Assembly (NCBI RefSeq): GCF_009903625.1
Contig: NZ_CP047569.1
Span: 330,001 to 394,000, forward strand
Direction: 5' to 3'
DNA from: Microbulbifer sp. ALW1
GTDB taxonomy: Bacteria; Pseudomonadota; Gammaproteobacteria; Pseudomonadales; Cellvibrionaceae
Length of the DNA stretch: 64,000 bases
The notes under the pieces were generated by a model. The model was given only the letters and a program-made list of their open reading frames with translations, did no database searches and was not told where the DNA came from. Position 1 is the first letter of the stretch. Each line of letters begins with the position of its first letter. The translations under genes and the position numbers were made by a program. Shown piece after piece: positions 1 to 64,000 of the stretch.

Positions 1-67
1 ACTACAGCCGTATTTCCCGATCGATACGATCAATCACTGTCAGCCAGATTCAAACGTTTTAACGTGC

Positions 68-2650
68 TCAGCGCACAAGATCGCGCACGATACGGAAGCC
101 AGTAATTTCATCACCGGCGCCATTGTGGAGTGTTTTTGACGTTGCCAGACAGCGACTCATGGCATCCAGGCGGCTGCCGCCTGCGGCGATCAGCTGTTTG
201 TCGACGCCGACAACCCACTCCTGCACATTGCCTACCGCATTGACGATACCAAATGGATTGGCCATGCCTGCGTTCGCCGCGACCAGCTCCAAGCCTCGCT
301 CAATACCGCCATAGCGCAGAGAACAGTTCCTGTCTGCAACTTCGGGCTGCCCGTTGGCGCTAGCGGCAGCAAACCACTCACTCTCGGAAGGCAAACGATA
401 ACTGCGCCCGGTTTCCGCACTCAGCCACTGAATGTATTGCTCAGCCTGCTCTCGTGAAATGTTGTGCACGGGAAGTCCGCTGGACTCCAACGCGAGTCCC
501 TCACAGCCGCCCTTGGCTTTGCAATAGCGAGCAAACTCGCCATTGGATATCTCATAGCGCCCTACCGCCAGAGGCCTTCCCGAAGTCCCCGTCACTACCA
601 CCATTTGCGGGCCAAAACCACTGTCACCCATAGGGTCAGCACAGGTGTATCTATCACCTTTGGCACCACTTCCCGGCCGCAGATGGGCACAATAATCAAT
701 ATCGAAGTTGGCCAGTTGGCGCTGCGCAGGCAGCATGATGCGCGCCTCCTTCAGTAGCCCTTCTGTCCGCTCCGGGCTCTTGACGGCAAGGCGAGAAAAA
801 CAGGAAGTAAGCTCATCGGCCAGCACCGGCCTCAGAACCGCGGCCTTGGCACTGTCGAGCTCTGCAAGGCGGGTCAGCGCAGCCTCGATTCCGGAAACCT
901 GCATACCGAAGCCACACTTCAGCGAAGACTCCATCTCATCGACTACTGTGTCGATTTTGCGCTGTAATTCCGCTGCAGCCAGGCGCTGCTGCTCCCTGAG
1001 CTCCTGCAGGCGGATACGCTCAGCCTCGCGCTCGGTGGCAATGCGCTCCTCTTCGAGACGCTGGCGGATCTCCTCCCGCTCCAGCGTTAATTGCCCGCGA
1101 ATTTCGTCCGCGCCTTCCACCTGCTCATTCCAGGTTCCGGCCCGGCCAAGCATCTCCTCCGCAGGCTCAAGGTTGCCAAGGGTTAACTGGCCAGTGGCTG
1201 CGGCGATAAACAGGTCAGATACTTGGCGGTGAATCGACTCCGGGAAGGCGACATCCTCAGGGTTCAGCTTGGTGTATTCCTCGAGCTCGATACGCAAGTC
1301 GCGCTCCCAGGAAGACGTGAGTACACTGAGGCCCAACAGGCGATCAATCGCTTCTCGCTTATCGGAGATGCGACGCTCGAGCAGCTCAAGCTCCAGCTTT
1401 TTCTCCAACTCTATTTTTACCCGCTGCTGCTCTGCGGCATTTTCCTGCTCAAGATGGGAGTAGCCGACGCCACCAGCCACCAGAGTTGCAGCGAAGAGTG
1501 CGCCGAAGGCCCACTTCCAACCGGTTTTCCCGAAAAACTGTTGTACAAATTTGTCGACGGTCGCGGTGCGATCTTCACGATGGAATGCGAGTGCGGCTTC
1601 CAGCGCCCGCCACTGGCGGCGTGTCAGGCTGCGAATGCGCTTGGGTTTCAGCTTTTTCTGGAAGGCTTTATCCGCGGGCGTCTTTCCGTAGGGGTGGCGC
1701 CCGCTGAACAGTTCATAGGCCACACAACCCAACGCGAACACATCGTCCGATGGCTGAGGCTCCTCACCCTTAAGCATTTCAAGGCTGGCATAGGCCGGGG
1801 TTAGCGCCCCGAGCGTACCGGCATCGAAAATCGTTTGCTCTCCGGCCTTACTAGCAATCCCACCCTCGGTAACCGCGCGTGCAATACCGAAATCGATAAC
1901 TTTTGCGCCTTTTTTCGCGGTAACGAAAATATTGCCGGGCTTGAAGTCCGAATGAACAATTCTGTGGGAGTGGGCATAAATCAATGCCTGGGAGACATCG
2001 CGCAGAATCGCCGATGCCTTTTCTTTTTCCAGGCCGATATCCGCATGTTCCCGCAGCAGCTTATCCAGAGGTGCACCCTCCAGAAACTCCATGGTCATAA
2101 AGACCCGCTCACCCTCGCGGTCAAAGTCGAACACCGTTACGATATTCGGGTGAGCCAGAGTCTGCGACTTTCGCGCTTCACGCTGCAGAGAAATAAAGGC
2201 GTCGGGGTGCTTCTGGAAATCCTCGTTCAGCAGCTTGATCGCCACATAGGGATCACTATCGCTGGCCTCGAGCTTGCGCCGGTCGAGCGCCTTGTAGACG
2301 GCACCCATACCGCCAACACCAAGGAGCTTGTCCAGTTCAAAACGCCCTTTAATGACCGTCTTGGTGACTGCGCCCTCTCGGGAAGTGGAAGGTTCAAAAT
2401 GCACCGCATCACGCGGCTTGGGTAGCGGATGATTACTATCAATAATCACCGTGGCGTCCGGGTTACCCGAACTCAGCAGATCGTCAGTGTCGAAGTTTTG
2501 AGAACTCGGCACCAGTCCCGGATTCCCCCCAACTGGCGGGTGGTCGTTGGCCCCGGTATTTTCATGGCCAACAAATACCGTTACATCCGAGTCATCACAC
2601 GCCGACAACGATTCGCCGGCTTTTTTGACTATTCGGGTTTTGTCATTCAC
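68..2650 (-). CDS. ppkA: T6SS Ser/Thr kinase with C-terminal formylglycine-generating-enzyme-like domain (PpkA-type)
   Basis: Predicted inner-membrane serine/threonine kinase of the T6SS threonine-phosphorylation switch, expected to act on the FHA protein TagH encoded in the same locus. A Hanks kinase domain follows about 100 low-complexity residues. It has a glycine loop GVGGMGAVY (about residue 111), the VAIK lysine (about 139), the catalytic loop HSDFKPGN (Asp about 235) and DFG (about 253). Next come one membrane segment (about 378-396), a long charged coiled coil, and a C-terminal sulfatase-modifying-factor/FGE fold (VGRYEISNGEFARYC, YRLPSESEWFAAA, then FGIVNAVGNVQEWV). PpkA of Pseudomonas ends in a VWA domain instead. 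The start chosen is GTG 2650, six bases after AGGGAG; an in-frame ATG at 2656 is too close to that ribosome site. The paired phosphatase is at the other end of the locus (32995). Confidence 0.9.
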   Translation of the reverse strand: MNDKTRIVKKAGESLSACDDSDVTVFVGHENTGANDHPPVGGNPGLVPSSQNFDTDDLLSSGNPDATVIIDSNHPLPKPRDAVHFEPSTSREGAVTKTVIKGRFELDKLLGVGGMGAVYKALDRRKLEASDSDPYVAIKLLNEDFQKHPDAFISLQREARKSQTLAHPNIVTVFDFDREGERVFMTMEFLEGAPLDKLLREHADIGLEKEKASAILRDVSQALIYAHSHRIVHSDFKPGNIFVTAKKGAKVIDFGIARAVTEGGIASKAGEQTIFDAGTLGALTPAYASLEMLKGEEPQPSDDVFALGCVAYELFSGRHPYGKTPADKAFQKKLKPKRIRSLTRRQWRALEAALAFHREDRTATVDKFVQQFFGKTGWKWAFGALFAATLVAGGVGYSHLEQENAAEQQRVKIELEKKLELELLERRISDKREAIDRLLGLSVLTSSWERDLRIELEEYTKLNPEDVAFPESIHRQVSDLFIAAATGQLTLGNLEPAEEMLGRAGTWNEQVEGADEIRGQLTLEREEIRQRLEEERIATEREAERIRLQELREQQRLAAAELQRKIDTVVDEMESSLKCGFGMQVSGIEAALTRLAELDSAKAAVLRPVLADELTSCFSRLAVKSPERTEGLLKEARIMLPAQRQLANFDIDYCAHLRPGSGAKGDRYTCADPMGDSGFGPQMVVVTGTSGRPLAVGRYEISNGEFARYCKAKGGCEGLALESSGLPVHNISREQAEQYIQWLSAETGRSYRLPSESEWFAAASANGQPEVADRNCSLRYGGIERGLELVAANAGMANPFGIVNAVGNVQEWVVGVDKQLIAAGGSRLDAMSRCLATSKTLHNGAGDEITGFRIVRDLVR

Positions 2651-3380
2651 AACCATCTCCCTGGCGTAAATTTGCAGCGCGTCCAATCGCTACGGTGGCA
2701 TTGGCCCAGCAGAATCGCAAAATCAGCGTGAAAGAATCCCAAGTTTCCATAGCTAAAACTGTCGCAGGAAAAACTCGGGGATTCGTTACCACCGCAGAAT
2801 TGGTACGGTAGTTTCAGATTGCGAAATAGAGGTCTTGCCAATCTGCTTGTGAGGTCGCGCAGTATATCGAACGCCTTCTACTGCAACAATTGAAGTAGCC
2901 CACGATTTTCAAGGAAATTGATTACACACTCTTACAGACATTCAAATCGCACCGGCACAAGTGAAACATGCGTACCAACAAATGACGGAAAAACGACCGG
3001 AAGCAAACATGCGTACCAATTAGGCTCTGACTTATTCATCTCCGCCAGAGCGAAATCCCAGCCAATCAGGCTCACCGTGGACGCAGAGTTCCGAGTACTG
3101 ACCATAGAAATAAACCGACGCCAAATATCATCAATAAATTCGTACCAGAGTAAAATTTACCTTGCGCCAAGCAATCCGTAAATTTCCTGTAATGCCCCTT
3201 CTCCATTACCTTTTAATTGGTGCCAGAGTCGATTATTTAGTTGTAATTTAAGGTTTTTTTTTCAATCGGCGTCTGCTTAAATCTTTCCCGCTTGCCCAAA
3301 TCGGCAATACCTGAACTGCTGCAATTGCGGTGGCAAAGGAATAACCACCCTAAAGCCCATACCATATTGAGGGATTAAAA
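2651..3380. promoter_or_regulatory. Divergent ppkA/hcp control region with repeated CGTACCAA sites
   Basis: This 730-base non-coding gap separates leftward ppkA from rightward hcp and must hold both promoters. An AT-rich stretch lies near 3228-3265. CGTACCAA or its complement TTGGTACG occurs at 2800-2807, 2971-2978 and 3012-3019, with a variant CGTACCAG at 3141-3148. The middle two belong to a 15-bp direct repeat. The hexamer core also occurs in the other two large gaps of the locus. The block AAGGAAATTGATT (2911-2923) recurs exactly at 21017-21029. No convincing -35/-10 or sigma-54 box could be fixed by eye. A short open frame at 2918-3181 looks fortuitous. Confidence 0.55.
2964..3019. repeat. 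Two direct copies of AAACATGCGTACCAA
   Basis: Identical 15-mers lie at 2964-2978 and 3005-3019, 41 bases apart start to start, or about four helical turns. That spacing would put two bound proteins on the same face of the DNA. They are candidate operator sites for the hcp or ppkA promoter. No binding protein is known. Confidence 0.6.
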
Positions 3381-3869
3381 ATGGCTATTTACATGAACTT
3401 CAACAACAAGGCGCCTGCCGGTAACGTAACCGCAAAAGGCTACGAAGACTGGATCGAAGTAGACAGCTTCAATTTTGGTGTCGGCCGTGGCATCACCATG
3501 GAAGCGGGCGCCGTTGCCAACCGTGAAGCAACTCGCCCTAGCCTGAGTGAAGTTACCGTAACCAAGCGCATCGATGCAGCTTCTGGCGGCCTGTTCAAGT
3601 CATCCGTAACTGGTGACGAAGGTGTTAAAGTCGAAATTCACGTTGTGCAGACTGGCGCAAACTCTGTTGAGAAGTTCGCGGTTTACACTCTGGAAGACGT
3701 GATTATCTCCTCTTACAGCATCTCCGCTTCTTCTGGCGGCGCGCCAGCCGAGTCCATCTCCCTGAGCTTCTCCAAGATCGAAGCCGATCTGAACCACGCA
3801 GACAAGACCAACAAGAACCCGAAAAACATGCGTGTTGGATACGACCTGACTACTGCTACCCCGCTGTAA
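3381..3869 (+). CDS. hcp: T6SS tube protein Hcp (TssD)
   Basis: Hcp stacks as hexamer rings to form the inner tube that is fired out of the cell inside the TssBC sheath. The 162-residue product matches the family in length. It has the usual start (MAIYMNFN, then WIEVDSFNFGVGRG), a central VTKRIDAASGGLFK and the late PAESISLSFSKIE strand. A GAGGGA ribosome site sits just before ATG 3381. It is the first gene of the rightward cargo operon, and the strong hairpin directly behind it (3889-3930) suggests that hcp is made in excess over vgrG. No C-terminal extension is present. Confidence 0.96.
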   Translation: MAIYMNFNNKAPAGNVTAKGYEDWIEVDSFNFGVGRGITMEAGAVANREATRPSLSEVTVTKRIDAASGGLFKSSVTGDEGVKVEIHVVQTGANSVEKFAVYTLEDVIISSYSISASSGGAPAESISLSFSKIEADLNHADKTNKNPKNMRVGYDLTTATPL

Positions 3870-3888
3870 TCCGGCCGGATATATCGCA

Positions 3889-3930
3889 AAGCCGGGCGCC
3901 GCAGCCAAAAGTTGCAGCGCCCGGCTTTTG
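3889..3930 (+). terminator. Strong hairpin after hcp (terminator/attenuator)
   Basis: Perfect 12-bp arms AAAGCCGGGCGC (3889-3900) and GCGCCCGGCTTT (3918-3929) enclose a 17-base loop and end in TTTT. The hairpin is a likely partial terminator that lowers vgrG-to-lipase expression relative to hcp, or a 3' stabiliser of hcp mRNA. Confidence 0.75.
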
Positions 3931-4018
3931 ACGTTCGCATGCAGATAATTTGAAAATGAAAACAACCTGATCGGCTAAACACCCGGGTTGTTGGCACCTA
4001 GAAGGAATTGGGGCTGAT

Positions 4019-5923
4019 ATGTCTTCACTAAATCAAGACAAGCGCATGATCCGGACAAGCTGTCCGATTGGCAAAGATACTTTTATCGCCAGTGCCATCA
4101 GTGGTGAAGAGTACGTTTCCAAGCCCTACCGATACCAGATCAAGTTACTTTCCGACAATCACGACATCTCTCAGGATCAGATTGTTGGCAAGTTGTTTAC
4201 CGCCAGCATTCATCACGCCAAAGCCCCACGATATATCAACGGCTACGTCACGCACTTTTCACTACACGACATCAACCCGGAAGGCCTGCGGCAGTATATT
4301 GCGGTCATACAACCAGGATTTTGGTTCACCAATCTAGCGGGAAAAAACAGGATTTTTGAAAAGAAATCCGCCAAAGACATCATTGGCGAAGTACTCAAAG
4401 AGTACAGCAGTGTCATCAAATTCACTGACAAGATGACCGGCAACTACATTACGCGGGAATACTGTGTACAGTTCAATGAAACGGACTTTCAGTTTATCAG
4501 CCGCCTGATGTCCGAAGAGGGTATTGCTTACTACTTCAAGCAAACCGATGGCAATCATGAGATGGTCATCTGTGACGAACACAAAGATTTTTACGATTGC
4601 GTGACCGAGAAAGTAGAGTACGACGGCGGCGGTAGTCACCCGATGAAAAATACCGTCAGTAGCTGGCACCGGGACTTTAATTACCACGGTGGTGGATTCT
4701 CCCTGAAGGACTACAACGAATTCACGGTGGGCAAGGACAATCTCCAGGAAGTAAAAACCAAAAATAAAATCAACCAAGTTGATAAGTACATACAGGACCT
4801 GTATGGGCTCAACCATTTCGAAGTGGACGCCGAACACAAACACAAGTTCAAGGATGACTACCACAAAGCACTGGCAGATCGTGCGATTGAATCGCAGGAG
4901 TGCCGACATGATATCGGCCATGGTAGTAGCGACGTTCCGGAACTTGCCGCCGGTGGCCTGTTCAATTTAGAGCACACCATCAAGTCAGAAAAAGGCAAAT
5001 ACCTTCTGACATCTGTCCGCATAACTGCGACCGACAGCAACAGCGAAGAGACGCACTTCCGCAATACCTTCAGCTGTATCCCAGAAAAAGTTATGCCACG
5101 CCCGGACCCTATCAGTAATGCGCACAAAATACACTCACCTCAGATTGCACAGGTGGTGCAGCTAAAGGCCACTGACTCAGATAGCTCCAACGATCCCTTC
5201 ACCCAGGTGAAGGTCAAGTTTCCATGGAACTCCAAACAAAACAGCTGTTGGGTACGTGTGATGCAGTCATTCTCAGGCAAGGACTGGGGGGCAAATTTCG
5301 TCCCACGGAAGGGCCAGGAGGTGGTCATCACATACCTCAATGGTGACCCCGACCGCCCGATCGTTACTGGCGCTGTGTATAACGGCGATAATCCCGGGCC
5401 AAAATACACATCGACACAGAGCGGCTGGAAGACTCTGGTTGAGGGCAGCAAATTCAATGAATTGCGCTTTGACGACAAAAAAGAGAACGAAGAAATCTAC
5501 ATGGAAGCCGGTAAGGATCACAATTTTGTGATTCACAATGACCAAACCGGGAAAATCGAGAATGATCAAACCCTCGAGGTCAAAAACAATCGTTCCATCA
5601 CCATTACCGAAGGTGACGAAACCATTACCCTGAGCAAAGGCAAGCAGACCACCACGATTGAAGGGAACCAGAGCACCACAATCAAGTCTGGCAACCAGTC
5701 CCTGAAGATCAGCAAAGGCACTCAAACCATCGATGCGATGGGAGCCATTAAGATTAAATCCAAGGCATCGATCGAGCTCAAAGTTGGTTGCAACAGCATC
5801 AAGATCAGTCCTTCCGGGGTCGAAATCAAAGGAACCATGGTGTCCTGTAAAGGGGACGCGAAAGCGGAAGTAAAAGCTGGTGCAATGCTCACCCTCAAGG
5901 GTGGCCTCACCATGATCAATTAA
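4019..5923 (+). CDS. vgrG: T6SS spike protein VgrG (TssI)
   Basis: This is the trimeric spike that caps the Hcp tube and carries effectors. The 634 residues show the gp27-like N-terminal half (TSCPIGKDTFIASAISGEEY near residue 14, the FTKNLAGKN-type segment read here as FTNLAGKN, and FISRLMSEEGIAYYF). A gp5-like OB fold follows (VKVKFPWN, then DWGANFVPRKGQEVVITYLNGDPDRPIVTG split across residues about 400-460). A run of short beta-helix repeats comes next (about 515-575; NQTGK/NQSTTI-like units). The protein stops just after the spike, so it has no evolved C-terminal effector domain. Cargo is presumably carried non-covalently through the PAAR protein and the lipase encoded downstream. Confidence 0.95.
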   Translation: MSSLNQDKRMIRTSCPIGKDTFIASAISGEEYVSKPYRYQIKLLSDNHDISQDQIVGKLFTASIHHAKAPRYINGYVTHFSLHDINPEGLRQYIAVIQPGFWFTNLAGKNRIFEKKSAKDIIGEVLKEYSSVIKFTDKMTGNYITREYCVQFNETDFQFISRLMSEEGIAYYFKQTDGNHEMVICDEHKDFYDCVTEKVEYDGGGSHPMKNTVSSWHRDFNYHGGGFSLKDYNEFTVGKDNLQEVKTKNKINQVDKYIQDLYGLNHFEVDAEHKHKFKDDYHKALADRAIESQECRHDIGHGSSDVPELAAGGLFNLEHTIKSEKGKYLLTSVRITATDSNSEETHFRNTFSCIPEKVMPRPDPISNAHKIHSPQIAQVVQLKATDSDSSNDPFTQVKVKFPWNSKQNSCWVRVMQSFSGKDWGANFVPRKGQEVVITYLNGDPDRPIVTGAVYNGDNPGPKYTSTQSGWKTLVEGSKFNELRFDDKKENEEIYMEAGKDHNFVIHNDQTGKIENDQTLEVKNNRSITITEGDETITLSKGKQTTTIEGNQSTTIKSGNQSLKISKGTQTIDAMGAIKIKSKASIELKVGCNSIKISPSGVEIKGTMVSCKGDAKAEVKAGAMLTLKGGLTMIN

Positions 5924-5935
5924 TGGAGTAGTAAG

Positions 5936-6511
5936 ATGACTGATCTGGTGAAGGTTCGTGCGACAACGGCTGCCGAGTTGCTTGAGCATATAGAATTAAG
6001 TGATGAGGCAGCACCACACCTGGTATTGGATACGGCACCGGAAATCAGTATTACACGCCTGATGGACGCCGGCCTGTTCCCCGATGCCATCAAGTTACTC
6101 GCCAGAGGCCTGCCAAAGCGCGAAGCGGTTTGGTGGTCCTGCCTCTGTGCTCGCGATATCCAAAGCCCGGAAACGGATGACAACAATGTCAACGCACTGA
6201 TCGCCGCGGAGAACTGGGTAAAAAGCCCCACTGAGGAGCGACGTCAGGCGTGCAAGCAACTTGGCGAGATGACGCAATTCAAAACACCCGCAAGCTGGGC
6301 AGCAACGGCGGCCGCCTGGTGCCACGGTAGCCTGGCTGGCCCGGATGAGCCGGCCATTGAGCCGCCCGAACACCTGTATGCGCATGCCGTTGCGGGCAGC
6401 GTTACCCTCGCAGCGGTACTTTCAGATCCAGTGACTCCCGATGAGCCATTCACCCGATATTTACAGCAGGGATTGAGCCTCGCACGCGGTGGCAACGGAA
6501 AACAGAGATAA
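5936..6511 (+). CDS. Uncharacterised T6SS cargo-operon protein (DUF6931-like)
   Basis: This 191-residue soluble, mostly helical, slightly acidic protein has no signal peptide or membrane segment. A conserved-looking stretch (LPKREAVWWSCLCARDI, about residues 60-77) recalls the family I believe is catalogued as DUF6931, found between vgrG and PAAR genes; I could not check this. It begins 12 bases after vgrG and ends 5 bases before PAAR, so all three are co-translated. By position it could be an adaptor or chaperone that loads the spike or effector. Its biochemical function is not known. Confidence 0.7.
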   Translation: MTDLVKVRATTAAELLEHIELSDEAAPHLVLDTAPEISITRLMDAGLFPDAIKLLARGLPKREAVWWSCLCARDIQSPETDDNNVNALIAAENWVKSPTEERRQACKQLGEMTQFKTPASWAATAAAWCHGSLAGPDEPAIEPPEHLYAHAVAGSVTLAAVLSDPVTPDEPFTRYLQQGLSLARGGNGKQR

Positions 6512-6516
6512 CCGAT

Positions 6517-6810
6517 ATGGGAAAACCAGCCTCACGCATTACCGATATGCACGTTTGCCCCATGTCCACGGGGCCCGTACCTCATGTTGGCGGGCCGATC
6601 GCGGTTCCCGGTGGACCTACAGTATTAATCGGTAAAATGCCCTCAGCCACCGTAGGCAGTGTCTGTGTCTGTGTCGGGCCTCCCGACTCCATTGCCGTGG
6701 GCAGCTCCACCGTAATGATCCAGGGAAAACCTGCTGCGCGTATGGGTGATACAACAGCTCACGGCGGAAAGATCATACTCGGCTGCCCTACCGTTTTGAT
6801 TGGGGGCTAA
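6517..6810 (+). CDS. PAAR-domain spike-tip protein
   Basis: This 97-residue PAAR protein sharpens the VgrG tip and can link effectors to it. It consists of the domain alone: start MGKPASRITD, early metal-ligand region MHVCP, repeated glycine/proline turns (GGPIAVPGGPTVLIG), and the signature GKPAARMGDTTAHGG near residues 70-84. A second PTVLIGG closes the fold. No toxin extension is present, so it should serve a separately encoded effector, most plausibly the lipase two genes downstream. Confidence 0.93.
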   Translation: MGKPASRITDMHVCPMSTGPVPHVGGPIAVPGGPTVLIGKMPSATVGSVCVCVGPPDSIAVGSSTVMIQGKPAARMGDTTAHGGKIILGCPTVLIGG

Positions 6811-6814
6811 ACCA

Positions 6815-7303
6815 ATGTGGCCTGGAGCAACGCGACCAACCCATTTTGCTATTGCATTATTTTTTGGATTAACACTATCTACTACGGGATTTGCCATGTC
6901 CATTTTTGGAGGAAAAGAGGTTTATTTGTTTTCAAACGTTTCCGGCAAACTAACCTACGAAAACAAACCAGCCTCAAATACCACAGTACGTCGGCTTGTG
7001 GAGGTCGATGGAAAGCATTACGAAGACACGGTACAAACCGATAACGAAGGGCTATTTTCATTTGAGGCCCTGACCAAGAAAGATAGGGCCATCTTGCCAA
7101 AAGAATTCGTATCCCATCAAAAATTAATTGCCGAGCACGATGCCAAAGATATTTTGATCTGGGAAACGGTTAAGAGAAGTGAAGAAGAAAACGCCGAGCT
7201 GGAAGGGAAACCGCTGAATTTCACCTGTGAACTAACGGATGAAACCCGCTTCATTCACATGATGCTGCACTCCATCGGCACCAATTGCACCTGGGATAAC
7301 TAA
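6815..7303 (+). CDS. DUF6795-like protein with possible signal peptide; candidate lipase immunity/accessory protein
   Basis: This is a small beta-rich protein with the pattern YLFSNVSGKLTYENKPA, then VQTDNEGLFSFEAL, of a carboxypeptidase-regulatory-like (DUF6795-type) fold often encoded next to T6SS lipases. ATG 6815 is preferred because GGGGG lies eight bases upstream. It yields an N-terminal hydrophobic segment (FAIALFFGLTLSTTGFA) ending in an AxA-like cleavage site, so the protein would be periplasmic. ATG 6896 is a real alternative and would give a cytoplasmic protein starting MSIFGG. The position directly before the lipase gene suggests an immunity or accessory role, which is inference from context only. 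Confidence 0.65.
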   Translation: MWPGATRPTHFAIALFFGLTLSTTGFAMSIFGGKEVYLFSNVSGKLTYENKPASNTTVRRLVEVDGKHYEDTVQTDNEGLFSFEALTKKDRAILPKEFVSHQKLIAEHDAKDILIWETVKRSEEENAELEGKPLNFTCELTDETRFIHMMLHSIGTNCTWDN

Positions 7304-7312
7304 GGGAAAGTC

Positions 7313-8500
7313 ATGGCATCTTTAATTTCACATACAGACGCAGCGAGCCTGGCAAGCGCGGTTTATGAAATTCAAAGCGATACCTTTACGCCCGCGACGA
7401 TCGACAGGTTCAAAAGTAATTGGGATCTTTCAAATGAAAGCAGCGTGGTTAACGGGCTTTCAGGTACCCTTTGGGTCATAAAGAAAGAAACCGGGTTCGG
7501 TGTTGTTGCCGAAGGTCGAGGAGATTTTGCGGGCGACATTTTGATTCTTCTTCGCGGAACCGACAATAACTTTGACTGGGCGACCGACGCCACTGTTGGA
7601 TTCTCTCCATCAGCCACCGGCAGATTCGTACACACCGGCTTCAACGCCTGCTTCCACACGATTCTTCCGGAGCTTAAAAACCAACTCAATGTTATAAAGC
7701 AGCGTTTTCAGACTGCCAATAAAACTGTCCGGACAATCCACTGCGTGGGCCACAGTCTCGGCGGCGCTCTCGCCACCTTAACTGCCGAGTGGCTGAACAA
7801 ATCCAAGCATATCCACTATACCGATGTAAAACTGTACACCTTTGGAAGCCCCCGCGTAGGAGGTATACGGTTTGTAAAGCTGGTTACCGAGGAGATGGAT
7901 AAGGGTAAAGATATCTACCGCGTTTATCACAAAACAGACGTGGTACCCATGGTCCCCCTTTGGCCTTTTTACCACCTTCCGGAAAGCAAGGCCGGATATT
8001 GCCTTAAAAGTCCTGGCAGTATGCCATCTGGCGAATTTCACAAGATGAAAAACTATATCGCCAGTGTGAGCAAAACCTCATCCTGGGAAACCATGTATGA
8101 GCTGGAACCAGAGGTTTCGCAGAGCGCAATCGAGCAGTGGCTTTCATCCGACGGGCCTTTAAGCCTGACGATGAACACCATGAACATGATCAATAAAGCG
8201 ATTGCTTACGTATTGCAGAAAATCTTGAAGGTCGCCGGAATAAGCCTGCAGCTTGGCATTGCCTCCGGCGTAACGCTGCTGGATATGCTCGCGTACGTGC
8301 TCAAAAAGGGAATCGATTTCTCCAAGAAGCTGTCCACCTGGGTGTACAAGCTGATCAAGCGGATCATGGTCGCTCTGGGAATGAAGATCAAAAAAGACAT
8401 CAACTTCACCACAAGCTTTATTCGCCATATATTCAAGCAGCTGAAGGATAAGATTGACCGACTAGTTCAGATTGCCGTGCACTCTATCTTTGATCATTAA
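7313..8500 (+). CDS. Class 3 lipase, probable T6SS phospholipase effector (Tle-like)
   Basis: Alpha/beta-hydrolase lipase of 395 residues. The nucleophile elbow is GHSLGG (146-151, Ser148). TFGSPRVG follows at about 176-183. The probable catalytic Asp209 sits in YHKTDVVPMVP, and His243 in GEFHKMKNYI fits the third position. There is no signal peptide, as expected for a T6SS-delivered enzyme. The last 110 residues (from about 285) are a series of strongly amphipathic or hydrophobic helices rich in Lys and Ile/Leu, which could insert into target membranes. It is the last gene of the hcp-vgrG-PAAR operon. Membrane phospholipids of rival cells are the likely substrate; the exact specificity is not visible. 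Confidence 0.85.
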   Translation: MASLISHTDAASLASAVYEIQSDTFTPATIDRFKSNWDLSNESSVVNGLSGTLWVIKKETGFGVVAEGRGDFAGDILILLRGTDNNFDWATDATVGFSPSATGRFVHTGFNACFHTILPELKNQLNVIKQRFQTANKTVRTIHCVGHSLGGALATLTAEWLNKSKHIHYTDVKLYTFGSPRVGGIRFVKLVTEEMDKGKDIYRVYHKTDVVPMVPLWPFYHLPESKAGYCLKSPGSMPSGEFHKMKNYIASVSKTSSWETMYELEPEVSQSAIEQWLSSDGPLSLTMNTMNMINKAIAYVLQKILKVAGISLQLGIASGVTLLDMLAYVLKKGIDFSKKLSTWVYKLIKRIMVALGMKIKKDINFTTSFIRHIFKQLKDKIDRLVQIAVHSIFDH

Positions 8501-8555
8501 CCGCAGAAAATAACTACTAGCAGAACGAAGCTACTAGCTGAAAAAACCATTAAAA

Positions 8556-8585
8556 GTCCCCGGCAACACGCGTTGCCCGGGGGTC
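8556..8585. terminator. Hairpin between convergent lipase and clpV genes
   Basis: CCCCGGCAAC and GTTGCCCGGGG pair with one bulged base around a 4-base loop. The hairpin is followed on the plus strand by TCTTCTT and preceded by a run of A residues, so it could end transcription from both sides. Confidence 0.6.
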
Positions 8586-8597
8586 TTCTTCGCGACT

Positions 8598-11257
8598 TCA
8601 GTTGACCTGATAGCTGAAGTCACCCTCTTCATCAGCGCCCACGTGGATCGCTGTCACTTCCTCTCCTTTGGCCATCTTGTCCAGGCATTCACTGGCTAAT
8701 GAAGGCAGCAAGGTGCGGTTCAATATCACTTCGATATTGCGTGCACCGGTATCAGATTCCTGGCAGCGGGCGACGATATTGATCAATACATCGTCGTCAT
8801 AGCTGAAGCTGGCACCGTAATGCTCTTTCACGCGCTTCTCGATTCGACGCATATTGATCTTACAGATCTCTATCAGGTTCTCGTCATCCAACGGGTAATA
8901 CGCGATTACGTTGGCGCGACCGAGAAATGCCGGCTTGAACTTCTGCAACAGGTGCGGGCGAATATTGTCCAGCAAAACCTCGGGTTCCGGCTTTTCTTCC
9001 ACCTGACTGAAGATTGCCCGGATTGCATCTTCGCCGGCGTTGGACGTCATGATAATGACGGTGTTTTTGAAATCGATGTCCCGGCCTTCACCATCTTTGA
9101 TGGTGCCCTTGTCGAACAGGTTATAGAAAATATCCTGCACCCCCGGGTGCGCCTTTTCCATTTCGTCCAGCAGGATGACCGAGTAGGGCTTTCTGCGAGC
9201 CGCTTCCGTTAATACACCGCCTTCACCATAACCGACATATCCGGGAGGGGAGCCCAGCAGCATCGATACCTTGTGCTCTTCCTTGAATTCCGACATGTTG
9301 ATCGTGGTGATATTCTGCTCACCCCGAAAAGCTCATCGGCCAGTGCCAGGGCTGTCTCGGTCTTACCGACGCCACTGGTACCACAGAACATAAAGACGCC
9401 TACCGGTTTGCGTGGATCTGTCAGTCCGGCACGGGACGTACGGATCGCCTGGGCAACGGCTTCCAGGGCATGGGGCTGACCAATTACGCGCTGATTCAGG
9501 CGCTCTGCCAGGCTCTGCACCGCAACGATCTCATCGCTCACCATTTTACCTACCGGAATACCCGTCCAGTTGGCAATGACTTCAGCAATCGCCTGTTCAT
9601 CAACGGACGGTTGCATCAACGGCGTATCGCCTTGAATTTCTTGCAGCTGGACGGAAAGCGACTGCAATTGCTGCTTGAGGTCACCCATCAATGAAGGGTC
9701 AGCACTCTCGTCGCCGTTGCGCTGCTTGCTGAACTCCTCGTCAATCTGATCGCGCAGGGCGCGGATCTGGGTAATCAGCTCCAGCTCCTGCTGCTGCTGA
9801 CTTTGTAACTGTTCGAGTCTGGACTCTGCACTCGCCTTCTGCTCCTGCAGTTGTTGCAATTGCTCTTCATGCACCCCGGTAGCGGCATTTTCGCGCTCCA
9901 GCTTTTCAATGGTTCTTGTGGAGCCATTGATGATTCGCTGAGCGTCCTCGATGGCGCCCGGGGTCGCAGACTGGCTCAGGGCGACACGGGCACAAGCCGT
10001 ATCCAAAAGGCTGACCGACTTATCCGGCAGCTGGCGGCCTGGAATATAACGGTGGGAAAGGGTTACCGAGGCCACTACCGCTTCGTCCAGGATGCGAACC
10101 TTGTGGTGTGCTTCCAGACTGGCGGCTATGCCGCGCATCATGTCGATTGCCTTCTGCTCATCGGGCTCCTCTACCTTTACCACCTGGAAACGCCGGGTCA
10201 ATGCCGGGTCGCGCTCGAAATACTTTTTGTACTCCGCCCAGGTAGTCGCTGCGATGGTGCGCAGTTCGCCACGCGCCAGGGCAGGCTTGAGCAGGTTTGC
10301 CGCATCGCCCTGGCCTTCCTTTCCGCCAGCGCCGATCATGGTGTGCGCCTCATCGATGAACAGGATGATCGGCGTTACCGATGCGCGCACTTCTTCAATG
10401 ACGGACTTGAGGCGATTTTCAAACTCCCCTTTTACACTGGCGCCGGCCTGCAACAATCCGAGATCCAGCGTACGCACAGTAACGTCACGCAGTGGGGTGG
10501 GTACATCGCCACTGACGATCCGCAGTGCAAAACCTTCCACCACCGCCGTTTTACCAACCCCGGCCTCACCGGTGAGGATCGGATTGTTCTGGCGCCTGCG
10601 GGTGAGGATATCGATACATTGGCGAATTTCTTCATCCCGTCCCAGTACCGGGTCGATCTCGCCTTTGCGGGCGCGCTCGGTCAGGTTAACCGTGTATTTG
10701 TCCAGTGCAGGTGCCTTGCTGGCTGCCGCAGACACGGCTGCCGCTCCGGCGTCAGCGCTGCCACTGGCCAGGTGGTTGGACTCACCACTGTGCCCGTACA
10801 TGGCGCGAGCCGTTTCCCGGATAGATTCCGGCGCAATCGCTTTCAATTCCGGGCATGAATCCAGCAGCTGGCGACGGGATGTTTCTTCCAGCAGTAACGC
10901 GGCAAGTAAGTGACCGGAGCTAACGGCACGGTGGCCGTAATCGATAGAGGCCAGCATCCAGCCATTCTTCGCCCCTTCAACAATGGTGGGGGACAAGGCC
11001 GCCGGCCGACTGCTCCCGGACTTGAAGCGGGCAATACTGGTAGCCAACTGTTTGGCAAGATTGGATGGATTGACGTCGTGCTTTTCCAGCAGGTGGTACA
11101 AATCGGTGTCCGCCTGATCCAACAGCTTCAGTAGCCAGTGTTCCAGCTCTACATTGTATTGACTCTGTGCGAGGCACAAGCCGGCGGCCCCTTCCAGGGA
11201 GTCCCGCATATGCGGAGTCATGGTGTCCACGAGCCGTTTTAGATCGATGTTGATCAT
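8598..11257 (-). CDS. clpV: T6SS sheath-recycling AAA+ ATPase ClpV (TssH), interrupted by a -1 frameshift
   Basis: ClpV unfolds contracted TssBC sheath for reuse. Together the two frames encode a protein of about 886 residues, the normal family length. Frame one (start 11257) holds the N domain, AAA1 Walker A GEAGVGKT, Walker B ILFIDEAHT, the middle coiled coil, and AAA2 Walker A GTSGVGKTE up to ADELFG. Frame two resumes at INMSEFKEEHKVSMLLG and contains GSPPGYVGYGEGG, Walker B VILLDEMEKAHPG and the C-terminal domain to 8598. The break is at the C-tract 9322-9325 (GGGG on the coding strand). Five Gs would restore LFGGEQNITTINMSEF. Either the assembly lost a homopolymer base or the gene is inactivated in this strain. 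All other T6SS genes look intact, which favours an assembly error or a recent change. Confidence 0.9.
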
Positions 11258-11332
11258 GGTCTTTATTCCCTTTTTACCGTCCTTGTTATTCCCGATAGCG
11301 GGCGTAAATTTGAAAAGTCACATCATCGGTTT

Positions 11333-12496
11333 TCAAGCCGCGGGCAGTGCCTCATCCGGTGAAATCTGATCGGCGCTAAGATTGATATTTACGCACTCGT
11401 CGTGCTCCTGGTCACTGGACATATGCGTGTTCCAGCCCAGCAGTGGCTGGTGTTCACTGTCTGCGGCCAGCTGTACCGGCGCTACCTGGCCAGTGCCCAG
11501 TGTTACCGAGATTTCAAAATCCATCTCGATACCAGCGCTAAACTGGATAAACGACTTCAGCGCTTCCAGCTTGTCACTGCCGGGCGCAATGGTCATATGG
11601 TCCTCGTAGGCCATGGGTTCTATCACTACGCGGAATTTATTCTGCGCCTGAAAACAGTGGGTGCCCATAATGGTGTCTACGCCGAGGCAGTTGTTTACGC
11701 CCTGGGGGTACTCCGCGGAAGGGAGTCGCGTGAGGACATCTTCCGGTAACTCGTCCCACTGCCCCTGAAACTGCTCTATCGATACCTGCAGGCCAAAATA
11801 CTGCCGGATCATCCCTGCCAGTGCCGCAGCAGAGCACTGCTGGCGACCCAGGTGCCCCGCAAGACCGTAGAGGGCGTCGTCTGGCACTGGCATCCGGTAT
11901 CGCATTTCGCTGGTACCGAGACCTGCGACCGCGGCAAGTGCCTGCGTAAACGGGTCCGGTTCCCGGGTCTGGCGCAGGCGGCCGCGCTCATAATTCACCG
12001 GTAATTGATATTTATGCCAGGCCTGATAGAGAAGTGAGATGTTCCGGTGGTGAAAGACATCCAGAAAATCTCGCAGGGCGGCATTCTTTTCCCGTAATTC
12101 CCGGTGTACGACTTCGGTGAGGTAGTAAGGTGTAACGCCCTGGCTACCAATCAACCCGGCAAAGCCAATCTCCATCAGCCATTGCTTTTCGGCCTGATCA
12201 TCGCGCGTGGCAATTTCTTCGCTCCCGGAGATACTATCGCCGAGGTCGCGACTGGCCACCTTGAGCACATCGGCACCAACAAATGACAGGGACGTTTGCG
12301 CCTTGAAACGCACCAATTCCCGTGCAGGCGGTGCAGCACCGGCGAGTTGTTCCGATGCAAAATTATTGTTTTCCAATCCACCCGGCAAAACTGCCTGTTC
12401 AAGCAAACGTACCGCCTGAAAGAACTCAAAGCGGTAAGGTTCAGCCTGGAGCTGGTCGATTACACTAAGGCTTTGTCGCCGGCGCGAGGAGGCCAT
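11333..12496 (-). CDS. tssG: T6SS baseplate protein TssG
   Basis: TssG is a baseplate wedge subunit that binds TssF, TssE and TssK (ImpH/VasB family). The 387 residues carry the family opening (VIDQLQAEPYRFEFFQAVRLL), a middle LRDFLDVFHHRNISLLYQAW-type segment and YFGLQVSIEQF. The start at 12496 lies 37 bases inside the end of tssF, so translation is likely coupled. A 75-base gap separates it from clpV downstream. Confidence 0.95.
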   Translation of the reverse strand: MASSRRRQSLSVIDQLQAEPYRFEFFQAVRLLEQAVLPGGLENNNFASEQLAGAAPPARELVRFKAQTSLSFVGADVLKVASRDLGDSISGSEEIATRDDQAEKQWLMEIGFAGLIGSQGVTPYYLTEVVHRELREKNAALRDFLDVFHHRNISLLYQAWHKYQLPVNYERGRLRQTREPDPFTQALAAVAGLGTSEMRYRMPVPDDALYGLAGHLGRQQCSAAALAGMIRQYFGLQVSIEQFQGQWDELPEDVLTRLPSAEYPQGVNNCLGVDTIMGTHCFQAQNKFRVVIEPMAYEDHMTIAPGSDKLEALKSFIQFSAGIEMDFEISVTLGTGQVAPVQLAADSEHQPLLGWNTHMSSDQEHDECVNINLSADQISPDEALPAA

Positions 12497-14289
12497 CGCT
12501 TCAGTTCTCCGTCCCGACCGCTCTGCTTGGCGATCAACCTGGTGAAGGAATTAATAGAACAGTACAAACCAAGGAACCGTTCTATCACGCTGGCAAACAG
12601 CAGCGGGCTGGTACCCGTCAGCATCATGGAGTCCAGTTCCAGGGTCACTTCAGTACCCCGACAGAGGACGACACTGTGATCGATCTGGATCGGCGCCGTG
12701 ATTGGCCGGGTATCCAGCTTCAGCAGCGACTCGATCATGTTCCGGGTACTGCCGGAATTTCGAAAGTCATAGAGCCTGAATATTTCTTTGAGTACATCGC
12801 AGCCGCCGGCACCGCTCAGGGACAGGTGATTCAGGTTCAGGTGTGATACCAGCCGCCAGTAACCGCGCTCCCGTCGTGGCGGCCTGAGAGTGGCTGAGGG
12901 TGATACCACACAGCTGATGCGCTTGGCCGGCGCATCGCCATCCACGACAGAGAGATAAGGTTGCGCGTTGCCCGTAGGTAGTTTCTTGGGCAGGTTTCTA
13001 TTGCAGCAGGTGAGTTTGAGATCCAGGGTCTGATTGCTGACCTTGAGAGGGGAAAACTCCAGGTCGACCAGGCTGACCTCGACCTCAGATGCCTGCTCGT
13101 TGCGGTGTTCACCTTCAACCACATCTCGCCGGCGCATATACCAGAAAGCCGATTGGCGGGCCTGGTGCTGGCTATGCTGAATACCATAAAAAGGTCGATA
13201 ACCTGTGGTATTACCACTACTGTCCGTCGCGTTGACATCATCAATGGAGTAAACCTCGAGCCCCTCACTGCGACGGACATCAGGGACCACATGATAGCTG
13301 TATTCGGTATGTGTCAACGGAATCGGGTCGGCACTGTGACGGAAAAGATTCACCACTGGGGCACAACCCAGGGCAAACATGCTGGGTGCTAATTGTTTTT
13401 CCAGCTCATCGTGCGTCTCCGACAGGTAAAAATACAGATTCAGCGTATCGGTATAGTTTACGTCGATGGCGTCGGCCAACGACACAATATCCACGAAATG
13501 GAATTTCTCCGGAAACGCAAAATACTCGGTCAGTAACCGGTAACCCATAAAGGCCGTGTCTGGATAGGGCAGCAATCCCTCGTCCGGCTCCAGGCCTACC
13601 TGGCGAATGCTATCCGGTTCCAGCTTCACCGGCTTCGGGTCGCCTTCACCGGTGGCGGCGACGATTTTTACACACTTGCTCAGTAACAGGTCGTAGAGGT
13701 CGTAAATATGGCTCGGTTGCCCACGCAGAAAAAAGCGCAGCTTTTCCGGCTTCAATTCTGAAAAGGAAATATCACTACTAAATGTCTTTAAGGATAACTT
13801 GAGTACCGCATTGGCGCCCTGGATCTCATTACAGCCCGGTGCAATAAAGGGCCTCGGCATCAGACTGGCGCTTTCTACCTGAAACGGACAGATATCAGCG
13901 GGATAGCGACTGGTGAAGCGACAGGTCTGCCCCTGAAAACTCTCACTCTCCAGCAGCGTATCAGCCTCCATAGTAACGATCGCATCCAGGTCCTGCTCCG
14001 GTTCAAACTGGATGATCGCGCAGGAGGGAATTGGCCGTAAGTAATGGGGGTACAATGTCTCCAGCATTGCATCGGTCAGCTCGGGAAAATCGTCGTTCAG
14101 CTTTTGCTGGACCCGGGCGTTCATATAGGCAAAGCCGGATAACAGGCGGCCTACCAAGGGGTCATCAACGGTATCGGTATCCAATTGCAGGCGCGAAGCG
14201 GCCGCCGGGTGCATACGTGCAAACTCGCCCGCGGTCTGCTGGACAAAAGCCAGCTCTCGCTCGTACAGGTCGATCAGTTTTTCACTCAT
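12460..14289 (-). CDS. tssF: T6SS baseplate protein TssF
   Basis: TssF (ImpG/VasA family) forms the baseplate wedge with TssG. The 609-residue length is typical. Family signatures are the start LIDLYERELAFVQQ, then FARMHPAAASRLQL, DPLVGRLLSGFAYMNARV and LYPHYLRPIPSCAIIQF within the first 115 residues, and later GYRLLTEYFAFPEKFHFVD. Its ATG shares one base with the tssE stop (TAATG), and its end overlaps tssG, as in a tightly coupled operon. Confidence 0.95.
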   Translation of the reverse strand: MSEKLIDLYERELAFVQQTAGEFARMHPAAASRLQLDTDTVDDPLVGRLLSGFAYMNARVQQKLNDDFPELTDAMLETLYPHYLRPIPSCAIIQFEPEQDLDAIVTMEADTLLESESFQGQTCRFTSRYPADICPFQVESASLMPRPFIAPGCNEIQGANAVLKLSLKTFSSDISFSELKPEKLRFFLRGQPSHIYDLYDLLLSKCVKIVAATGEGDPKPVKLEPDSIRQVGLEPDEGLLPYPDTAFMGYRLLTEYFAFPEKFHFVDIVSLADAIDVNYTDTLNLYFYLSETHDELEKQLAPSMFALGCAPVVNLFRHSADPIPLTHTEYSYHVVPDVRRSEGLEVYSIDDVNATDSSGNTTGYRPFYGIQHSQHQARQSAFWYMRRRDVVEGEHRNEQASEVEVSLVDLEFSPLKVSNQTLDLKLTCCNRNLPKKLPTGNAQPYLSVVDGDAPAKRISCVVSPSATLRPPRRERGYWRLVSHLNLNHLSLSGAGGCDVLKEIFRLYDFRNSGSTRNMIESLLKLDTRPITAPIQIDHSVVLCRGTEVTLELDSMMLTGTSPLLFASVIERFLGLYCSINSFTRLIAKQSGRDGELKRWPPRAGDKALV

Positions 14290-14762
14290 TACATAATCTC
14301 CGAAACATCGACCAGCTGTGTCACCGGGTTCAGTGCCGAGTCGAACACAATGACTTCGGACGCCGGATTGATATGCAGCACCGCTTCCACACGAAACCGG
14401 ATACTCGGATCTTCAACGTCAACGTTCTGCTGGGTAGTGACCTTGACCGAACGTATACGCGGCTCAAAATTGATGATGGTGCGCTCAATTTCACGGCAGA
14501 AGCGCTTGCGACTCTCTGCGGACGACAAATTGATCGTCGACAGGTCGGGCAGGCCGAAATTGATATTCGAGCACTCGAGGTTTTCATGGCTTTCTGGCGC
14601 GGACAGGCAGCGGAAGCGGGTATTGAACAGGTACTCAAGATCCCGGCGCACCCCCTCCCGCAACTGGCGCAACACCTGGTGAGGACGATTGAGGTCCATA
14701 CCACCGGACGATGTCAGCAAGCGATCCAGTAGTGGTGCCAGTAAACGTTTTTCCCTGCTCAT
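14289..14762 (-). CDS. tssE: T6SS baseplate gp25-like protein TssE
   Basis: TssE resembles phage T4 gp25 and starts sheath polymerisation at the baseplate. The 157 residues show LLAPLLDRLL near the start, the paired helices LRQLREGVRRDLEYLFNTR, and the C-terminal core FEPRIRSVKV followed by RFRVEAVLHINP. Both ends share single bases with neighbouring genes (TAATG junctions), so its synthesis is linked to theirs. Confidence 0.93.
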   Translation of the reverse strand: MSREKRLLAPLLDRLLTSSGGMDLNRPHQVLRQLREGVRRDLEYLFNTRFRCLSAPESHENLECSNINFGLPDLSTINLSSAESRKRFCREIERTIINFEPRIRSVKVTTQQNVDVEDPSIRFRVEAVLHINPASEVIVFDSALNPVTQLVDVSEIM

Positions 14763-16279
14763 TAGCTCACTGCCCCCACACCGATCTGCGACAGGGCTGT
14801 GGTCAACTTCAATTCCGACACCAGGTGATCCACGGTGTAGTGGCTCTTCAGGTGAATCACACTTTGATAACTGCCTGGTTTGCCGGGCTCATCGACCACC
14901 CGGACCCGCGCCTCACGCAAGGGGTAGCGTGCGAGCATTTCCCAGGACAGGTCATCCCGGCCGGTGGTGTAGCGATCCATCCACTGTTGCAGTTGCCGCT
15001 CGCAATCGGCGGCATTCAGATAAGCGCCGACCTTGTCCCGGATCATTACTTTGATGTAGTGGGCAAAGCGCGACGCACAGAGTATCTGCTGCAACATACT
15101 GCTGATGCGGGCATTGGCTGTTGCCGACTTAGAGTTGTACTGTTTTGGTCGCTGCAGTGACGGTGCGCTATTGAAGGCGCTATAGGGCGAGTCGTAGCAG
15201 TGACAAAGGCAGGTAAAGCCGAGGTCACTCAGTTCCCGCTCGGCAAAGTCAGTCACGAGGATGGAGGTCGACATACGTACCGTCTGGGGGCTACTGTCCA
15301 CCCCGTAGGCTACAGTGGGCAACTGGGTTACCAATCCGCCGCCCAGGTGATCGCGCGCGACGCCACGGATGTGGGAGAACCAGCCAACATCGTCAAACTC
15401 GCGAATGAGCACCGTCCCCATCGCAAACACCGCGTTGCCCCACAGGTAGTTACGGCTGTGTACCGCGGCAACCTCTTCGCGGAAGCGCAGACCACCGTAT
15501 GCGGAAAACCCGACACTATAGGGTTGACGCATCAGGACCTGGGGCAGAGTAATACCAACGAATCGACTGTCTTCTAGATCCCGAAGACTGTTCCAGCGAA
15601 TATATTGTTTCTGGCGAAACACTTCCGCGAAATCGATGGGTTTGGCAAGGTCGTCAAAATTGTCGACCCCGAACAGTTGCGGTGTGGCGCTGCAGATAAA
15701 GGGCGCAAATGCGGCTGCCGCCGTATGCGCTATCCCCTGCAGGGTAAACACATCATCGTAGGGGTGGCCATCAAATGGTTGATGGGATACGTAGTAATCA
15801 CCGATCAACAGCCCGAACGGCGTTCCGCCAGGAGTTCCGAATTCTTCGTTGTAAATCAGATGGAAAAAGCCAGACTGGTCGAAATCCGGTGCCCTTTCGA
15901 TATCGCGGGACAAATCTTTCCAGCTGACATCCAAAAGCTTGGTCTTGATATTCTCCGCGCTGGGCGTCTGGTGAATCAGCATTGAAAGGCCGCGCCAACT
16001 GGCCTCCAGACGCTGAAAACGCGGGTGGTGCAGAATACTGTTCAACTGATCACAGATCAGCTCATCCAGCTCACCAATGATTTGATTCAGCCACTGGCGA
16101 ACACTGTAGCGCTCGGCATTGGCACAGCTGCACAATTCGAGCAGCCAGTATTCAAAGGCGAATAATTCGTCCGGCTCATTCAGGAATTTCTGCAATGGCT
16201 CGCGGTCACTGCCCAGAACAGCAGTCGATAACAGATAATCTGTTTCTGTGGCGTCTTTTGCAGATGGAATGGAAGCCAA
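14762..16279 (-). CDS. Second TssC-family protein (ImpD-like sheath paralogue)
   Basis: This 505-residue member of the VipB/TssC family is encoded just downstream of canonical tssC. Shared signatures are FQRLEASWRGLSMLI, EEFGTPGGTPFGLLIGDYYV, YIRWNSLRDLEDSRFVGITL, REVAAVHSRNYLWGNAVFAM (here starting REEVAAV) and ASRFAHYIKVMIRDKVG. It differs from the 16393 gene in having no Glu/Gln-rich start and in many surface positions. Rhizobium imp loci carry a comparable impC-impD pair. A minor sheath or baseplate-proximal role is possible but unproven. A 113-base gap precedes it. Confidence 0.85.
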   Translation of the reverse strand: MASIPSAKDATETDYLLSTAVLGSDREPLQKFLNEPDELFAFEYWLLELCSCANAERYSVRQWLNQIIGELDELICDQLNSILHHPRFQRLEASWRGLSMLIHQTPSAENIKTKLLDVSWKDLSRDIERAPDFDQSGFFHLIYNEEFGTPGGTPFGLLIGDYYVSHQPFDGHPYDDVFTLQGIAHTAAAAFAPFICSATPQLFGVDNFDDLAKPIDFAEVFRQKQYIRWNSLRDLEDSRFVGITLPQVLMRQPYSVGFSAYGGLRFREEVAAVHSRNYLWGNAVFAMGTVLIREFDDVGWFSHIRGVARDHLGGGLVTQLPTVAYGVDSSPQTVRMSTSILVTDFAERELSDLGFTCLCHCYDSPYSAFNSAPSLQRPKQYNSKSATANARISSMLQQILCASRFAHYIKVMIRDKVGAYLNAADCERQLQQWMDRYTTGRDDLSWEMLARYPLREARVRVVDEPGKPGSYQSVIHLKSHYTVDHLVSELKLTTALSQIGVGAVS

Positions 16280-16392
16280 GACGGGCTCTCCCGGAGCGAG
16301 ATACAGGGATGACGGGTGTCAGACAACCGGTGTCGGATGTCAAATCATGGCGCCGAATGGTTGCGGCCGCCCTCGGGGCGGCCGCCTGCGAT

Positions 16393-17880
16393 TTATCCCG
16401 CGGTGGGGATATTCGCGACCATGCGCATGGAAGTCGTCAGTTCTTCCATTTGCAACCAGGGCTTGAGGTAGGCCACAGCACTGTAGCAGCCGGGCTGTCC
16501 TGGGATTTCCTTCACTTCAACACGCGCCTCAGCCAGCGGGTACTTGGCTTTCATTTCCGCGCTCGCGTCCGGATTCGAGTTGGTGTACTGGGAAATCCAT
16601 TTGTTCAACCAGCGCTCACAGTCACCGGCTTCCATAAAGGAACCCACTTTGTCGCGGGCCATTACTTTCAGATAATGGGCGATACGCGAAGTGGCCATCA
16701 AATAGGGCAGACGAGCAGAGATTGACGCGTTGGCAGTGGCATCCGGGTTATCAAACACCTTGGGCTTCTGCGCGCTCTGGGAGCCGAAGAACACCGAGTA
16801 ATCGGTATTCTTGTAGTGACACAGAGGCAGGAAGCCCTGATTACTGAGCTCCGCTTCCCGGCGGTCGGTAATGCCGACTTCGGTAGGACACTTCTGGTCC
16901 AGGTCGCCGTCGTCGCTTTTGAACACATGCGTAGGCAGGCCCTCGACCTTACCACCACCCTCGGCTCCGCGAATCGCGGTACACCAGGAGTTTTCTGCAA
17001 ACGCTTTGGTCATGGTGGTTCCCATAACATAAGCGGCATTCATCCAGCAGTACTGGTCGTGCTCGGCGGGCTTGGATACACCGGACTCATCGACCTCAAA
17101 CTCCTCAAAGTTGAAGGACTCGACCGGCTTGGTATTGGCGCCGTAAGGGGTACGCGCCAGGGTGCGCGGCATTACCAGCGTTACAAAACGGGAGTCGTCA
17201 CTGTCGCGGAAACTGCGCCACTTGATGTATTCGCCAGACTCGAAGATACCGCCGAGATCGCGCGGCTTGGACAGCTCGGTAAAGTCGCCGAACCCAAACA
17301 TACCCGCGCCTGCGGCAGAAATGAATGGGCAGAAACCTGCAGCAGCTACGTTGGACATTTTGCTGAGCAGCTCGACGTCTTCCGGGTGGCTGGTGAACTC
17401 GAAGTCACCAATCATGCTGCCGAACGGCTCGCCACCGGCGGTGCCGAATTCCTCTTCGTAGATCTTTTTGAAGGTCTGGCTCTGGTCAAACTCCACCGCT
17501 TTGTCCAGGTCCCGGAAGAGTTCACGCTTGGTGATGTTCATCATGCGAATCTTCAGCGTGGAGCCAGTTTCGCTGTTCATCACCAGATGATTCAAGCCGC
17601 GCCAGGAACCTTCCAGTTTTTGGAATTTTTCATCGTGCAGGATCGCAGACAGTTGCTTTGACATTGCCTGATCAATGGCATGCACCGCCTGATTGATGGT
17701 TTGAGTCAGGTTGCGATCCCAGGTGACGGTGCCTTTCAAAACTTGCTGAGTCAGGTTGGCAATCAGATCCTGGGCTTCTTCCGGCTGAGTCTGCTTGGTT
17801 GCAGAAATAGCCTGCTCCAGCAGACTGACCGATTGCTCTTCCGTTTCCTGTTCCGCTACATTTTCAACTTCGGTGCTCAT
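16393..17880 (-). CDS. tssC: T6SS sheath large subunit TssC (VipB)
   Basis: Canonical large subunit of the contractile sheath, which assembles with TssB around the Hcp tube. The 495 residues show [67 protein letters not shown] and the closing [38 protein letters not shown]. Its ATG overlaps the tssB stop by one base, matching the one-to-one partnership of the two products. Confidence 0.96.
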
Positions 17881-18398
17881 TACGCATCCTCTCCCTTGTC
17901 TTCACCGAGACCCAACTGTTCGGAAATCGCGCCTACGTTTTCGGTGCTTTTGAGAATATCTTCCAGAACCTTTTCCAGCTCTTCTGAGCGGTCCGCCTTG
18001 CTCAAAAGGTCACGCAGCTTGCTGCGGGCTTCCAGCAGCTGTTTGAGCGGCTCGATCTGCTCAACGATCTGCTCTGGAGAGAAGTCATCCATGTGATTGA
18101 AGTCGAGGTCCACCGCCATTTTGCTGCCGTCACCGGCCAGGGTGTTCTCAACCTGCAGGTTCAATTTTGGATTTACCTTGCTCATCACATCATTGAAGTT
18201 GTCACGGTCAATCTGGACGAACTTGCGCTCTTTAAGCGCCTTGCGGTTCTCCATGTTGTCACCGGAGTAATCTCCCATGACACCGGTAACAAAAGGCAAT
18301 TCCTTTTTCTGCTCAGCGCCATTGGTTTCAACATCATAAGTAATGTGAACACGCGGCTTGCGCACACGCTTCAGTTTGTTGTGAATACTCTCGGACAT
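17880..18398 (-). CDS. tssB: T6SS sheath small subunit TssB (VipA)
   Basis: Small sheath subunit and binding partner of TssC. The 172 residues are standard for the family: [20 protein letters not shown] near the start, the conserved [11 protein letters not shown] turn, RKFVQID-like [16 protein letters not shown], and the [18 protein letters not shown] helix that interlocks with TssC. A purine-rich GGAGACC ribosome site lies upstream of ATG 18398. Confidence 0.96.
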
Positions 18399-18445
18399 CA
18401 GGGTCTCCTTTCCTCAATACGGGGATGGTGATGATTAGGTCGAAT

Positions 18446-19720
18446 TTACCAACTGGTTTCGGCTACAGGGGTCTCTTCTTTTGTTTCCCACCCACTATCT
18501 TGCTGGTCTGGGTCACTGGTTGCCGCCGGGGCACTGGAAGCGGGAGATGCTTCCCGCGGCGCCGGGGGTGCTACATAACGCTGGCTATCGGAACCATCCA
18601 ACTTCACCCCGGTAAGCTGTGAATACAGGGCTCTGGATTGATCGTCGGGCAGCAATTCGGTCATTAGCTCTGCCACCGTCATACGCCCCCAGCTGATCAG
18701 GCGCTCCAGGCCCGGGGCAAGCGGTGTGTGAGGCTCGTAAGTTCGGAAATATTTCGCGGCCTTTTCCAGTAACAGCAAGGCATCTTCACGGGAGGCCACC
18801 GCACCGTTTGGTACCGCGATCAACTGGGAAATGGGGGCGGAAACTTCTCCGGTCGCGGCCGCAGAACTAACTTCTGCCGCAGTCGCCTCTGCCACAGGCT
18901 CAGCAACAGCCAGAGATTCCAATTGTGCTTTGTAGATAAAGCGCGTGGTGCGCAGCACCTCATCCAGCAGTGCACTGATATTTGAATGTGGCGGTGCGTC
19001 GTGACCGCAGTGCTCACGCAGTTTTTCATTGATACTTTTGTAACGCGCCAGGGCCTCTTCCAGGGTTTCTACCAGATCCTGCGCCCATTGCGCGCCCGCA
19101 CTCTGAACACATTGTTCAAATTCAGCGAGGCTGTAACCCAGAGTTTCAACGCGCGCCGCCTTTGCATCATCATCCGCAATTCGATCCGCGTCCCGCGCCT
19201 GCTGGTAATGGAAGAAAGAGAAGCCACCGAAATCACCTTCCGGCGTGATATCTGCATTGCGAATAGGCATCAACAAAGTGCCATCGGCACCGTCACCATT
19301 GAGACCGGTCAATGGTGCAACTTTGGTCTCGATACCATCCTCATCCGGCTCTGGATATAAGTTATCCCAATAGCCATCGATGAGGCGGTCGATCAGGTCA
19401 ATGCCATCACGCAAGCCGGGAAAGCCGTGTAGCCGAATCAGGGACTCGGCATACCAGCTCGCGACTTCAAGGTCTTTACTTTTTTCTTTGAGAATTTTTT
19501 CAGCGGTTTTGGAAACATCCCGCCAGGGCGCCATCAGGTCGGTATCGCCCTCATCAAACATGGCCGAGCGCTCAGCGGCGCGGGCACTATTTCTGGCGTC
19601 CTTGATGGTGTAGTAATCGGAGGTGGGCGAACGATCGGTGCGAATGTCCTCTCCCTGTGCCAAATCGCCAGAAATGGCCTGGGTAAGTGCATCAAGATCA
19701 ATCACGTTGGCAAATGCCAT
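18446..19720 (-). CDS. tssA: T6SS assembly protein TssA (ImpA)
   Basis: TssA organises baseplate assembly and sheath growth. The N-terminal ImpA domain (about residues 15-135) is clear: PTSDYYTIKDARNSARAAER, APWRDVSKTAEKIL, DLEVASWYAESLIRLHGFPG, YWDNLYPEPDEDGIE. A middle helical domain and the C-terminal segment ISWGRMTVAELMTELLPDD follow. The last 45 residues are Ala/Pro-rich and low complexity. It precedes tssB by 47 bases. Confidence 0.92.
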   Translation of the reverse strand: MAFANVIDLDALTQAISGDLAQGEDIRTDRSPTSDYYTIKDARNSARAAERSAMFDEGDTDLMAPWRDVSKTAEKILKEKSKDLEVASWYAESLIRLHGFPGLRDGIDLIDRLIDGYWDNLYPEPDEDGIETKVAPLTGLNGDGADGTLLMPIRNADITPEGDFGGFSFFHYQQARDADRIADDDAKAARVETLGYSLAEFEQCVQSAGAQWAQDLVETLEEALARYKSINEKLREHCGHDAPPHSNISALLDEVLRTTRFIYKAQLESLAVAEPVAEATAAEVSSAAATGEVSAPISQLIAVPNGAVASREDALLLLEKAAKYFRTYEPHTPLAPGLERLISWGRMTVAELMTELLPDDQSRALYSQLTGVKLDGSDSQRYVAPPAPREASPASSAPAATSDPDQQDSGWETKEETPVAETSW

Positions 19721-19815
19721 GAGAATTCCTTTTCAGTTAGGTCGTCTAGACCACAACAGATCAAACCGGACAATCTGAATGATCGGATTCAATCAACAGA
19801 TTTCATAATCCATTA

Positions 19816-20694
19816 CTAAGCAATTTCAGCAACAGACTGCACTGCGGCTCCGCAGGACTTTATTCGCGTACTGGCATCCGGAATCAGTCCGGTATCAGCA
19901 GAAAAACTTGCGACTATCTGCTCAAAATCTGCCTTTCTAGTGGCGTAGTCCTCGGCCTCACACCAGAGAAACAGCGTAAAAATCTGGCCACCATTTTGAA
20001 TACAGGCCACCAGATAGTGCACCGGCACCGAATCCACCTGTGCCGTTATTTCACCAAAATATCCAGGAAAACAACCCTGCTCAAGGGGTGTCGGCGGCAT
20101 CACAACAAGTCCCGATGCCACCTTGGAGGCGCACTGCTTCAACTGAGCATCACAATATTCAGCGATCGACGGAGCCATCTGAAGCTCCCTGAGCGACTGA
20201 CACAACACTACAAGAAACTGATTTTCGTGAATATTTCCTGCCTGAATGACAGAACCCTTGTTCAGGTCTTCAAATATCTGCCAGCTAGCCGGCACCTTGA
20301 GTGAGCAACTTCGATCTTCGGCAAAAACCTCGGTATAACGCCGGATTACGGTGTCAACGGGCAACCTTGGATTTTCGGACTTTTCATCGTTGCTTTCCGA
20401 TGAAATTTCTGACGAAACCGCTATCGTTTGAATTTCACCCTCACCACGACGCAATAATTGCCCATCCTGAATCAATTCGGCGTACCAGCCCGCCTGCCAG
20501 AAAGCATCGATTAACTGTTCGCCCTGTCGCGAATTCGCGCAGGTTTTCACTACCAGCCGCCCCCCGGTCAACAGTTGCTTTATACGGGGAAAATCCAGAT
20601 TAAAGCTCTGCGCCAGGCGTCTAATTCCTTCCCGGCGCTCAACGCCATCCCGCAACACCCCGGTAAAAATGACCTGGCATGAGTCTGCAGACAT
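19816..20694 (-). CDS. Uncharacterised two-domain protein of the T6SS locus
   Basis: 292 residues with no signal peptide or membrane span. Residues 1-75 (CQVIFTGVLRDGVERREGIR, then LTGGRLVVKTCANSRQG) resemble a small domain often seen at the N-terminus of uncharacterised gammaproteobacterial membrane proteins. An acidic Ser/Glu linker follows (about 95-110). The C-terminal part (about 120-275: CSLKVPASWQIFEDLN, then YFGEITAQVDSVPVHYLVAC) has the look of a Mog1/PsbP or DcrB-like fold, the fold class that includes Eag effector chaperones. That resemblance is by eye only. The gene sits downstream of a 379-base control region with two palindromes and heads the tssA-B-C block. Confidence 0.6.
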   Translation of the reverse strand: MSADSCQVIFTGVLRDGVERREGIRRLAQSFNLDFPRIKQLLTGGRLVVKTCANSRQGEQLIDAFWQAGWYAELIQDGQLLRRGEGEIQTIAVSSEISSESNDEKSENPRLPVDTVIRRYTEVFAEDRSCSLKVPASWQIFEDLNKGSVIQAGNIHENQFLVVLCQSLRELQMAPSIAEYCDAQLKQCASKVASGLVVMPPTPLEQGCFPGYFGEITAQVDSVPVHYLVACIQNGGQIFTLFLWCEAEDYATRKADFEQIVASFSADTGLIPDASTRIKSCGAAVQSVAEIA

Positions 20695-21073
20695 TATTCA
20701 TCCCTGATTTTTCGCCCTGGCTCTAAATCCTTGAACCAGAGATAACTTGTTGTATCGACAGATTGAACGCGGCCTGATACCGGCCACCGCACAAATCTTC
20801 AAAGGCATTTCCAAATCAACGCGCACTCGCCTCCGGTACTTTTTCCACTGAGAGGCTGTATATGCGAATAAATGCCAGCGGCAATAAACGGTACGCACGT
20901 ACCCGTTACGGAAAAACCAAACTACTATTTTATCGAAATTGGATTTTGATTAAACACCGTTTTCCTTGATCACCCGGGGAAATCCGCGTTTTTATTGGTA
21001 CGAATATACCAATTAAAAGGAAATTGATTCTCTCGCTGCACAGCAGTTTATTCCTCACATAATACGTCCAGGC
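20695..21073. promoter_or_regulatory. Internal control region of the T6SS operon with two palindromes
   Basis: A 379-base gap inside an otherwise tightly packed leftward operon. It contains TTGGTA-CGAATA-TACCAA (20995-21012, perfect 6-bp arms) and GGTACG-CA-CGTACC (20890-20903, perfect 6-bp arms). Both include the GGTACG core found upstream of hcp/ppkA and of the RAYT-like gene. AAGGAAATTGATT at 21017-21029 is shared exactly with 2911-2923. The region is AT-rich near 20920-21030 and is a likely second promoter for genes 19816 to 8598. A 66-codon frame at 20698-20898 is probably not a gene. Confidence 0.55.
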
Positions 21074-21763
21074 TCACCAGTGATACTTTGGCGCCCCAAG
21101 CATGGTGCAATAGACAGATGGATCCGGCAGCCCTGCACTCAACATTACGTTGTGATTCACACTCGGTGATGGTGCGCACCACCAGAGGCTGAAGCTGGAA
21201 TACTGATCCTTGCACATGGCTTCCAGCAAACCCGGGTATGCCAGATCGATGGATCCCTCAACACTCAACAACCGTTGCTCCGCAGCCCCCTCCGGGGAGC
21301 TAGCACCGGCATCCAACATTGCCAACACCGGGAAGCGCTCCGACAAGTGATCCACAAGCAGAGCATTCTGCAGTGCCTCAATGGCCAGTTCAGAAAGCGC
21401 TGCGTACCAACTTTCTGCCCGTACCTGAATATCAAATGGATTGGTGCCGGCGGCCAGGGGAACCGCCATTGTTACCGGAAAATATCGCCCCACACTGTCG
21501 ACACTGGGAACCAGAATCCCGGCCCACGCACGCTCGCTCAACACTCCAGACGAAAGTGCGAAACGCCAGATCGGACTGGTCAGATAATAATCCAGCCATT
21601 TTTCACCCACGAGTTCCCGGGAACCGTGCACCGCGCGCTGTAGCCATTCGTCCCATGGCGTAACAAAACTTGAGGGCAGGTCTCTCTGCACGAAGTCACC
21701 GTGGCCAGGTAACTTACCGAAGATACCTTTGCCAGCGGGCTTCATCGCCATTGATCCATCCAT
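21074..21763 (-). CDS. tagF: T6SS accessory protein TagF (ImpM)
   Basis: TagF is a post-translational regulator; in Pseudomonas it restrains T6SS firing by sequestering Fha. The 229 residues begin with the diagnostic GIFGKLPGHGDFVQRDLPSS and WDEWLQ, then WRFALSSG and VGRYFPVTMAVPLA. The protein is a stand-alone TagF without a phosphatase fusion; a separate PppA is encoded at 32995. It lies 39 bases downstream of tssM. Confidence 0.93.
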   Translation of the reverse strand: MDGSMAMKPAGKGIFGKLPGHGDFVQRDLPSSFVTPWDEWLQRAVHGSRELVGEKWLDYYLTSPIWRFALSSGVLSERAWAGILVPSVDSVGRYFPVTMAVPLAAGTNPFDIQVRAESWYAALSELAIEALQNALLVDHLSERFPVLAMLDAGASSPEGAAEQRLLSVEGSIDLAYPGLLEAMCKDQYSSFSLWWCAPSPSVNHNVMLSAGLPDPSVYCTMLGAPKYHW

Positions 21764-21802
21764 ATCGTATTCCCTCTACTGATATTGGCGGTACGCCAGC
21801 GC

Positions 21803-24800
21803 TCACAACACCTGCGGGCAGCGATAGTTGCCAAGCAGGTTTTGATCAAATGGGTTGTAAACACCGGTGGCGGAAAGACGCAGCTGTGCTGAACGCCCAG
21901 ACTCACTGAAAGTCACCAGGTACTCCGAACTACTCTTACCCTGCTCCAGGCGAGAATTCATCAGCAGACGGTACCAGGCCCAGTCCCCTTCAAAATGCTG
22001 GCGATGAACCGTTTCATTCAAGTCTTCGAAAATAACCCGTACGCGATTACTTTCTCCGCCCCGCCAGTCGACTTTGGTACTGGTGCGCGGCCCGTGTGAA
22101 TAGGGCACTCGCTGAGCGCCCATTTCCAGGGCAAACAACCGCACGCCGGAATCGAGTTTTGTGGGTTCCACCCGGAAGCTGTACCCGACCTGTTCCCCCT
22201 GACTGAACAGGGTTTTTCGAATGCGCTCCGCTCGCTGCATCTGCGCAAGAGTTGAACTCGAGACCCCCAGGCTGCGCCCCTCGAGAGATTTTGATTTCCA
22301 GCTACGGGTATCAATAAATGGCTTAAGGTACTCCTGTATAAACTGCTGCTCGACGCCGCCCGGCTTGAAGTAACTGTTGAACTCCATTACTGGCGCTTCC
22401 TGCTCGCCAGTCGAGCGCAGGGGAAAGCGGCCGGACAAGCTGCGATTGAACACGCTGTACACCTGCTCTCGCCAAACCCTGTCGGCGTGGTGCTTGGCCT
22501 TAGCCATCACCAGTGACCAGGTACTATCAGCAATTTGTTCAAGCCAATGATCAAAAGGTGCCGGCGCATTCGCTGCCTTGATCCGCAACTGCTTGATTGC
22601 ATCGCCCGCGCCATTGAATCGCGCCTTGGCCTTGTTAAACGCAACCTCGTCCGGGTCTACACCACTGTCGATTTCCGCCAGGTATTCCTGCAGCTGATTG
22701 ATACTGGAAAGATATTCCTGAATACGCGCCGGTCGACCTTTTTCGCTACGCGTCATGCGCTGTAACTCTTCAAACCGCAAATCGACGATCGTCGGTTGAA
22801 ATTTTTCGGTGATCGCATCGGCGGCGCCGCTTACTGCAGCGGCACCCATTCTTCGCGTGGTACTGGAGACCGGCAGTGGAACACCACTGGCATCCACCGG
22901 AATTTCCGGTCGTGGCGTAAGCCGTGTATTGTCCGCCGTTATTTCTGATACGGCCAAAAGCGGTGAATACACCGGGTCGGATAGCTTGGATAACACGTCC
23001 AGCGCTTGGGCGGTGGACTGGAATCCACGAATGGAAAAGGCGGTCAGGAATTTCTGCCAGCGCTGCTGGTATTCTCCCAGGTAAATCCGCTTCACTTCTT
23101 CGCCGAGTTTCTCCCGATCGTCTTCCGTGAAGTCTTCACCACTCAGTTCACCGCCGTAAATCCAGCGCTCTTCCGCGAGCTGATCCAGAAGCGGTGAATC
23201 GGCGCCAAACTCCAGTTCCTTGTAGCCCGCCTTGGTATACAGGTACGGCATCCTGAATTGTGTATCGGTTGCATCGATTCCGAAGAGCTGGGCAGTGTCT
23301 CCACCCACTTCGCCATAAAGATCGATTTCTGTCATGCCCAATTCACTGCGTTGCATTTGCGCGTACAGGCGTTGCGGCACGGGTATCCGACGCAGCTGCT
23401 GTCGCGCACTTGCAACCACGCGCTCATTAGGCTCCAGGCCCTCGGGCAATGGCTCGGCAAAGAGTCGCTCCAGGTGACCGAGCAATTGCTCCTGCTTGGC
23501 GGCCTCCCCGGAAAGCTGCCGGGACCAGTCAGCACTGAAGTAGCTCTTCAGAACCTCAATATCGCGCTTCTCCGGATTGAAAAACATCAGATAGGTTTTC
23601 AGCGTCTGGGTCAGGGCTGGATCGCTACTATCCAAGCGCGCCAGATCACGCTCGAGTGAACGCTGCAGCGCGGGCAGGAAGCTCGTGCTCAACTGTTGAC
23701 GATAGAGCTTGTCGGCGGCCAGGTCGACGCGCTCGTCATAGAGCCCGAGGTTATTCAGCCAGGGATGCTCTTCTTTCTGATAAACACGGGATGCGGCGTG
23801 CAGCGGCTCCAACAATTTGAGTGAATCTACCGGCGTCAGACGTTGCCCGGTACTATCTTTCTTTTGGAACTGGAACTCGGCAATCTTGTCATCCACTTCA
23901 CCCATGTAAATTTTGTTCTGGGTGATACTACCGGTCCACAGTAACAGTGCACCGACAAATACGGCAGCAGACCCGGCGTAAACAGCACCGCGGAACCAGC
24001 GGGTTGCCGTTTCAAGCTTCCGGTTTACCCCAACCAGCTCTGCCTCCGGGAAGATGACATCTTTCAGCAGCCGATGCAGGAAGTAGCTCTTGCCCGCCCC
24101 CTGGAACTTCTGCGCCACATCGCGCTCGAGTCCAAAATCCGCACTGACGGAGGCCATCATCCGGTCGACCGGACTTCCCTCCTGGGTACCACTGGTAAAG
24201 TAGATTCCGCGCACCATGGGTACTGTATCGTAGCGATTCGGGCTAAAGGTCTGCTTGATAAAGTCGCTCAGTACGGTCTGCAGCCCTTCCATTCGCGCGG
24301 GAAAGCCCTGCAGCAATGCGCGCCGCTCCACGTTGCGCTCCTGGTGTATCCGCCATAGTACGCGCTGGTTCAGGCGTTCAACCAGGCTACGGAATTCACC
24401 AACAAACGTATCCAGCGGTGCTCCCGTTGCAGCACTTTGCTCTTCCGGGAAACTGACACCCCACACCTGTTCCCGCTCAGCCTGGGACAGGTTGTCAAAA
24501 AACTCACTAAAACCTGCCACCAGGTCGCATTTGGTGAAGGTAAGGTAAATGGGGAATCGGATGCCCAGTTGCTGCTGCAGGTCATTGATGCGCGCGCGTA
24601 TGGTTTTCGCCTGATGCACCCGCTGCTCGGTGGTCTGCACCATCAAGTCCTGCAGGCTAATGGCAACCAGAACCCCATTGATCGGACGACGACGGCGGTA
24701 GCGTTGCAGAAGGCTCAGAAATGCCTTCCACGCACTATTGTCATACACCCGGTGGCTGTCCTGGGTGGTATAGCGGCCAGCGGTATCAATCAGGACCGCA

Positions 24801-25342
24801 TCGTTGGTAAACCACCAATCACAGTTACGCGTTCCGCCGACGCCACCCAGCGCTTCCTTACCGTGACTTTGCGCCAGGGGAAATTCCAGTCCCGAATTCA
24901 CCAGCGCAGTGGTTTTACCCGAGCCAGGCGGCCCGATGATGATGTACCAGGGCAGCTGGTAGAGGGAAACTTTACCGTGCGCAGATTTGAAGCGCGCCTT
25001 GCGCAACACTTCCATTGCTTCGCGAAAACGGGTGGACAGCGCACTCAGCTCTTCGCGGCTGCGCTCCTGATCCGGGTCTACCTCTTCTTCCTGGGATGCC
25101 TCTATGCCTTCAATAAGTGCCTGATTCTGGCGACGCTCAACCAGCCACTGACTCAGGTTCCAGACAAGCCAGATCGCAAAAATAAAGACAATTATGGTTA
25201 TCCGCACACCGGAACTCAGTGTGGCGTTATCACTGCCAAACTTAATGTAGTCGGCTGCAAACCAGATCAATAGCGATAGCGCACTCAACCCTATCAGCCC
25301 CAACACCCATTTGTTGGTAAAAAAATTGATCACTCGTTTCAT
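21803..25342 (-). CDS. tssM: T6SS inner-membrane protein TssM (IcmF)
   Basis: Large subunit of the TssJLM membrane complex. In 1179 residues there are two N-terminal membrane helices (about 13-30 and 46-64), a cytoplasmic GTPase-like domain with intact Walker A GPPGSGKT (137-144) and VLIDTAGRYTTQ, and a third membrane helix (about 438-455, AGSAAVFVGALLLW). A long periplasmic part ends in the C-terminal beta domain (WAWYRLLMNS-type segment, GVYNPFDQNLLGNYRCP) that binds TssJ. No frameshift is seen. Confidence 0.96.
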   Translation of the reverse strand: MKRVINFFTNKWVLGLIGLSALSLLIWFAADYIKFGSDNATLSSGVRITIIVFIFAIWLVWNLSQWLVERRQNQALIEGIEASQEEEVDPDQERSREELSALSTRFREAMEVLRKARFKSAHGKVSLYQLPWYIIIGPPGSGKTTALVNSGLEFPLAQSHGKEALGGVGGTRNCDWWFTNDAVLIDTAGRYTTQDSHRVYDNSAWKAFLSLLQRYRRRRPINGVLVAISLQDLMVQTTEQRVHQAKTIRARINDLQQQLGIRFPIYLTFTKCDLVAGFSEFFDNLSQAEREQVWGVSFPEEQSAATGAPLDTFVGEFRSLVERLNQRVLWRIHQERNVERRALLQGFPARMEGLQTVLSDFIKQTFSPNRYDTVPMVRGIYFTSGTQEGSPVDRMMASVSADFGLERDVAQKFQGAGKSYFLHRLLKDVIFPEAELVGVNRKLETATRWFRGAVYAGSAAVFVGALLLWTGSITQNKIYMGEVDDKIAEFQFQKKDSTGQRLTPVDSLKLLEPLHAASRVYQKEEHPWLNNLGLYDERVDLAADKLYRQQLSTSFLPALQRSLERDLARLDSSDPALTQTLKTYLMFFNPEKRDIEVLKSYFSADWSRQLSGEAAKQEQLLGHLERLFAEPLPEGLEPNERVVASARQQLRRIPVPQRLYAQMQRSELGMTEIDLYGEVGGDTAQLFGIDATDTQFRMPYLYTKAGYKELEFGADSPLLDQLAEERWIYGGELSGEDFTEDDREKLGEEVKRIYLGEYQQRWQKFLTAFSIRGFQSTAQALDVLSKLSDPVYSPLLAVSEITADNTRLTPRPEIPVDASGVPLPVSSTTRRMGAAAVSGAADAITEKFQPTIVDLRFEELQRMTRSEKGRPARIQEYLSSINQLQEYLAEIDSGVDPDEVAFNKAKARFNGAGDAIKQLRIKAANAPAPFDHWLEQIADSTWSLVMAKAKHHADRVWREQVYSVFNRSLSGRFPLRSTGEQEAPVMEFNSYFKPGGVEQQFIQEYLKPFIDTRSWKSKSLEGRSLGVSSSTLAQMQRAERIRKTLFSQGEQVGYSFRVEPTKLDSGVRLFALEMGAQRVPYSHGPRTSTKVDWRGGESNRVRVIFEDLNETVHRQHFEGDWAWYRLLMNSRLEQGKSSSEYLVTFSESGRSAQLRLSATGVYNPFDQNLLGNYRCPQVL

Positions 25343-25394
25343 GCAAAGCTCCAGGTTCCGGCGCCCTTGCGGCCGGGGGAATCAGTTCTGGCGT

Positions 25395-26303
25395 TCAGCG
25401 TGGCTGCGCAATAGTTTTGGTTTCTTTCGGAACTTCAATCATCAGCTGATCGATTTCCGTCGCTACCGGTGTCGCGCTCTGGTACAGCCACCAGCGATAG
25501 CCACTGAACGTCGCCGCGAGGACTCCCAGTACCACGCTGGCAATGACCCACAGGGGTATGTACTGGATCAAGCGGGTTTTTCGTTCCACGCATCCTTGCC
25601 AGCGGGGAGAAAGGTCTCGATCCATTGGCGGGCGATGACTTTCGATGGTGCGATAGAGGTTTTCGCGAATCTGCTCCAGCTGTTCGTAGCCACGTTGCAC
25701 CAGACGATACTTCCCCTGAAAACCGAGGCTCAGGCACAGGTAAAACAACTCCAGCAGCTCAATGTGGGATCCGGGTGTTTCCAGCGTGCGCTGAAGAATC
25801 TGAAAACATTTTTCACCTCCAAATGTTTCCTTGTGAAACAGGCTCAGCAGCGAGTGCTGGCTCCAGCCACTGGCGGTACCCCAGGGAGTAGACAGCACGA
25901 TTTCATCCACCACCGAACACAACAGGTAGCGCGCGGTCAGCACGGTTTCCGGAGACAGGGACAACTGCTTTGCTTCGCGTTCGAAATTCTGTATCTCACG
26001 GGTCAGCCGCTTGTGCAGATCCGGCACATTGCTGTGGTTCATGGTGGTGCGCAGCTTGATGATGGCGCCCAGCAGCTTTGACGCGGCCGAAATCAGCGGG
26101 TTGAGGCTGTTTTTGATGCGTATTTCTGGCGCACCTTCGGCACCCGCAAATCCCTGGGGTTGCGACTGATGTTGTGACTGGTTTTGTGACTGAGGTTGCG
26201 CGCCCCCCCCAGCACCACCTCGTGCGGCACCAGGCGTAGGGATCATAACTGTACGGTCGCCGGCACTGGGAGCCGCCGGTGGAGTGAAGGCATCATTACT
26301 CAT
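25395..26303 (-). CDS. tssL: T6SS inner-membrane protein TssL (DotU)
   Basis: Partner of TssM. After about 60 low-complexity Gln/Ser/Ala-rich residues comes the DotU/IcmH cytoplasmic domain (NPLISAASKLLGAIIKLR, YLLCSVVDEIVLSTPWG, FFHKETFGGEKCF-like LFHKETFGGEKCF, LELFYLCLSLGFQGKYRL). A single C-terminal membrane helix (about 258-280) and roughly 20 periplasmic residues follow. There is no OmpA-type peptidoglycan-binding extension. The gene starts two bases after the tssK stop. Confidence 0.95.
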   Translation of the reverse strand: MSNDAFTPPAAPSAGDRTVMIPTPGAARGGAGGGAQPQSQNQSQHQSQPQGFAGAEGAPEIRIKNSLNPLISAASKLLGAIIKLRTTMNHSNVPDLHKRLTREIQNFEREAKQLSLSPETVLTARYLLCSVVDEIVLSTPWGTASGWSQHSLLSLFHKETFGGEKCFQILQRTLETPGSHIELLELFYLCLSLGFQGKYRLVQRGYEQLEQIRENLYRTIESHRPPMDRDLSPRWQGCVERKTRLIQYIPLWVIASVVLGVLAATFSGYRWWLYQSATPVATEIDQLMIEVPKETKTIAQPR

Positions 26304-26305
26304 TG

Positions 26306-27643
26306 TCAGTTATTCCTTATTGCCCAGAGTTCCATGGTCAAACCTGGAAACTCGGCACCCAGGTGAACAGCAAATCCGCCAGACCGCTGCATGGCTTGCC
26401 AGAGCTCACCGGTACGTTCCAGCTCAAAATAGGTAAACCCCGCATGGTAGGGGATCTGACGCGGCGCCACCGGTAGTGCACGAATCGACAATCCCGGCAG
26501 CTGCGCCGAAATCAATTCACGAATTGCCTCGACCGGTGCCACCTTGGTCTGCCCCGGGAAGCGACTGCGCAAGAGATCACCCGGCATATCGGCTTTTGCG
26601 GCCATGATAAAGCTGGCCGTTTTGACCAGTGACGGATCGGTAATCGGTGCGACATAGATACCAAACTTGCGCTGTACCAGATCCATGGCAATGGCGTTCT
26701 GCTCCAGTACCGTAGACAGGGATTGGCGCAACGCAGAGAACAGGCCGGCGTAACTCTGCTGCAGGTTGTCATGCTGGTAGCGAGGTATTTCCGGCGGTCG
26801 CTTATTGCCAGAAGTAAATGTGGATAATTCGCCAGCGAGCTGTAACAGCTCCAGGAACAGGTTGTGCGGGTGTAATCTCGGTTGCGCGGTAATCTGCTTG
26901 AGTAGTGGCTCAAAGCGGTTGATTACCTGTAACAGCAGGTAATCGGCAATTTCAGCGGAACCGCTGCGGCCGCTGTCACTGAGGCGATGCCCCAGGGCAG
27001 AACCCCGGTGATCCAGCAGTCCTTTTACCTCTTCGATATAGGCTTTGATGACCGAGGATGCCTCCGCATTCAGTAGCGGTGGAATATAGTCGGAATCCAG
27101 CTCCACCGGTTTCTCCGGCTGGCGCTCGCGAATACGCGCAATACCGATGGCAGCGTAGCCACTGAGATCATCACTGCCCAGTTTCAGACAGGTGCGCAAC
27201 TTGCCAACCTGAATACGTGCTGCCTCACCGGACGTTGACGCACTGTTGCGCGCGTCAAAGTTACTCGCCTGGTATCGCGCCTGCGGGAAATCTTCCTGGT
27301 CTCTTACGGATTCCTGATTTCCCGGGCGCTTCATCGGGATACACAGGTAGACCACCTCGTCGCGGGTATTCACCGGCACATCGAGCACATCCGGCAGGTG
27401 CTCATTTTCCGGCGCCAGCATCGGTGTGCCATCCGGAAAAATACCACTGACCCGAGACAGGGAAATTTTCCCCATTGCCAACGGCTCACTATCGATGGCC
27501 AACTCCAGCATTCCCCAGGAATAGGGCCCCAAAGCCCCGGTCCGGGCTTCCAGCAATTGTTCGAGATAACGGTCCTGTTGCTGAAAGTGCTGCGGGCGAA
27601 GGAACATTCCCTCGCTCCAAATCACCTTGTTATTCGCCGACAT
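26306..27643 (-). CDS. tssK: T6SS baseplate adaptor TssK
   Basis: TssK links the baseplate to the TssJLM complex. The 445 residues open with the family signature VIWSEGMFLRPQHFQQQDRY. Later come LYLCIPMKRPG-like VYLCIPMKRPG, YIPPLLNAEASSVI, HPHNLFLELLQLAGELSTF and the C-terminal GLSIRALPVAPRQIPYHAGF with YFELER. It lies between tssJ and tssL in the usual J-K-L order. Confidence 0.95.
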   Translation of the reverse strand: MSANNKVIWSEGMFLRPQHFQQQDRYLEQLLEARTGALGPYSWGMLELAIDSEPLAMGKISLSRVSGIFPDGTPMLAPENEHLPDVLDVPVNTRDEVVYLCIPMKRPGNQESVRDQEDFPQARYQASNFDARNSASTSGEAARIQVGKLRTCLKLGSDDLSGYAAIGIARIRERQPEKPVELDSDYIPPLLNAEASSVIKAYIEEVKGLLDHRGSALGHRLSDSGRSGSAEIADYLLLQVINRFEPLLKQITAQPRLHPHNLFLELLQLAGELSTFTSGNKRPPEIPRYQHDNLQQSYAGLFSALRQSLSTVLEQNAIAMDLVQRKFGIYVAPITDPSLVKTASFIMAAKADMPGDLLRSRFPGQTKVAPVEAIRELISAQLPGLSIRALPVAPRQIPYHAGFTYFELERTGELWQAMQRSGGFAVHLGAEFPGLTMELWAIRNN

Positions 27644-27704
27644 ACATGATCCTTGTTGTCGCGCCAGGCTTTAGCCTCGCGAGATGTTGTTAGTGCGCCT
27701 TGCC

Positions 27705-27732
27705 CGATCGCGTTAATCTTTTTACGCGATCG
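27705..27732. other. Intercistronic hairpin between tssJ and tssK
   Basis: Perfect 9-bp arms CGATCGCGT (27705-27713) and ACGCGATCG (27724-27732) flank a 10-base loop, three bases beyond the tssJ stop. On the leftward transcript no T-run follows, so it may adjust tssJ:tssK stoichiometry or mRNA decay rather than terminate. Confidence 0.6.
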
Positions 27733-27735
27733 CGT

Positions 27736-28368
27736 TTAAAGTCCTTTGCCGGACTCGCGCAAACCTTTCAGGCGCTCGTATTCTTCGCTGGAGATGGTGA
27801 CGGTTTCGCCCGAATTTCCCTTCGGCGCACTACTGCCGCGCTTACTGCTGCCCGTTTGACTGGTAGCAGCCGCACGACGGCGTATATTGAGTGCGTCGGT
27901 GGAGGCGATGCGGGTTCCGGCGAGGGTGATCGCGTATTCGTTTTCCTTGTGATCGGTAATCGGCAGTAACATCAGGCCATCGGCCTGTTGATACTGAACA
28001 AATTCCGCCAATAGACCGATATATTTGACTTCAGGGGTAAGCGGCAGCCGCTCCAGTCGTTGCTCGCCCGGAGCAAACTCTTTTAGCACCACGGTATCAA
28101 TCAGGTCTTTGCCCAGGCGCGACTCTGCATTTTCGTAGAGGTTCAGGAACTCTTCCCGCGAGAACTGGCGATCGTCTGCGAGCATGAACACGCGCAGTAC
28201 TACCGGTGACGCGCGGCCATCACTGTCCGGGTTTACGTTGTTTTGGATATCCACGGCCAGCGCCACGCTGGTATCCAAGTTGAGCGTACGACGCGTTGTC
28301 TGGCAGGCGGAAAGCGCCACTGCCAGTACTGCTACCAGCAGGACATGTACTAATTTTTCTGTTTTCAC
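27736..28368 (-). CDS. tssJ: T6SS outer-membrane lipoprotein TssJ
   Basis: This lipoprotein anchors the membrane complex to the outer membrane. It has a classical lipoprotein signal (MKTEKLVHVLLVAVLAVALS) with lipobox LSAC and lipidated Cys22, then the TssJ beta-sandwich with DIQNNVNPDSDGRASPVVLR and the FSREEFLNLYENAESRLG loop. At 210 residues it is longer than many TssJ. The extra is a Ser/Lys/Gly-rich C-terminal tail (about 165-210), presumably exposed. Confidence 0.93.
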   Translation of the reverse strand: MKTEKLVHVLLVAVLAVALSACQTTRRTLNLDTSVALAVDIQNNVNPDSDGRASPVVLRVFMLADDRQFSREEFLNLYENAESRLGKDLIDTVVLKEFAPGEQRLERLPLTPEVKYIGLLAEFVQYQQADGLMLLPITDHKENEYAITLAGTRIASTDALNIRRRAAATSQTGSSKRGSSAPKGNSGETVTISSEEYERLKGLRESGKGL

Positions 28369-28458
28369 GATTGTCTCCGGGTTTTTGATACGACTCTAAT
28401 TTTTCGATGTCGCGTATTTTTCTGGGACCTACACTTTCCAGTAATCCACAAATGTTTG

Positions 28459-30291
28459 TTAGCCATTACTGAAACTTCTGGCATTTTTCAGCTCCGAAAG
28501 CTGACTTTCGTAGGTGGTGGCGAACTCCTCTCCGAACAACCGGCGGTAGCAAGCCTCCGGGTCAGCAACAAGCCCGCGATACATCTCGACGAAATTTTCC
28601 CAGTTGCGTGCACTTTTACTACTGAATACACCGCCCTGTGATCCACTGCGCCGTTCGATATTGTCTGGGTTGAAGAACTTGAGCATGGCGTCATAGCCGG
28701 CACGCATTCCCGCCAACACCGCCACCTGGTGATCGGACAAATCATCGAAACTGTCACTCACCGCTTCGACCGGTGCCATAAAGGCGCCGTTACCGGCAAA
28801 CATCGCACCCAGCGCGTCGCGGGCAGTGGCGCTGAACTTCAGGGGATTGTTGGCCTCGGTCTGAATCATGGTGCGCTGCACCCGCAACTCATTTTTGATA
28901 CTGGTACGTGCACGCAGCAGGTCGATCAATCGCGACACTGTCTCCTCGACAATCTCTGCGGCCTGCTGATCCAGTTGCGGTAGCTGTTCCGCTGTAAGGT
29001 TCAAACCAAGCTTTGTCGCCAGCACGCCACTCGCGGGCACTGATTGGTGCAGCGGTTGCGGTTGCGGTTGCGGTTGCGGTTGCGGTTGCGGTTGCGGAGT
29101 TTGTGCTTCTACCGGCAGAGGAGAAAAGGCCTTGGAGGCGCCAGCAAAACTCTCGGCAGCCGGAGCATCAAAGCCCGGCGCACCCTGCACCTGCTCGCCG
29201 ACCATCGCGGACAGTGATTCCGCAAAAGGGTTGGGCTCAGCGGGTGCTGGCGTCGCGGCCAAAGCGGGTGCGGGTGCGACTACAGGCGGCACCGATATTT
29301 GTGCTTGCGGCTGTGCCGGCATCGGCTGCACTGCGCCTCCCTGGAATCCTGAATCCTGAAACCCCGAGTCCTGGAATCCCGAGCTTTGAAATCCAGAGTC
29401 CTGCAATCCCGAAGACTGGAATTCGGGAACAACCGGCGCTGGCGATAGAACCGGTTGTGGCTGTGCTTCAACCCGCGGTGCCGCTGAAAACTGCATTGCG
29501 TGGTTGTGTGCGGGCGCATGGTCCTGCTCACTCCCATCCTTCCACCAGGCTTCGTCATCGCTCCACTGGGACTGACCGGCGGATGGCATACCGCCTCCAC
29601 TGCCAAATCCGCCGCCCAATCCCGAGCCAAAATCGGTGCCGCTGCCCATGCCACCGACAAAGCCGGCAAGTGGATCCGCTGAGTTTCGGGCACTTGGGTT
29701 GGCATTCAGGGCCTGCAGCGGATCGACCGGCGCTTCCTGACCGAGGAAATCGTCCATCGAGTCCGCGGACGGTGAATTGGCCAGATATCCCCATTCGCCA
29801 CTGTGATTGTTATTGCCGCCGGCGCCGGGCTCCAGCCAGCTGTCCAGTTCCCTGGCTTCCTGGGCGCTCTGCATTTTTGCCGCCGCTGCCGGGCTAAACG
29901 TGGTGCGATCGGCATTTTCCAGAAAATCGGCACCACCCAGGCCTTTTGGCAATCCGCTTTCTGCTTCCGGTTGCCGAATCGCAACCTTCAGCTGGTAATC
30001 ACCCAGCGCGATGACGTCCCCATCATTGAGCGCGATACGATTGCCCTTGCCCAGAGGCTCGCCGGACTGGTTGTAGTAAGTGCCATTGGTACTCTGATCC
30101 ACCAGATGGTATTGATTGTTGGCAAATACAATTTCCGCGTGGCGCGACGAGACCACCCGCTGAGGGTCCGGCAATACCCAGTCATTGCTGTCAGCACGGC
30201 CCAGACTGCCGCCGCCAACTTTGAACAGCTTGGTATGTTTGAGCATGTTGGCGCCTTCGGGATCGGCAACCACAGAAAGCATTAAATCCAT
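28459..30291 (-). CDS. tagH: T6SS FHA-domain protein TagH (Fha)
   Basis: Predicted phosphothreonine reader that is activated when PpkA phosphorylates it. Residues about 15-105 form an FHA domain with canonical SLGR, SSRHAEI and QSTNGTYYN. A 300-residue disordered linker rich in Gly, Pro and Gln follows, including a QP dipeptide run and five DSGFQ-like pentapeptides. The C-terminal domain (about 435-600; LDQQAAEIVEETVSRLIDLL, KNELRVQRTMIQTEANNPLK) matches the family. The linker is encoded by simple repeats whose copy number could change in frame. Confidence 0.93.
   Translation of the reverse strand: MDLMLSVVADPEGANMLKHTKLFKVGGGSLGRADSNDWVLPDPQRVVSSRHAEIVFANNQYHLVDQSTNGTYYNQSGEPLGKGNRIALNDGDVIALGDYQLKVAIRQPEAESGLPKGLGGADFLENADRTTFSPAAAAKMQSAQEARELDSWLEPGAGGNNNHSGEWGYLANSPSADSMDDFLGQEAPVDPLQALNANPSARNSADPLAGFVGGMGSGTDFGSGLGGGFGSGGGMPSAGQSQWSDDEAWWKDGSEQDHAPAHNHAMQFSAAPRVEAQPQPVLSPAPVVPEFQSSGLQDSGFQSSGFQDSGFQDSGFQGGAVQPMPAQPQAQISVPPVVAPAPALAATPAPAEPNPFAESLSAMVGEQVQGAPGFDAPAAESFAGASKAFSPLPVEAQTPQPQPQPQPQPQPQPLHQSVPASGVLATKLGLNLTAEQLPQLDQQAAEIVEETVSRLIDLLRARTSIKNELRVQRTMIQTEANNPLKFSATARDALGAMFAGNGAFMAPVEAVSDSFDDLSDHQVAVLAGMRAGYDAMLKFFNPDNIERRSGSQGGVFSSKSARNWENFVEMYRGLVADPEACYRRLFGEEFATTYESQLSELKNARSFSNG
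29054..29095. repeat. GGTTGC hexanucleotide repeat, seven copies, in tagH
   Basis: Seven perfect tandem GGTTGC units encode the Gln-Pro run of the TagH linker. Six-base units keep the frame, so slippage would change linker length without killing the gene. Confidence 0.9.
29341..29420. repeat. 15-bp imperfect tandem repeat in tagH
   Basis: About five imperfect 15-base units (TCCTGGAATCCCGAG-like) encode repeated GFQDS/GFQSS pentapeptides in the TagH linker. The units stay in frame. Confidence 0.75.
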
Positions 30292-30355
30292 GTCACTCAG
30301 ACTCGCGCTATTTGGGTAAATGGAGCGGCACTGCCGCGGGCAGAAAAACGGATCT

Positions 30356-30400
30356 CAACACCAGGGTCCTCAACACCAAGGCCCTCAACACCAGGGCCCT
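30356..30400. repeat. Three 15-bp tandem repeats at the 3' end of the TssBC-fusion gene
   Basis: CAACACCAGGGTCCT (30356-30370), CAACACCAAGGCCCT (30371-30385) and CAACACCAGGGCCCT (30386-30400) differ at one or two positions. The third unit encodes the last residues (GPW-Cys) and the stop codon of the leftward gene, and the other two lie in the gap before tagH. Confidence 0.85.
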
Positions 30401-31926
30401 TTGAGCATCGCGCCGGAAAGCGACTGCAGCTTCGGCAGCAGTATTTCGTCACGTCCCTGCACGGATCTCAGGGTACTGATCCCCGCGGCCTGAAAGCGCG
30501 CGGCGCCACGATCCGTCATCAATGCTTCTGCACAGGGTGTCATCCACTGGCCCTGGGGCAAGTTCCGCAAGTGCAGCGGCAAATCCACAAACTGGTCCGC
30601 GGTTACCGGGCTCGCTTTTCCGTTGGTGACAAATTCACGACACAGGGAAAGTGCGAGCAAATAGGCACTATTGCCCCAGAGGTAATACTGGTGGCCAAGT
30701 TCCGGCGTCAATTCTTCAAACGCGAAATCTTCGGTGCGCGCCGTTTCGGCGCCATAGGGTAAACGCAGCATGAAGCGCGGCGCGGCCAGTGCCAGATGTT
30801 CGCACGCCGGATAGTCCCGCACTGCCTGCCAGCTTTCTGCGAAATCTTCGGCCAGTGGATAATGCCAGTCGTCGGGATCCATGGAGCCAGCAAGGCTGGT
30901 GCAGCCAGCCAGGCGACTGTCTCCACCCATTACCATCGCGCTGCCCGCGGCTTCTGCCATGGTGGCGAGGTCGATCAACATATGGAGATCGCGCTCTTCA
31001 TCGGCAATATAAAAATCCCCCACAATCAGGTTGTAGGGCTGGCTACCGGCAATTGCTTCCCGTGTTACCAGGCACTTAAACAACTGGGAATTTTCAAGAT
31101 CACTCTCGGCCTGCGCCAGGTCTGCGAGAATTTCAGCCTTGGTGATATCGATCAGGTGTAACTCCAGGCCGGGGTGATCTTCCAGCCGGCGCAACAGCAG
31201 GTGCAGGCTGCGCCAGCTGGCCTCCAGCTGACGAAAATCACTGTGGTGCATGATCTTGCGCATGGCCTCGGACGCTGCCTGAGCAACGGCCTGCAAGTAA
31301 ACATCCTGATTGGCATCCGGCTTTTGCTGCACATAGGGTGCGACGATATCTTTGATCAGCTGGTCGATCTGGCCACCCGCGCTTTCTCGCTGAAGCGCCT
31401 GGTAATGCTGGCCGGATAGAATCGCATCGAGCATGGACTGGGAAGAAGACTGCAAAGACGACTGCGCACTTGTGCCTGACGCAGCACCTGACAAAGGTCC
31501 CAAGTCCGGGCGCCACTGCTGAATTTCACTGGCTGCGCGATCAAATTCACTCGGGGTAAGCAGCTGCTTTTCCAATTCGATAAATTGACGAAACAGGGGC
31601 ACCCGGTTGTACAGGTAATCCGGGTGCAGGTCGTCAAACTCCATCAACCACAACGGATCATCCATTAGCGGAAGCTGCAGCCCAACCTGCATACGCTCAA
31701 AAAGCTGCTCAAAATTATCTTTGCGCAAGCGATAAGCCGGCCGCGAAGCAATGGATTCCGGTGCGCACTGCTGCCGACTGGCACGGCCACTGAAGTCGCC
31801 GAGTATTGCCACCTTCAAACTGGTACCGGCGTACTCTTTTGTGCGATCTCCCGCTTCCCGCGTATCGGCACCTTGCTTTAGGTCACCGAAAATTGCTGCA
31901 TTGGTATGCACGCTTGCCCGACTCAT
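30385..31926 (-). CDS. TssB-TssC fusion-like sheath-family protein
   Basis: 513 residues in two parts. Residues about 35-150 follow the TssB pattern (SLKVAILGDFSGRAS, then MEFDDLHPDYLYNRVPLFRQ). Residues about 195-510 follow TssC (FRQLEASWRSLHLLLRRLED, LFKCLVTREAIAGSQPYNLI, VGDFYIADEERDLHMLIDLA, FMLRLPYGAETARTEDFAFE, YYLWGNSAYLLALSLCREFV). The TssC C-terminus is shorter than in the sheath proteins. It may be a modified sheath component such as a cap, collar or regulator, but no function is established. Its ATG overlaps the upstream RAYT-like stop (ATGA). Confidence 0.8.
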   Translation of the reverse strand: MSRASVHTNAAIFGDLKQGADTREAGDRTKEYAGTSLKVAILGDFSGRASRQQCAPESIASRPAYRLRKDNFEQLFERMQVGLQLPLMDDPLWLMEFDDLHPDYLYNRVPLFRQFIELEKQLLTPSEFDRAASEIQQWRPDLGPLSGAASGTSAQSSLQSSSQSMLDAILSGQHYQALQRESAGGQIDQLIKDIVAPYVQQKPDANQDVYLQAVAQAASEAMRKIMHHSDFRQLEASWRSLHLLLRRLEDHPGLELHLIDITKAEILADLAQAESDLENSQLFKCLVTREAIAGSQPYNLIVGDFYIADEERDLHMLIDLATMAEAAGSAMVMGGDSRLAGCTSLAGSMDPDDWHYPLAEDFAESWQAVRDYPACEHLALAAPRFMLRLPYGAETARTEDFAFEELTPELGHQYYLWGNSAYLLALSLCREFVTNGKASPVTADQFVDLPLHLRNLPQGQWMTPCAEALMTDRGAARFQAAGISTLRSVQGRDEILLPKLQSLSGAMLKGPWC

Positions 31927-32786
31927 AGTCCGCTCTCCATGGTGACGTTATTTTCATCCTTGCTGCCGGAAGGCGGCATCTTGTCGCCGGTTCCCACAGT
32001 ATTCATTTCTTTTTCAATGACACGCTGGCTCAACGCATCCTGCCCCGCAGAGTCTTTCGAGGCTGCCGCCTGATTAGCGGCCTCTTTACTTGCTGACTTC
32101 GCTGTTTTGCGCGGGCGCCCGCGTTTTAGCGGCCTTACTCGCTGGTTTGCAATCTGCTCGATTTTGTCTTTGAACACATCCCCCCCGAGCACCTGCCCGA
32201 GTTTGATGGTCTCGGCAATATATTCCAACAATCGACGATCAAAGCGATAGCGGAACAGTTTTCGGTAGGCTTCCGCCCTTGCACGCGGAGTTTCTCCCAG
32301 CTCGCGGTAAAGGCGGTGATCGGTGATCACATCGCTGTCTTCGGTGCTCGCATGATGATTGAAACTGGACCATTGGTAGGCACCGAGAGAATCCGCAAGC
32401 CCCAGGTACAGCGGGCGCAGTTCCACATAGCGGTAACAGGTCAGCAGGTAGGCATCGGAATCGATCAGGCTCGACTTGTAGCGTCCAGCCCAGAGTGTTC
32501 CCGAGCGCCGGTAGCGGTGGTTTACAAACTGAACGTAACGCCGGCCGAGGGATTGCATCATTGAGGGAATGCCATCGGGCACCCGGGGTGTCGCAATAAT
32601 CTGCACCATATTTGGCAAAAGCACATAGGCGTGCACATCCACCCGATACTGATCCGCTGCATTGCGCAGGCTGCTCAGGTAAAACCGATAGTCTTCCTCA
32701 TCAAAGAAGCAGGGCAGGTTGTTATGCCCCACCTGGACAATATGTTGAGGAATATCAATCAGATTAAGTCTCGGAAGACGGGGCAT
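31923..32786 (-). CDS. RAYT (REP-associated tyrosine transposase)-like protein with lost HUH motif
   Basis: 287 residues. The first 210 match the Y1/IS200-type RAYT family: MPRLPRLNLIDIPQHIVQVG, NLPCFFDEEDYRFYLSSL, VHAYVLLPN, GRRYVQFVNHRYRRSGTLWA, GRYKSSLIDSDAYLLTCYRY. In active RAYTs the strand after PN reads H-x-H, the metal-binding HUH motif. Here residues 60-62 are Met-Val-Gln, so both histidines are gone while the probable catalytic tyrosine (Tyr113) remains. A Lys/Arg/Ala-rich tail with an AT-hook-like RGRPRK follows (about 228-233). The gene is promoter-proximal in the leftward T6SS operon and overlaps the next gene by four bases. A domesticated DNA-binding role is inferred. Confidence 0.85.
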   Translation of the reverse strand: MPRLPRLNLIDIPQHIVQVGHNNLPCFFDEEDYRFYLSSLRNAADQYRVDVHAYVLLPNMVQIIATPRVPDGIPSMMQSLGRRYVQFVNHRYRRSGTLWAGRYKSSLIDSDAYLLTCYRYVELRPLYLGLADSLGAYQWSSFNHHASTEDSDVITDHRLYRELGETPRARAEAYRKLFRYRFDRRLLEYIAETIKLGQVLGGDVFKDKIEQIANQRVRPLKRGRPRKTAKSASKEAANQAAASKDSAGQDALSQRVIEKEMNTVGTGDKMPPSGSKDENNVTMESGL

Positions 32787-32994
32787 CTTGCCAAAAATTC
32801 CTTTTTAAATTGCACAGCCGTACCAACTGCACATCCGTTTCATGGGAAGGGGTTGGCATTATTGCAAATGATCCAAAAAAAATTCAAACGTTAGGCGTTA
32901 GCAAGTTAACATTACCGAACTTAATCACCGGAATTTCGATCGCGAGAAGAACGGAATCTCGTATTAGACGACACAGCATGGAGTAGCGACTGAC
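32787..32994. promoter_or_regulatory. Divergent promoter region of the T6SS structural operon and pppA
   Basis: A 208-base gap between the leftward RAYT-like gene and rightward pppA. CGTACCAA lies at 32819-32826, 33 bases before the RAYT-like start, and matches the sites at 2800, 2971, 3012 and 20995. An A-rich tract lies at 32874-32886. No certain -10/-35 pair was identified. Confidence 0.55.
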
Positions 32995-33861
32995 ATGGAG
33001 CCCATCAGGCTGGCAGTCAATGGCCGTACCGATATAGGCCAAGTGCGCGAAGAAAACGAAGACAGCATTCACTGCTACAGCGACCCGGATCACCCGTTTG
33101 CCTACGTTGTGGTTGCCGATGGAATGGGCGGCTACAGCGGTGGCGCTACCGCCAGCAAAATTGCTGCTGAGACCCTTAAATTTCAGCTCGACAGCCTGCT
33201 CAACGCGACTTTCCTGGCCTGTTCACCGAACCAGCAACAACTGATGTTGCGCGCTGCGCTAGTGGATGCAATCGGTAGTGCCAACCGCAAAATCCTGGAA
33301 ACCAAACAAACCTGCCCCCAGTTTTCACACATGGGTACCACACTGGTGGTTGCCGTTATATGGCAGGATTTTTTAATCGTCGGTCATATTGGGGATTCAC
33401 GCGCCTACCTGTGGAATAACTACGGACTTCAGCGTCTCACCCGGGATCACAGTGTGGTTCAGGAAATGATTGATGCCGGCCAACTGACGCCACAACAGGC
33501 ACACTCGTCCCAAGTACGCAATCATATCACCCGGGCGCTAGGTGTTTCCGAGCAGGTGGAAGCAACCATCAACAGCTGGACGCTCAAGGAGAGCGCGCTT
33601 TTATTGCTCTGCAGCGATGGCCTGACCGAGTATCTCAACGACCATACCATCGAGCGAGTGCTGGCAACCTATAGACCCGCCCTTGAGAGTGTTTACCACT
33701 TTATCGACGATGCAAACCAGTGCGGTGGACGTGACAATATCAGCGCGGGCATTATCGAATACTGCTGTCGTTCTGATGCTGTGGCGGAATTCTCCGGCGA
33801 CCCCATAACACTAAAGCCAAAGCACAAGGACGATATTACGGTGCGGAAGCTCCAGCGCTAG
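32995..33861 (+). CDS. pppA: PP2C-type protein phosphatase (PppA/Stp1)
   Basis: Metal-dependent Ser/Thr phosphatase that should reverse PpkA action on TagH. The 288 residues contain all PP2C motifs: TDIGQVREENEDS, VVADGMGGYSGG, MGTTLVV, VGHIGDSRAYLW, the metal-binding LCSDGLTEYL and GGRDNISAGII. The protein is cytosolic with no membrane segment. It lies divergent from the structural operon and 62 bases before rhs. Confidence 0.94.
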   Translation: MEPIRLAVNGRTDIGQVREENEDSIHCYSDPDHPFAYVVVADGMGGYSGGATASKIAAETLKFQLDSLLNATFLACSPNQQQLMLRAALVDAIGSANRKILETKQTCPQFSHMGTTLVVAVIWQDFLIVGHIGDSRAYLWNNYGLQRLTRDHSVVQEMIDAGQLTPQQAHSSQVRNHITRALGVSEQVEATINSWTLKESALLLLCSDGLTEYLNDHTIERVLATYRPALESVYHFIDDANQCGGRDNISAGIIEYCCRSDAVAEFSGDPITLKPKHKDDITVRKLQR

Positions 33862-33923
33862 TCAGCAGTGGCCTCAAGGCATCATGGCCACCCATCAACA
33901 GTCTATTTTTGCGAGTAAGCGGC

Positions 33924-36900
33924 ATGACACCGGATCGTCTGGTCGATTTTATTCCTTCGATTCTCCGTGAAATCCATCCACCCAAAATGCCACAGGAATC
34001 TGGCAATGCAGTGGCCATCTGCCATTGGTTGAATAAGTACCAGCACCCAAATAGCACGCAAGCACCAACCGGTATTCAGTCACCTCTTTGGCCCCAGCCA
34101 CCGGCGGTCACCGCCTGCGACGATGCGCTCGCGCAGGCGCCGAATATTCCGCTGCTATTTTTACCTGCCGCACCGGTTCGCCTGTGCAATTATCCGGGGC
34201 ACAATGCTCGCGGCGACCTGCTGCCAAGCCTGTCCAACTGTCAGCTCGCTGCCGATCACGTTGTTGCCGCCAATGGTGAGCTGGCCTTTTCCCGGGTCGA
34301 TTTTGAGATACCTGGTCCATTCACCTTTCGCTGGCAACGCTATTTCCGTCAAAGCTTGGATACCGATGTCGGACTGGGCATTGGCTGGCGACACTCGCTC
34401 TGTGAATCCCTGCAATTACCCCAAGCCGGCAGTGAAAATAGCCACAAAGTCATACTGCACGATAGTGAAGGCCGTATCATTGCCTTTGATCTACCGGCGA
34501 TCGGTCACGGCTGTTTCAATCGTAGCGAACGCCTGTACCTCCTGCGCCAGAGCCTGCACAGCTTCCGCATTAGCAGCTTTAATCAGCCAGACAGAATTTT
34601 TCGGGCAGATGGCACCGGTAATACCGCACCCCTTTGCGAGATCCGCGATGCGTTCGGCAATACCCTTTCGGTGGATTATCACGAGGGCGTGCCCCAGAAA
34701 ATCGTGACTTCCTGGGGGCGTGTCCTTGAGTGCAACTATGAAGGCGGGCAGTTGCGAAGCATCAGCAACGCCCAGGCCGGCAACGACGCTCCCGCTCTTT
34801 GTAGTTACGAGTATGACGAACATAACAACCTGGTGAAGGCGAGCAGAGGAACCAGTTGGGAAGATTACCAGTACCAGGGCGAACAGCTCACTGGCTTACA
34901 GGGCCAGCCCACCGGCCAGCTCACCTTCGAATACGATAAAATTGACCGCTGCCATCGAGTTCGCCAGGGCTCACTGGAATTCCGATTGCAATGGCAATCT
35001 GCCAGGCGTCGCTGCACCCTTTCCTGCGACGATCTCCACTCCACTCTGTGGCAATTCGACACCCGTGGCGATCTGGTTCTGGAGCAGCAACAGGCGCGCA
35101 GTAAACGCTATCTGTACGATCACTACCGAAACCTGTGCCAAATCATTGATGCCGATGGACAGCGCCGCATTTTTCGCTACGACGAATTCGGTCGGTTATT
35201 GAGGAGTACGCTGAATGGTAATCACCATCGCTATATCTACGACAACCTCGGACGCCTGTTAGCCGCAGGGGTGATCGTTGCAACCGCGGTCAAAAATCGC
35301 GATTCACACACACAAAAATCGGCAACGGCGCGCTGGCAATTTCGCTATGAAGATCACCGGAACCCGGTCAGTATCTCTGATCCCGCTGGCAATCACTGGC
35401 TCTGCGATTACGATGAGCGCGGCCAGCTGCGCCAGCTAACCGATCCAGAAGGTGGCCGACTTATTCTGGACTGGGATGCGCAGTCGCAATTGCGCGCCCT
35501 GCAACGAGGTGAGCTCTCCATTTCCTGGAATTATGATCAGCAGGGAAACCTCACTCTGCGCGAGAGCAATCAGCAACCTCTTCAGCGCTGGGAATATTCT
35601 GCCGATGGAGCGCTTTGCAGCGCAGAAATCGGCACACAAAAACTTTGCATCAATCGCGATGAACTGCAGCGCCCCTGTGGAATTACACAAGAAAAACACA
35701 CGCTCCTGCAGTGGCAATACGACGATCGCAACCAGATAAGACACGTCCGCTTTTACAATGCGCCTCCCTGGGACCTGGAATACGACCCCCGGGGTCGCCT
35801 GCGGGAAATGCGTACCAATGAGCATATTTTTCACTGGCAATACGACCAATTTGGGCAGCTGGAGCGGTTCACACCCGGTGGCGAGCAGCAACGTGAGTGG
35901 CAATACGATCTCTGTGGGCGCGTCACCGAATTTCATGACAGTGACAACCACTGGTACCTGCAATACAGTGAATCCGGGCAGCTGGAAGAAATACGCAATA
36001 ACAGCGGGCAGTTCTGCCGTTTCCATTTCGACAGTTTTGGGCGCCTGTTACAGGCAGCGAACAATCACAGCAACCAACGATTTCGTTACGACAGTCGCAA
36101 TCGACTCCTCGCAGAGCACCACGATGTCAACGATGGCGAAAGCCTCAGTATCAATTACGAATTCGACCGCCGCGGCTGGCTGAAGTCGTCCGGCTCTGAA
36201 CACTTCAATACCGCGTTTACGTTCAGCGCGAGCGGCATGCTGTACGGTCTGGACAGTAATGGTCAGATGGTGCTCCGAATCGAATGCGAGGATGCGCAGC
36301 AGACCTGGAATTTTGGCCACAACCGTGTGAAAAAAGAGTATCAGTGTGGCAACCAGACAAAAATTTCACTGGGCGACTCTAACCAATGGCAACCCATTGC
36401 GCAGGGGTGGCAACTCCCTCGCCCCGCTGTTTATTTCCGCTCCAGCGGTGCTAACGGCTCAGTGGGCACTGAACAATCTGCAAGCGTATTTAAAAATAGC
36501 GAACAACTGGATTTACGCGGCAACATCATCAGCGAAGTCCGCAGTCAAGGTGATGGAGGCGCGCAAATACCGGAAACTTCCACAGCAACCGGCAAGCATC
36601 AGGGTCTTGAATACCATTATCAATACGATGGCTGGGGTCTGCTGCACAGCGCCGAGTGCGGTGACTTCAAAACCTATTTCCGCTACGACGCTTTCGGGCG
36701 ACGCCTCAGTAAAACCAGTACACACCGTCGCTCACGACGACAGCGGCGGCTAACCAGCCACTGGTCGGGCCTCGGACTCTGGAGTGAAAACGCCCAGCTC
36801 GACGGCAGTAACAACCGCATTCACTATCTGTTACACCCGCAAAGCGCGCTCCCCCTGGCGCGATTGAAAGATGAGGCTATTGCAAACTACTCTACGACTG

Positions 36901-37301
36901 CGCCAAGCCAAGCGCTGACGGAAATCAATCCTGCCTCCCGCGCCTCCACAGTGGAGAGCTGCCCGCTGCAGACGCAGATGGAGTACTACATCGCCGATGA
37001 CTTCGGCCACCTGCTGGCGTTACTTGGCGCTCAGGGCAACCTTGTCTGGGAGCGCCAGGGCGGTGGAGAAAATCACAGTCCCGGGAGCTTCCACGGCTGT
37101 GCCGGTCTCTACGACAGTGAAACCCAGTTGATATACCGGGATTTCAGCTACTGGCATGCGGCAGATGCCAGCGCGCCGCTGGATGCCGGCCACGACAGGC
37201 TCATCTGTCTGCCTCAGGCTTCTGCAAAGAAACCCGCCACGCTTGGCGATAGTCAGCTGCGTGCACTCGCGCCGACCGCCGCCGTCGATCCACTGACGTA
37301 G
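33924..37301 (+). CDS. Rhs-repeat protein without recognisable C-terminal toxin
   Basis: About 1125 residues. An N-terminal region (VRLCNYPGHNARGDLLP, then FEIPGPFTFRWQRYFRQS and GIGWRHSLCESL) resembles the domain that begins T6SS Rhs proteins. Many YD repeats follow (YDEFGRLLRST, YDERGQLRQLTDPEGG, YDPRGRLREM, YDQFGQLERF, YDAFGRRLSKT). The core closes at GLYDSETQLIYRDFSYW, where active Rhs proteins continue to a DPIGL-type self-cleavage site and a variable toxin. Here about 45 unrelated residues follow and the gene stops, with no PAAR domain and no obvious immunity gene. ATG 33924 is chosen over an upstream in-frame TTG. Confidence 0.85.
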   Translation: MTPDRLVDFIPSILREIHPPKMPQESGNAVAICHWLNKYQHPNSTQAPTGIQSPLWPQPPAVTACDDALAQAPNIPLLFLPAAPVRLCNYPGHNARGDLLPSLSNCQLAADHVVAANGELAFSRVDFEIPGPFTFRWQRYFRQSLDTDVGLGIGWRHSLCESLQLPQAGSENSHKVILHDSEGRIIAFDLPAIGHGCFNRSERLYLLRQSLHSFRISSFNQPDRIFRADGTGNTAPLCEIRDAFGNTLSVDYHEGVPQKIVTSWGRVLECNYEGGQLRSISNAQAGNDAPALCSYEYDEHNNLVKASRGTSWEDYQYQGEQLTGLQGQPTGQLTFEYDKIDRCHRVRQGSLEFRLQWQSARRRCTLSCDDLHSTLWQFDTRGDLVLEQQQARSKRYLYDHYRNLCQIIDADGQRRIFRYDEFGRLLRSTLNGNHHRYIYDNLGRLLAAGVIVATAVKNRDSHTQKSATARWQFRYEDHRNPVSISDPAGNHWLCDYDERGQLRQLTDPEGGRLILDWDAQSQLRALQRGELSISWNYDQQGNLTLRESNQQPLQRWEYSADGALCSAEIGTQKLCINRDELQRPCGITQEKHTLLQWQYDDRNQIRHVRFYNAPPWDLEYDPRGRLREMRTNEHIFHWQYDQFGQLERFTPGGEQQREWQYDLCGRVTEFHDSDNHWYLQYSESGQLEEIRNNSGQFCRFHFDSFGRLLQAANNHSNQRFRYDSRNRLLAEHHDVNDGESLSINYEFDRRGWLKSSGSEHFNTAFTFSASGMLYGLDSNGQMVLRIECEDAQQTWNFGHNRVKKEYQCGNQTKISLGDSNQWQPIAQGWQLPRPAVYFRSSGANGSVGTEQSASVFKNSEQLDLRGNIISEVRSQGDGGAQIPETSTATGKHQGLEYHYQYDGWGLLHSAECGDFKTYFRYDAFGRRLSKTSTHRRSRRQRRLTSHWSGLGLWSENAQLDGSNNRIHYLLHPQSALPLARLKDEAIANYSTTAPSQALTEINPASRASTVESCPLQTQMEYYIADDFGHLLALLGAQGNLVWERQGGGENHSPGSFHGCAGLYDSETQLIYRDFSYWHAADASAPLDAGHDRLICLPQASAKKPATLGDSQLRALAPTAAVDPLT

Positions 37302-37337
37302 GTGACTTTGGCCGAACCGGAAATCGGCCAAAGTCAC
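37302..37337 (+). terminator. Perfect hairpin directly after rhs
   Basis: Arms GTGACTTTGGCCGA (37302-37315) and TCGGCCAAAGTCAC (37324-37337) are perfect over 14 bp with an 8-base loop, and begin at the base after the stop codon. There is no T-run, so it may need Rho or act as a 3' stabiliser. The rest of the gap to 37536 holds the LPMO promoter and an AAGGAAA ribosome site. Confidence 0.6.
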
Positions 37338-37536
37338 ATAATCGCAATCAGGCACCATAACTGGTACCTGTGTATCCATTTTTGACGCCCTATCCCCTTC
37401 TCCCGGTCGCAAGTTCCGCTAGCATGGTTGCCGCAAGACAGCGCTGTCATTTGCGGTCACGACGGCGATTCCCTGGGTACACACCAAATACCCAACACAT
37501 CCAACAATAAACCTAACAATAAACAAGGAAACCTTC

Positions 37537-39033
37537 ATGAGACAGACCATATTCCCACTCGTCAGGGAATCGCGCCGACACCTCGGCCGCAGCGCCCTCG
37601 CCGGTGTCGCAGCATCAACCTCACTGCCGCTGTTGCTACTCGCCACCACGCTCTCTTTAAGCAGCAACAGCTTCGCCCACGGCACCATGGAAGTCCCCGA
37701 GAGCCGTATTTACAACTGCTTTCTGAACAACCCGGAAAACCCTTCAGACCCCGCCTGTGCCGCAGCCAAGGCCACCAGCGGCAGCCAGCAATTCTACGAC
37801 TGGAACGAAATCAACCAGGCCAGTGCCGATGGCAACCACCGCGCGCTGGTACCCGACGGCCAGCTCTGCTCCGCCGGGCGTAGTAAATACGCTGGCATGG
37901 ATCTGGCCCGCAGCGACTGGCAGGCAACCCCGATCACCCCCAAAGCGGACGGCACCTTTGACTTCCGCTTTTACGCCACCGCTCCCCATAGCACACGAGA
38001 ATGGGTGTTTTACATTACCCGTCAGGGCTATACCGGCAGCGAACCGCTAAAGTGGAGCGACCTGTTTGAATTCTGCCGCCTGGGCAACGAACCCGTAGGT
38101 GCTGACAAACGCTATACCCTCACCTGCCCGTTGCCGCAGGTAACTGGTAAGCACGTTATCTACACCACCTGGCAGCGCAACGACAGCACCGAAGCTTTTT
38201 ATACCTGTACCGATGTCGTACTCGGCGATGGCAGCAGCAGCCCCTGGGCAGACCAGGGCCCACTGGACGCGCAGAATGATCTGGTTGCCGACAGTGCGGT
38301 TACCCTGCGGCTGTTCAACAGCGCGGGCAACGACCTGGAAACCCTCAGCTATACCTTGAGCGAAGATGCCACTGGTGCCGATTGGGGTTACGCGTTTGCG
38401 CAGATGGTCAACAGCCAGTCCCAGTACGCACGCATCGGTGTTCTGGACCCCGACAGTGGTGACATCACGCCCGTCAGTGGTGGCAATAACCGTATCTACA
38501 CGCCGACGGAAATGAGCTTGGCAGTGGAAGTGGATATTGAGACGCCGCAAGGCAACCTGCCCCCGCAGGCGGTGATCACACTGACACCGGACAGCCTCAG
38601 CGGCGCCGGAAGCGTGAGCCTCTCTGCTACTCAGTCCAGCGACCCTGACAGCGATCCGCTGTCATACAGTTGGGCCAGTAGTGCCGGCAGTCTCGCCAGC
38701 AGTACCGCCGTGGAAACCACCCTGCAACTGGATGCACCCGCCACAGCGCGCACCGTGACCGTTGAACTCACCGTTTCCGATGGCAACCTGACAAGTACCG
38801 CGACGGCGGTTGTCAGCCAGCAACCCACCTCTACCGGCGGCGGTGACTACGACTACGTCTATCCACAAGGGCTCGGCAACTACGTACCCGGGGAAACCGT
38901 GGTTCAGGGAAGCGATGGCAACCGCTATCAGTGCCGCCCATTCCCTCAGGGCCAGTGGTGCAATATCAACAGTGCCTATCACTATGCACCGGGCAGCGGC
39001 ACCAACTGGGGCGACGCCTGGATCGCGCTGTGA
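37537..39033 (+). CDS. Secreted AA10 lytic polysaccharide monooxygenase with chitin-binding modules
   Basis: Copper-dependent oxidase predicted to cleave crystalline chitin. A long signal peptide (residues 1-47, ending NSFA) leaves His48 as the new N-terminus (HGTMEVPESR), the first ligand of the histidine brace. The second is the His in YATAPHSTREWVF, and a typical DVVLG closes the AA10 domain (about residue 230). A GbpA-like second domain follows (about 240-340), then a PKD-like beta domain (PPQAVITLTPDSLSGAG) and a Thr/Gly linker. The C-terminal carbohydrate-binding module looks like CBM5/12 or CBM73 (YPQGLGNYVPGETVVQGSDG, ending APGSGTNWGDAWIAL). It is likely exported by type II secretion. 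It is not part of the T6SS. Confidence 0.93.
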   Translation: MRQTIFPLVRESRRHLGRSALAGVAASTSLPLLLLATTLSLSSNSFAHGTMEVPESRIYNCFLNNPENPSDPACAAAKATSGSQQFYDWNEINQASADGNHRALVPDGQLCSAGRSKYAGMDLARSDWQATPITPKADGTFDFRFYATAPHSTREWVFYITRQGYTGSEPLKWSDLFEFCRLGNEPVGADKRYTLTCPLPQVTGKHVIYTTWQRNDSTEAFYTCTDVVLGDGSSSPWADQGPLDAQNDLVADSAVTLRLFNSAGNDLETLSYTLSEDATGADWGYAFAQMVNSQSQYARIGVLDPDSGDITPVSGGNNRIYTPTEMSLAVEVDIETPQGNLPPQAVITLTPDSLSGAGSVSLSATQSSDPDSDPLSYSWASSAGSLASSTAVETTLQLDAPATARTVTVELTVSDGNLTSTATAVVSQQPTSTGGGDYDYVYPQGLGNYVPGETVVQGSDGNRYQCRPFPQGQWCNINSAYHYAPGSGTNWGDAWIAL

Positions 39034-39100
39034 CGATACGCCAGCGCGATTGAGCGCTGGCTAAAGCACCTATAAAAGGGTCACTCATAAAAGTGTCACC

Positions 39101-39136
39101 AATAAAAACGCCCGGGAATTTCCGGGCGTTTTTATT
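39101..39136. terminator. Bidirectional terminator between LPMO and bcr-like genes
   Basis: AATAAAAACGCCCGG (39101-39115) pairs perfectly with CCGGGCGTTTTTATT (39122-39136) around a 6-base loop. T-runs follow the stem on both strands, so it serves the two convergent genes. Confidence 0.9.
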
Positions 39137-39180
39137 GATCGAGGCTCTTAATATACGGTCTATCTACCGTCTATGTATCT

Positions 39181-40377
39181 TCAGCCCACCGCCGGCTCCG
39201 GCGACTGGCGTAATGTCAGCATGAACAGCAGAAAAGCCGCCGCGCCGCAGATGGCAATCGCTACTACCAGAACCTGCGGCGTGCCATCAAAAACCGCACC
39301 GACGATACCGATGGCCGCCGCCCCCAACATCATCTGCATGGTGCCACCGAGTGCCGCCGCGGTACCCGCAATAGGGCCGTGCTCGTCGAGCGACAACACC
39401 ATGGTGGTTGGCACCACCAGGCCGAGAAATGCATTCCCCAGTAACAGCAGCGCTACCAATACCACAAAATTATCCACACCACCCAGATTTAGCAGCAGGT
39501 TCAAGCCCGCACAGAGTGCGAAACCGAACACCGCCCATTTGACCACCGCGACACCGCCGAAACGATCACAGAGATTGGCGGCAAACTGACTGGCAACAAA
39601 GAAACCCAGGGCATTCAATGCAAACGCAAGACTGAACTCGGTGGGTGTAAGGCCGTAATAATCCGTGTAAAGAAAGGCTGCGATAGACAGGAACGAGAAA
39701 AAGCTCGCCATCCCCATACCCCCGATCAGGGTCATCCCCATGAAATAGGAATCCCGCACCAATACCCGGAAAGCATCACCCATGGCGGCCAGGCGCAGGG
39801 GAACCCGATCAACCACGGGTAGCGTTTCCGGCAGTGCAAAATAAATCAGCAGCAAACTGGCGACCGTGGCCAGCGCCACCGCGTAAAATACCGAAGGCCA
39901 GCCGAAGGGGGTCATCAGCAAACTGCCAACCAGCGGCGCCAGCATCGGCGAAATAGATACCACCAGCATGATGGTAGTCATCAAACGCGTGGCTTCACTG
40001 CCGGTGTAACGGTCGCGGATGATGGCCCGCGGAATCGACATTACTGCTGCAGCCCCTACCCCCTGTACAAAACGCAGCCCGATCAGCCATTCGATCGTCG
40101 GTGCCAATGCACACCCTATCGAAGCGACTAAAAATAATCCCAGCCCGAAATACAGGGGCGGTTTGCGCCCGAACATATCCGCTGCCGGGCCGTAGAACAG
40201 CTGGCAGACACCAAAGGCAATAAAAAAAGACACCAGGGTGTACTGCGACATGGCCGTCGGCACCCCGTAGTCTTCCGCCATCGCCGGCATTGCCGGCAGG
40301 TACATATCGATGGCGAAGGGGCCAACACAACTTAACAGCCCGAGTATCAGGGCCATTTTGATCAAATCAGGTTTCAC
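39181..40377 (-). CDS. Bcr/CflA-type multidrug efflux MFS transporter
   Basis: A 12-helix drug:proton antiporter of the DHA1 subfamily. Diagnostic segments are the first-helix MYLPAMPAMAEDYG, the motif A region GPAADMFGRKPPLYFGLGLF, FVQGVGAAAVMSIPRAIIRD and SISPMLAPLVGSLL. The start chosen is GTG 40377 (VKPDLIKMALILGLL), preceded at a suitable distance by AAAGGT. An upstream in-frame GTG at 40419 would add 14 polar residues. Substrate is unknown; relatives export bicyclomycin, sulfonamides or chloramphenicol. Confidence 0.9.
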   Translation of the reverse strand: MKPDLIKMALILGLLSCVGPFAIDMYLPAMPAMAEDYGVPTAMSQYTLVSFFIAFGVCQLFYGPAADMFGRKPPLYFGLGLFLVASIGCALAPTIEWLIGLRFVQGVGAAAVMSIPRAIIRDRYTGSEATRLMTTIMLVVSISPMLAPLVGSLLMTPFGWPSVFYAVALATVASLLLIYFALPETLPVVDRVPLRLAAMGDAFRVLVRDSYFMGMTLIGGMGMASFFSFLSIAAFLYTDYYGLTPTEFSLAFALNALGFFVASQFAANLCDRFGGVAVVKWAVFGFALCAGLNLLLNLGGVDNFVVLVALLLLGNAFLGLVVPTTMVLSLDEHGPIAGTAAALGGTMQMMLGAAAIGIVGAVFDGTPQVLVVAIAICGAAAFLLFMLTLRQSPEPAVG

Positions 40378-40559
40378 GAAGCAAATACCTTTCCGTCGTT
40401 TATCGCGGGCAGTTTGCACCCAGACTCTTCCCGATTCTAACAGTAGCTACCTGCAGCCGCGCCCTTCGCGGCGGCCATCTGTGAATCAACGTTCACGCTG
40501 ACTTCCCCCAGAGTCCGAGTCACCTCTACAATATTCACTCACCCAAATTCGAGACCTCC

Positions 40560-41576
40560 ATGGACGAGCCCTTCACCATCGCCGGTGTCACCGTTGCCCG
40601 CGGCGAAACCCGCAAAATCGAACTCCCGATAGTGCGCCTGTATACCGATACGGAAATGGCCATTCCCGTATACGTTCACCGCGGCAAGAAATCCGGGCCC
40701 ACCATGTTTGTCTGCGCCGCGATACATGGCGATGAGCTCAATGGGGTTGAAATCATCAGCCGCCTGATCAACAGCAAGGCACTGAAATCCCTGCGCGGTA
40801 CCCTCATCGCAGTGCCGGTGGTCAATGTCTATGGTGTGCTCCACCAATCCCGCTACCTGCCGGATCGACGGGACCTCAATCGCTCCTTTCCCGGCTCCGC
40901 CCGCGGCTCCCTCGCCGGGCGCATGGCCCATATTTTTCTGGAAGAAGTGGTCGCCAAGTGCGACTACGGCATCGACCTGCATACCGGCGCTCTGCACCGC
41001 AGTAACCTGCCGCAAATCCGCGCCAACCTTGATGACCAGCAAACCCGGGATATGGCCGCCGCGTTCGGCGTGCCGGTGCTCCTGAACGCCACCTTGCGCG
41101 ATGGTTCCCTGCGCCAGGCCGCCGCTGATCTGGGCGTGCGTATTCTGCTCTACGAGGCCGGCGAGGCGCTGCGCTTTGATGAGCTGTGTATCCGTGCGGG
41201 TGTACGCGGTGTGCTCAATGTTCTTCGACAACTGCAAATGCTACCGCCGAAGAAAGGCCGCCAGGGCATAGAACCCTTTGTGGCAAGGCGCAGTGGCTGG
41301 CTGCGCGCCGGTGACAGCGGCATCGTCAACCACAAGCGACAGCTGGGGGATCATGTAAAGAAAGGGGACACCCTCGCCACCATCGCCGATCTCTACGGCA
41401 ATGAGCTGGACAAGGTTCTGGCCGACGCCGACGGCATCATTATTGGCAAGCAGAATATCCCCCTGGTGCAGGAGGGAGAGGCGATGTACCACGTGGCCTA
41501 TTTCCAGGAGCCGAACGAGGTGCTGGAAAACCTGGAACTGTTGCAAGATACGCTGCTGCCGGAAGAAAACTTCTGA
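40560..41576 (+). CDS. Succinylglutamate desuccinylase/aspartoacylase-family zinc hydrolase
   Basis: M14-like zinc hydrolase of 338 residues. Zinc ligands appear as His56 and Glu59 in AAIHGDELNGVE and His141 in GIDLHTGALHRSN. The conserved RDLNRSFPG segment (about 104-112) and a C-terminal beta domain (SGWLRAGDSGIVNHKRQLGD, like a lipoyl/biotinyl fold) match the wider family. No arginine-catabolism (ast) genes are nearby, so it is not necessarily AstE. The substrate is probably an N-acyl amino acid or peptide amide. Confidence 0.88.
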   Translation: MDEPFTIAGVTVARGETRKIELPIVRLYTDTEMAIPVYVHRGKKSGPTMFVCAAIHGDELNGVEIISRLINSKALKSLRGTLIAVPVVNVYGVLHQSRYLPDRRDLNRSFPGSARGSLAGRMAHIFLEEVVAKCDYGIDLHTGALHRSNLPQIRANLDDQQTRDMAAAFGVPVLLNATLRDGSLRQAAADLGVRILLYEAGEALRFDELCIRAGVRGVLNVLRQLQMLPPKKGRQGIEPFVARRSGWLRAGDSGIVNHKRQLGDHVKKGDTLATIADLYGNELDKVLADADGIIIGKQNIPLVQEGEAMYHVAYFQEPNEVLENLELLQDTLLPEENF

Positions 41577-41590
41577 CGCAAACGTTTGCG
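41577..41590. promoter_or_regulatory. Perfect 14-bp palindrome CGCAAACGTTTGCG
   Basis: It starts at the base after the stop codon of the 40560 gene. With flanks it matches the E. coli PurR operator consensus ACGCAAACGTTTGCGT at 15 of 16 positions. It lies between convergent genes, an odd place for an operator, so it may be chance or the first part of a terminator; a further hairpin follows at about 41598-41642. Confidence 0.4.
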
Positions 41591-41654
41591 GAGTGAAGTA
41601 GCCTGGCCGCCACTGCAACGAAAACAGGGCAGCCAGGGCTACGGAGCGAAAAAC

Positions 41655-42911
41655 TTACGGCTTGCGCAGTAACTCCAGAACTTCCTTGCTGGGGAAACCC
41701 TGTAGCTCTACCCCGGCACTTTCCTCAAATTTCAGAATCGCTTTGCGGGTCCCACCACCGGCTTTACCGTCAATCTCGCCGTCGTAAAAGCCTTTTTCTT
41801 TCAACTTGGTTTGCAGTTCAACCACTTCATCGTGATCGAGGCGGGTGAAGGGGCGCTTCCAGTCTTTGGCTAAAGGTGCCGCGCCGCCAATCTGATCCCC
41901 GAGGATCCCGACGGCCGCCGCGTAGCGATCGGAGTTGTTGTAACGCTTGATCACGAAGAAATTCTTCAGCATCAGGAAAGCCGGACCACCGCGACCCGCG
42001 GGAACTTTCAACTCTGCCACGTCATCCGGTCGCGGGAATGCCTTGCCGCCAACGCGCTTCACACCCAGCTTTTCCCACTCAGAAATTTTCAGCTTTCCTG
42101 CGGGTAGCTTGCGATCGGGAATGGTGACCTCGTAGCCCCAGGTCTGCCCGGAAACCCAACCATTTTTCTTCAGCAGGTTGGCCGCGGTAGCCAAGGCATC
42201 CGGTACAGAATTCCAGATATCGCGCTTGCCATCCCCGTCCATATCCACCGCATAGGCCTGGTAGCTGGTGGGAATAAACTGGGTGTGGCCCATGGCGCCA
42301 GCCCAGGAGCCGGTGAGGTGACTCTCATCAATATCGCCACTTTGCAGAATCTTGAGTGCCGCCAACAGCTGGCTGGTACCGAACTTCTTGCGCTTGGGAT
42401 CCGCGTAGGCAAGGGTCGCCAGTGAGCGAACCACACTGCGCATGACGGTCTGGTTATCCAGAATCGCGCCGAAGCTCGACTCCATAGACCAGATGGCCAG
42501 CAGGATATTCGGGTTCACCCCGGACTGCTTCTCGATTTTATCCAGCCACGGCTGCAACTCTTTCTTCTTGGCGCGACCACGCTGCACCGCGTATTTGGTA
42601 ATGCGGTTGTCGAAATACTGCCACGCCGGGGCCTTGAATTCGGGCTGAAAGCTGGCCTTGTCCAGCACCCACTGGTCGGGAGAGTCGATCCCTTTAAAAG
42701 CGCGATCAAAAGTTTCGGCGGTAATGCCCTCTTTCATCGCGGTTTTGCGAAACTCCTGCTTCCATTTCTCAAACCCCGCATCCGCGGCCGCATTTGCCAT
42801 CAATGGCACAGAGAGCAGCAGGGCAATAAAAAATGAAAAAAGGTGAAGCCGGGTTGCAGGCGCAGGACCCGATAACTTTCGGCTAGTGGGCAGGGGGGCA
42901 AAATGGCCCAT
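41655..42911 (-). CDS. mltB: MltB-type lytic murein transglycosylase with peptidoglycan-binding domain
   Basis: Cleaves glycan strands of peptidoglycan to 1,6-anhydromuropeptides in the periplasm. A signal peptide (LFSFFIALLLSVPLMANA, ending about residue 42) lacks a lipobox. The SLT-like MltB domain holds the catalytic Glu in LLAIWSMESSFGAIL, followed by GAMGHTQFIPTSYQAYAVD and DIWNSVPDALATAANLL. A C-terminal PG_binding_1 domain (about 345-415; ELQTKLKEKGFYDGEIDGKA) completes it. Because the lipobox is missing and the binding domain is present, it is closer to the soluble MltB/SltB subgroup than to E. coli MltB itself. Confidence 0.9.
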   Translation of the reverse strand: MGHFAPLPTSRKLSGPAPATRLHLFSFFIALLLSVPLMANAAADAGFEKWKQEFRKTAMKEGITAETFDRAFKGIDSPDQWVLDKASFQPEFKAPAWQYFDNRITKYAVQRGRAKKKELQPWLDKIEKQSGVNPNILLAIWSMESSFGAILDNQTVMRSVVRSLATLAYADPKRKKFGTSQLLAALKILQSGDIDESHLTGSWAGAMGHTQFIPTSYQAYAVDMDGDGKRDIWNSVPDALATAANLLKKNGWVSGQTWGYEVTIPDRKLPAGKLKISEWEKLGVKRVGGKAFPRPDDVAELKVPAGRGGPAFLMLKNFFVIKRYNNSDRYAAAVGILGDQIGGAAPLAKDWKRPFTRLDHDEVVELQTKLKEKGFYDGEIDGKAGGGTRKAILKFEESAGVELQGFPSKEVLELLRKP

Positions 42912-43050
42912 AACAACTCCTTGGCAGTAACAGCTCGCACAAGGGTAGAACGGAAGCCAGCCAACGGAAAGGGACGAAAAGCGCCAGTCACTCAGGCTGT
43001 GACCGGCCCGACACTCTTTTCATCTTGCAGCGCAGGAACAACCGGAGTCG

Positions 43051-43713
43051 TCAGCCCGCGGGCGGTATCACATAAAAGAGCACCGCAAAGAAGTGCAGCA
43101 CACCGCCCGCCAGTACGAACAGGTGCCAGATGGCGTGGGAAAAGCGCAAACTTTTCCACAGGTAAAACGCGATACCCCCGGTGTAACAGAGGCCACCCAA
43201 CACCAAAAGCCACAGGCCACCAGGCTCCAGGTTGTCCATCAACGGCTTGATGGCAGCAATCACCACCCACCCCATCAGGGCACTGAGAGTGATGGACAGC
43301 GCACGGTATTTTTTCAGCGGCGTAAACTGGATAACCAGACCAATCAATGCCAATCCCCAGATAACCCCGAACAGGGACCAGCCCCAGGGGCCGCGCAGAG
43401 TCACCAGGGTGAACGGCGTATAGGTTCCGGCAATCAGCAGAAAAATGGATGAGTGATCCAGGGTGCGCAGTACCTGCTTGGCACCGGCATGGGTAACACT
43501 GTGGTACAGGGTAGACGCGGAAAAACACAGAATCAGGGTTGCCGCGTAAATACTGCTGCTGACAATGTGCCAGGCATCCCCTCGCAGCGCGGCGAACGCA
43601 CACAGTACTCCCAGCCCGGCAATCGCCAGCAGGGCACCGACACCGTGGGTGACGCTATTGGCGATCTCTTCCGCAAAACTGTAGCGATTGCTGGCGGGCA
43701 GGCTGCTGGACAT
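43051..43713 (-). CDS. trhA: Hemolysin III/PAQR-family membrane protein (TrhA/YqfA-like)
   Basis: Seven-helix inner-membrane protein of 220 residues. Family residues are present: EEIANSVTHGVGALLAIAGL, TLYHSVTH, LDHSSIFLLIAGTYTPFTLV and the late HLFVLAGGVLHFFAVLFY with the last zinc-type histidines. Proteobacterial members affect membrane-energetics homeostasis; haemolytic activity is doubtful. It is monocistronic and 139 bases upstream of the mltB-type gene. Confidence 0.9.
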   Translation of the reverse strand: MSSSLPASNRYSFAEEIANSVTHGVGALLAIAGLGVLCAFAALRGDAWHIVSSSIYAATLILCFSASTLYHSVTHAGAKQVLRTLDHSSIFLLIAGTYTPFTLVTLRGPWGWSLFGVIWGLALIGLVIQFTPLKKYRALSITLSALMGWVVIAAIKPLMDNLEPGGLWLLVLGGLCYTGGIAFYLWKSLRFSHAIWHLFVLAGGVLHFFAVLFYVIPPAG

Positions 43714-43853
43714 AGTCGAATCCCGAATTGGACATGGCCACCAGTATGGCAGACTTATGTGACCACGAATTGAATTACGGTTTCATGATCAGCATTTGCA
43801 CAGCCAGAGGCAAGCACACTTTGGGACTGATGAGTTTTGGAATGCGATCGGGT

Positions 43854-43904
43854 GATAGAGGGAAGCCGTTGATAGGGGGAAGCGGTTGATAGAGGGAAGC
43901 GGGG
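43854..43904. repeat. Three 17-bp imperfect tandem repeats downstream of purA
   Basis: Units GATAGAGGGAAGCCGTT, GATAGGGGGAAGCGGTT and GATAGAGGGAAGCGGGG run from 43854 to 43904 in the gap between purA and trhA. They lie beyond the purA hairpin and probably outside any coding sequence. An overlapping 87-codon minus-strand frame looks fortuitous. Confidence 0.75.
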
Positions 43905-43958
43905 GATTCGAAGAAGATTAGAGGGGAGACACGAGAGGAATCAGGGTAGAACAGAAAC

Positions 43959-43987
43959 AAGGTACCGGCGGGATACGCCAGTACCTT
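43959..43987 (-). terminator. Hairpin downstream of purA
   Basis: AAGGTACCGGCG (43959-43970) and CGCCAGTACCTT (43976-43987) pair with one mismatch around a 5-base loop, 18 bases beyond the purA stop. On the leftward transcript it is followed by TTGTTTCTGTT, a moderate T-rich tail. Confidence 0.6.
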
Positions 43988-44004
43988 GCTTTGCGAGACG
44001 AGTA

Positions 44005-45351
<1,347 letters not shown>

Positions 45352-45439
45352 TCAACGTTAGACGGGCGGAAGGAATAAGGTCGGCCGCGCCCGTCGAGCG
45401 GCCTGAAATCAATATCAAGTCAACTGGAAAGCTTAGGGT

Positions 45440-46630
45440 TCAGCCCCGGGGTTTCACCACCCAGGTGTCCCCTTCCTGCACCAGCTCGCGGTTGCAGCGG
45501 GCCAGGGTTTCACGGTCCTCACTGCTGTTGTCCAGCATGGCGCTGATCACTATTTCGCCCTGGGCGCGGAGTTCTGCGGCTTTCTGCCACAACTGTTCGC
45601 AATCACTACAGGGGGCGAGAATCGCCGGGGGTTCGGCCGCACCGCTGGCTCCCAGGGTATTGATCGCCACCAGGTCGGTACTGAATCCGGTGGCCGCACG
45701 GTCGCGCCCGAACACGGCTCCGATACCGTTGTAGCGACCGCCGTTGGCCAGTGCCTGGCCGTGGCCGGGCGAGTAAGCCGCGAACACCAGGCCGGTTTCG
45801 TAGTCGTAGCCGCGCATCTCGCTGAGATCGAAGAACAGGGCAACCTCGGGGTAACGACGCGCTACCGCATCGGCCACTTGCTGCAGCTCTTCCAGGGCAA
45901 GGCGCAGGGGCTCAGGGCCATTGGCAAACAGTTCGCGAGCGCGGGCCAGACACTCACTGCCACCGGCGAGACGCGGCAGTGTGCGCAGCCATTGGGCTGC
46001 TTCCGCGTCTTCAACATTCGCCTCGACCCAGCGTTCGATATCCGCTACCGCCTTGCTCTGGAGCAGCTCGATCAATGCCGCCTGACGCTGACTGCTCAGG
46101 CCCACGGCCTCGGCCAGACTGCGGAAAATGGCCACATGGCCCAGATCCAGATGTATCTCGCGGATACCGGCAGTGTGCAGGGTTTCGATCATCAGGCTGA
46201 TGACTTCGATATCGCCCTGCAGGCTTTCTACCCCATAGAGCTCAGCGCCGATCTGAATGGGCGCACGGGGGCCCATGGGCGCGCGCGGGCGGGTGTAAAG
46301 CACCTGGCCCGCATAACAGAGGCGGTTGGCGCCGCTGCGGGGAAAACTGTGGGAGTCAATACGCGCGGCCTGCGGGGTGATATCCGCACGTATGCCCAGG
46401 CTGCGGCCAGACAACTGATCGGTCACCCGAAAGGTGCTCAGGTCCACGTCGCGCCCCATACCGATCAACAGTGAATCGGTAAATTCCACCATGGGCGGGA
46501 TGATGAGCTCGTAACCCCAGCGGTGGTAGAGATCCAGCAGGTTTCTGCGCAGGGTTTCCACCCGCGTGGCGTCCGCGGGCAAAATCTCGGCGATGCCATC
46601 CGGTAGCATCCAGCGTTCGGCTTGGGTCAT
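45440..46630 (-). CDS. hisZ: ATP phosphoribosyltransferase regulatory subunit
   Basis: Catalytically inactive HisRS paralogue that activates short-form HisG in histidine synthesis. The 396 residues show class II synthetase-like motifs (LLDLYHRWGYELIIPPMVEF, RITPQAARIDSHSFP-like DITPQAARID, FDLSEMRGYDYETGLVFAAY, GGRYNGIGAVFGRDRAATGF) but no anticodon-binding domain. Its position between hflC and purA is typical of gammaproteobacteria outside the enterics. hisG is not in the window. Confidence 0.95.
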   Translation of the reverse strand: MTQAERWMLPDGIAEILPADATRVETLRRNLLDLYHRWGYELIIPPMVEFTDSLLIGMGRDVDLSTFRVTDQLSGRSLGIRADITPQAARIDSHSFPRSGANRLCYAGQVLYTRPRAPMGPRAPIQIGAELYGVESLQGDIEVISLMIETLHTAGIREIHLDLGHVAIFRSLAEAVGLSSQRQAALIELLQSKAVADIERWVEANVEDAEAAQWLRTLPRLAGGSECLARARELFANGPEPLRLALEELQQVADAVARRYPEVALFFDLSEMRGYDYETGLVFAAYSPGHGQALANGGRYNGIGAVFGRDRAATGFSTDLVAINTLGASGAAEPPAILAPCSDCEQLWQKAAELRAQGEIVISAMLDNSSEDRETLARCNRELVQEGDTWVVKPRG

Positions 46631-46746
46631 GGTGTGGGCGTTCGACTAATTAGCGTTGCGATTTAACTGGGCGGTCAAAAAGACCGGGGTGAACCAGTGT
46701 CCAGCACTGTCACCGGGACAGTTTCAGCGATCGGGCCGGCACAAAA

Positions 46747-46768
46747 AAACCGGGCGCCGGCCCGGTTT
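46747..46768 (-). terminator. Rho-independent terminator after hflC
   Basis: AAACCGGGC and GCCCGGTTT form a 9-bp stem with a 4-base loop. On the leftward transcript the stem runs into seven U residues (the A-run 46743-46749 of the plus strand). It separates hflX-K-C from hisZ. Confidence 0.85.
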
Positions 46769-46785
46769 CGAGGATTTTACCATCA

Positions 46786-46815
46786 ATTGCCGGGGCTGTG
46801 ACCAGTCCCGGCAAT
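46786..46815. other. Second hairpin close to the hflC stop
   Basis: ATTGCCGGG (46786-46794) and CCCGGCAAT (46807-46815) form a perfect 9-bp stem with a 12-base loop, between the hflC stop and the terminator at 46747-46768. It is probably a 3' stabiliser or part of a tandem terminator. Confidence 0.6.
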
Positions 46816-46824
46816 GGATAGGGC

Positions 46825-47700
46825 TTATTTGCCTTGAGAATCCTTCAGGTAACGGAAGAACTCGCTGTCCGGATCCACCAACAGCATGTCGCTCTTGTCT
46901 TTGAACGACTCCCGGTAAGCGGTAAGGCTGCGGGAAAAACGGTAGAACTCGGGGTTCTTGCTGTAGGCGTTCGCATAAATGCTGGCCGCTTCGGCATCAC
47001 CCGTACCGCGCAACTCTTCTGCCTTGCGGTAGGCCTCAGACTCAATAACCACCTTCTGGCGATCCGCATTGGCGCGGATGCGCTCACTGGCTTCCTGACC
47101 CTTGGCGCGGTGATCCCGCGCTTCCAGTTCACGGCCAGTACGCATCCGCTGGAATACCGACTCGGACACCTCTGGCGGCAGGTCGATCCGCTTCACCCGA
47201 ACATCGACAATTTCCACACCCAGATCGGTTTGCGCAGTCTGGTTCAGGTTTTTGGTGATTTCCGCCATCAGCTCATCACGCTGACCACTGACCACTTCGT
47301 GCAAATCACGCACACCAAACTGGTTACGCAGACGGTTGTTGATCTGTTCCGCCAGCAGGCGTACCGCATTGCGTTCGTCACCGCGCGTCGCCACATAAAA
47401 GCGGCCGACATCCATGATCCGGTACTTCGCATAGGAGTCCACCATCATGAACTTGTTTTCGCTGTTCAGCATGCGTACCGGCTGGGAGTCCACGGTCTGG
47501 ATCCGCGCATCGAATTTGCGCAGCTCGTGTACAAGCGGCATCTTGAAGTAGAGCCCGGGACCATAATCGGTCCGCACGACTTCACCGAAGCGCACCAGCA
47601 CCGCTTTTTCCGTTTCTTTCACCACGAAGGCACTGCTGGACAGAACCAGTAGGCCAATCAGTATCAGCGCGATGACAAAAAGTGATTTGTTACTGTTCAT
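46825..47700 (-). CDS. hflC: HflC, SPFH-domain modulator of FtsH
   Basis: Forms the membrane HflKC cage around FtsH and limits its proteolysis. An N-terminal membrane anchor (about residues 5-25, LFVIALILIGLLVLSSSAFV) is followed by the SPFH/band-7 domain (KAVLVRFGEVVRTDYGPGLY, MMVDSYAKYRIMDVGRFYV, VDVRVKRIDLPPEVSESVF) and a helical C-terminus (ASIYANAYSKNPEFYRFSRS). The 291 residues match the family. It lies 11 bases after hflK. Confidence 0.96.
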   Translation of the reverse strand: MNSNKSLFVIALILIGLLVLSSSAFVVKETEKAVLVRFGEVVRTDYGPGLYFKMPLVHELRKFDARIQTVDSQPVRMLNSENKFMMVDSYAKYRIMDVGRFYVATRGDERNAVRLLAEQINNRLRNQFGVRDLHEVVSGQRDELMAEITKNLNQTAQTDLGVEIVDVRVKRIDLPPEVSESVFQRMRTGRELEARDHRAKGQEASERIRANADRQKVVIESEAYRKAEELRGTGDAEAASIYANAYSKNPEFYRFSRSLTAYRESFKDKSDMLLVDPDSEFFRYLKDSQGK

Positions 47701-47711
47701 TGCACTTCCCC

Positions 47712-48863
47712 TTAGCGTACTTCGCGGCCGCGACGGGCGTTATTCACTTCGGTGCGAAGCTGGTTAATAACCCGCTGGGAGATCTCATCGATCACCTGAG
47801 GCGACACCTGCTGGCGCGAACTGCTACTGCTGGCGCTGTTTTCGGTCAGCTTGTCCAGGGGCAGATACATCATGTTGTTACCGCCCTTGATATCCACCAT
47901 GACTTTGGAGGTGTTGCTCATTACGTCCTGCACCGCGTCCAGGTACATACGCTCGCGGGTCACTTCCGGCGCACGCTCGAACTCAGTCAGTAGCGCAGTG
48001 AAGCGCGCCGCTTCACCTCGCGCACTTTCCACGACTCGGGACTTGTAGGCTTCGGCCTCCTCGATCATGCGCTGGGCCTGACCACGGGCTACTGGGATAA
48101 CTTGGTTTGAGTAGGCCTGGGCCTCATTTTGCAAGCGCACCTCATCCTCGCGAGCCCGCACGACGTCGTCAAACGCGTCCTGTACTTCCCGCGGTGCCTT
48201 GGCATCGGTGAGGTTGACCACGTCGACGCGAATGCCGGTCTGATACAGATCCAAATATTCCTGCAGACGCACCTGGGTATCGGCAGATACCTGGGTACGG
48301 TTCTGGGAGATAACGCCGTTCAGGGTCTGTGAGCCCACCACGTGGCGCAGGGCACTGTCGGTGGCTTCCTGCAGGCTCTTGAGCGGGTCGGCCACGCGCA
48401 GCACAAAGGACTCGGCATCATCAATATGCCACTGCACCTGCAACACCACGTCGACGATGCTGGCGTCTTCGGTAAGCATCTGACCGGTGGTGCGCTCGGT
48501 ACGTACCTCGGTCATGTTCACCTTGGTGACGTGATCGATCAGCGGGGGATTCCAGTGCAGACCTGATTCTTCGGTGCTGTGATATTTACCCAGGCGCAGC
48601 ACCACAGCGGATTCGTTGGCATCTACCTGATAAAAACCCCACAGGCCATACACAACGGCGAGCACGATCAATACCAGTGACCAGGGGAAGCTGCCGCCAC
48701 CGGGGCGACCTTCATCCGCGCCAGAGGGTTTGCCACCAAACAGGCCGTTCAATTTTTGCTGCATTTTGCGCAGCAGCTCGTCGAGGTCGGGGGGGCCGTC
48801 ATTATTACGATTGCCACCACCCCAGGGGTCCTTGTTATTACCACCCGGTTCGTTCCAGGCCAT
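47712..48863 (-). CDS. hflK: HflK, SPFH-domain modulator of FtsH
   Basis: Partner of HflC. A Gly/Asn-rich N-terminal segment (MAWNEPGGNNKDPWGGGNRN) precedes a membrane helix (about 55-72, WSLVLIVLAVVYGLWGFYQV), the band-7 domain (NESAVVLRLGKYHSTEESGL, HWNPPLIDHVTKVN) and a coiled coil (EAQAYSNQVIPVARGQAQRM). The 383 residues are of normal length, and the gene is co-transcribed with hflC and probably hflX. Confidence 0.96.
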   Translation of the reverse strand: MAWNEPGGNNKDPWGGGNRNNDGPPDLDELLRKMQQKLNGLFGGKPSGADEGRPGGGSFPWSLVLIVLAVVYGLWGFYQVDANESAVVLRLGKYHSTEESGLHWNPPLIDHVTKVNMTEVRTERTTGQMLTEDASIVDVVLQVQWHIDDAESFVLRVADPLKSLQEATDSALRHVVGSQTLNGVISQNRTQVSADTQVRLQEYLDLYQTGIRVDVVNLTDAKAPREVQDAFDDVVRAREDEVRLQNEAQAYSNQVIPVARGQAQRMIEEAEAYKSRVVESARGEAARFTALLTEFERAPEVTRERMYLDAVQDVMSNTSKVMVDIKGGNNMMYLPLDKLTENSASSSSSRQQVSPQVIDEISQRVINQLRTEVNNARRGREVR

Positions 48864-48974
48864 TTATCAACTCCAACTCATTCAACTTATTAATCGTTAG
48901 CTGTCGCGAAATTCTAGCATTGATTGCCGGGAGTAATCCGCATACAGGACAGTGTTCTTACGCCACGGAGGTCT

Positions 48975-50312
48975 TCACTCGACCTCCCAATCCTCCGGCT
49001 TCGGCTCTTCGTCCGGCTTTTCCGGAAGCCACTGTGGCGGATTGTTAATTTCTTTGAAGGGCGCCATCAGGCGCTGCAACTCCGAGCGTGGCATCAACAC
49101 CTGCAGCTCGATATCACCATTATCGCAATAATGCTCCCGCTGCACGGCGTTACCCTCGAACAGCTGTGCGCGCAAACGCGCGTGCTGTGGAGGGATGACA
49201 ATCGCACCACTGACCATCTGCTCGCCGATACGTTCGGCAATGGCCTCCACCAACAAGTCGCAGCCGGCACCGGTCACTGCAGACAACCACACCGCGCGCG
49301 GCACGCCCTGATCGTCGCGATCGATGCGCGGCTCTGCATCTGCCAGCAAATCCAGTTTGTTGTACACCAGCAGATGTGGCAAATCTGCCGCGCCGATTTC
49401 CTCAAGTACCGACTGTACCTCTTCAATCAGGTGCAAGCGATTTTCCGCCGCGGCGTCCACCACGTGCAGCAACAGCGTCGAACTGGCCGCCTCTTCCAGG
49501 GTCGCGCGGAAAGCCTCCACCAGGCGGTGAGGCAAATGGGATACAAAGCCCACGGTGTCCGCAAGGATCATCGCGCCCACATTGGGCAGTTCCACTCTGC
49601 GCATCGTCGGGTCCAGGGTGGCGAATAACTGATCGCGCACATAGACGTCGGCATCGGTGATGCGATTGAACAGAGTCGATTTACCGGCGTTGGTGTAGCC
49701 CACCAGGGAAACCGTGGCCACTTCGGCGCGACTGCGCGCGCGGCGCCCCTGCTCGCGCTGACGGCGCACCTTGTCCAGGCGCTTTTCAATGGAATCGATA
49801 CGCGCCCGCAGCAAGCGGCGGTCGGTTTCCAGCTGGGTTTCACCCGGACCACGCAGGCCAATACCGCCCTTCTGTCGCTCAAGGTGGGTCCAGCCACGCA
49901 CCAGACGGGTGGACATGTGCCGCAACTGCGCCAGCTCTACCTGCAGCTTGCCCTCGTGAGTACGGGCGCGCTGGGCAAAGATATCCAGGATCAGGCCGGT
50001 GCGGTCCAGTACCCGGCATTTGAGCTCGCGCTCAATATTCCGCTCCTGGCTCGGCGACAGGGTGTGATCAAAAATCACCAACTCCGCGCCGTGCTTTTGT
50101 ACCGTCTGCTGAATTTCTTCCAGCTTGCCGCGGCCAACAAAAGTTTTCGGGTCTGGGGTGGCGCGCTGGCCAAAGATGAATGCCACCGGATCGGCACCTG
50201 CGGACAGGGCCAATTCTTCGAATTCCCGCGGGTCCTCGGGACTGTCGATGGCGGAGAGCTCCAGGTGAACCAGCACGGCCAATTCACCGGATTCCGGGCG
50301 ATCAAAAAACAA
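48975..50312 (-). CDS. hflX: Ribosome-splitting GTPase HflX
   Basis: Dissociates stalled or hibernating 70S ribosomes under stress. The N-terminal HflX domain (ALSAGADPVAFIFGQR, GRGKLEEIQ, ELVIFDHTLSPSQERNIER) and linker (GPGETQLETDRRLL) precede the G domain with VGYTNAGKST, DTVGFVSHLPH and NKLDL. The start is TTG 50312 (MFFDRPESGELAVLVHLEL), as in Pseudomonas homologues, with AAGAGAA upstream. The length is 445 residues. Confidence 0.95.
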   Translation of the reverse strand: MFFDRPESGELAVLVHLELSAIDSPEDPREFEELALSAGADPVAFIFGQRATPDPKTFVGRGKLEEIQQTVQKHGAELVIFDHTLSPSQERNIERELKCRVLDRTGLILDIFAQRARTHEGKLQVELAQLRHMSTRLVRGWTHLERQKGGIGLRGPGETQLETDRRLLRARIDSIEKRLDKVRRQREQGRRARSRAEVATVSLVGYTNAGKSTLFNRITDADVYVRDQLFATLDPTMRRVELPNVGAMILADTVGFVSHLPHRLVEAFRATLEEAASSTLLLHVVDAAAENRLHLIEEVQSVLEEIGAADLPHLLVYNKLDLLADAEPRIDRDDQGVPRAVWLSAVTGAGCDLLVEAIAERIGEQMVSGAIVIPPQHARLRAQLFEGNAVQREHYCDNGDIELQVLMPRSELQRLMAPFKEINNPPQWLPEKPDEEPKPEDWEVE

Positions 50313-50365
50313 GGATTATTCTCTTGAGCTCAAGACTGCACCAGAACTCTGGTGCTGAACAACAG

Positions 50366-50388
50366 ACGCCCCGGGCGAGCCGGGGCGT
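50366..50388. terminator. GC-rich hairpin between hfq and hflX
   Basis: ACGCCCCGG (50366-50374) and CCGGGGCGT (50380-50388) form a 9-bp stem with a 5-base loop. T residues follow weakly on either strand, so it is likely an attenuator within the hfq-hflX transcript. The rest of the 228-base gap holds a short GCACCAGA/TCTGGTGC inverted repeat near 50339-50356 and no gene. Confidence 0.5.
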
Positions 50389-50540
50389 TGTTTACAACTG
50401 GCTGTTTACAACAACAGGGTGAACGCACTGAGAATCGAGCCCCTGGGGCCAGTAGTGCATTCAGGTTAAACCCATTTCAGTCAGCGCCCGAACTACGCAG
50501 GCGCCGGTGAATACTACATGGGGGTTCAACCGATTCGGAC

Positions 50541-50825
50541 TCAGCCGAAAGTATCGCGTTCGCCACCCTCAGGGCCAGCGCCTTCAGCGCCCGGGCCAGC
50601 CGGGTTCATCAGGGGCACGCGCACAGCACGGGAGGGAACAACGGTAGAAATCGCGTGTTTGTAGACCATCTGGCTCACAGTGTTTTTCAACAGCACCACG
50701 AACTGGTCGAATGATTCAATCTGGCCCTGCAATTTGATGCCGTTTACCAGATAGATGGAAACCGGGATACGCTCTTTACGCAGAACATTTAAGTAAGGGT
50801 CTTGTAAGCTGTGCCCTTTTGACAT
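50541..50825 (-). CDS. hfq: RNA chaperone Hfq
   Basis: Hexameric Sm-like chaperone for small RNAs. ATG 50825 ([20 protein letters not shown]) follows an AAGGAG site; an upstream in-frame extension to 50867 is not supported. The 94 residues hold Sm1 ([20 protein letters not shown]) with the proximal-face residues QDP and [20 protein letters not shown] (YKH motif), then a short Gly/Glu/Pro-rich tail. It sits in the classic miaA-hfq-hflX order. Confidence 0.98.
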
Positions 50826-51005
50826 CTTTTTTCTCCTTGCCAAAAGATAAGTCGCCAGATGACGCACGATCGCGCCCGCGAATCCCGCGGACTAAGAAAC
50901 GGCCATGGTGATGCGGCGTATAAAAAGAGCCAAAAAGTAACCAAGGCTCTGTGAGTAACTGACTGAATTGGGACGGATACACCGGCCCACTCACGTTATG
51001 GCTGC

Positions 51006-51962
51006 TCAACTGAGAAATTTCAAGGCCTCAGTCAACATTTCATCGATTTTGCGTACTTTGCCGCCAGGCTCCTGAGCATAAATCGGATGTACATCGGGCC
51101 AACCGCGCAACCAGGTCAGCTGGCGCTTGGCCAGCTGCCGGGTTGCGGCAATACCCGCCTCCAGCATCTGCGCGTAGTCCAGCTCGCCGTCGAGGTACTG
51201 CCAGACCTGGCGGTAACCCACCGCGCGGATTGCCGGCAAGTCCGGGTGCAAGTCCCCGCGAGCGCGCAGCGCTTTCACTTCGTCAATAAAACCCTGCTCC
51301 AACATCCGCTCGAAACGCAGCGCGATGCGCTGGTGCAGTATTGCCCTGTCACGCGGCAATATCGCCAGCTGCTGCACCCGGTAACCCGCCAGTGGCGACT
51401 CGCTCACCTGCTCGGCGCGCAGCTGACTCATGGTCTTGCCTGTCAGGTAAAACACCTCCAGCGCGCGCTCGATCCGCACCGAGTGATTCGGGTGCAGTTC
51501 CGCCGCCAGCTCGGGATCAACCTGCTCCAGTTCGCGATGCAGTGCCGGCCAGCCCTCTCGCTCGGCGCGGGCCTCTATTGCGGCGCGGAACTCCGGATCA
51601 GCTTCCGGCATTTCTGCCATGCCTTCCAATAGAGCCTTGAAATAGAGCATGGTTCCACCGACCAGCAGTGGAATTTTTCCGCGCCCACTAATATCCGCCA
51701 TGGCTTCCAGGGCGTCGTCGCGAAAGCGGCCCACGGAATAGCTTTCGGCCGGGTCACAGATATCAATCAGCCGATGGGGGTAGCGGGCGAGTTCTTCCGC
51801 GGTGGGCTTCGCGGAGCCAATATCCAGGCCGCGATATACCAGTGCGGAATCCACGCTGATCAGCTCTACCGGCAAATGGTCACTGATGGCCATGGCCAGG
51901 TCGGTCTTGCCCGACGCTGTCGGGCCCATCAGAAAAATAGCGCGAGGACGTGGATCGTTCAT
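51006..51962 (-). CDS. miaA: tRNA dimethylallyltransferase
   Basis: Adds the isopentenyl group to A37 of UNN-reading tRNAs. From ATG 51962 there are 318 residues, with P-loop [34 protein letters not shown] (family DSAQVYR-like), [32 protein letters not shown] and [15 protein letters not shown] frame extension to 52058 runs through an intergenic hairpin repeat and is not part of the protein. mutL lies just upstream. Confidence 0.96.
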
Positions 51963-51987
51963 AAATAACCCGTATAAACCGTAACGA

Positions 51988-52082
51988 GCGGGCGGCTGGC
52001 GGCGTCCGCCGGAGCGCAGGCAGCGGAGTGTATTGCTAATACATGAGCAGCCGAGCACCGCCGGACGCCGTCAGCCGCCCGC
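51988..52082. repeat. Long-stem palindromic element between mutL and miaA
   Basis: About 25-bp arms (51988-52012 and 52058-52082) are complementary with three mismatches, beginning GCGGGCGGCTGGCGGC and ending GCCGTCAGCCGCCCGC. The 45-base interior holds a smaller TGTATT/AATACA hairpin. It occupies nearly all of the gap before miaA and is unrelated in sequence to the six repeats at 54-63 kb. It looks like a dispersed intergenic repeat, although only one copy is in this window. Confidence 0.75.
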
Positions 52083-52091
52083 GCAGTAGAT

Positions 52092-53981
52092 TTATTGGCC
52101 ACGCATAAACCATTTATCCATATCGGACAATTTGACCTGGGTCCAGGTGGGACGGCCGTGGTTGCACTGGCCGCTGCGTTCGGTGCGCTCCATATCCCGC
52201 AGTAGTGCATTCATCTCCGGAATGGTCAGCTTGCGGTTGGCGCGCACCGAGCCGTGACAGGCCATGGTAGAGAGTATCTCATTGATCTGGTTGCCAATCC
52301 GATCGCTGCTGCCCTCGGCGAGAAGGTCACTCAACACATCGCGCACCAGCTGTTCCACCGGCGCACCGTGCAGCATGCTGGGCACCTGCCGCACCATCAG
52401 GGTTTCCGGGCCGCCGCGCTGCAACACGAAGCCCAGTGAGGTGAAGACTTCCTCACGCTCCTCAAAGCAATCTGCCTCGCGCTCGCTGACGGCGAGGCTC
52501 ACCGGCACCAGCAGCGGCTGCGCCTGGATACCACCGGTGGCGTGGGCGCTTTTCATCTTTTCATAGACGATGCGCTCGTGGGCCGCGTGCATGTCCACGA
52601 CCACCATGCCGTGCTCGTTCTGCGCAAGTATGTAGATACCGTGCAGCTGGGCGATGGCGAAGCCCAGGGGTGGGGTTTCGCTTTCAGACTCGGCGGGCAT
52701 CTGCTGCGACCAAGCCCCGGCGGTTGCCGCGGCCACCGGCGCTTCCTGCACCCCGCCTTCATAGGGCTGGTGCAGTTCGCCATAACCCTGCATTTGCTGC
52801 TGAATCCGTTGCGGTGATGACTGCTGGCCGTAGCTCTGGCCGACAAACCCAACGCCCTGCGGAGCAACCTGAGTCGGTGCCGAGGACAGCGGCATCCGCT
52901 CCTGCCCACCGAATTCACCGGCAGCGAGACCGGACACCTGCGGTGCCGCCTCTTCCACCTCATCTTTTTGCCCCGGGCGCACATCCGCCAGCGCCCGGTG
53001 CAGGGAGCCAAACAGGAAGTCGTGCACCAGCCGACTATCGCGGAAGCGCACCTCGTGCTTGGTCGGGTGCACATTCACATCCACCGATGCCGGATCCAGT
53101 TCCAGATACAGCACAAATGCCGGGTGGCGGCCGTGGTACAGCACATCGGCAAAGGCGCGGCGCACCGCGTGACTCACCACGCGGTCGCGAATGGCGCGGC
53201 CGTTGACGTAAAAGAACTGCAGGTCTGCCTGGGAGCGAGAAAAGGCAGGCTCTGCCACCCACCCCCACAGACGCAGCCCATTGCGCTCCATTTCGATGTG
53301 CAGGGCATTTTGCATAAAAGCGGGGCCGCACAACTGCGCGACCCGGCGCTCCATTTCCGCACGACTGGTGCCACCGCGCAGGTTGTGCACACCCTTGCCG
53401 TTGTGGCGCAGGCTGATGGACACGTCGAAGCGCGACAATGCGAGACGCTTGATGGTCTCATCGACGCGGTTGAATTCGGTTTTTTCCGTGCGCAAGAATT
53501 TTCGGCGGGCAGGGGTGTTGAAGAACAGGTCCCGCACTTCGACGGTGGTGCCGCGCGGGTGTGCCGCGGGCGCCAACTGGGTTTCCATTTCGCGGCCTTC
53601 GGCGGAGACGACCCAGCCTTTGCCGGTGTCGTCACGGCTGCTGGTCAGTGCCAGGCGGGCAACGGAGGAAATACTGGCGAGAGCCTCGCCGCGAAAGCCG
53701 AGGGTGGCAACGGCTTCAAGGTCTTCAAGTGCGTGAATTTTGGAGGTGGCGTGGCGGGCCAGCGCCAGGTGCAGATCGTCTTTTTCGATCCCTTTGCCGT
53801 TGTCCCGCACCATGATGCGTTTTACCCCACCGGCATCCAGGTCTACTTCCAGTCTGGTGGCGCCGGCATCAAGGCTGTTTTCCAGCAGCTCTTTGATCAC
53901 GGATGCAGGGCGCTCGACCACTTCACCGGCGGCAATCTGGTTGGCAAGTCTTGGAGAAAGTAACTGGATATTTTCTGGCAT
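52092..53981 (-). CDS. mutL: DNA mismatch repair protein MutL
   Basis: From ATG 53981 ([20 protein letters not shown]) there are 629 residues. The GHKL ATPase has [17 protein letters not shown] and [12 protein letters not shown] Pro/Gln-rich linker covers about 335-440. The C-terminal dimerisation domain carries [21 protein letters not shown] and CNHGRPTW, which fit the metal-binding motifs of endonuclease-active MutL rather than E. coli-type MutL. Mismatch repair here may therefore be MutH-independent. The extension to 54056 has no ribosome site and is disregarded. Confidence 0.95.
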
Positions 53982-54054
53982 TCTGATCTGGGTGCTATTC
54001 GTAGTCTGTGCCACCCCAAGATCGGGGTTCTTTGTATCACGGTGGCGCCGAAGC

Positions 54055-54150
54055 ACCGGGTATAACTTTTTGAAACCGCTGTGAATACATCCCTGTACGC
54101 TGCGTCGGCGACGTCCCTGTCGCCGACGCTTTCAAAAAGTTATACCCGGT
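54055..54150 (-). repeat. Structured repeat copy A (core on minus strand)
   Basis: Perfect 21-bp outer arms (54055-54075, 54130-54150; ACCGGGTATAACTTTTTG...) enclose two hairpins. H1 has GCGTCGGCGAC/GTCGCCGACGC arms. H2 reads GTACAGGGATGTA on the minus strand. The conserved AGCG...CAGGGATG...TTCACAGCGG core is shared with copies B-F. It lies 74 bases upstream of mutL. With copy B and about 75 spacer bases it fills most of the 406-base gap between mutL and amiC. Confidence 0.85.
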
Positions 54151-54225
54151 ACTACGGCTTCAATTTGAACTTTTCTACTTCGTCAGAAACAACAGGACGA
54201 CTCGGCCACGGAACTTCGATGCGAA

Positions 54226-54336
54226 GGCAGGATGCCGGGGATGGATTTTCAAAAGCGTCGCAAACAGGATGTTTGCGCCGCAGCGCCCAGGGATGGGTTC
54301 ACAGCGGTTTTGAAAATCCATACCCGGTAGCCTGCC
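54226..54336 (+). repeat. Structured repeat copy B
   Basis: 29-bp outer arms with four mismatches (54226-54254, 54308-54336) enclose H1 CGCAAACAGGATGTTTGCG and H2 CCCAGGGATGGG, followed by TTCACAGCGG. It lies 52 bases beyond the amiC stop and is oriented opposite to copy A. Confidence 0.85.
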
Positions 54337-54387
54337 GCCACCGCAACAGGAAACAGGCCCCGTAGCCGCAGCAAGGAACCACCAAAC

Positions 54388-55794
54388 TCAACCCGAAGGG
54401 ATCGTCAGCGTCTGTCCCACCCGAATCATCGACGTCTGCATCCCGTTGGCCTTCTTCAGGTCGGTCACAGAAATGTTGTAGCGGGCAGCGATGCCCGACA
54501 GGGTATCACCTCGGGAAATGGTGTGCTTGCGGTCGATGCGATTGCCGTTGGCTGCCAGCCAGCTGCCCGCCGGGGGCCTGGCTTTGAAGTGGGCCACTAT
54601 ACCCTCGCTGAGTTTTTCTGCCATGCGCTTCTGGAATGCCGGGTCACGCAGGCGGCGGGCTTCACCGGGGTTGGTGATAAACCCGGTCTCCACCAGGATC
54701 GAAGGTACATCCGGGTTGCGCAACACCGAGAAGTTGGCCTGTTCGACCTTCTTTTTGTGCAAATGGGTAAAGCTGCCCAGGGAGCTCAGCACACTGCTGC
54801 CGATATCCAGACTGGCACTCATGGTGGCGGTCATGGACAGGTCCAGTAATACGCCCACCAGGGTATCGTCCTTGTCGTTCAGGCTCAGGCTGCCCACACC
54901 ACCAATCAGGTCGGATTCATTTTCGCGCTGGGCCAGGTAGCGCGCTGTCTCACTGGTGGCGCCGCGGGAGGATACCGCGTAGACACCCACGCCGCGGGCC
55001 TCTTTGCGGGTGAAGGCATCGGCGTGAATGGAAACGAACAGGTCCGCGCGCAGTTCGCGCCCCTTCTTCACCCGGTTGCGCAGCGGAATATAGTAATCCC
55101 CAGTGCGCACCAGTTTGGCGCTGAAGCCGGGCTCGCGATCGAGCGCCTTATGCAGCTGGCGAGAAATGGCCAGCACTACATCTTTTTCGCGCACACCACC
55201 AGGACCAAGGGCTCCGGGGTCTTCGCCACCGTGACCGGCATCGATGGCGACCACAATATCGCGCTGGCCGCGGACCTGAACCTGTTCGATGGTTTTCTCT
55301 TCCACCTTGTCGCGGTCGTGCAGGTCGATGACCAGGCGATCCGGCAGCGCCTGGTGGCGGCGCAAGTCGAAGCTGCGCGGGGTTACCGCCTGCTTCAGGT
55401 CCAGTACCAGGCGCAGGTCGCGCTTGTCCTTGGTCGCGTAGCGAATACCGGCAATGGGAGTATCCTGAATGGGCAGGTTGTCTACCGAGGCCTTGAGTTT
55501 AGCGCCGCTCACATCGATAACCACCCGGTGCGGGTTTTCCAGGGTAAACAGCTTGTGTTCCGCGGGGCCGTCGAGGTCCAGCACCAGGCGGGTGTGATCC
55601 GGGGCGCGCCACAGGCGCACACCTTCCACGTCCGCGGCGAATGTCGGCTGCACACTCAAAACGGCCAGGAAAACCAATAGCCATGTTTTGCACAGACTCC
55701 AAAGGCCTTCGACGCGATGCGCCCGCGAGGTGTGATGTTTACGATACACCCGCTTTCCAGGCGGTGTCTCAAGCGGCAATCCTGCTGCGATCAT
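54388..55794 (-). CDS. amiC: N-acetylmuramoyl-L-alanine amidase (AmiC-type) with LysM
   Basis: Periplasmic zinc amidase that splits peptidoglycan between daughter cells. An N-terminal export signal (about residues 34-53, TWLLVFLAVLSVQPTFA) is followed by an AMIN domain (VRLWRAPDHTRLVLDLDGPA), an Amidase_3 domain (VVAIDAGHGGEDPGALGPGG with the zinc His, SIHADAF, and the catalytic-Glu segment SILVETGFITNPGEA) and a C-terminal LysM (about 424-467; TISRGDTLSGIAARYNI). The annotated start gives an unusually long n-region and no better ATG exists. The tsaE-amiC-mutL order is conserved in the group. Confidence 0.94.
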   Translation of the reverse strand: MIAAGLPLETPPGKRVYRKHHTSRAHRVEGLWSLCKTWLLVFLAVLSVQPTFAADVEGVRLWRAPDHTRLVLDLDGPAEHKLFTLENPHRVVIDVSGAKLKASVDNLPIQDTPIAGIRYATKDKRDLRLVLDLKQAVTPRSFDLRRHQALPDRLVIDLHDRDKVEEKTIEQVQVRGQRDIVVAIDAGHGGEDPGALGPGGVREKDVVLAISRQLHKALDREPGFSAKLVRTGDYYIPLRNRVKKGRELRADLFVSIHADAFTRKEARGVGVYAVSSRGATSETARYLAQRENESDLIGGVGSLSLNDKDDTLVGVLLDLSMTATMSASLDIGSSVLSSLGSFTHLHKKKVEQANFSVLRNPDVPSILVETGFITNPGEARRLRDPAFQKRMAEKLSEGIVAHFKARPPAGSWLAANGNRIDRKHTISRGDTLSGIAARYNISVTDLKKANGMQTSMIRVGQTLTIPSG

Positions 55795-55839
55795 TCTTAT
55801 TGCCCTGTCGATCGGTTTTTATTTTGTGCCCGGCAACGG

Positions 55840-56328
55840 CTACTGCAATTGTGCCAATACCTGGTTGCCCGCCTCACTCAGCGCCTCAAGCACCAGCCTG
55901 CGGCCCTCGCCTTCCAGGCTCAGGGACAGCGTCAGATCCGGCTCCGGCAAGACGCCTGTGCCGCGTTCAGACCACTCCACCAGGCTGAGACTCCCTGGGC
56001 CGAAGTAATCACGCACCCCCATGTACTCCAGTTCCTCTGCATCCCCAAGGCGGTACAGGTCGAAATGGTAAACCCGCTGCTCGGTGAACTCGTAAGGTTC
56101 CACCAGAGTATACGTCGGACTTTTTACCGCGCCACAGTGGCCAAAAGCCCGCAATACGCCCCGGCTAAAGGTGGTTTTACCCGCGCCCAGCTGGCCGCCG
56201 AGAAAAATCACCAGCCCCTCGCTGAGACCGGAATCCTTGCAGGCTTTCCCCAGTTGCTCACCGGCGGCCACAGTGGCGGCCTCGTCGGCGAGAAACTGTG
56301 TGACCTGCGCGGGCTGCATAGCCATCAA
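55840..56328 (-). CDS. tsaE: tRNA threonylcarbamoyladenosine biosynthesis ATPase TsaE
   Basis: Small P-loop ATPase needed with TsaB/D/C for t6A37 of ANN-reading tRNAs. The 162 residues contain FLGGQLGAGKTTFSRGVLRA (Walker A), SPTYTLVEPYEF and YHFDLYRLGDAEELEYMGV, then LVEWSERG. The start is TTG 56328, with in-frame ATGs at 56325 and 56319 as equal candidates. It lies 22 bases after nnrD and 45 before amiC. Confidence 0.95.
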   Translation of the reverse strand: MMAMQPAQVTQFLADEAATVAAGEQLGKACKDSGLSEGLVIFLGGQLGAGKTTFSRGVLRAFGHCGAVKSPTYTLVEPYEFTEQRVYHFDLYRLGDAEELEYMGVRDYFGPGSLSLVEWSERGTGVLPEPDLTLSLSLEGEGRRLVLEALSEAGNQVLAQLQ

Positions 56329-56350
56329 CTCAAATCCTTACTTAGTGGAA

Positions 56351-57862
56351 TTAATCGACCAGACGGCGAATATGCGGGAGCAGGTCCGTCGCCAGCAGAC
56401 CGCGCTGGCCATCTGCGGCCGCCAGATTACCCGCCTCGCCATGCAACCAGACACCGAGGCGCGCCGCTGCTGGCAATGCCATACCCTGACCGATCAATGC
56501 GGCAATAATTCCCGTCAGCAGGTCACCCATACCCCCGGAGGCCATGCCGGGGTTACCGGTATTGACCAGGTCCACCCCATCCTCGTGGGCGATCAGGGTA
56601 CCTGCGCCCTTAAGTATCACCACGCCGCTGAATTTCTGCTGAATCGCTCTGGCCGCGGCCACCCGATCCGCCATCACTTCAGCGGTGGTCATGCCCAACA
56701 AGCGCGCGGCTTCACCCACGTGGGGCGTCAGCACCCAGTCGTCGCGCTGGACACCGGCAAGCACCCGGCCGCCGGCGAGAATATTCAATGCATCCGCGTC
56801 CACCACCAGTGCCGCCGGTGCACGGCCGGCACGCGCCAGCAGTTGTTCACTCCAGGGAGATTGGCCAAGGCCGGGGCCCACAGCGATAACACCTGGCGCT
56901 TCCAGCAGCGGCTCCAGCTCCTGGCCAGAGACCACCGGATGTGCCATCACCGCCGGGCAGCGGGTCAATGCCGCCGCCACATGCTCCGGACGACTGGCAA
57001 TGGAAATCAGGCCCGCACCGGTACGCGCAGCCGCCTCGGCCGCCATCAGTGCCGCACCACCAAAGCCGTGATCCCCCCCCACCACCATCACGTGGCCGAA
57101 CTGGTTTTTGTAGCTGTCAGCCGCACGGGGTGCCAACCGCTCCAGGCTCCCGCCCTCGTAGCGTAACAGGGAGGCGGGCACCGTTGCGTAGACTTCTGGT
57201 GCGGCGCCCAGGTCCTCAAAGCGCACCTCCCCGCTGAGCGCGGGACCGCGCCCCAGATACAGCCCGCTCTTGCAGCCGATAAAGGTAACGGTGAGATCCG
57301 CCTGCACCGCATCGCTTGCGACGCCACTGTCTGCATTCAGGCCCGACGGAATGTCCACCGCCAGCACCGGCGCGGGCAATTGGTTGATATAGGCCACTGT
57401 GGCATCCATGGGCGCGCGCAGCGCACCGCTGAATCCGGTACCCAGCAGCGCGTCCACCAGTACGGTATTTGCCTCGATTGCGGGCATTGCAGTGAGATCC
57501 GACACCAGAGTCGCACCCTCACGCTCGGCAAAGCGATAGGCTTCCAGCGCTTCCCCTTTCAATTTATCGGCCGGTACAGCGGTATAGACCACCACCGGCA
57601 ACTGGCGCTGGGCCGCGAGACCGGCGATCACATAGCCATCGCCACCGTTGTTGCCGCCGCCACAAAATACCTGCAGCCCGCTCACCTCCGGCCAGCGTCC
57701 GCGCAAATGATCAAAGGCCGCGCGACCGGCACGCTTCATCAGCGACAGCGCCGGTATCTGCTGCTGGCTGATGACCTGCTGATCCAGTTCGCGCACGGCG
57801 GCCGCACTGTAAAGTTTCTGCGCGAGAGCGCCATCCGGGGTCACATGGTTTTGGCTATCCAT
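56351..57862 (-). CDS. nnrD: Bifunctional NAD(P)H-hydrate epimerase/dehydratase
   Basis: Repairs damaged NAD(P)H hydrates. The N-terminal YjeF_N half (about 20-215; FCGGGNNGGDGYVIAGLAAQ, VDALLGTGFSGALR, VLAVDIPSGLNADSG) is the epimerase. The C-terminal ribokinase-like half (about 225-500; VMVVGGDHGFGGAALMAAEA, VVDADALN, VLTPHVGEAARLLG, GNPGMASGGMGDLLTGIIAA) is the ADP-dependent dehydratase. ATG 57862 gives 503 residues; the frame continues to 57991 but would overlap the divergent queG start. The 88-base gap to queG must carry both promoters. Confidence 0.95.
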   Translation of the reverse strand: MDSQNHVTPDGALAQKLYSAAAVRELDQQVISQQQIPALSLMKRAGRAAFDHLRGRWPEVSGLQVFCGGGNNGGDGYVIAGLAAQRQLPVVVYTAVPADKLKGEALEAYRFAEREGATLVSDLTAMPAIEANTVLVDALLGTGFSGALRAPMDATVAYINQLPAPVLAVDIPSGLNADSGVASDAVQADLTVTFIGCKSGLYLGRGPALSGEVRFEDLGAAPEVYATVPASLLRYEGGSLERLAPRAADSYKNQFGHVMVVGGDHGFGGAALMAAEAAARTGAGLISIASRPEHVAAALTRCPAVMAHPVVSGQELEPLLEAPGVIAVGPGLGQSPWSEQLLARAGRAPAALVVDADALNILAGGRVLAGVQRDDWVLTPHVGEAARLLGMTTAEVMADRVAAARAIQQKFSGVVILKGAGTLIAHEDGVDLVNTGNPGMASGGMGDLLTGIIAALIGQGMALPAAARLGVWLHGEAGNLAAADGQRGLLATDLLPHIRRLVD

Positions 57863-57950
57863 AAATCCGTACTGCTTCCGACTGTGGTCAATTTTTAAAC
57901 TGTGGCAAAATAACGGCAAAGTATACCGCTTCACACCCCCGACTGCCCCT

Positions 57951-59081
57951 ATGACCAGCACTCCCGAGCCCTCTTCCGATACCGCCGCCATGCAGGAGCT
58001 GGCCGCGCAGATTCGACTCTGGGGGCGGGAGCTCGGCTTTCAGCAGGTGGGCATTACCGACTGCCAGCTGCAACAGCATGGCGAGCGCCTGCAGGCCTGG
58101 CTGGATGCGGGCTACAACGGGGATATGGAGTGGATGGGTGCCCATGGCGAAAAGCGCTGGCGCCCGGAACTGCTCGAAGAGGGTACCTTGCGGGTCATCA
58201 GTGTGCGCCTGGATTACCTACCCCCGGACACACAACCGGTGCAGGTGCTGAAAGACCCAAGTAAGGCCTACGTCTCCCGCTATGCCAACGGCCGCGACTA
58301 TCACAAGCTGATCCGCAAACGCCTGGCGCAGCTGGCACAGCAGATTGACCGCTATTGCGAGGAGCGCGGATTGGCGGCCAGCGGTCGCGCCTTCACCGAC
58401 AGTGCCCCGGTCATGGAGCGCGCCCTGGCGGAAAAAGCCGGGCTCGGCTGGATTGGCAAGAATTGCATGGTGATCAATAGCGAGGCAGGCAGCTGGTTTT
58501 TTCTTGGCGAAATTTACACCAACCTGCCGCTACCGGTGGACGTGAGTGAGCAGCCGAATCAGTGCGGTGAGTGCACTGCCTGCCTGAAGGTGTGCCCCAC
58601 GGATGCGTTTGTGGATGCCTACACCCTCGACGCGCGCCGCTGCATTTCCTACCTGACCATCGAGAACAAGGGACCCATCCCCCTGGAATTCCGCGAGCCC
58701 ATGGGCAACCGGGTCTTTGGCTGCGACGATTGTCAGATCATCTGCCCCTGGAACAAATTTGCCAAACCCACTGCGGAGAACGACTTCCACCCGCGACATG
58801 GGCTGGACAGTGGCGAGCTGGTGAATCTGTTTCAGTGGAGCGAGCCGGAATTTTTGAAAAATACCGAGGGCTCTGCGATTCGACGGATCGGGTTTGAGCG
58901 CTGGCAGCGGAACCTTGCCGTCGCTCTAGGAAACTCAGATCCCACCCCAGAAATTACCGCGGCACTGGAGAAGAAGCTCACTTCTGCGACACCTATGGTA
59001 AAAGAGCATATCGAGTGGGCATTGGAGCGGTTGCGCAGTGGACGGCGGCGGAAACGGAAAATCAAACGAGTTTACGAGTGA
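57951..59081 (+). CDS. queG: Epoxyqueuosine reductase
   Basis: Cobalamin- and iron-sulfur-dependent enzyme for the last step of queuosine synthesis in tRNA. The 376 residues show the N-terminal substrate domain (ISVRLDYLPPDT, YVSRYANGRDYHKLIRKRL, TDSAPVMERALAEKAGLGWI) and two 4Fe-4S clusters: CGECTACLKVCPTDAF and, later, CDDCQIICPWN. A basic tail (GRRRKRKIKR) ends the protein. It is divergent from nnrD, as in most gammaproteobacteria. Confidence 0.96.
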   Translation: MTSTPEPSSDTAAMQELAAQIRLWGRELGFQQVGITDCQLQQHGERLQAWLDAGYNGDMEWMGAHGEKRWRPELLEEGTLRVISVRLDYLPPDTQPVQVLKDPSKAYVSRYANGRDYHKLIRKRLAQLAQQIDRYCEERGLAASGRAFTDSAPVMERALAEKAGLGWIGKNCMVINSEAGSWFFLGEIYTNLPLPVDVSEQPNQCGECTACLKVCPTDAFVDAYTLDARRCISYLTIENKGPIPLEFREPMGNRVFGCDDCQIICPWNKFAKPTAENDFHPRHGLDSGELVNLFQWSEPEFLKNTEGSAIRRIGFERWQRNLAVALGNSDPTPEITAALEKKLTSATPMVKEHIEWALERLRSGRRRKRKIKRVYE

Positions 59082-59135
59082 ACATTGGCGCTTGTGGTAT
59101 TTGTGGCTTGGAAGCTGGATTAGTGGCGGTGAAGC

Positions 59136-59231
59136 GCCGGGTATCTGTTTCCAAAACCGCTGTGAATACATCCCTGTACGCTGCGTCGGCGACGTCCCTG
59201 TCACCGACGCTTTTGGAAACAGATCCCCGTC
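59136..59231 (-). repeat. Structured repeat copy C (core on minus strand)
   Basis: Outer arms GCCGGGTATCTGTTTCC... (59136-59156) and its near complement (59211-59231) enclose H1 (GCGTCGGYGAC type) and H2 GTACAGGGATGTA read on the minus strand, then TTCACAGCGG. It lies 55 bases after the queG stop. Copies C and D account for most of the 408-base gap between queG and orn. Confidence 0.85.
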
Positions 59232-59329
59232 ACTCCACCTTTCATTCTTATTTTCGCACTTCGTAAGCGCTTGTGACTGACCAGCTCTACCCACCTCTTC
59301 ACTTACAGAGCTAGTTGCGCTAATGCAAA

Positions 59330-59440
59330 GGCCGGGTGCCGGGTAAGGGTTTTCAGGAGCGTCGCAAACAGGATGTTTGCGACGCAGCGCCCAGGGATGG
59401 GTTCACAGCGGTCCTGAAAACCCTTACCCGGTGCGTGGCC
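59330..59440 (+). repeat. Structured repeat copy D
   Basis: 29-bp arms (59330-59358, 59412-59440), perfect over the inner 19 bp, enclose H1 CGTCGCAAACAGGATGTTTG and H2 CCCAGGGATGGG, then TTCACAGCGG. It lies 50 bases beyond the orn stop and is inverted relative to copy C, the same arrangement as A/B. Confidence 0.88.
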
Positions 59441-59489
59441 GCCACCTCACCAGCTTCCAAACCACCCATCCAATGAAGTGCGGCAGGTA

Positions 59490-60032
59490 TCAACTCATGC
59501 GAAAAAAGTGCTCACGATAATGTTTCAGTTCGTTAATGGAATCGTGAATATCATCCAACGCCAGATGCGATGAAGTCTTCTTCACTCCCTCCAGCACATC
59601 GGGCCGCCAGCGCCGCGCCAGCTCTTTCACCGAGCTCACGTCCAGGTTGCGATAGTGGAAGTACTGCTCCAGCAGCGGCATATATTTCACCAGGAACCGG
59701 CGATCCTGGCCGATGGAGTTACCGCACATGGGCGAGGCGCCCTCCGGTACCCACTGACCGAGAAACTCAATGGTCTCCCGCTCCGCCTCGCGCTCGCTGA
59801 TGTGAGACTCACGCACCCGCGCCACCAGCCCGGAGCCACCGTGCTGCTCCGTATTCCAGTCATCCATCGCATTCAGCAGCGCATCGCTCTGATGCACTGC
59901 CATGACCGGCCCCTCCGCCAGCACATTCAGGCGCGAATCCGTCACCACCGTCGCAATCTCAATGATGCGCTCCTTCTCCGGATCCAGGCCTGTCATTTCC
60001 AGATCGATCCAGATCAGATTATTCTGGTCCAC
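59490..60032 (-). CDS. orn: Oligoribonuclease
   Basis: DEDDh 3'-5' exonuclease that clears 2-5-nt RNAs, including pGpG from cyclic-di-GMP turnover. GTG 60032, five bases after AAGGAGTTTACT, gives 180 residues: [20 protein letters not shown] (Asp, Glu), [20 protein letters not shown] and the final [20 protein letters not shown] (His, Asp). A longer frame to 60113 overlaps the divergent rsgA leader and is not supported. Divergence from rsgA is the usual gammaproteobacterial arrangement. Confidence 0.96.
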
Positions 60033-60156
60033 AGTAAACTCCTTACTAGCCCCGGCGGCGGGCAGATAACGGGTGAAATGGCGGGAAAAGCGCAAGGTAC
60101 CGCAATCCCCCATCGATGCAAGTTATAATCCGGCGCTTTCCCCAAACCGAGCCTCC

Positions 60157-61188
60157 ATGAGCAAACGCAAACTCAACCGCCGCCAGCAGTGGCGCATCGC
60201 CAAAATCCAGCAGGAGCGGGAGGCGCGCGCGCGCAAAAAGGAGCAGAGCCTGGAGCAGGCCGGGGAAGAAGGTGACCTCGGGCAGGAGCAAACCGGCCTC
60301 ATCATCGCCAACTACGGCACCCAGGTACTGGTAGAAAGTGAGAACGACAGCGAGCTGCGACAGCGCTGCCATGTACGCTCCAATATCGACACCCTGGTCA
60401 CCGGCGACAAAGTGGCCTGGCGCCCGTCCATCGGTGAATCCACCGGTGGCCTCGGGGTCGTCGGCGCACGCCTGCCGCGCCACTCGGAACTGCAGCGCCC
60501 GGACCGCTATGGCGATATGAAAACCGTCGCCGCGAATATCGACCGCATCCTGATCGTCATTGCCCCCTATCCGGAGCCCTTCGCCAACGCCATCGACCGC
60601 TACCTGGTCGCCGCGGAAACCACCGGTATTCAGCCACTGCTGCTACTGAACAAAATCGACCTGATCGACGACAGCAACCGCGATCACCTCAGTGATTTGC
60701 TGATGCCCTACCCCGGGCTCGGCTACGACATACTGAAACTGTCTACCCGCACCGGCGAGGGCCTTGAAGAATTACTCGCACTGCTGGCCCAGGGCACCAG
60801 TGTGTTCGTCGGCCAATCCGGCGTCGGCAAATCCTCGCTGATCAACGGCCTGCTGCCCGGCACCGATGCCCGCACCGGTGCCCTCTCCGAAGCCACCGGC
60901 AAAGGCACCCATACCACCACTGCCGCGGAACTGTTTCACCTGCCCAGTGGCGGCGATCTGATAGACTCCCCGGGCATTCGCGAATTCGGCCTTTGGCACA
61001 TGAGCGAGCAGGAACTGCTGGAAGGCTTTGTGGAATTCCGCCCGTTTATCGGCCACTGCCGCTTCCGCGACTGTCGCCACCAGGGCGAACCCGGTTGCGC
61101 CATTCAGAGCGCACTGCTGCGCGGGGACATCAGCGAAAGACGCATGGACAGCTACCTGCACCTGCGCAACAGCCTGGAAACTGAATAA
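60157..61188 (+). CDS. rsgA: Ribosome small-subunit-dependent GTPase RsgA
   Basis: Circularly permuted GTPase acting late in 30S maturation. From ATG 60157 (MSKRKLNRRQQWRIAKIQQE) there are 343 residues: a basic N-terminus, an OB fold (GLIIANYGTQVLVE), the permuted G domain in order G4 (LLLNKIDL), G1 (GQSGVGKSSLINGLLPG) and G3 (DSPGIREFGLW), then a zinc finger (CRFRDCRHQGEPGC). The initial 28 codons of the longest frame are leader, not protein. Confidence 0.96.
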   Translation: MSKRKLNRRQQWRIAKIQQEREARARKKEQSLEQAGEEGDLGQEQTGLIIANYGTQVLVESENDSELRQRCHVRSNIDTLVTGDKVAWRPSIGESTGGLGVVGARLPRHSELQRPDRYGDMKTVAANIDRILIVIAPYPEPFANAIDRYLVAAETTGIQPLLLLNKIDLIDDSNRDHLSDLLMPYPGLGYDILKLSTRTGEGLEELLALLAQGTSVFVGQSGVGKSSLINGLLPGTDARTGALSEATGKGTHTTTAAELFHLPSGGDLIDSPGIREFGLWHMSEQELLEGFVEFRPFIGHCRFRDCRHQGEPGCAIQSALLRGDISERRMDSYLHLRNSLETE

Positions 61189-61224
61189 GCCCGGAGCAGG
61201 GCAACACCACACTAGGAAAAACAC

Positions 61225-62031
61225 GTGAGCGAAGTACCCCTGATCCTGGAGCCAGAACAACTGGCGCCACTGCTGGAACACGAAGAAATCAAAGTCGTCG
61301 ACCTCAGCGCCCCCGCCAACTACCTGGCGGGACACATCCCCGGCGCCATTGGCCTGCCCTTCCAGGCTCTGCTGGCTGGCACCCCACCGGCCCCGGGCAA
61401 ACTGCCCTCCATCGAACGCCTCACCCAAGTCTTCCGCGCCATCGGCCTCACCCCCGACACCCACATCGTCGCCTGCGACGACGAAGGCGGCGGCTGGGCC
61501 GGGCGCTTACTGTGGACACTGGAAGTCATCGGCCACAAAAAATACAGCTACCTCAACGGCGGCATGCTCGCCTGGAAAGCGGCCGGCCTGCCACTCTCCA
61601 CCGAAGAAGTCAGCGTCACCCCCAGTGAAATCGACGTTGCCATCGCCGCCGACGCCCCCATGCTCGACGCGGATCAGATTCAACAGCGGCTGACGCAAAA
61701 CGACCTGCAAATCTGGGACGCTCGCTCCCCCGCCGAGCACAGCGGAGAACGGGTACTGGCAATGAAAGCCGGCCACATCCCTGGCGCGATCAACTGTGAA
61801 TGGACCCAGCTCATGGACCCACAGCACGACCTGCGCATTCGCGAAGATGCAAAAGAATTCCTCGCCGCACTGGGTATCGACGGCAACAAGGAAATCGCCA
61901 CCCACTGCCAGAGCCACCACCGCTCGGCCTTTACCTGGCTGGTGGGGAAGTCACTGGGGTTCCCGATCAAGGCATACCCCGGTTCCTGGAGTGAGTGGGG
62001 CAATTTGCCGGACACTCCGGTAGAGAATTGA
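61225..62031 (+). CDS. Rhodanese-type sulfurtransferase (two-domain)
   Basis: 268 residues forming two rhodanese domains (about 5-130 and 145-265). The C-terminal domain carries the active-site loop HCQSHHRSAFT with the sulfur-accepting Cys. The N-terminal domain has Asp in the equivalent position (VACDDEGGGWAGRL) and is probably structural. Thiosulfate or 3-mercaptopyruvate is the usual donor for such proteins. GTG 61225 follows AGGAAAA. It sits between rsgA and psd, a common neighbourhood. Confidence 0.88.
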   Translation: MSEVPLILEPEQLAPLLEHEEIKVVDLSAPANYLAGHIPGAIGLPFQALLAGTPPAPGKLPSIERLTQVFRAIGLTPDTHIVACDDEGGGWAGRLLWTLEVIGHKKYSYLNGGMLAWKAAGLPLSTEEVSVTPSEIDVAIAADAPMLDADQIQQRLTQNDLQIWDARSPAEHSGERVLAMKAGHIPGAINCEWTQLMDPQHDLRIREDAKEFLAALGIDGNKEIATHCQSHHRSAFTWLVGKSLGFPIKAYPGSWSEWGNLPDTPVEN

Positions 62032-62076
62032 TTCTGAGCTTTAAAATATCTAACGAAGCTCAAGACGAGATGCGAA

Positions 62077-62200
62077 GGTCAGGTGCCGGGTGCGAGTTTT
62101 CAGGAGCGTCGGCGACAGGAAGTCGCCGCCGCAGCGCCCAGGGATGGGTTGAACGGGGGCGCCTAGCCCGGTCCTGAAAACTCGCACCCGGCACCTGACC
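62077..62200 (+). repeat. Structured repeat copy E
   Basis: Perfect 29-bp outer arms (62077-62105, 62172-62200; GGTCAGGTGCCGGGTGCG...) enclose H1 GGCGACAGGAAGTCGCC and H2 CCCAGGGATGGG. The usual TTCACAGCGG is here changed and extended to a GGGGGCGCCTAGCCC stretch. It lies 46 bases after the sulfurtransferase stop and fills much of the 240-base gap before psd. Confidence 0.88.
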
Positions 62201-62271
62201 GCCAAACCGACATAACCAGATCCTAAGAGGGATCGGCACACATCCACAAACAACGGGACCAATAAAACTCA

Positions 62272-63123
62272 ATGAACCCGAAACTGTTTATTTTCCTGCA
62301 GTACATCACCCCGCAACATCTGCTCTCCCGAGCTGCAGGCTGGCTCGCAGAAACCCGTATCGGCGGCATTAAAAATCCATTTACCAAGTGGTTCGTGGAA
62401 AAATACAAAGTCGACATGAGCGAAGCACTGGAAGAAGACTACACTGCCTACACCTGCTTCAACGACTTCTTCACCCGCGCATTGAAAGAAGGCGCCCGCC
62501 CTATCGTCGAAGGTGAAAACACCATCGCCGGCTGCGCCGATGGCGCCATTAGCCAACTGGGTGAAATTCACAACGGCAGAATCTTCCAGGCCAAAGGCCA
62601 GGACTACAGCCTGCTGGAACTCGTCGGCGGCGACCCCGAAGTAGCCGCGCAGTTTACCGGCGGCAACTTCGCCACCATTTACCTTTCGCCGAAAGATTAC
62701 CACCGCGTACACATGCCGCTGGACGGCGTACTGCAGCGCATGGTCTACGTCCCCGGCGAACTCTTCTCGGTCAACACCACCACCGCCGAAAATGTCCCGC
62801 GCCTGTTCGCCCGCAATGAACGCCTGGTGTGCATCTTCGATACCGCCGCCGGCCCCATGGCCATGATCCTCGTCGGCGCCATGATTGTTGCCGCCATTGA
62901 AACCGTGTGGGCCGGACAGGTAGCGCCGATCAAACGCCAGATCCGCACCACCCGCTACGATGAACAGAAACCCATTGCTCTGAAAAAAGGTGACGAAATG
63001 GGCCGTTTCAAACTCGGCTCTACCGTGGTACTGCTGTTTGGTGCCGACAAGGTGAAGTGGCTGGAAGCGTTGTCTGCGGAAACGCCTGTGAGAATGGGCG
63101 AGCACTTTGGGGATCTGGTTTAA
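62272..63123 (+). CDS. psd: Phosphatidylserine decarboxylase proenzyme
   Basis: Makes phosphatidylethanolamine at the inner membrane. The 283 residues show LFIFLQYITPQHLLSRAAGW, FNDFFTRALKEGARPI, YHRVHMPLDGVLQRMVYVPG and ELFSVN, with the self-cleavage site LGST near residue 246 (FKLGSTVVLLFG), where the Ser becomes the pyruvoyl group. The length and motifs are standard. Confidence 0.97.
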   Translation: MNPKLFIFLQYITPQHLLSRAAGWLAETRIGGIKNPFTKWFVEKYKVDMSEALEEDYTAYTCFNDFFTRALKEGARPIVEGENTIAGCADGAISQLGEIHNGRIFQAKGQDYSLLELVGGDPEVAAQFTGGNFATIYLSPKDYHRVHMPLDGVLQRMVYVPGELFSVNTTTAENVPRLFARNERLVCIFDTAAGPMAMILVGAMIVAAIETVWAGQVAPIKRQIRTTRYDEQKPIALKKGDEMGRFKLGSTVVLLFGADKVKWLEALSAETPVRMGEHFGDLV

Positions 63124-63171
63124 CGCCAAAAAATAATTCCAGATTTTTCGGAGCACTTAACTCGACGCGAA

Positions 63172-63285
63172 GGTGTCGATACCGGGTACTTGCTTGCGAG
63201 ACATTCCGCGAGAGGGACCTCGCGGAAGAGCCCCCAGGGATGGGTTCACGGCGTGTCTCGCAAGCAAGTACCCGGTAGCGGCACC
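63172..63285 (+). repeat. Structured repeat copy F
   Basis: 32-bp outer arms with two mismatches (63172-63203, 63254-63285; ...ACCGGGTACTTGCTTGCG) enclose H1 TTCCGCGAG-AGGGAC-CTCGCGGAA and H2 CCCAGGGATGGG, then TTCACGGCG. H1 has an entirely different stem from copies A-E but keeps the AGGGAC loop. It lies 49 bases after the psd stop and 45 before the next start. Confidence 0.88.
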
Positions 63286-63329
63286 GCCCCAAGACTCCTT
63301 CGAGCGACCACGATACCCGTAAATTTTTC

Positions 63330-64000
63330 ATGCCTGCCACCCCCGAATTTATTCGCAGTAACCCAAAACTCGCTTTTTTCGCACTGCTTGCGGTCGCCGC
63401 CTCCGGCTTCGGTCAGACCTTCTTTATCGCTATTTTTGGCGCGGCCATTCGCGAAGAGTTTCAGCTGAGCAACAGCTGGTACGGCGCCAGTTACAGTGCG
63501 GCGACTCTGCTATCCGCTTTCGTGTTACTGGGCGCAGGGACACTGGTCGATCGCTGGCCGCTGAGGCGTGTTGCCCTTTTGGGGGCCTTATTGCTCAGCG
63601 CCGGCTGCATCACACTGGCACTGGCCAATAGCGCTTGGATGTTACTACCGGGATTTTTCCTGCTGCGTTTCGCCGGCCAGGGATTTATGACCCATATGGG
63701 CATGACCACCGCCGGGCGCTATTTCACCAGCAATCGTGGCAAGGTCATTGCCCTCGCGGCTTTGGGCTTCCCCATCGCCGAAGCCTTACTGCCCACCACC
63801 GGTTCCCTGATGATTCAGGGAACTGGCTGGCGCAGCGTCTGGCTGGCCTCTGCGGCCCTGCTGGTAATGTTGGTACTCCCCGCTCTTGTCTGGCTTGCAG
63901 GAAATGCTGGAGAGAAAAGCGAAGTGAGTGCAGTCGCCGCAGCGGAAACCAATGGCGACTACACCCGCGCGCAGGTTTTGCGCGACCGGGGTTTTTACTG
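63330..64000 (+). CDS. MFS transporter, 3' end beyond the window
   Basis: An open frame from ATG 63330 (MPATPEFIRSNPKLAFFALL) runs without a stop to the window edge, giving 223 codons. It has at least six hydrophobic helices, with MFS features such as FGAAIREEFQLSNSWYGASY, TLVDRWPLRRVALLGALLL (motif A-like loop) and FAGQGFMTHMGMTTAGRYF followed by RGKVIALAALGFPIAEALLP. Relatives include uncharacterised major-facilitator permeases of the monocarboxylate-porter type. Substrate cannot be told. The ribosome site is weak. Confidence 0.85.
   Translation, partial: MPATPEFIRSNPKLAFFALLAVAASGFGQTFFIAIFGAAIREEFQLSNSWYGASYSAATLLSAFVLLGAGTLVDRWPLRRVALLGALLLSAGCITLALANSAWMLLPGFFLLRFAGQGFMTHMGMTTAGRYFTSNRGKVIALAALGFPIAEALLPTTGSLMIQGTGWRSVWLASAALLVMLVLPALVWLAGNAGEKSEVSAVAAAETNGDYTRAQVLRDRGFY

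Follow-up and report, generated by a model that had tools for sequence, protein, structure and literature searches.

A dispersed intergenic repeat of Gammaproteobacteria with a three-arm fold and two hairpin loops resembling CsrA/RsmA sites

The six intergenic repeats in the window (the whole 64,000-nt stretch of Microbulbifer sp. ALW1 that was analyzed, positions 330,001 to 394,000 of NZ_CP047569.1) are copies of one dispersed intergenic family of Gammaproteobacteria. Computation over a large set of copies supports a three-arm folded element with compensatory change and shows its fold, pair-preserving change, loop invariance, loop spacing, and strand bias. We propose, with a probability of about 0.5, that the GGA-bearing strand of this repeat folds into a clamp stem and two A(N)GGA(N) hairpins and so makes a two-site ligand of the CsrA/RsmA type; the sequence of the loops suggests that CsrA would bind them.

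All six copies listed in a preliminary description of the window were recovered, by sequence reading and by covariance-model matches, each in an intergenic region and with inverted arms that are 84–97% complementary (Table 1). Copies 1 and 3 are to be corrected to the minus strand; the five different outer stems counted there become six, since all of them differ. Units measure ~117–130 bp and consist of a near-perfect outer stem around hairpins H1 and H2, then a conserved TTCAC[A/G]GC tail. The tail described earlier as shared is present as TTCACAGCGG in four window copies; the copy at 63171 has TTCACGGCGT instead, and the tail of the copy at 62075 is split by an extra hairpin, a pattern seen in 9 of the 121 own-genome copies.

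Table 1. Repeat elements and selected hairpins in the window
Feature	Coordinates	Strand	Details
Element 1 (H2 TAC/GTA type)	54044..54160	-	119.3 bits; arms 54047-54078 / 54127-54158, 91% complementary; divergent partner of element 2
H2 of element 1	54087..54098	-	exact RUACARGGAUGU (CsrA SELEX consensus)
Element 2 (H2 CCC/GGG type)	54224..54339	+	118.6 bits; arms 88% complementary
H1 of element 2	54255..54281	+	loop AGGAT, GGA 54267-54269; sequence reading and fold
H2 of element 2	54286..54297	+	loop AGGGAT, GGA 54291-54293; sequence reading and fold
Element 3 (TAC/GTA type)	59125..59241	-	113.4 bits; arms 84% complementary; divergent partner of element 4
H2 of element 3	59168..59179	-	exact RUACARGGAUGU match
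Element 4 (CCC/GGG type)	59328..59443	+	121 bits; arms 84% complementary
Element 5, extra hairpin within tail	62075..62203	+	92.5 bits; arms 97% complementary
Element 6, tail TTCACGGCGT, H1 CTCGCGG-type with loop AGGGAC	63171..63287	+	116.3 bits; arms 88% complementary

Among 150 candidates scored with the covariance model, the 4.68 Mb own genome contains at least 122 elements (144 rows at E ≤ 0.01, less 21 from the mirror strand and a single short one). The pattern CCCAGGGATGGGTTCAC (≤2 mismatches) occurs at 63 places in this genome and the pattern TACAGGGATGTATTCAC at 49; the reversed-pattern control gave 0 in both cases. Copy number across the genus ranges from 0 to at least 63 per genome, and the core is also found in many further gammaproteobacterial genera. 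The 70 nt in front of the copies revealed no conserved promoter.

The covariance model and check of covarying pairs that the preliminary description had proposed were run, and paired change was far above that in shuffles. In 41 aligned copies, both sides changed in 31 of 38 pairs, cells with change on both sides numbered 353 compared with 118 in shuffles, and the covariation score was 0.579 versus 0.196. For four of five covariation measures, none of 500 shuffles attained the observed value; for the remaining one, further pair types (72 versus 70.4), 181 did. Watson-Crick pairing at stem positions 5–14 in 121 copies amounted to 0.993, compared with 0.42 (maximum 0.48) when right arms were shuffled and 0.72 (maximum 0.79) when they were shuffled inside H1 classes. 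Compensatory change had been read as a sign of selection on folded RNA or single-stranded DNA; the fold and the covariation are borne out, but strong covariation alone is no proof of a selected RNA.

Read on the GGA strand, the imperfections that remain in the stems are more often G.U than A.C, so this strand is the folded one. The G.U:A.C ratio was 99:3 in 104 own copies, 85:13 in 103 broad-set elements, 17:5 in 21 elements from other families, and 48:1 in 55 genus-relative elements, the last being a recount made without four own-genome copies that the genus set first held. A sign test over groups gave 13 for G.U and 2 for A.C with 17 ties, six of the ties being groups without any scored element and two of the groups being mixed bins. 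The broad-set pairing figure is conditional on the stem, since 36 of 139 cores had no outer stem by an ungapped test and were excluded from pair counts; the same test also dropped one genus element and seven other-family elements.

Inner arms are nearly private to each copy (115 of 121 own copies are distinct), yet their pairing is almost exclusively Watson-Crick. In an alignment unfitted to structure, 529 of 533 cells in the inner 13 pairs of the variable stem (columns 20–32/88–100) were Watson-Crick and only 2 were G.U. The same picture emerged from a register-fitted count (G.U 6/1210), which favors pairing at inner positions because arm register was set by whichever 14 nt paired best. In the broad set, H1 stems comprised 642 Watson-Crick, 2 G.U, 1 A.C, and 13 other pairs. 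All four Watson-Crick pairs are common at stem positions 10–14, and at one locus both arms are one pair shorter in L226 than in L224. Template switching makes and repairs RNA hairpin stems in one event (PMC8794818), and the scarcity of G.U and the matched change in arm length fit such switching between arms. We suggest that it acts alongside selection: one arm would be copied onto the other, keeping the two almost exactly complementary, and selection would purge structures no longer able to fold. That arm copying is incomplete is shown by mismatches that persist, for example G.A at position 15, beside the variable block, in 11 of 121 copies. The likeness to quasipalindrome template switching lies in stems being made or repaired at once (PMC8794818); that process, however, is a mutation mechanism and explains no loops.

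The loops are the nearly invariant parts of the element, and their A(N)GGA(N) form matches the consensus of CsrA/RsmA sites, which are ANGGAN loops with the SELEX consensus RUACARGGAUGU; two sites are bridged by CsrA at 10–63 nt, best at >18 (PMC7652899). Exact 12/12 matches to this consensus were present in 38 of 121 own copies, and the window has only two, in elements 1 and 3. A GGA was found in the H1 loop of 101/104 own, 59/59 genus-set, and 20/21 other-family elements, as well as in 100 of 103 broad-set elements (89 with strict A(N)GGA) across 60 distinct 7-nt stems, H1 having played no part in the pattern used to gather the broad set. Among 100 listed H2 places with one mismatch outside the own genome, 45 had it on the two free ANGGAN positions and none had it at any of the four fixed positions. 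The H2 pattern misses genomes found by the covariance model (G006 and G054), so its tallies, which include the own genome, are floors. Both loops could be scored in 113 own copies, and there the distance from GGA to GGA, start to start, was 24 nt in 92 (element 2 among them) and 23 nt in 21; in the broad set it was 22–24 nt in 92 of 101 elements. The membership features of a CsrA/RsmA two-site ligand, namely A(N)GGA(N) hairpin loops and a spacing within 10–63 nt, are thus present.

CsrB/C, the RsmX/Y/Z decoys, and mRNA leaders likewise carry A(N)GGA(N) loops on short hairpins, with two sites at bridging distance. Unlike these RNAs, the repeats are dispersed in both orientations, have a long outer stem, and gave no match at threshold to any Rfam Csr/Rsm family in the stretches scanned. 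A motif scan limited to the stretches examined found no csrA, a negative of little weight. One RsmZ candidate was rejected (25.9 bits, cut-off 44), its sequence resembling a gene end plus terminator.

According to the proposed mechanism, the outer clamp stem and the two short hairpins would present two loops at nearly fixed spacing on a GGA strand that would act as RNA, a CsrA/RsmA dimer would bind both loops, and transcribed copies may serve as local or titrating CsrA sites close to gene 3′ ends. If the loops do bind CsrA/RsmA, sites of a global post-transcriptional regulator would have been spread by a repeat family, besides evolving gene by gene, and copy number could set the amount of CsrA titrated. 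A more tentative extension is that one family, present in many genera of Gammaproteobacteria, scattered at least 100 two-site CsrA/RsmA docking modules within single genomes, either as a distributed sponge or as a means of enrolling genes into the Csr network via their 3′ ends, with private stems arising by template switching. Whether or not the loops bind, the numerous copies and orthologous sites of the family densely document paired changes in natural stems and can serve to separate template-switch mutation from selection for RNA structure.

Own copies lie sense to host genes in 51 cases, antisense in 37, between convergent genes in 25, and between divergent genes in 4, with 4 unclassed; in a broad set of 100 the corresponding numbers were 27 sense, 26 antisense, 17 convergent, and 13 divergent (gene calls for orientation from a simple codon model). 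Loops were intact in 34 of 37 antisense and 49 of 51 sense copies, and G.U:A.C was 25:3 and 21:1, respectively, with positions 21–22 left out. Since loops and G.U bias are equal in the two orientations, read-through RNA alone is insufficient as an explanation, and the indifference of copies and strand bias to gene direction makes a mobile hairpin of single-stranded DNA a serious rival. The repeat would then be a non-autonomous element moving as a folded single DNA strand, like REPs or IS200/IS605 ends, with loops read by some enzyme and a coincidental likeness to CsrA sites. Besides strand bias and loop integrity that are independent of host-gene direction, the wide range of copy number in the genus and inverted pairs of copies as in BIMEs (13 divergent and 5 convergent pairs within 420 bp) speak for it, and TnpA-REP works strand-specifically on folded single-stranded DNA (PMC8266576). 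We nevertheless consider it doubtful. A linked mobilizing enzyme, which the preliminary description had suggested looking for, was sought among Y1 transposases and none was found: numbers of Y1_Tnp and of elements were uncorrelated in 37 genomes (Spearman −0.07, p 0.68; top element counts stand for at least 63), and three genomes free of Y1_Tnp carry 52, 49, and 20 elements. Neither a clean insertion boundary nor a target duplication was seen, copies at orthologous sites are long retained and decay into stubs, and mobility does not predict the difference between free and fixed ANGGAN positions. A target-site duplication was set aside, by reasoning, as the source of the variable block, since a duplication of that kind would be direct and the block is inverted.

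That template switching by itself keeps the arms of a quasipalindrome complementary, leaving a fold without any needed function, is improbable. Scarce G.U, the four pair types at positions 10–14, and the matched arm-length change would all follow, and the mechanism is in print for RNA hairpins (PMC8794818); invariant loops, the conserved tail, and the one-strand excess of G.U over A.C are all unpredicted, and the G.A mismatch kept beside the variable block also speaks against it. Less probable still are ordinary 3′-end hairpins that end transcription or protect transcripts. In their support, where a single copy has an end facing a stop codon, that end sits 20–80 nt from the codon in 75 of 86 cases, but such a role needs neither fixed loops nor a tail, and 0/121 copies have TTTT in the 12 nt after their 3′ end (4/121 on the other strand); the missing T-run likewise led us to reject an intrinsic terminator.

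The earlier statement that the repeat belongs to no named family agrees with the libraries searched: Rfam (4227 families, including TwoAYGGAY and PrrB_RsmZ) gave 0 window matches at gathering score, and 18 loci of other genera yielded only 6S and cobalamin, both away from the element. At E ≤ 1, seven loci with copies gave 11 Rfam matches, all below cut-off; those overlapping copies were mir-7563 (41 bits, cut-off 80) and Ysr224 (27 bits, cut-off 70). TwoAYGGAY, whose name suggests two AYGGAY loops and hence a likeness to the repeat, is absent from these 11 matches. It was entered as a candidate RNA motif for gamma-Proteobacteria and Clostridiales (Weinberg 2010; PMC2864571). REP/BIME units share with the repeat an intergenic palindromic nature, a place near 3′ ends, frequent inverted pairs, and possible single-strand activity; they were rejected because the repeat has two inner hairpins, a GTAG/GGAG at the 5′ foot in just 1/121 copies, a unit of ~117–130 bp versus a 20–50 nt palindrome, and no tie to Y1 transposases. 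ERIC and MITE-like repeats are similar in length and are intergenic palindromes, but differ from the private stems with fixed loops seen here; ERIC likeness was judged via element 2, which had no blastn match in 5,426 E. coli genomes (E ≤ 1e-5), ERIC itself being unaligned. No description of the family was found in open-licence literature (full text for core 12-mers, titles and abstract starts), and one could exist elsewhere. Searches with one copy each found no match of element 2 in plasmids and none of element 6 in phages. Carriage by phages or plasmids was rejected as well: a short core pattern hit 18 viral contigs, and the 17 with context examined show no element. In the window, element 2 lies antisense to amiC and mutL.

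All six copies of the repeat that the preliminary description had located in the window are present, at positions agreeing within about eleven bases. The window covers positions 330001-394000 of the 4,682,287 bp single-contig genome, in which two core patterns detected 63 and 49 places (reversed-pattern controls, 0). From 41 copies we built a covariance model, which gave 144 rows for this genome; dropping 21 rows on the mirror strand and one that was short left 122 elements. Base-by-base analysis covers the 121 that lie within fetched stretches. In the chromosome record, 91 of the 122 copies fall in the first half (chi-square over tenths, p = 4e-7), and only 2/121 overlap a gene call.

Coordinates of features in the window
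Feature	Position	Strand	Description
Elements 1 and 2	54044/54224	minus/plus	minus-strand copy and plus-strand neighbour, divergent
Elements 3 and 4	59125/59328	minus/plus	minus-strand copy and plus-strand neighbour, divergent
Extra-hairpin copy	62075-62203		pattern GGGGGCGCCTAGCCC inside conserved tail
Y1_Tnp domain	32421-32747	minus	26.9 bits (cut-off 23), 293-aa open frame

The element consists of an outer stem measuring at most about 30 bp, hairpin H1 of about 10-11 bp, an AGCC or AGCG linker and hairpin H2, 3' of which stands TTCAC[A/G]GC, by folding a bulge or junction strand. Units are flanked by GCGAAGG and CGCCAC, in this genome as on other Microbulbifer contigs. Subfamilies are set apart by H1 and by H2 (CCC/GGG or TAC/GTA). 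An extra hairpin inside the conserved tail, whose pattern 9/121 copies match (one in the window, see table, and eight others), is a recurrent variant. At two loci, L160 (about 2481-2627) and L254 (about 1302-1449), H1 is enlarged by a GC-rich hairpin of about 30 nt inserted at its loop.

Compensatory change in the stems, suspected from the six copies, was borne out in the 41 aligned copies. Both sides are altered in 31/38 pairs, and four of five covariation measures were reached by 0/500 shuffles; the fifth, further pair types, was reached by 181/500. In the same alignment, the inner 13 outer-stem pairs are Watson-Crick in 529/533 cells (2 G.U, 2 unpaired). Among the 121 own-genome copies, in a register chosen by best pairing, stem positions 12-14 are Watson-Crick in 363/363 cells with all four pairs common (position 13: 28 AT, 35 TA, 24 GC, 34 CG), and positions 5-14 in 1201/1210 (6 G.U, 1 A.C, 2 other). 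The 16-nt arms are distinct in 115/121 copies. G.U is not barred everywhere, since it occupies 91/242 cells at positions 21-22. A persistent G.A mismatch is seen at position 15 (11 copies) and position 16 (6 copies).

Arms were then scored with equal cost for G.U and A.C, and both were counted on the strand carrying GGA in the H1 and H2 loops. The G.U:A.C ratio was 99:3 in 104 own elements, 85:13 in 103 elements gathered by core pattern (the broad set), 48:1 in 55 elements of genus relatives with own-genome loci removed and 17:5 in 21 elements of other families. An inherited tandem at positions 21-22 accounts for much of the own-genome excess; without these positions, sense copies gave 21:1 and antisense copies 25:3. 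By organism group, G.U was favoured in 13 and A.C in 2, with 17 ties (six of them empty groups). H1 stems are nearly wobble-free (2 G.U and 1 A.C in 658 broad-set cells). We therefore conclude that the GGA strand is the one that folds, as either RNA or DNA. The bias is independent of host-gene direction, which is the chief difficulty for read-through RNA.

The strongest new point is that two loops of CsrA/RsmA type, named for an RNA-binding regulator, are near-constant while the stems vary. Although the broad-set search pattern did not include H1, its loop contains GGA in 100/103 elements (strict A(N)GGA in 89/103), borne on 60 different 7-nt stems. For H2, at 100 one-mismatch places among the matches listed (up to about ten per genome), own genome excluded, changes fell on the two free positions of ANGGAN in 45 cases and on the four fixed positions in none. 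PMC7652899 gives a SELEX consensus RUACARGGAUGU, an RsmE loop ANGGAN and two-site bridging at 10-63 nt. The exact 12-mer occurs in 38/121 own copies, about 2 being expected per genome of this size under equal base frequencies; within the window it matches only twice, once in element 1 and once in element 3. The two GGAs are 23-24 nt apart in the 113 own copies for which both loops could be scored (H1 was unscored in 8) and 22-24 nt apart in 92/101 broad-set elements. We put the probability that the paired loops serve as CsrA/RsmA-type sites at about 0.5, the regulator being named because motif and geometry match, not from a binding result.

The family is real and widespread. The covariance model matched 39/58 genomes (own included) and 5/22 genera, and a strict 20-mer at least 15/369 genomes of a class sample and at least 22/398 of a phylum sample, own included in each; outside the class it occurred in two of these 22, at one 1-mismatch place each. 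The highest count was at least 128 places in one genome (G308). Of at least 118 named stretches with a match, 80 were listed, 79 of which we take from their names to be Gammaproteobacteria, including Xanthomonas, Stenotrophomonas, Halomonas, Marinobacter, Saccharospirillum and Shewanella; the other is a Bacillus record. This contig (L331, titled Bacillus subtilis SK7B5) carries one element, is the sole record outside Gammaproteobacteria among the matches listed and is possibly contamination.

The element belongs to a known kind, the dispersed intergenic palindrome, and the family is apparently unnamed so far. Consistent with the earlier failure to recognise a named family, 0 Rfam families reached threshold over the element (mir-7563 and Ysr224 overlapped copies weakly, below threshold), and the plasmid, phage and E. 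coli collections, each searched with a single copy, gave no match. REP/BIME repeats are ruled out by the 5' foot and by the lack of a Y1 link, and an intrinsic terminator by a test on own copies. A linked mobilising enzyme had been suggested for follow-up: the window does contain a Y1_Tnp domain, with no element copy within the 2.1 kb read around it, and no link of Y1 to the element was found. A mobile hairpin of single-stranded DNA is a serious, if less likely, alternative to the CsrA/RsmA reading of the loops. Smaller weight goes to ordinary 3' hairpins and to pure mutation. The stop codon lies 20-80 nt away for 75/86 stop-facing ends of single own copies; relative to both neighbours, own copies are 51 sense, 37 antisense, 25 convergent and 4 divergent (4 set aside), and broad-set placement (n = 100) is 27 sense, 26 antisense, 17 convergent and 13 divergent, plus 12 edge cases, 3 far ones and 2 overlaps.

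Orthologous sites bear on how the stems change. Searching 40 genus genomes with Psd, we fetched 30 loci. The element stands upstream of psd at 12 of the 16 closest (L212-L227, own included) and a short stub at the other four (L216, L218, L219, L221); among the remaining 14, only L238 has a copy. Stem sequence at this site varies among species with pairing kept. Both arms are one pair shorter in L226 than in L224, L222 and L223 have an outer stem in common and differ in their cores, and the L225 copy is without H1. Template switching, proposed for RNA hairpins in PMC8794818, fits the arm data as a stem-copying process because the arms combine near-exact complementarity, four-letter variability and matched length change. 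Between amiC and mutL, stubs or a fused remnant occur in L246, L247, L248, L256 and L257, and many loci have nothing of the element. The interval near psd also carries, in the related genomes at L215, L218, L222 and L226, another hairpin repeat that is unrelated to the element (TTCCCGC ... GCGGGAATGAC).
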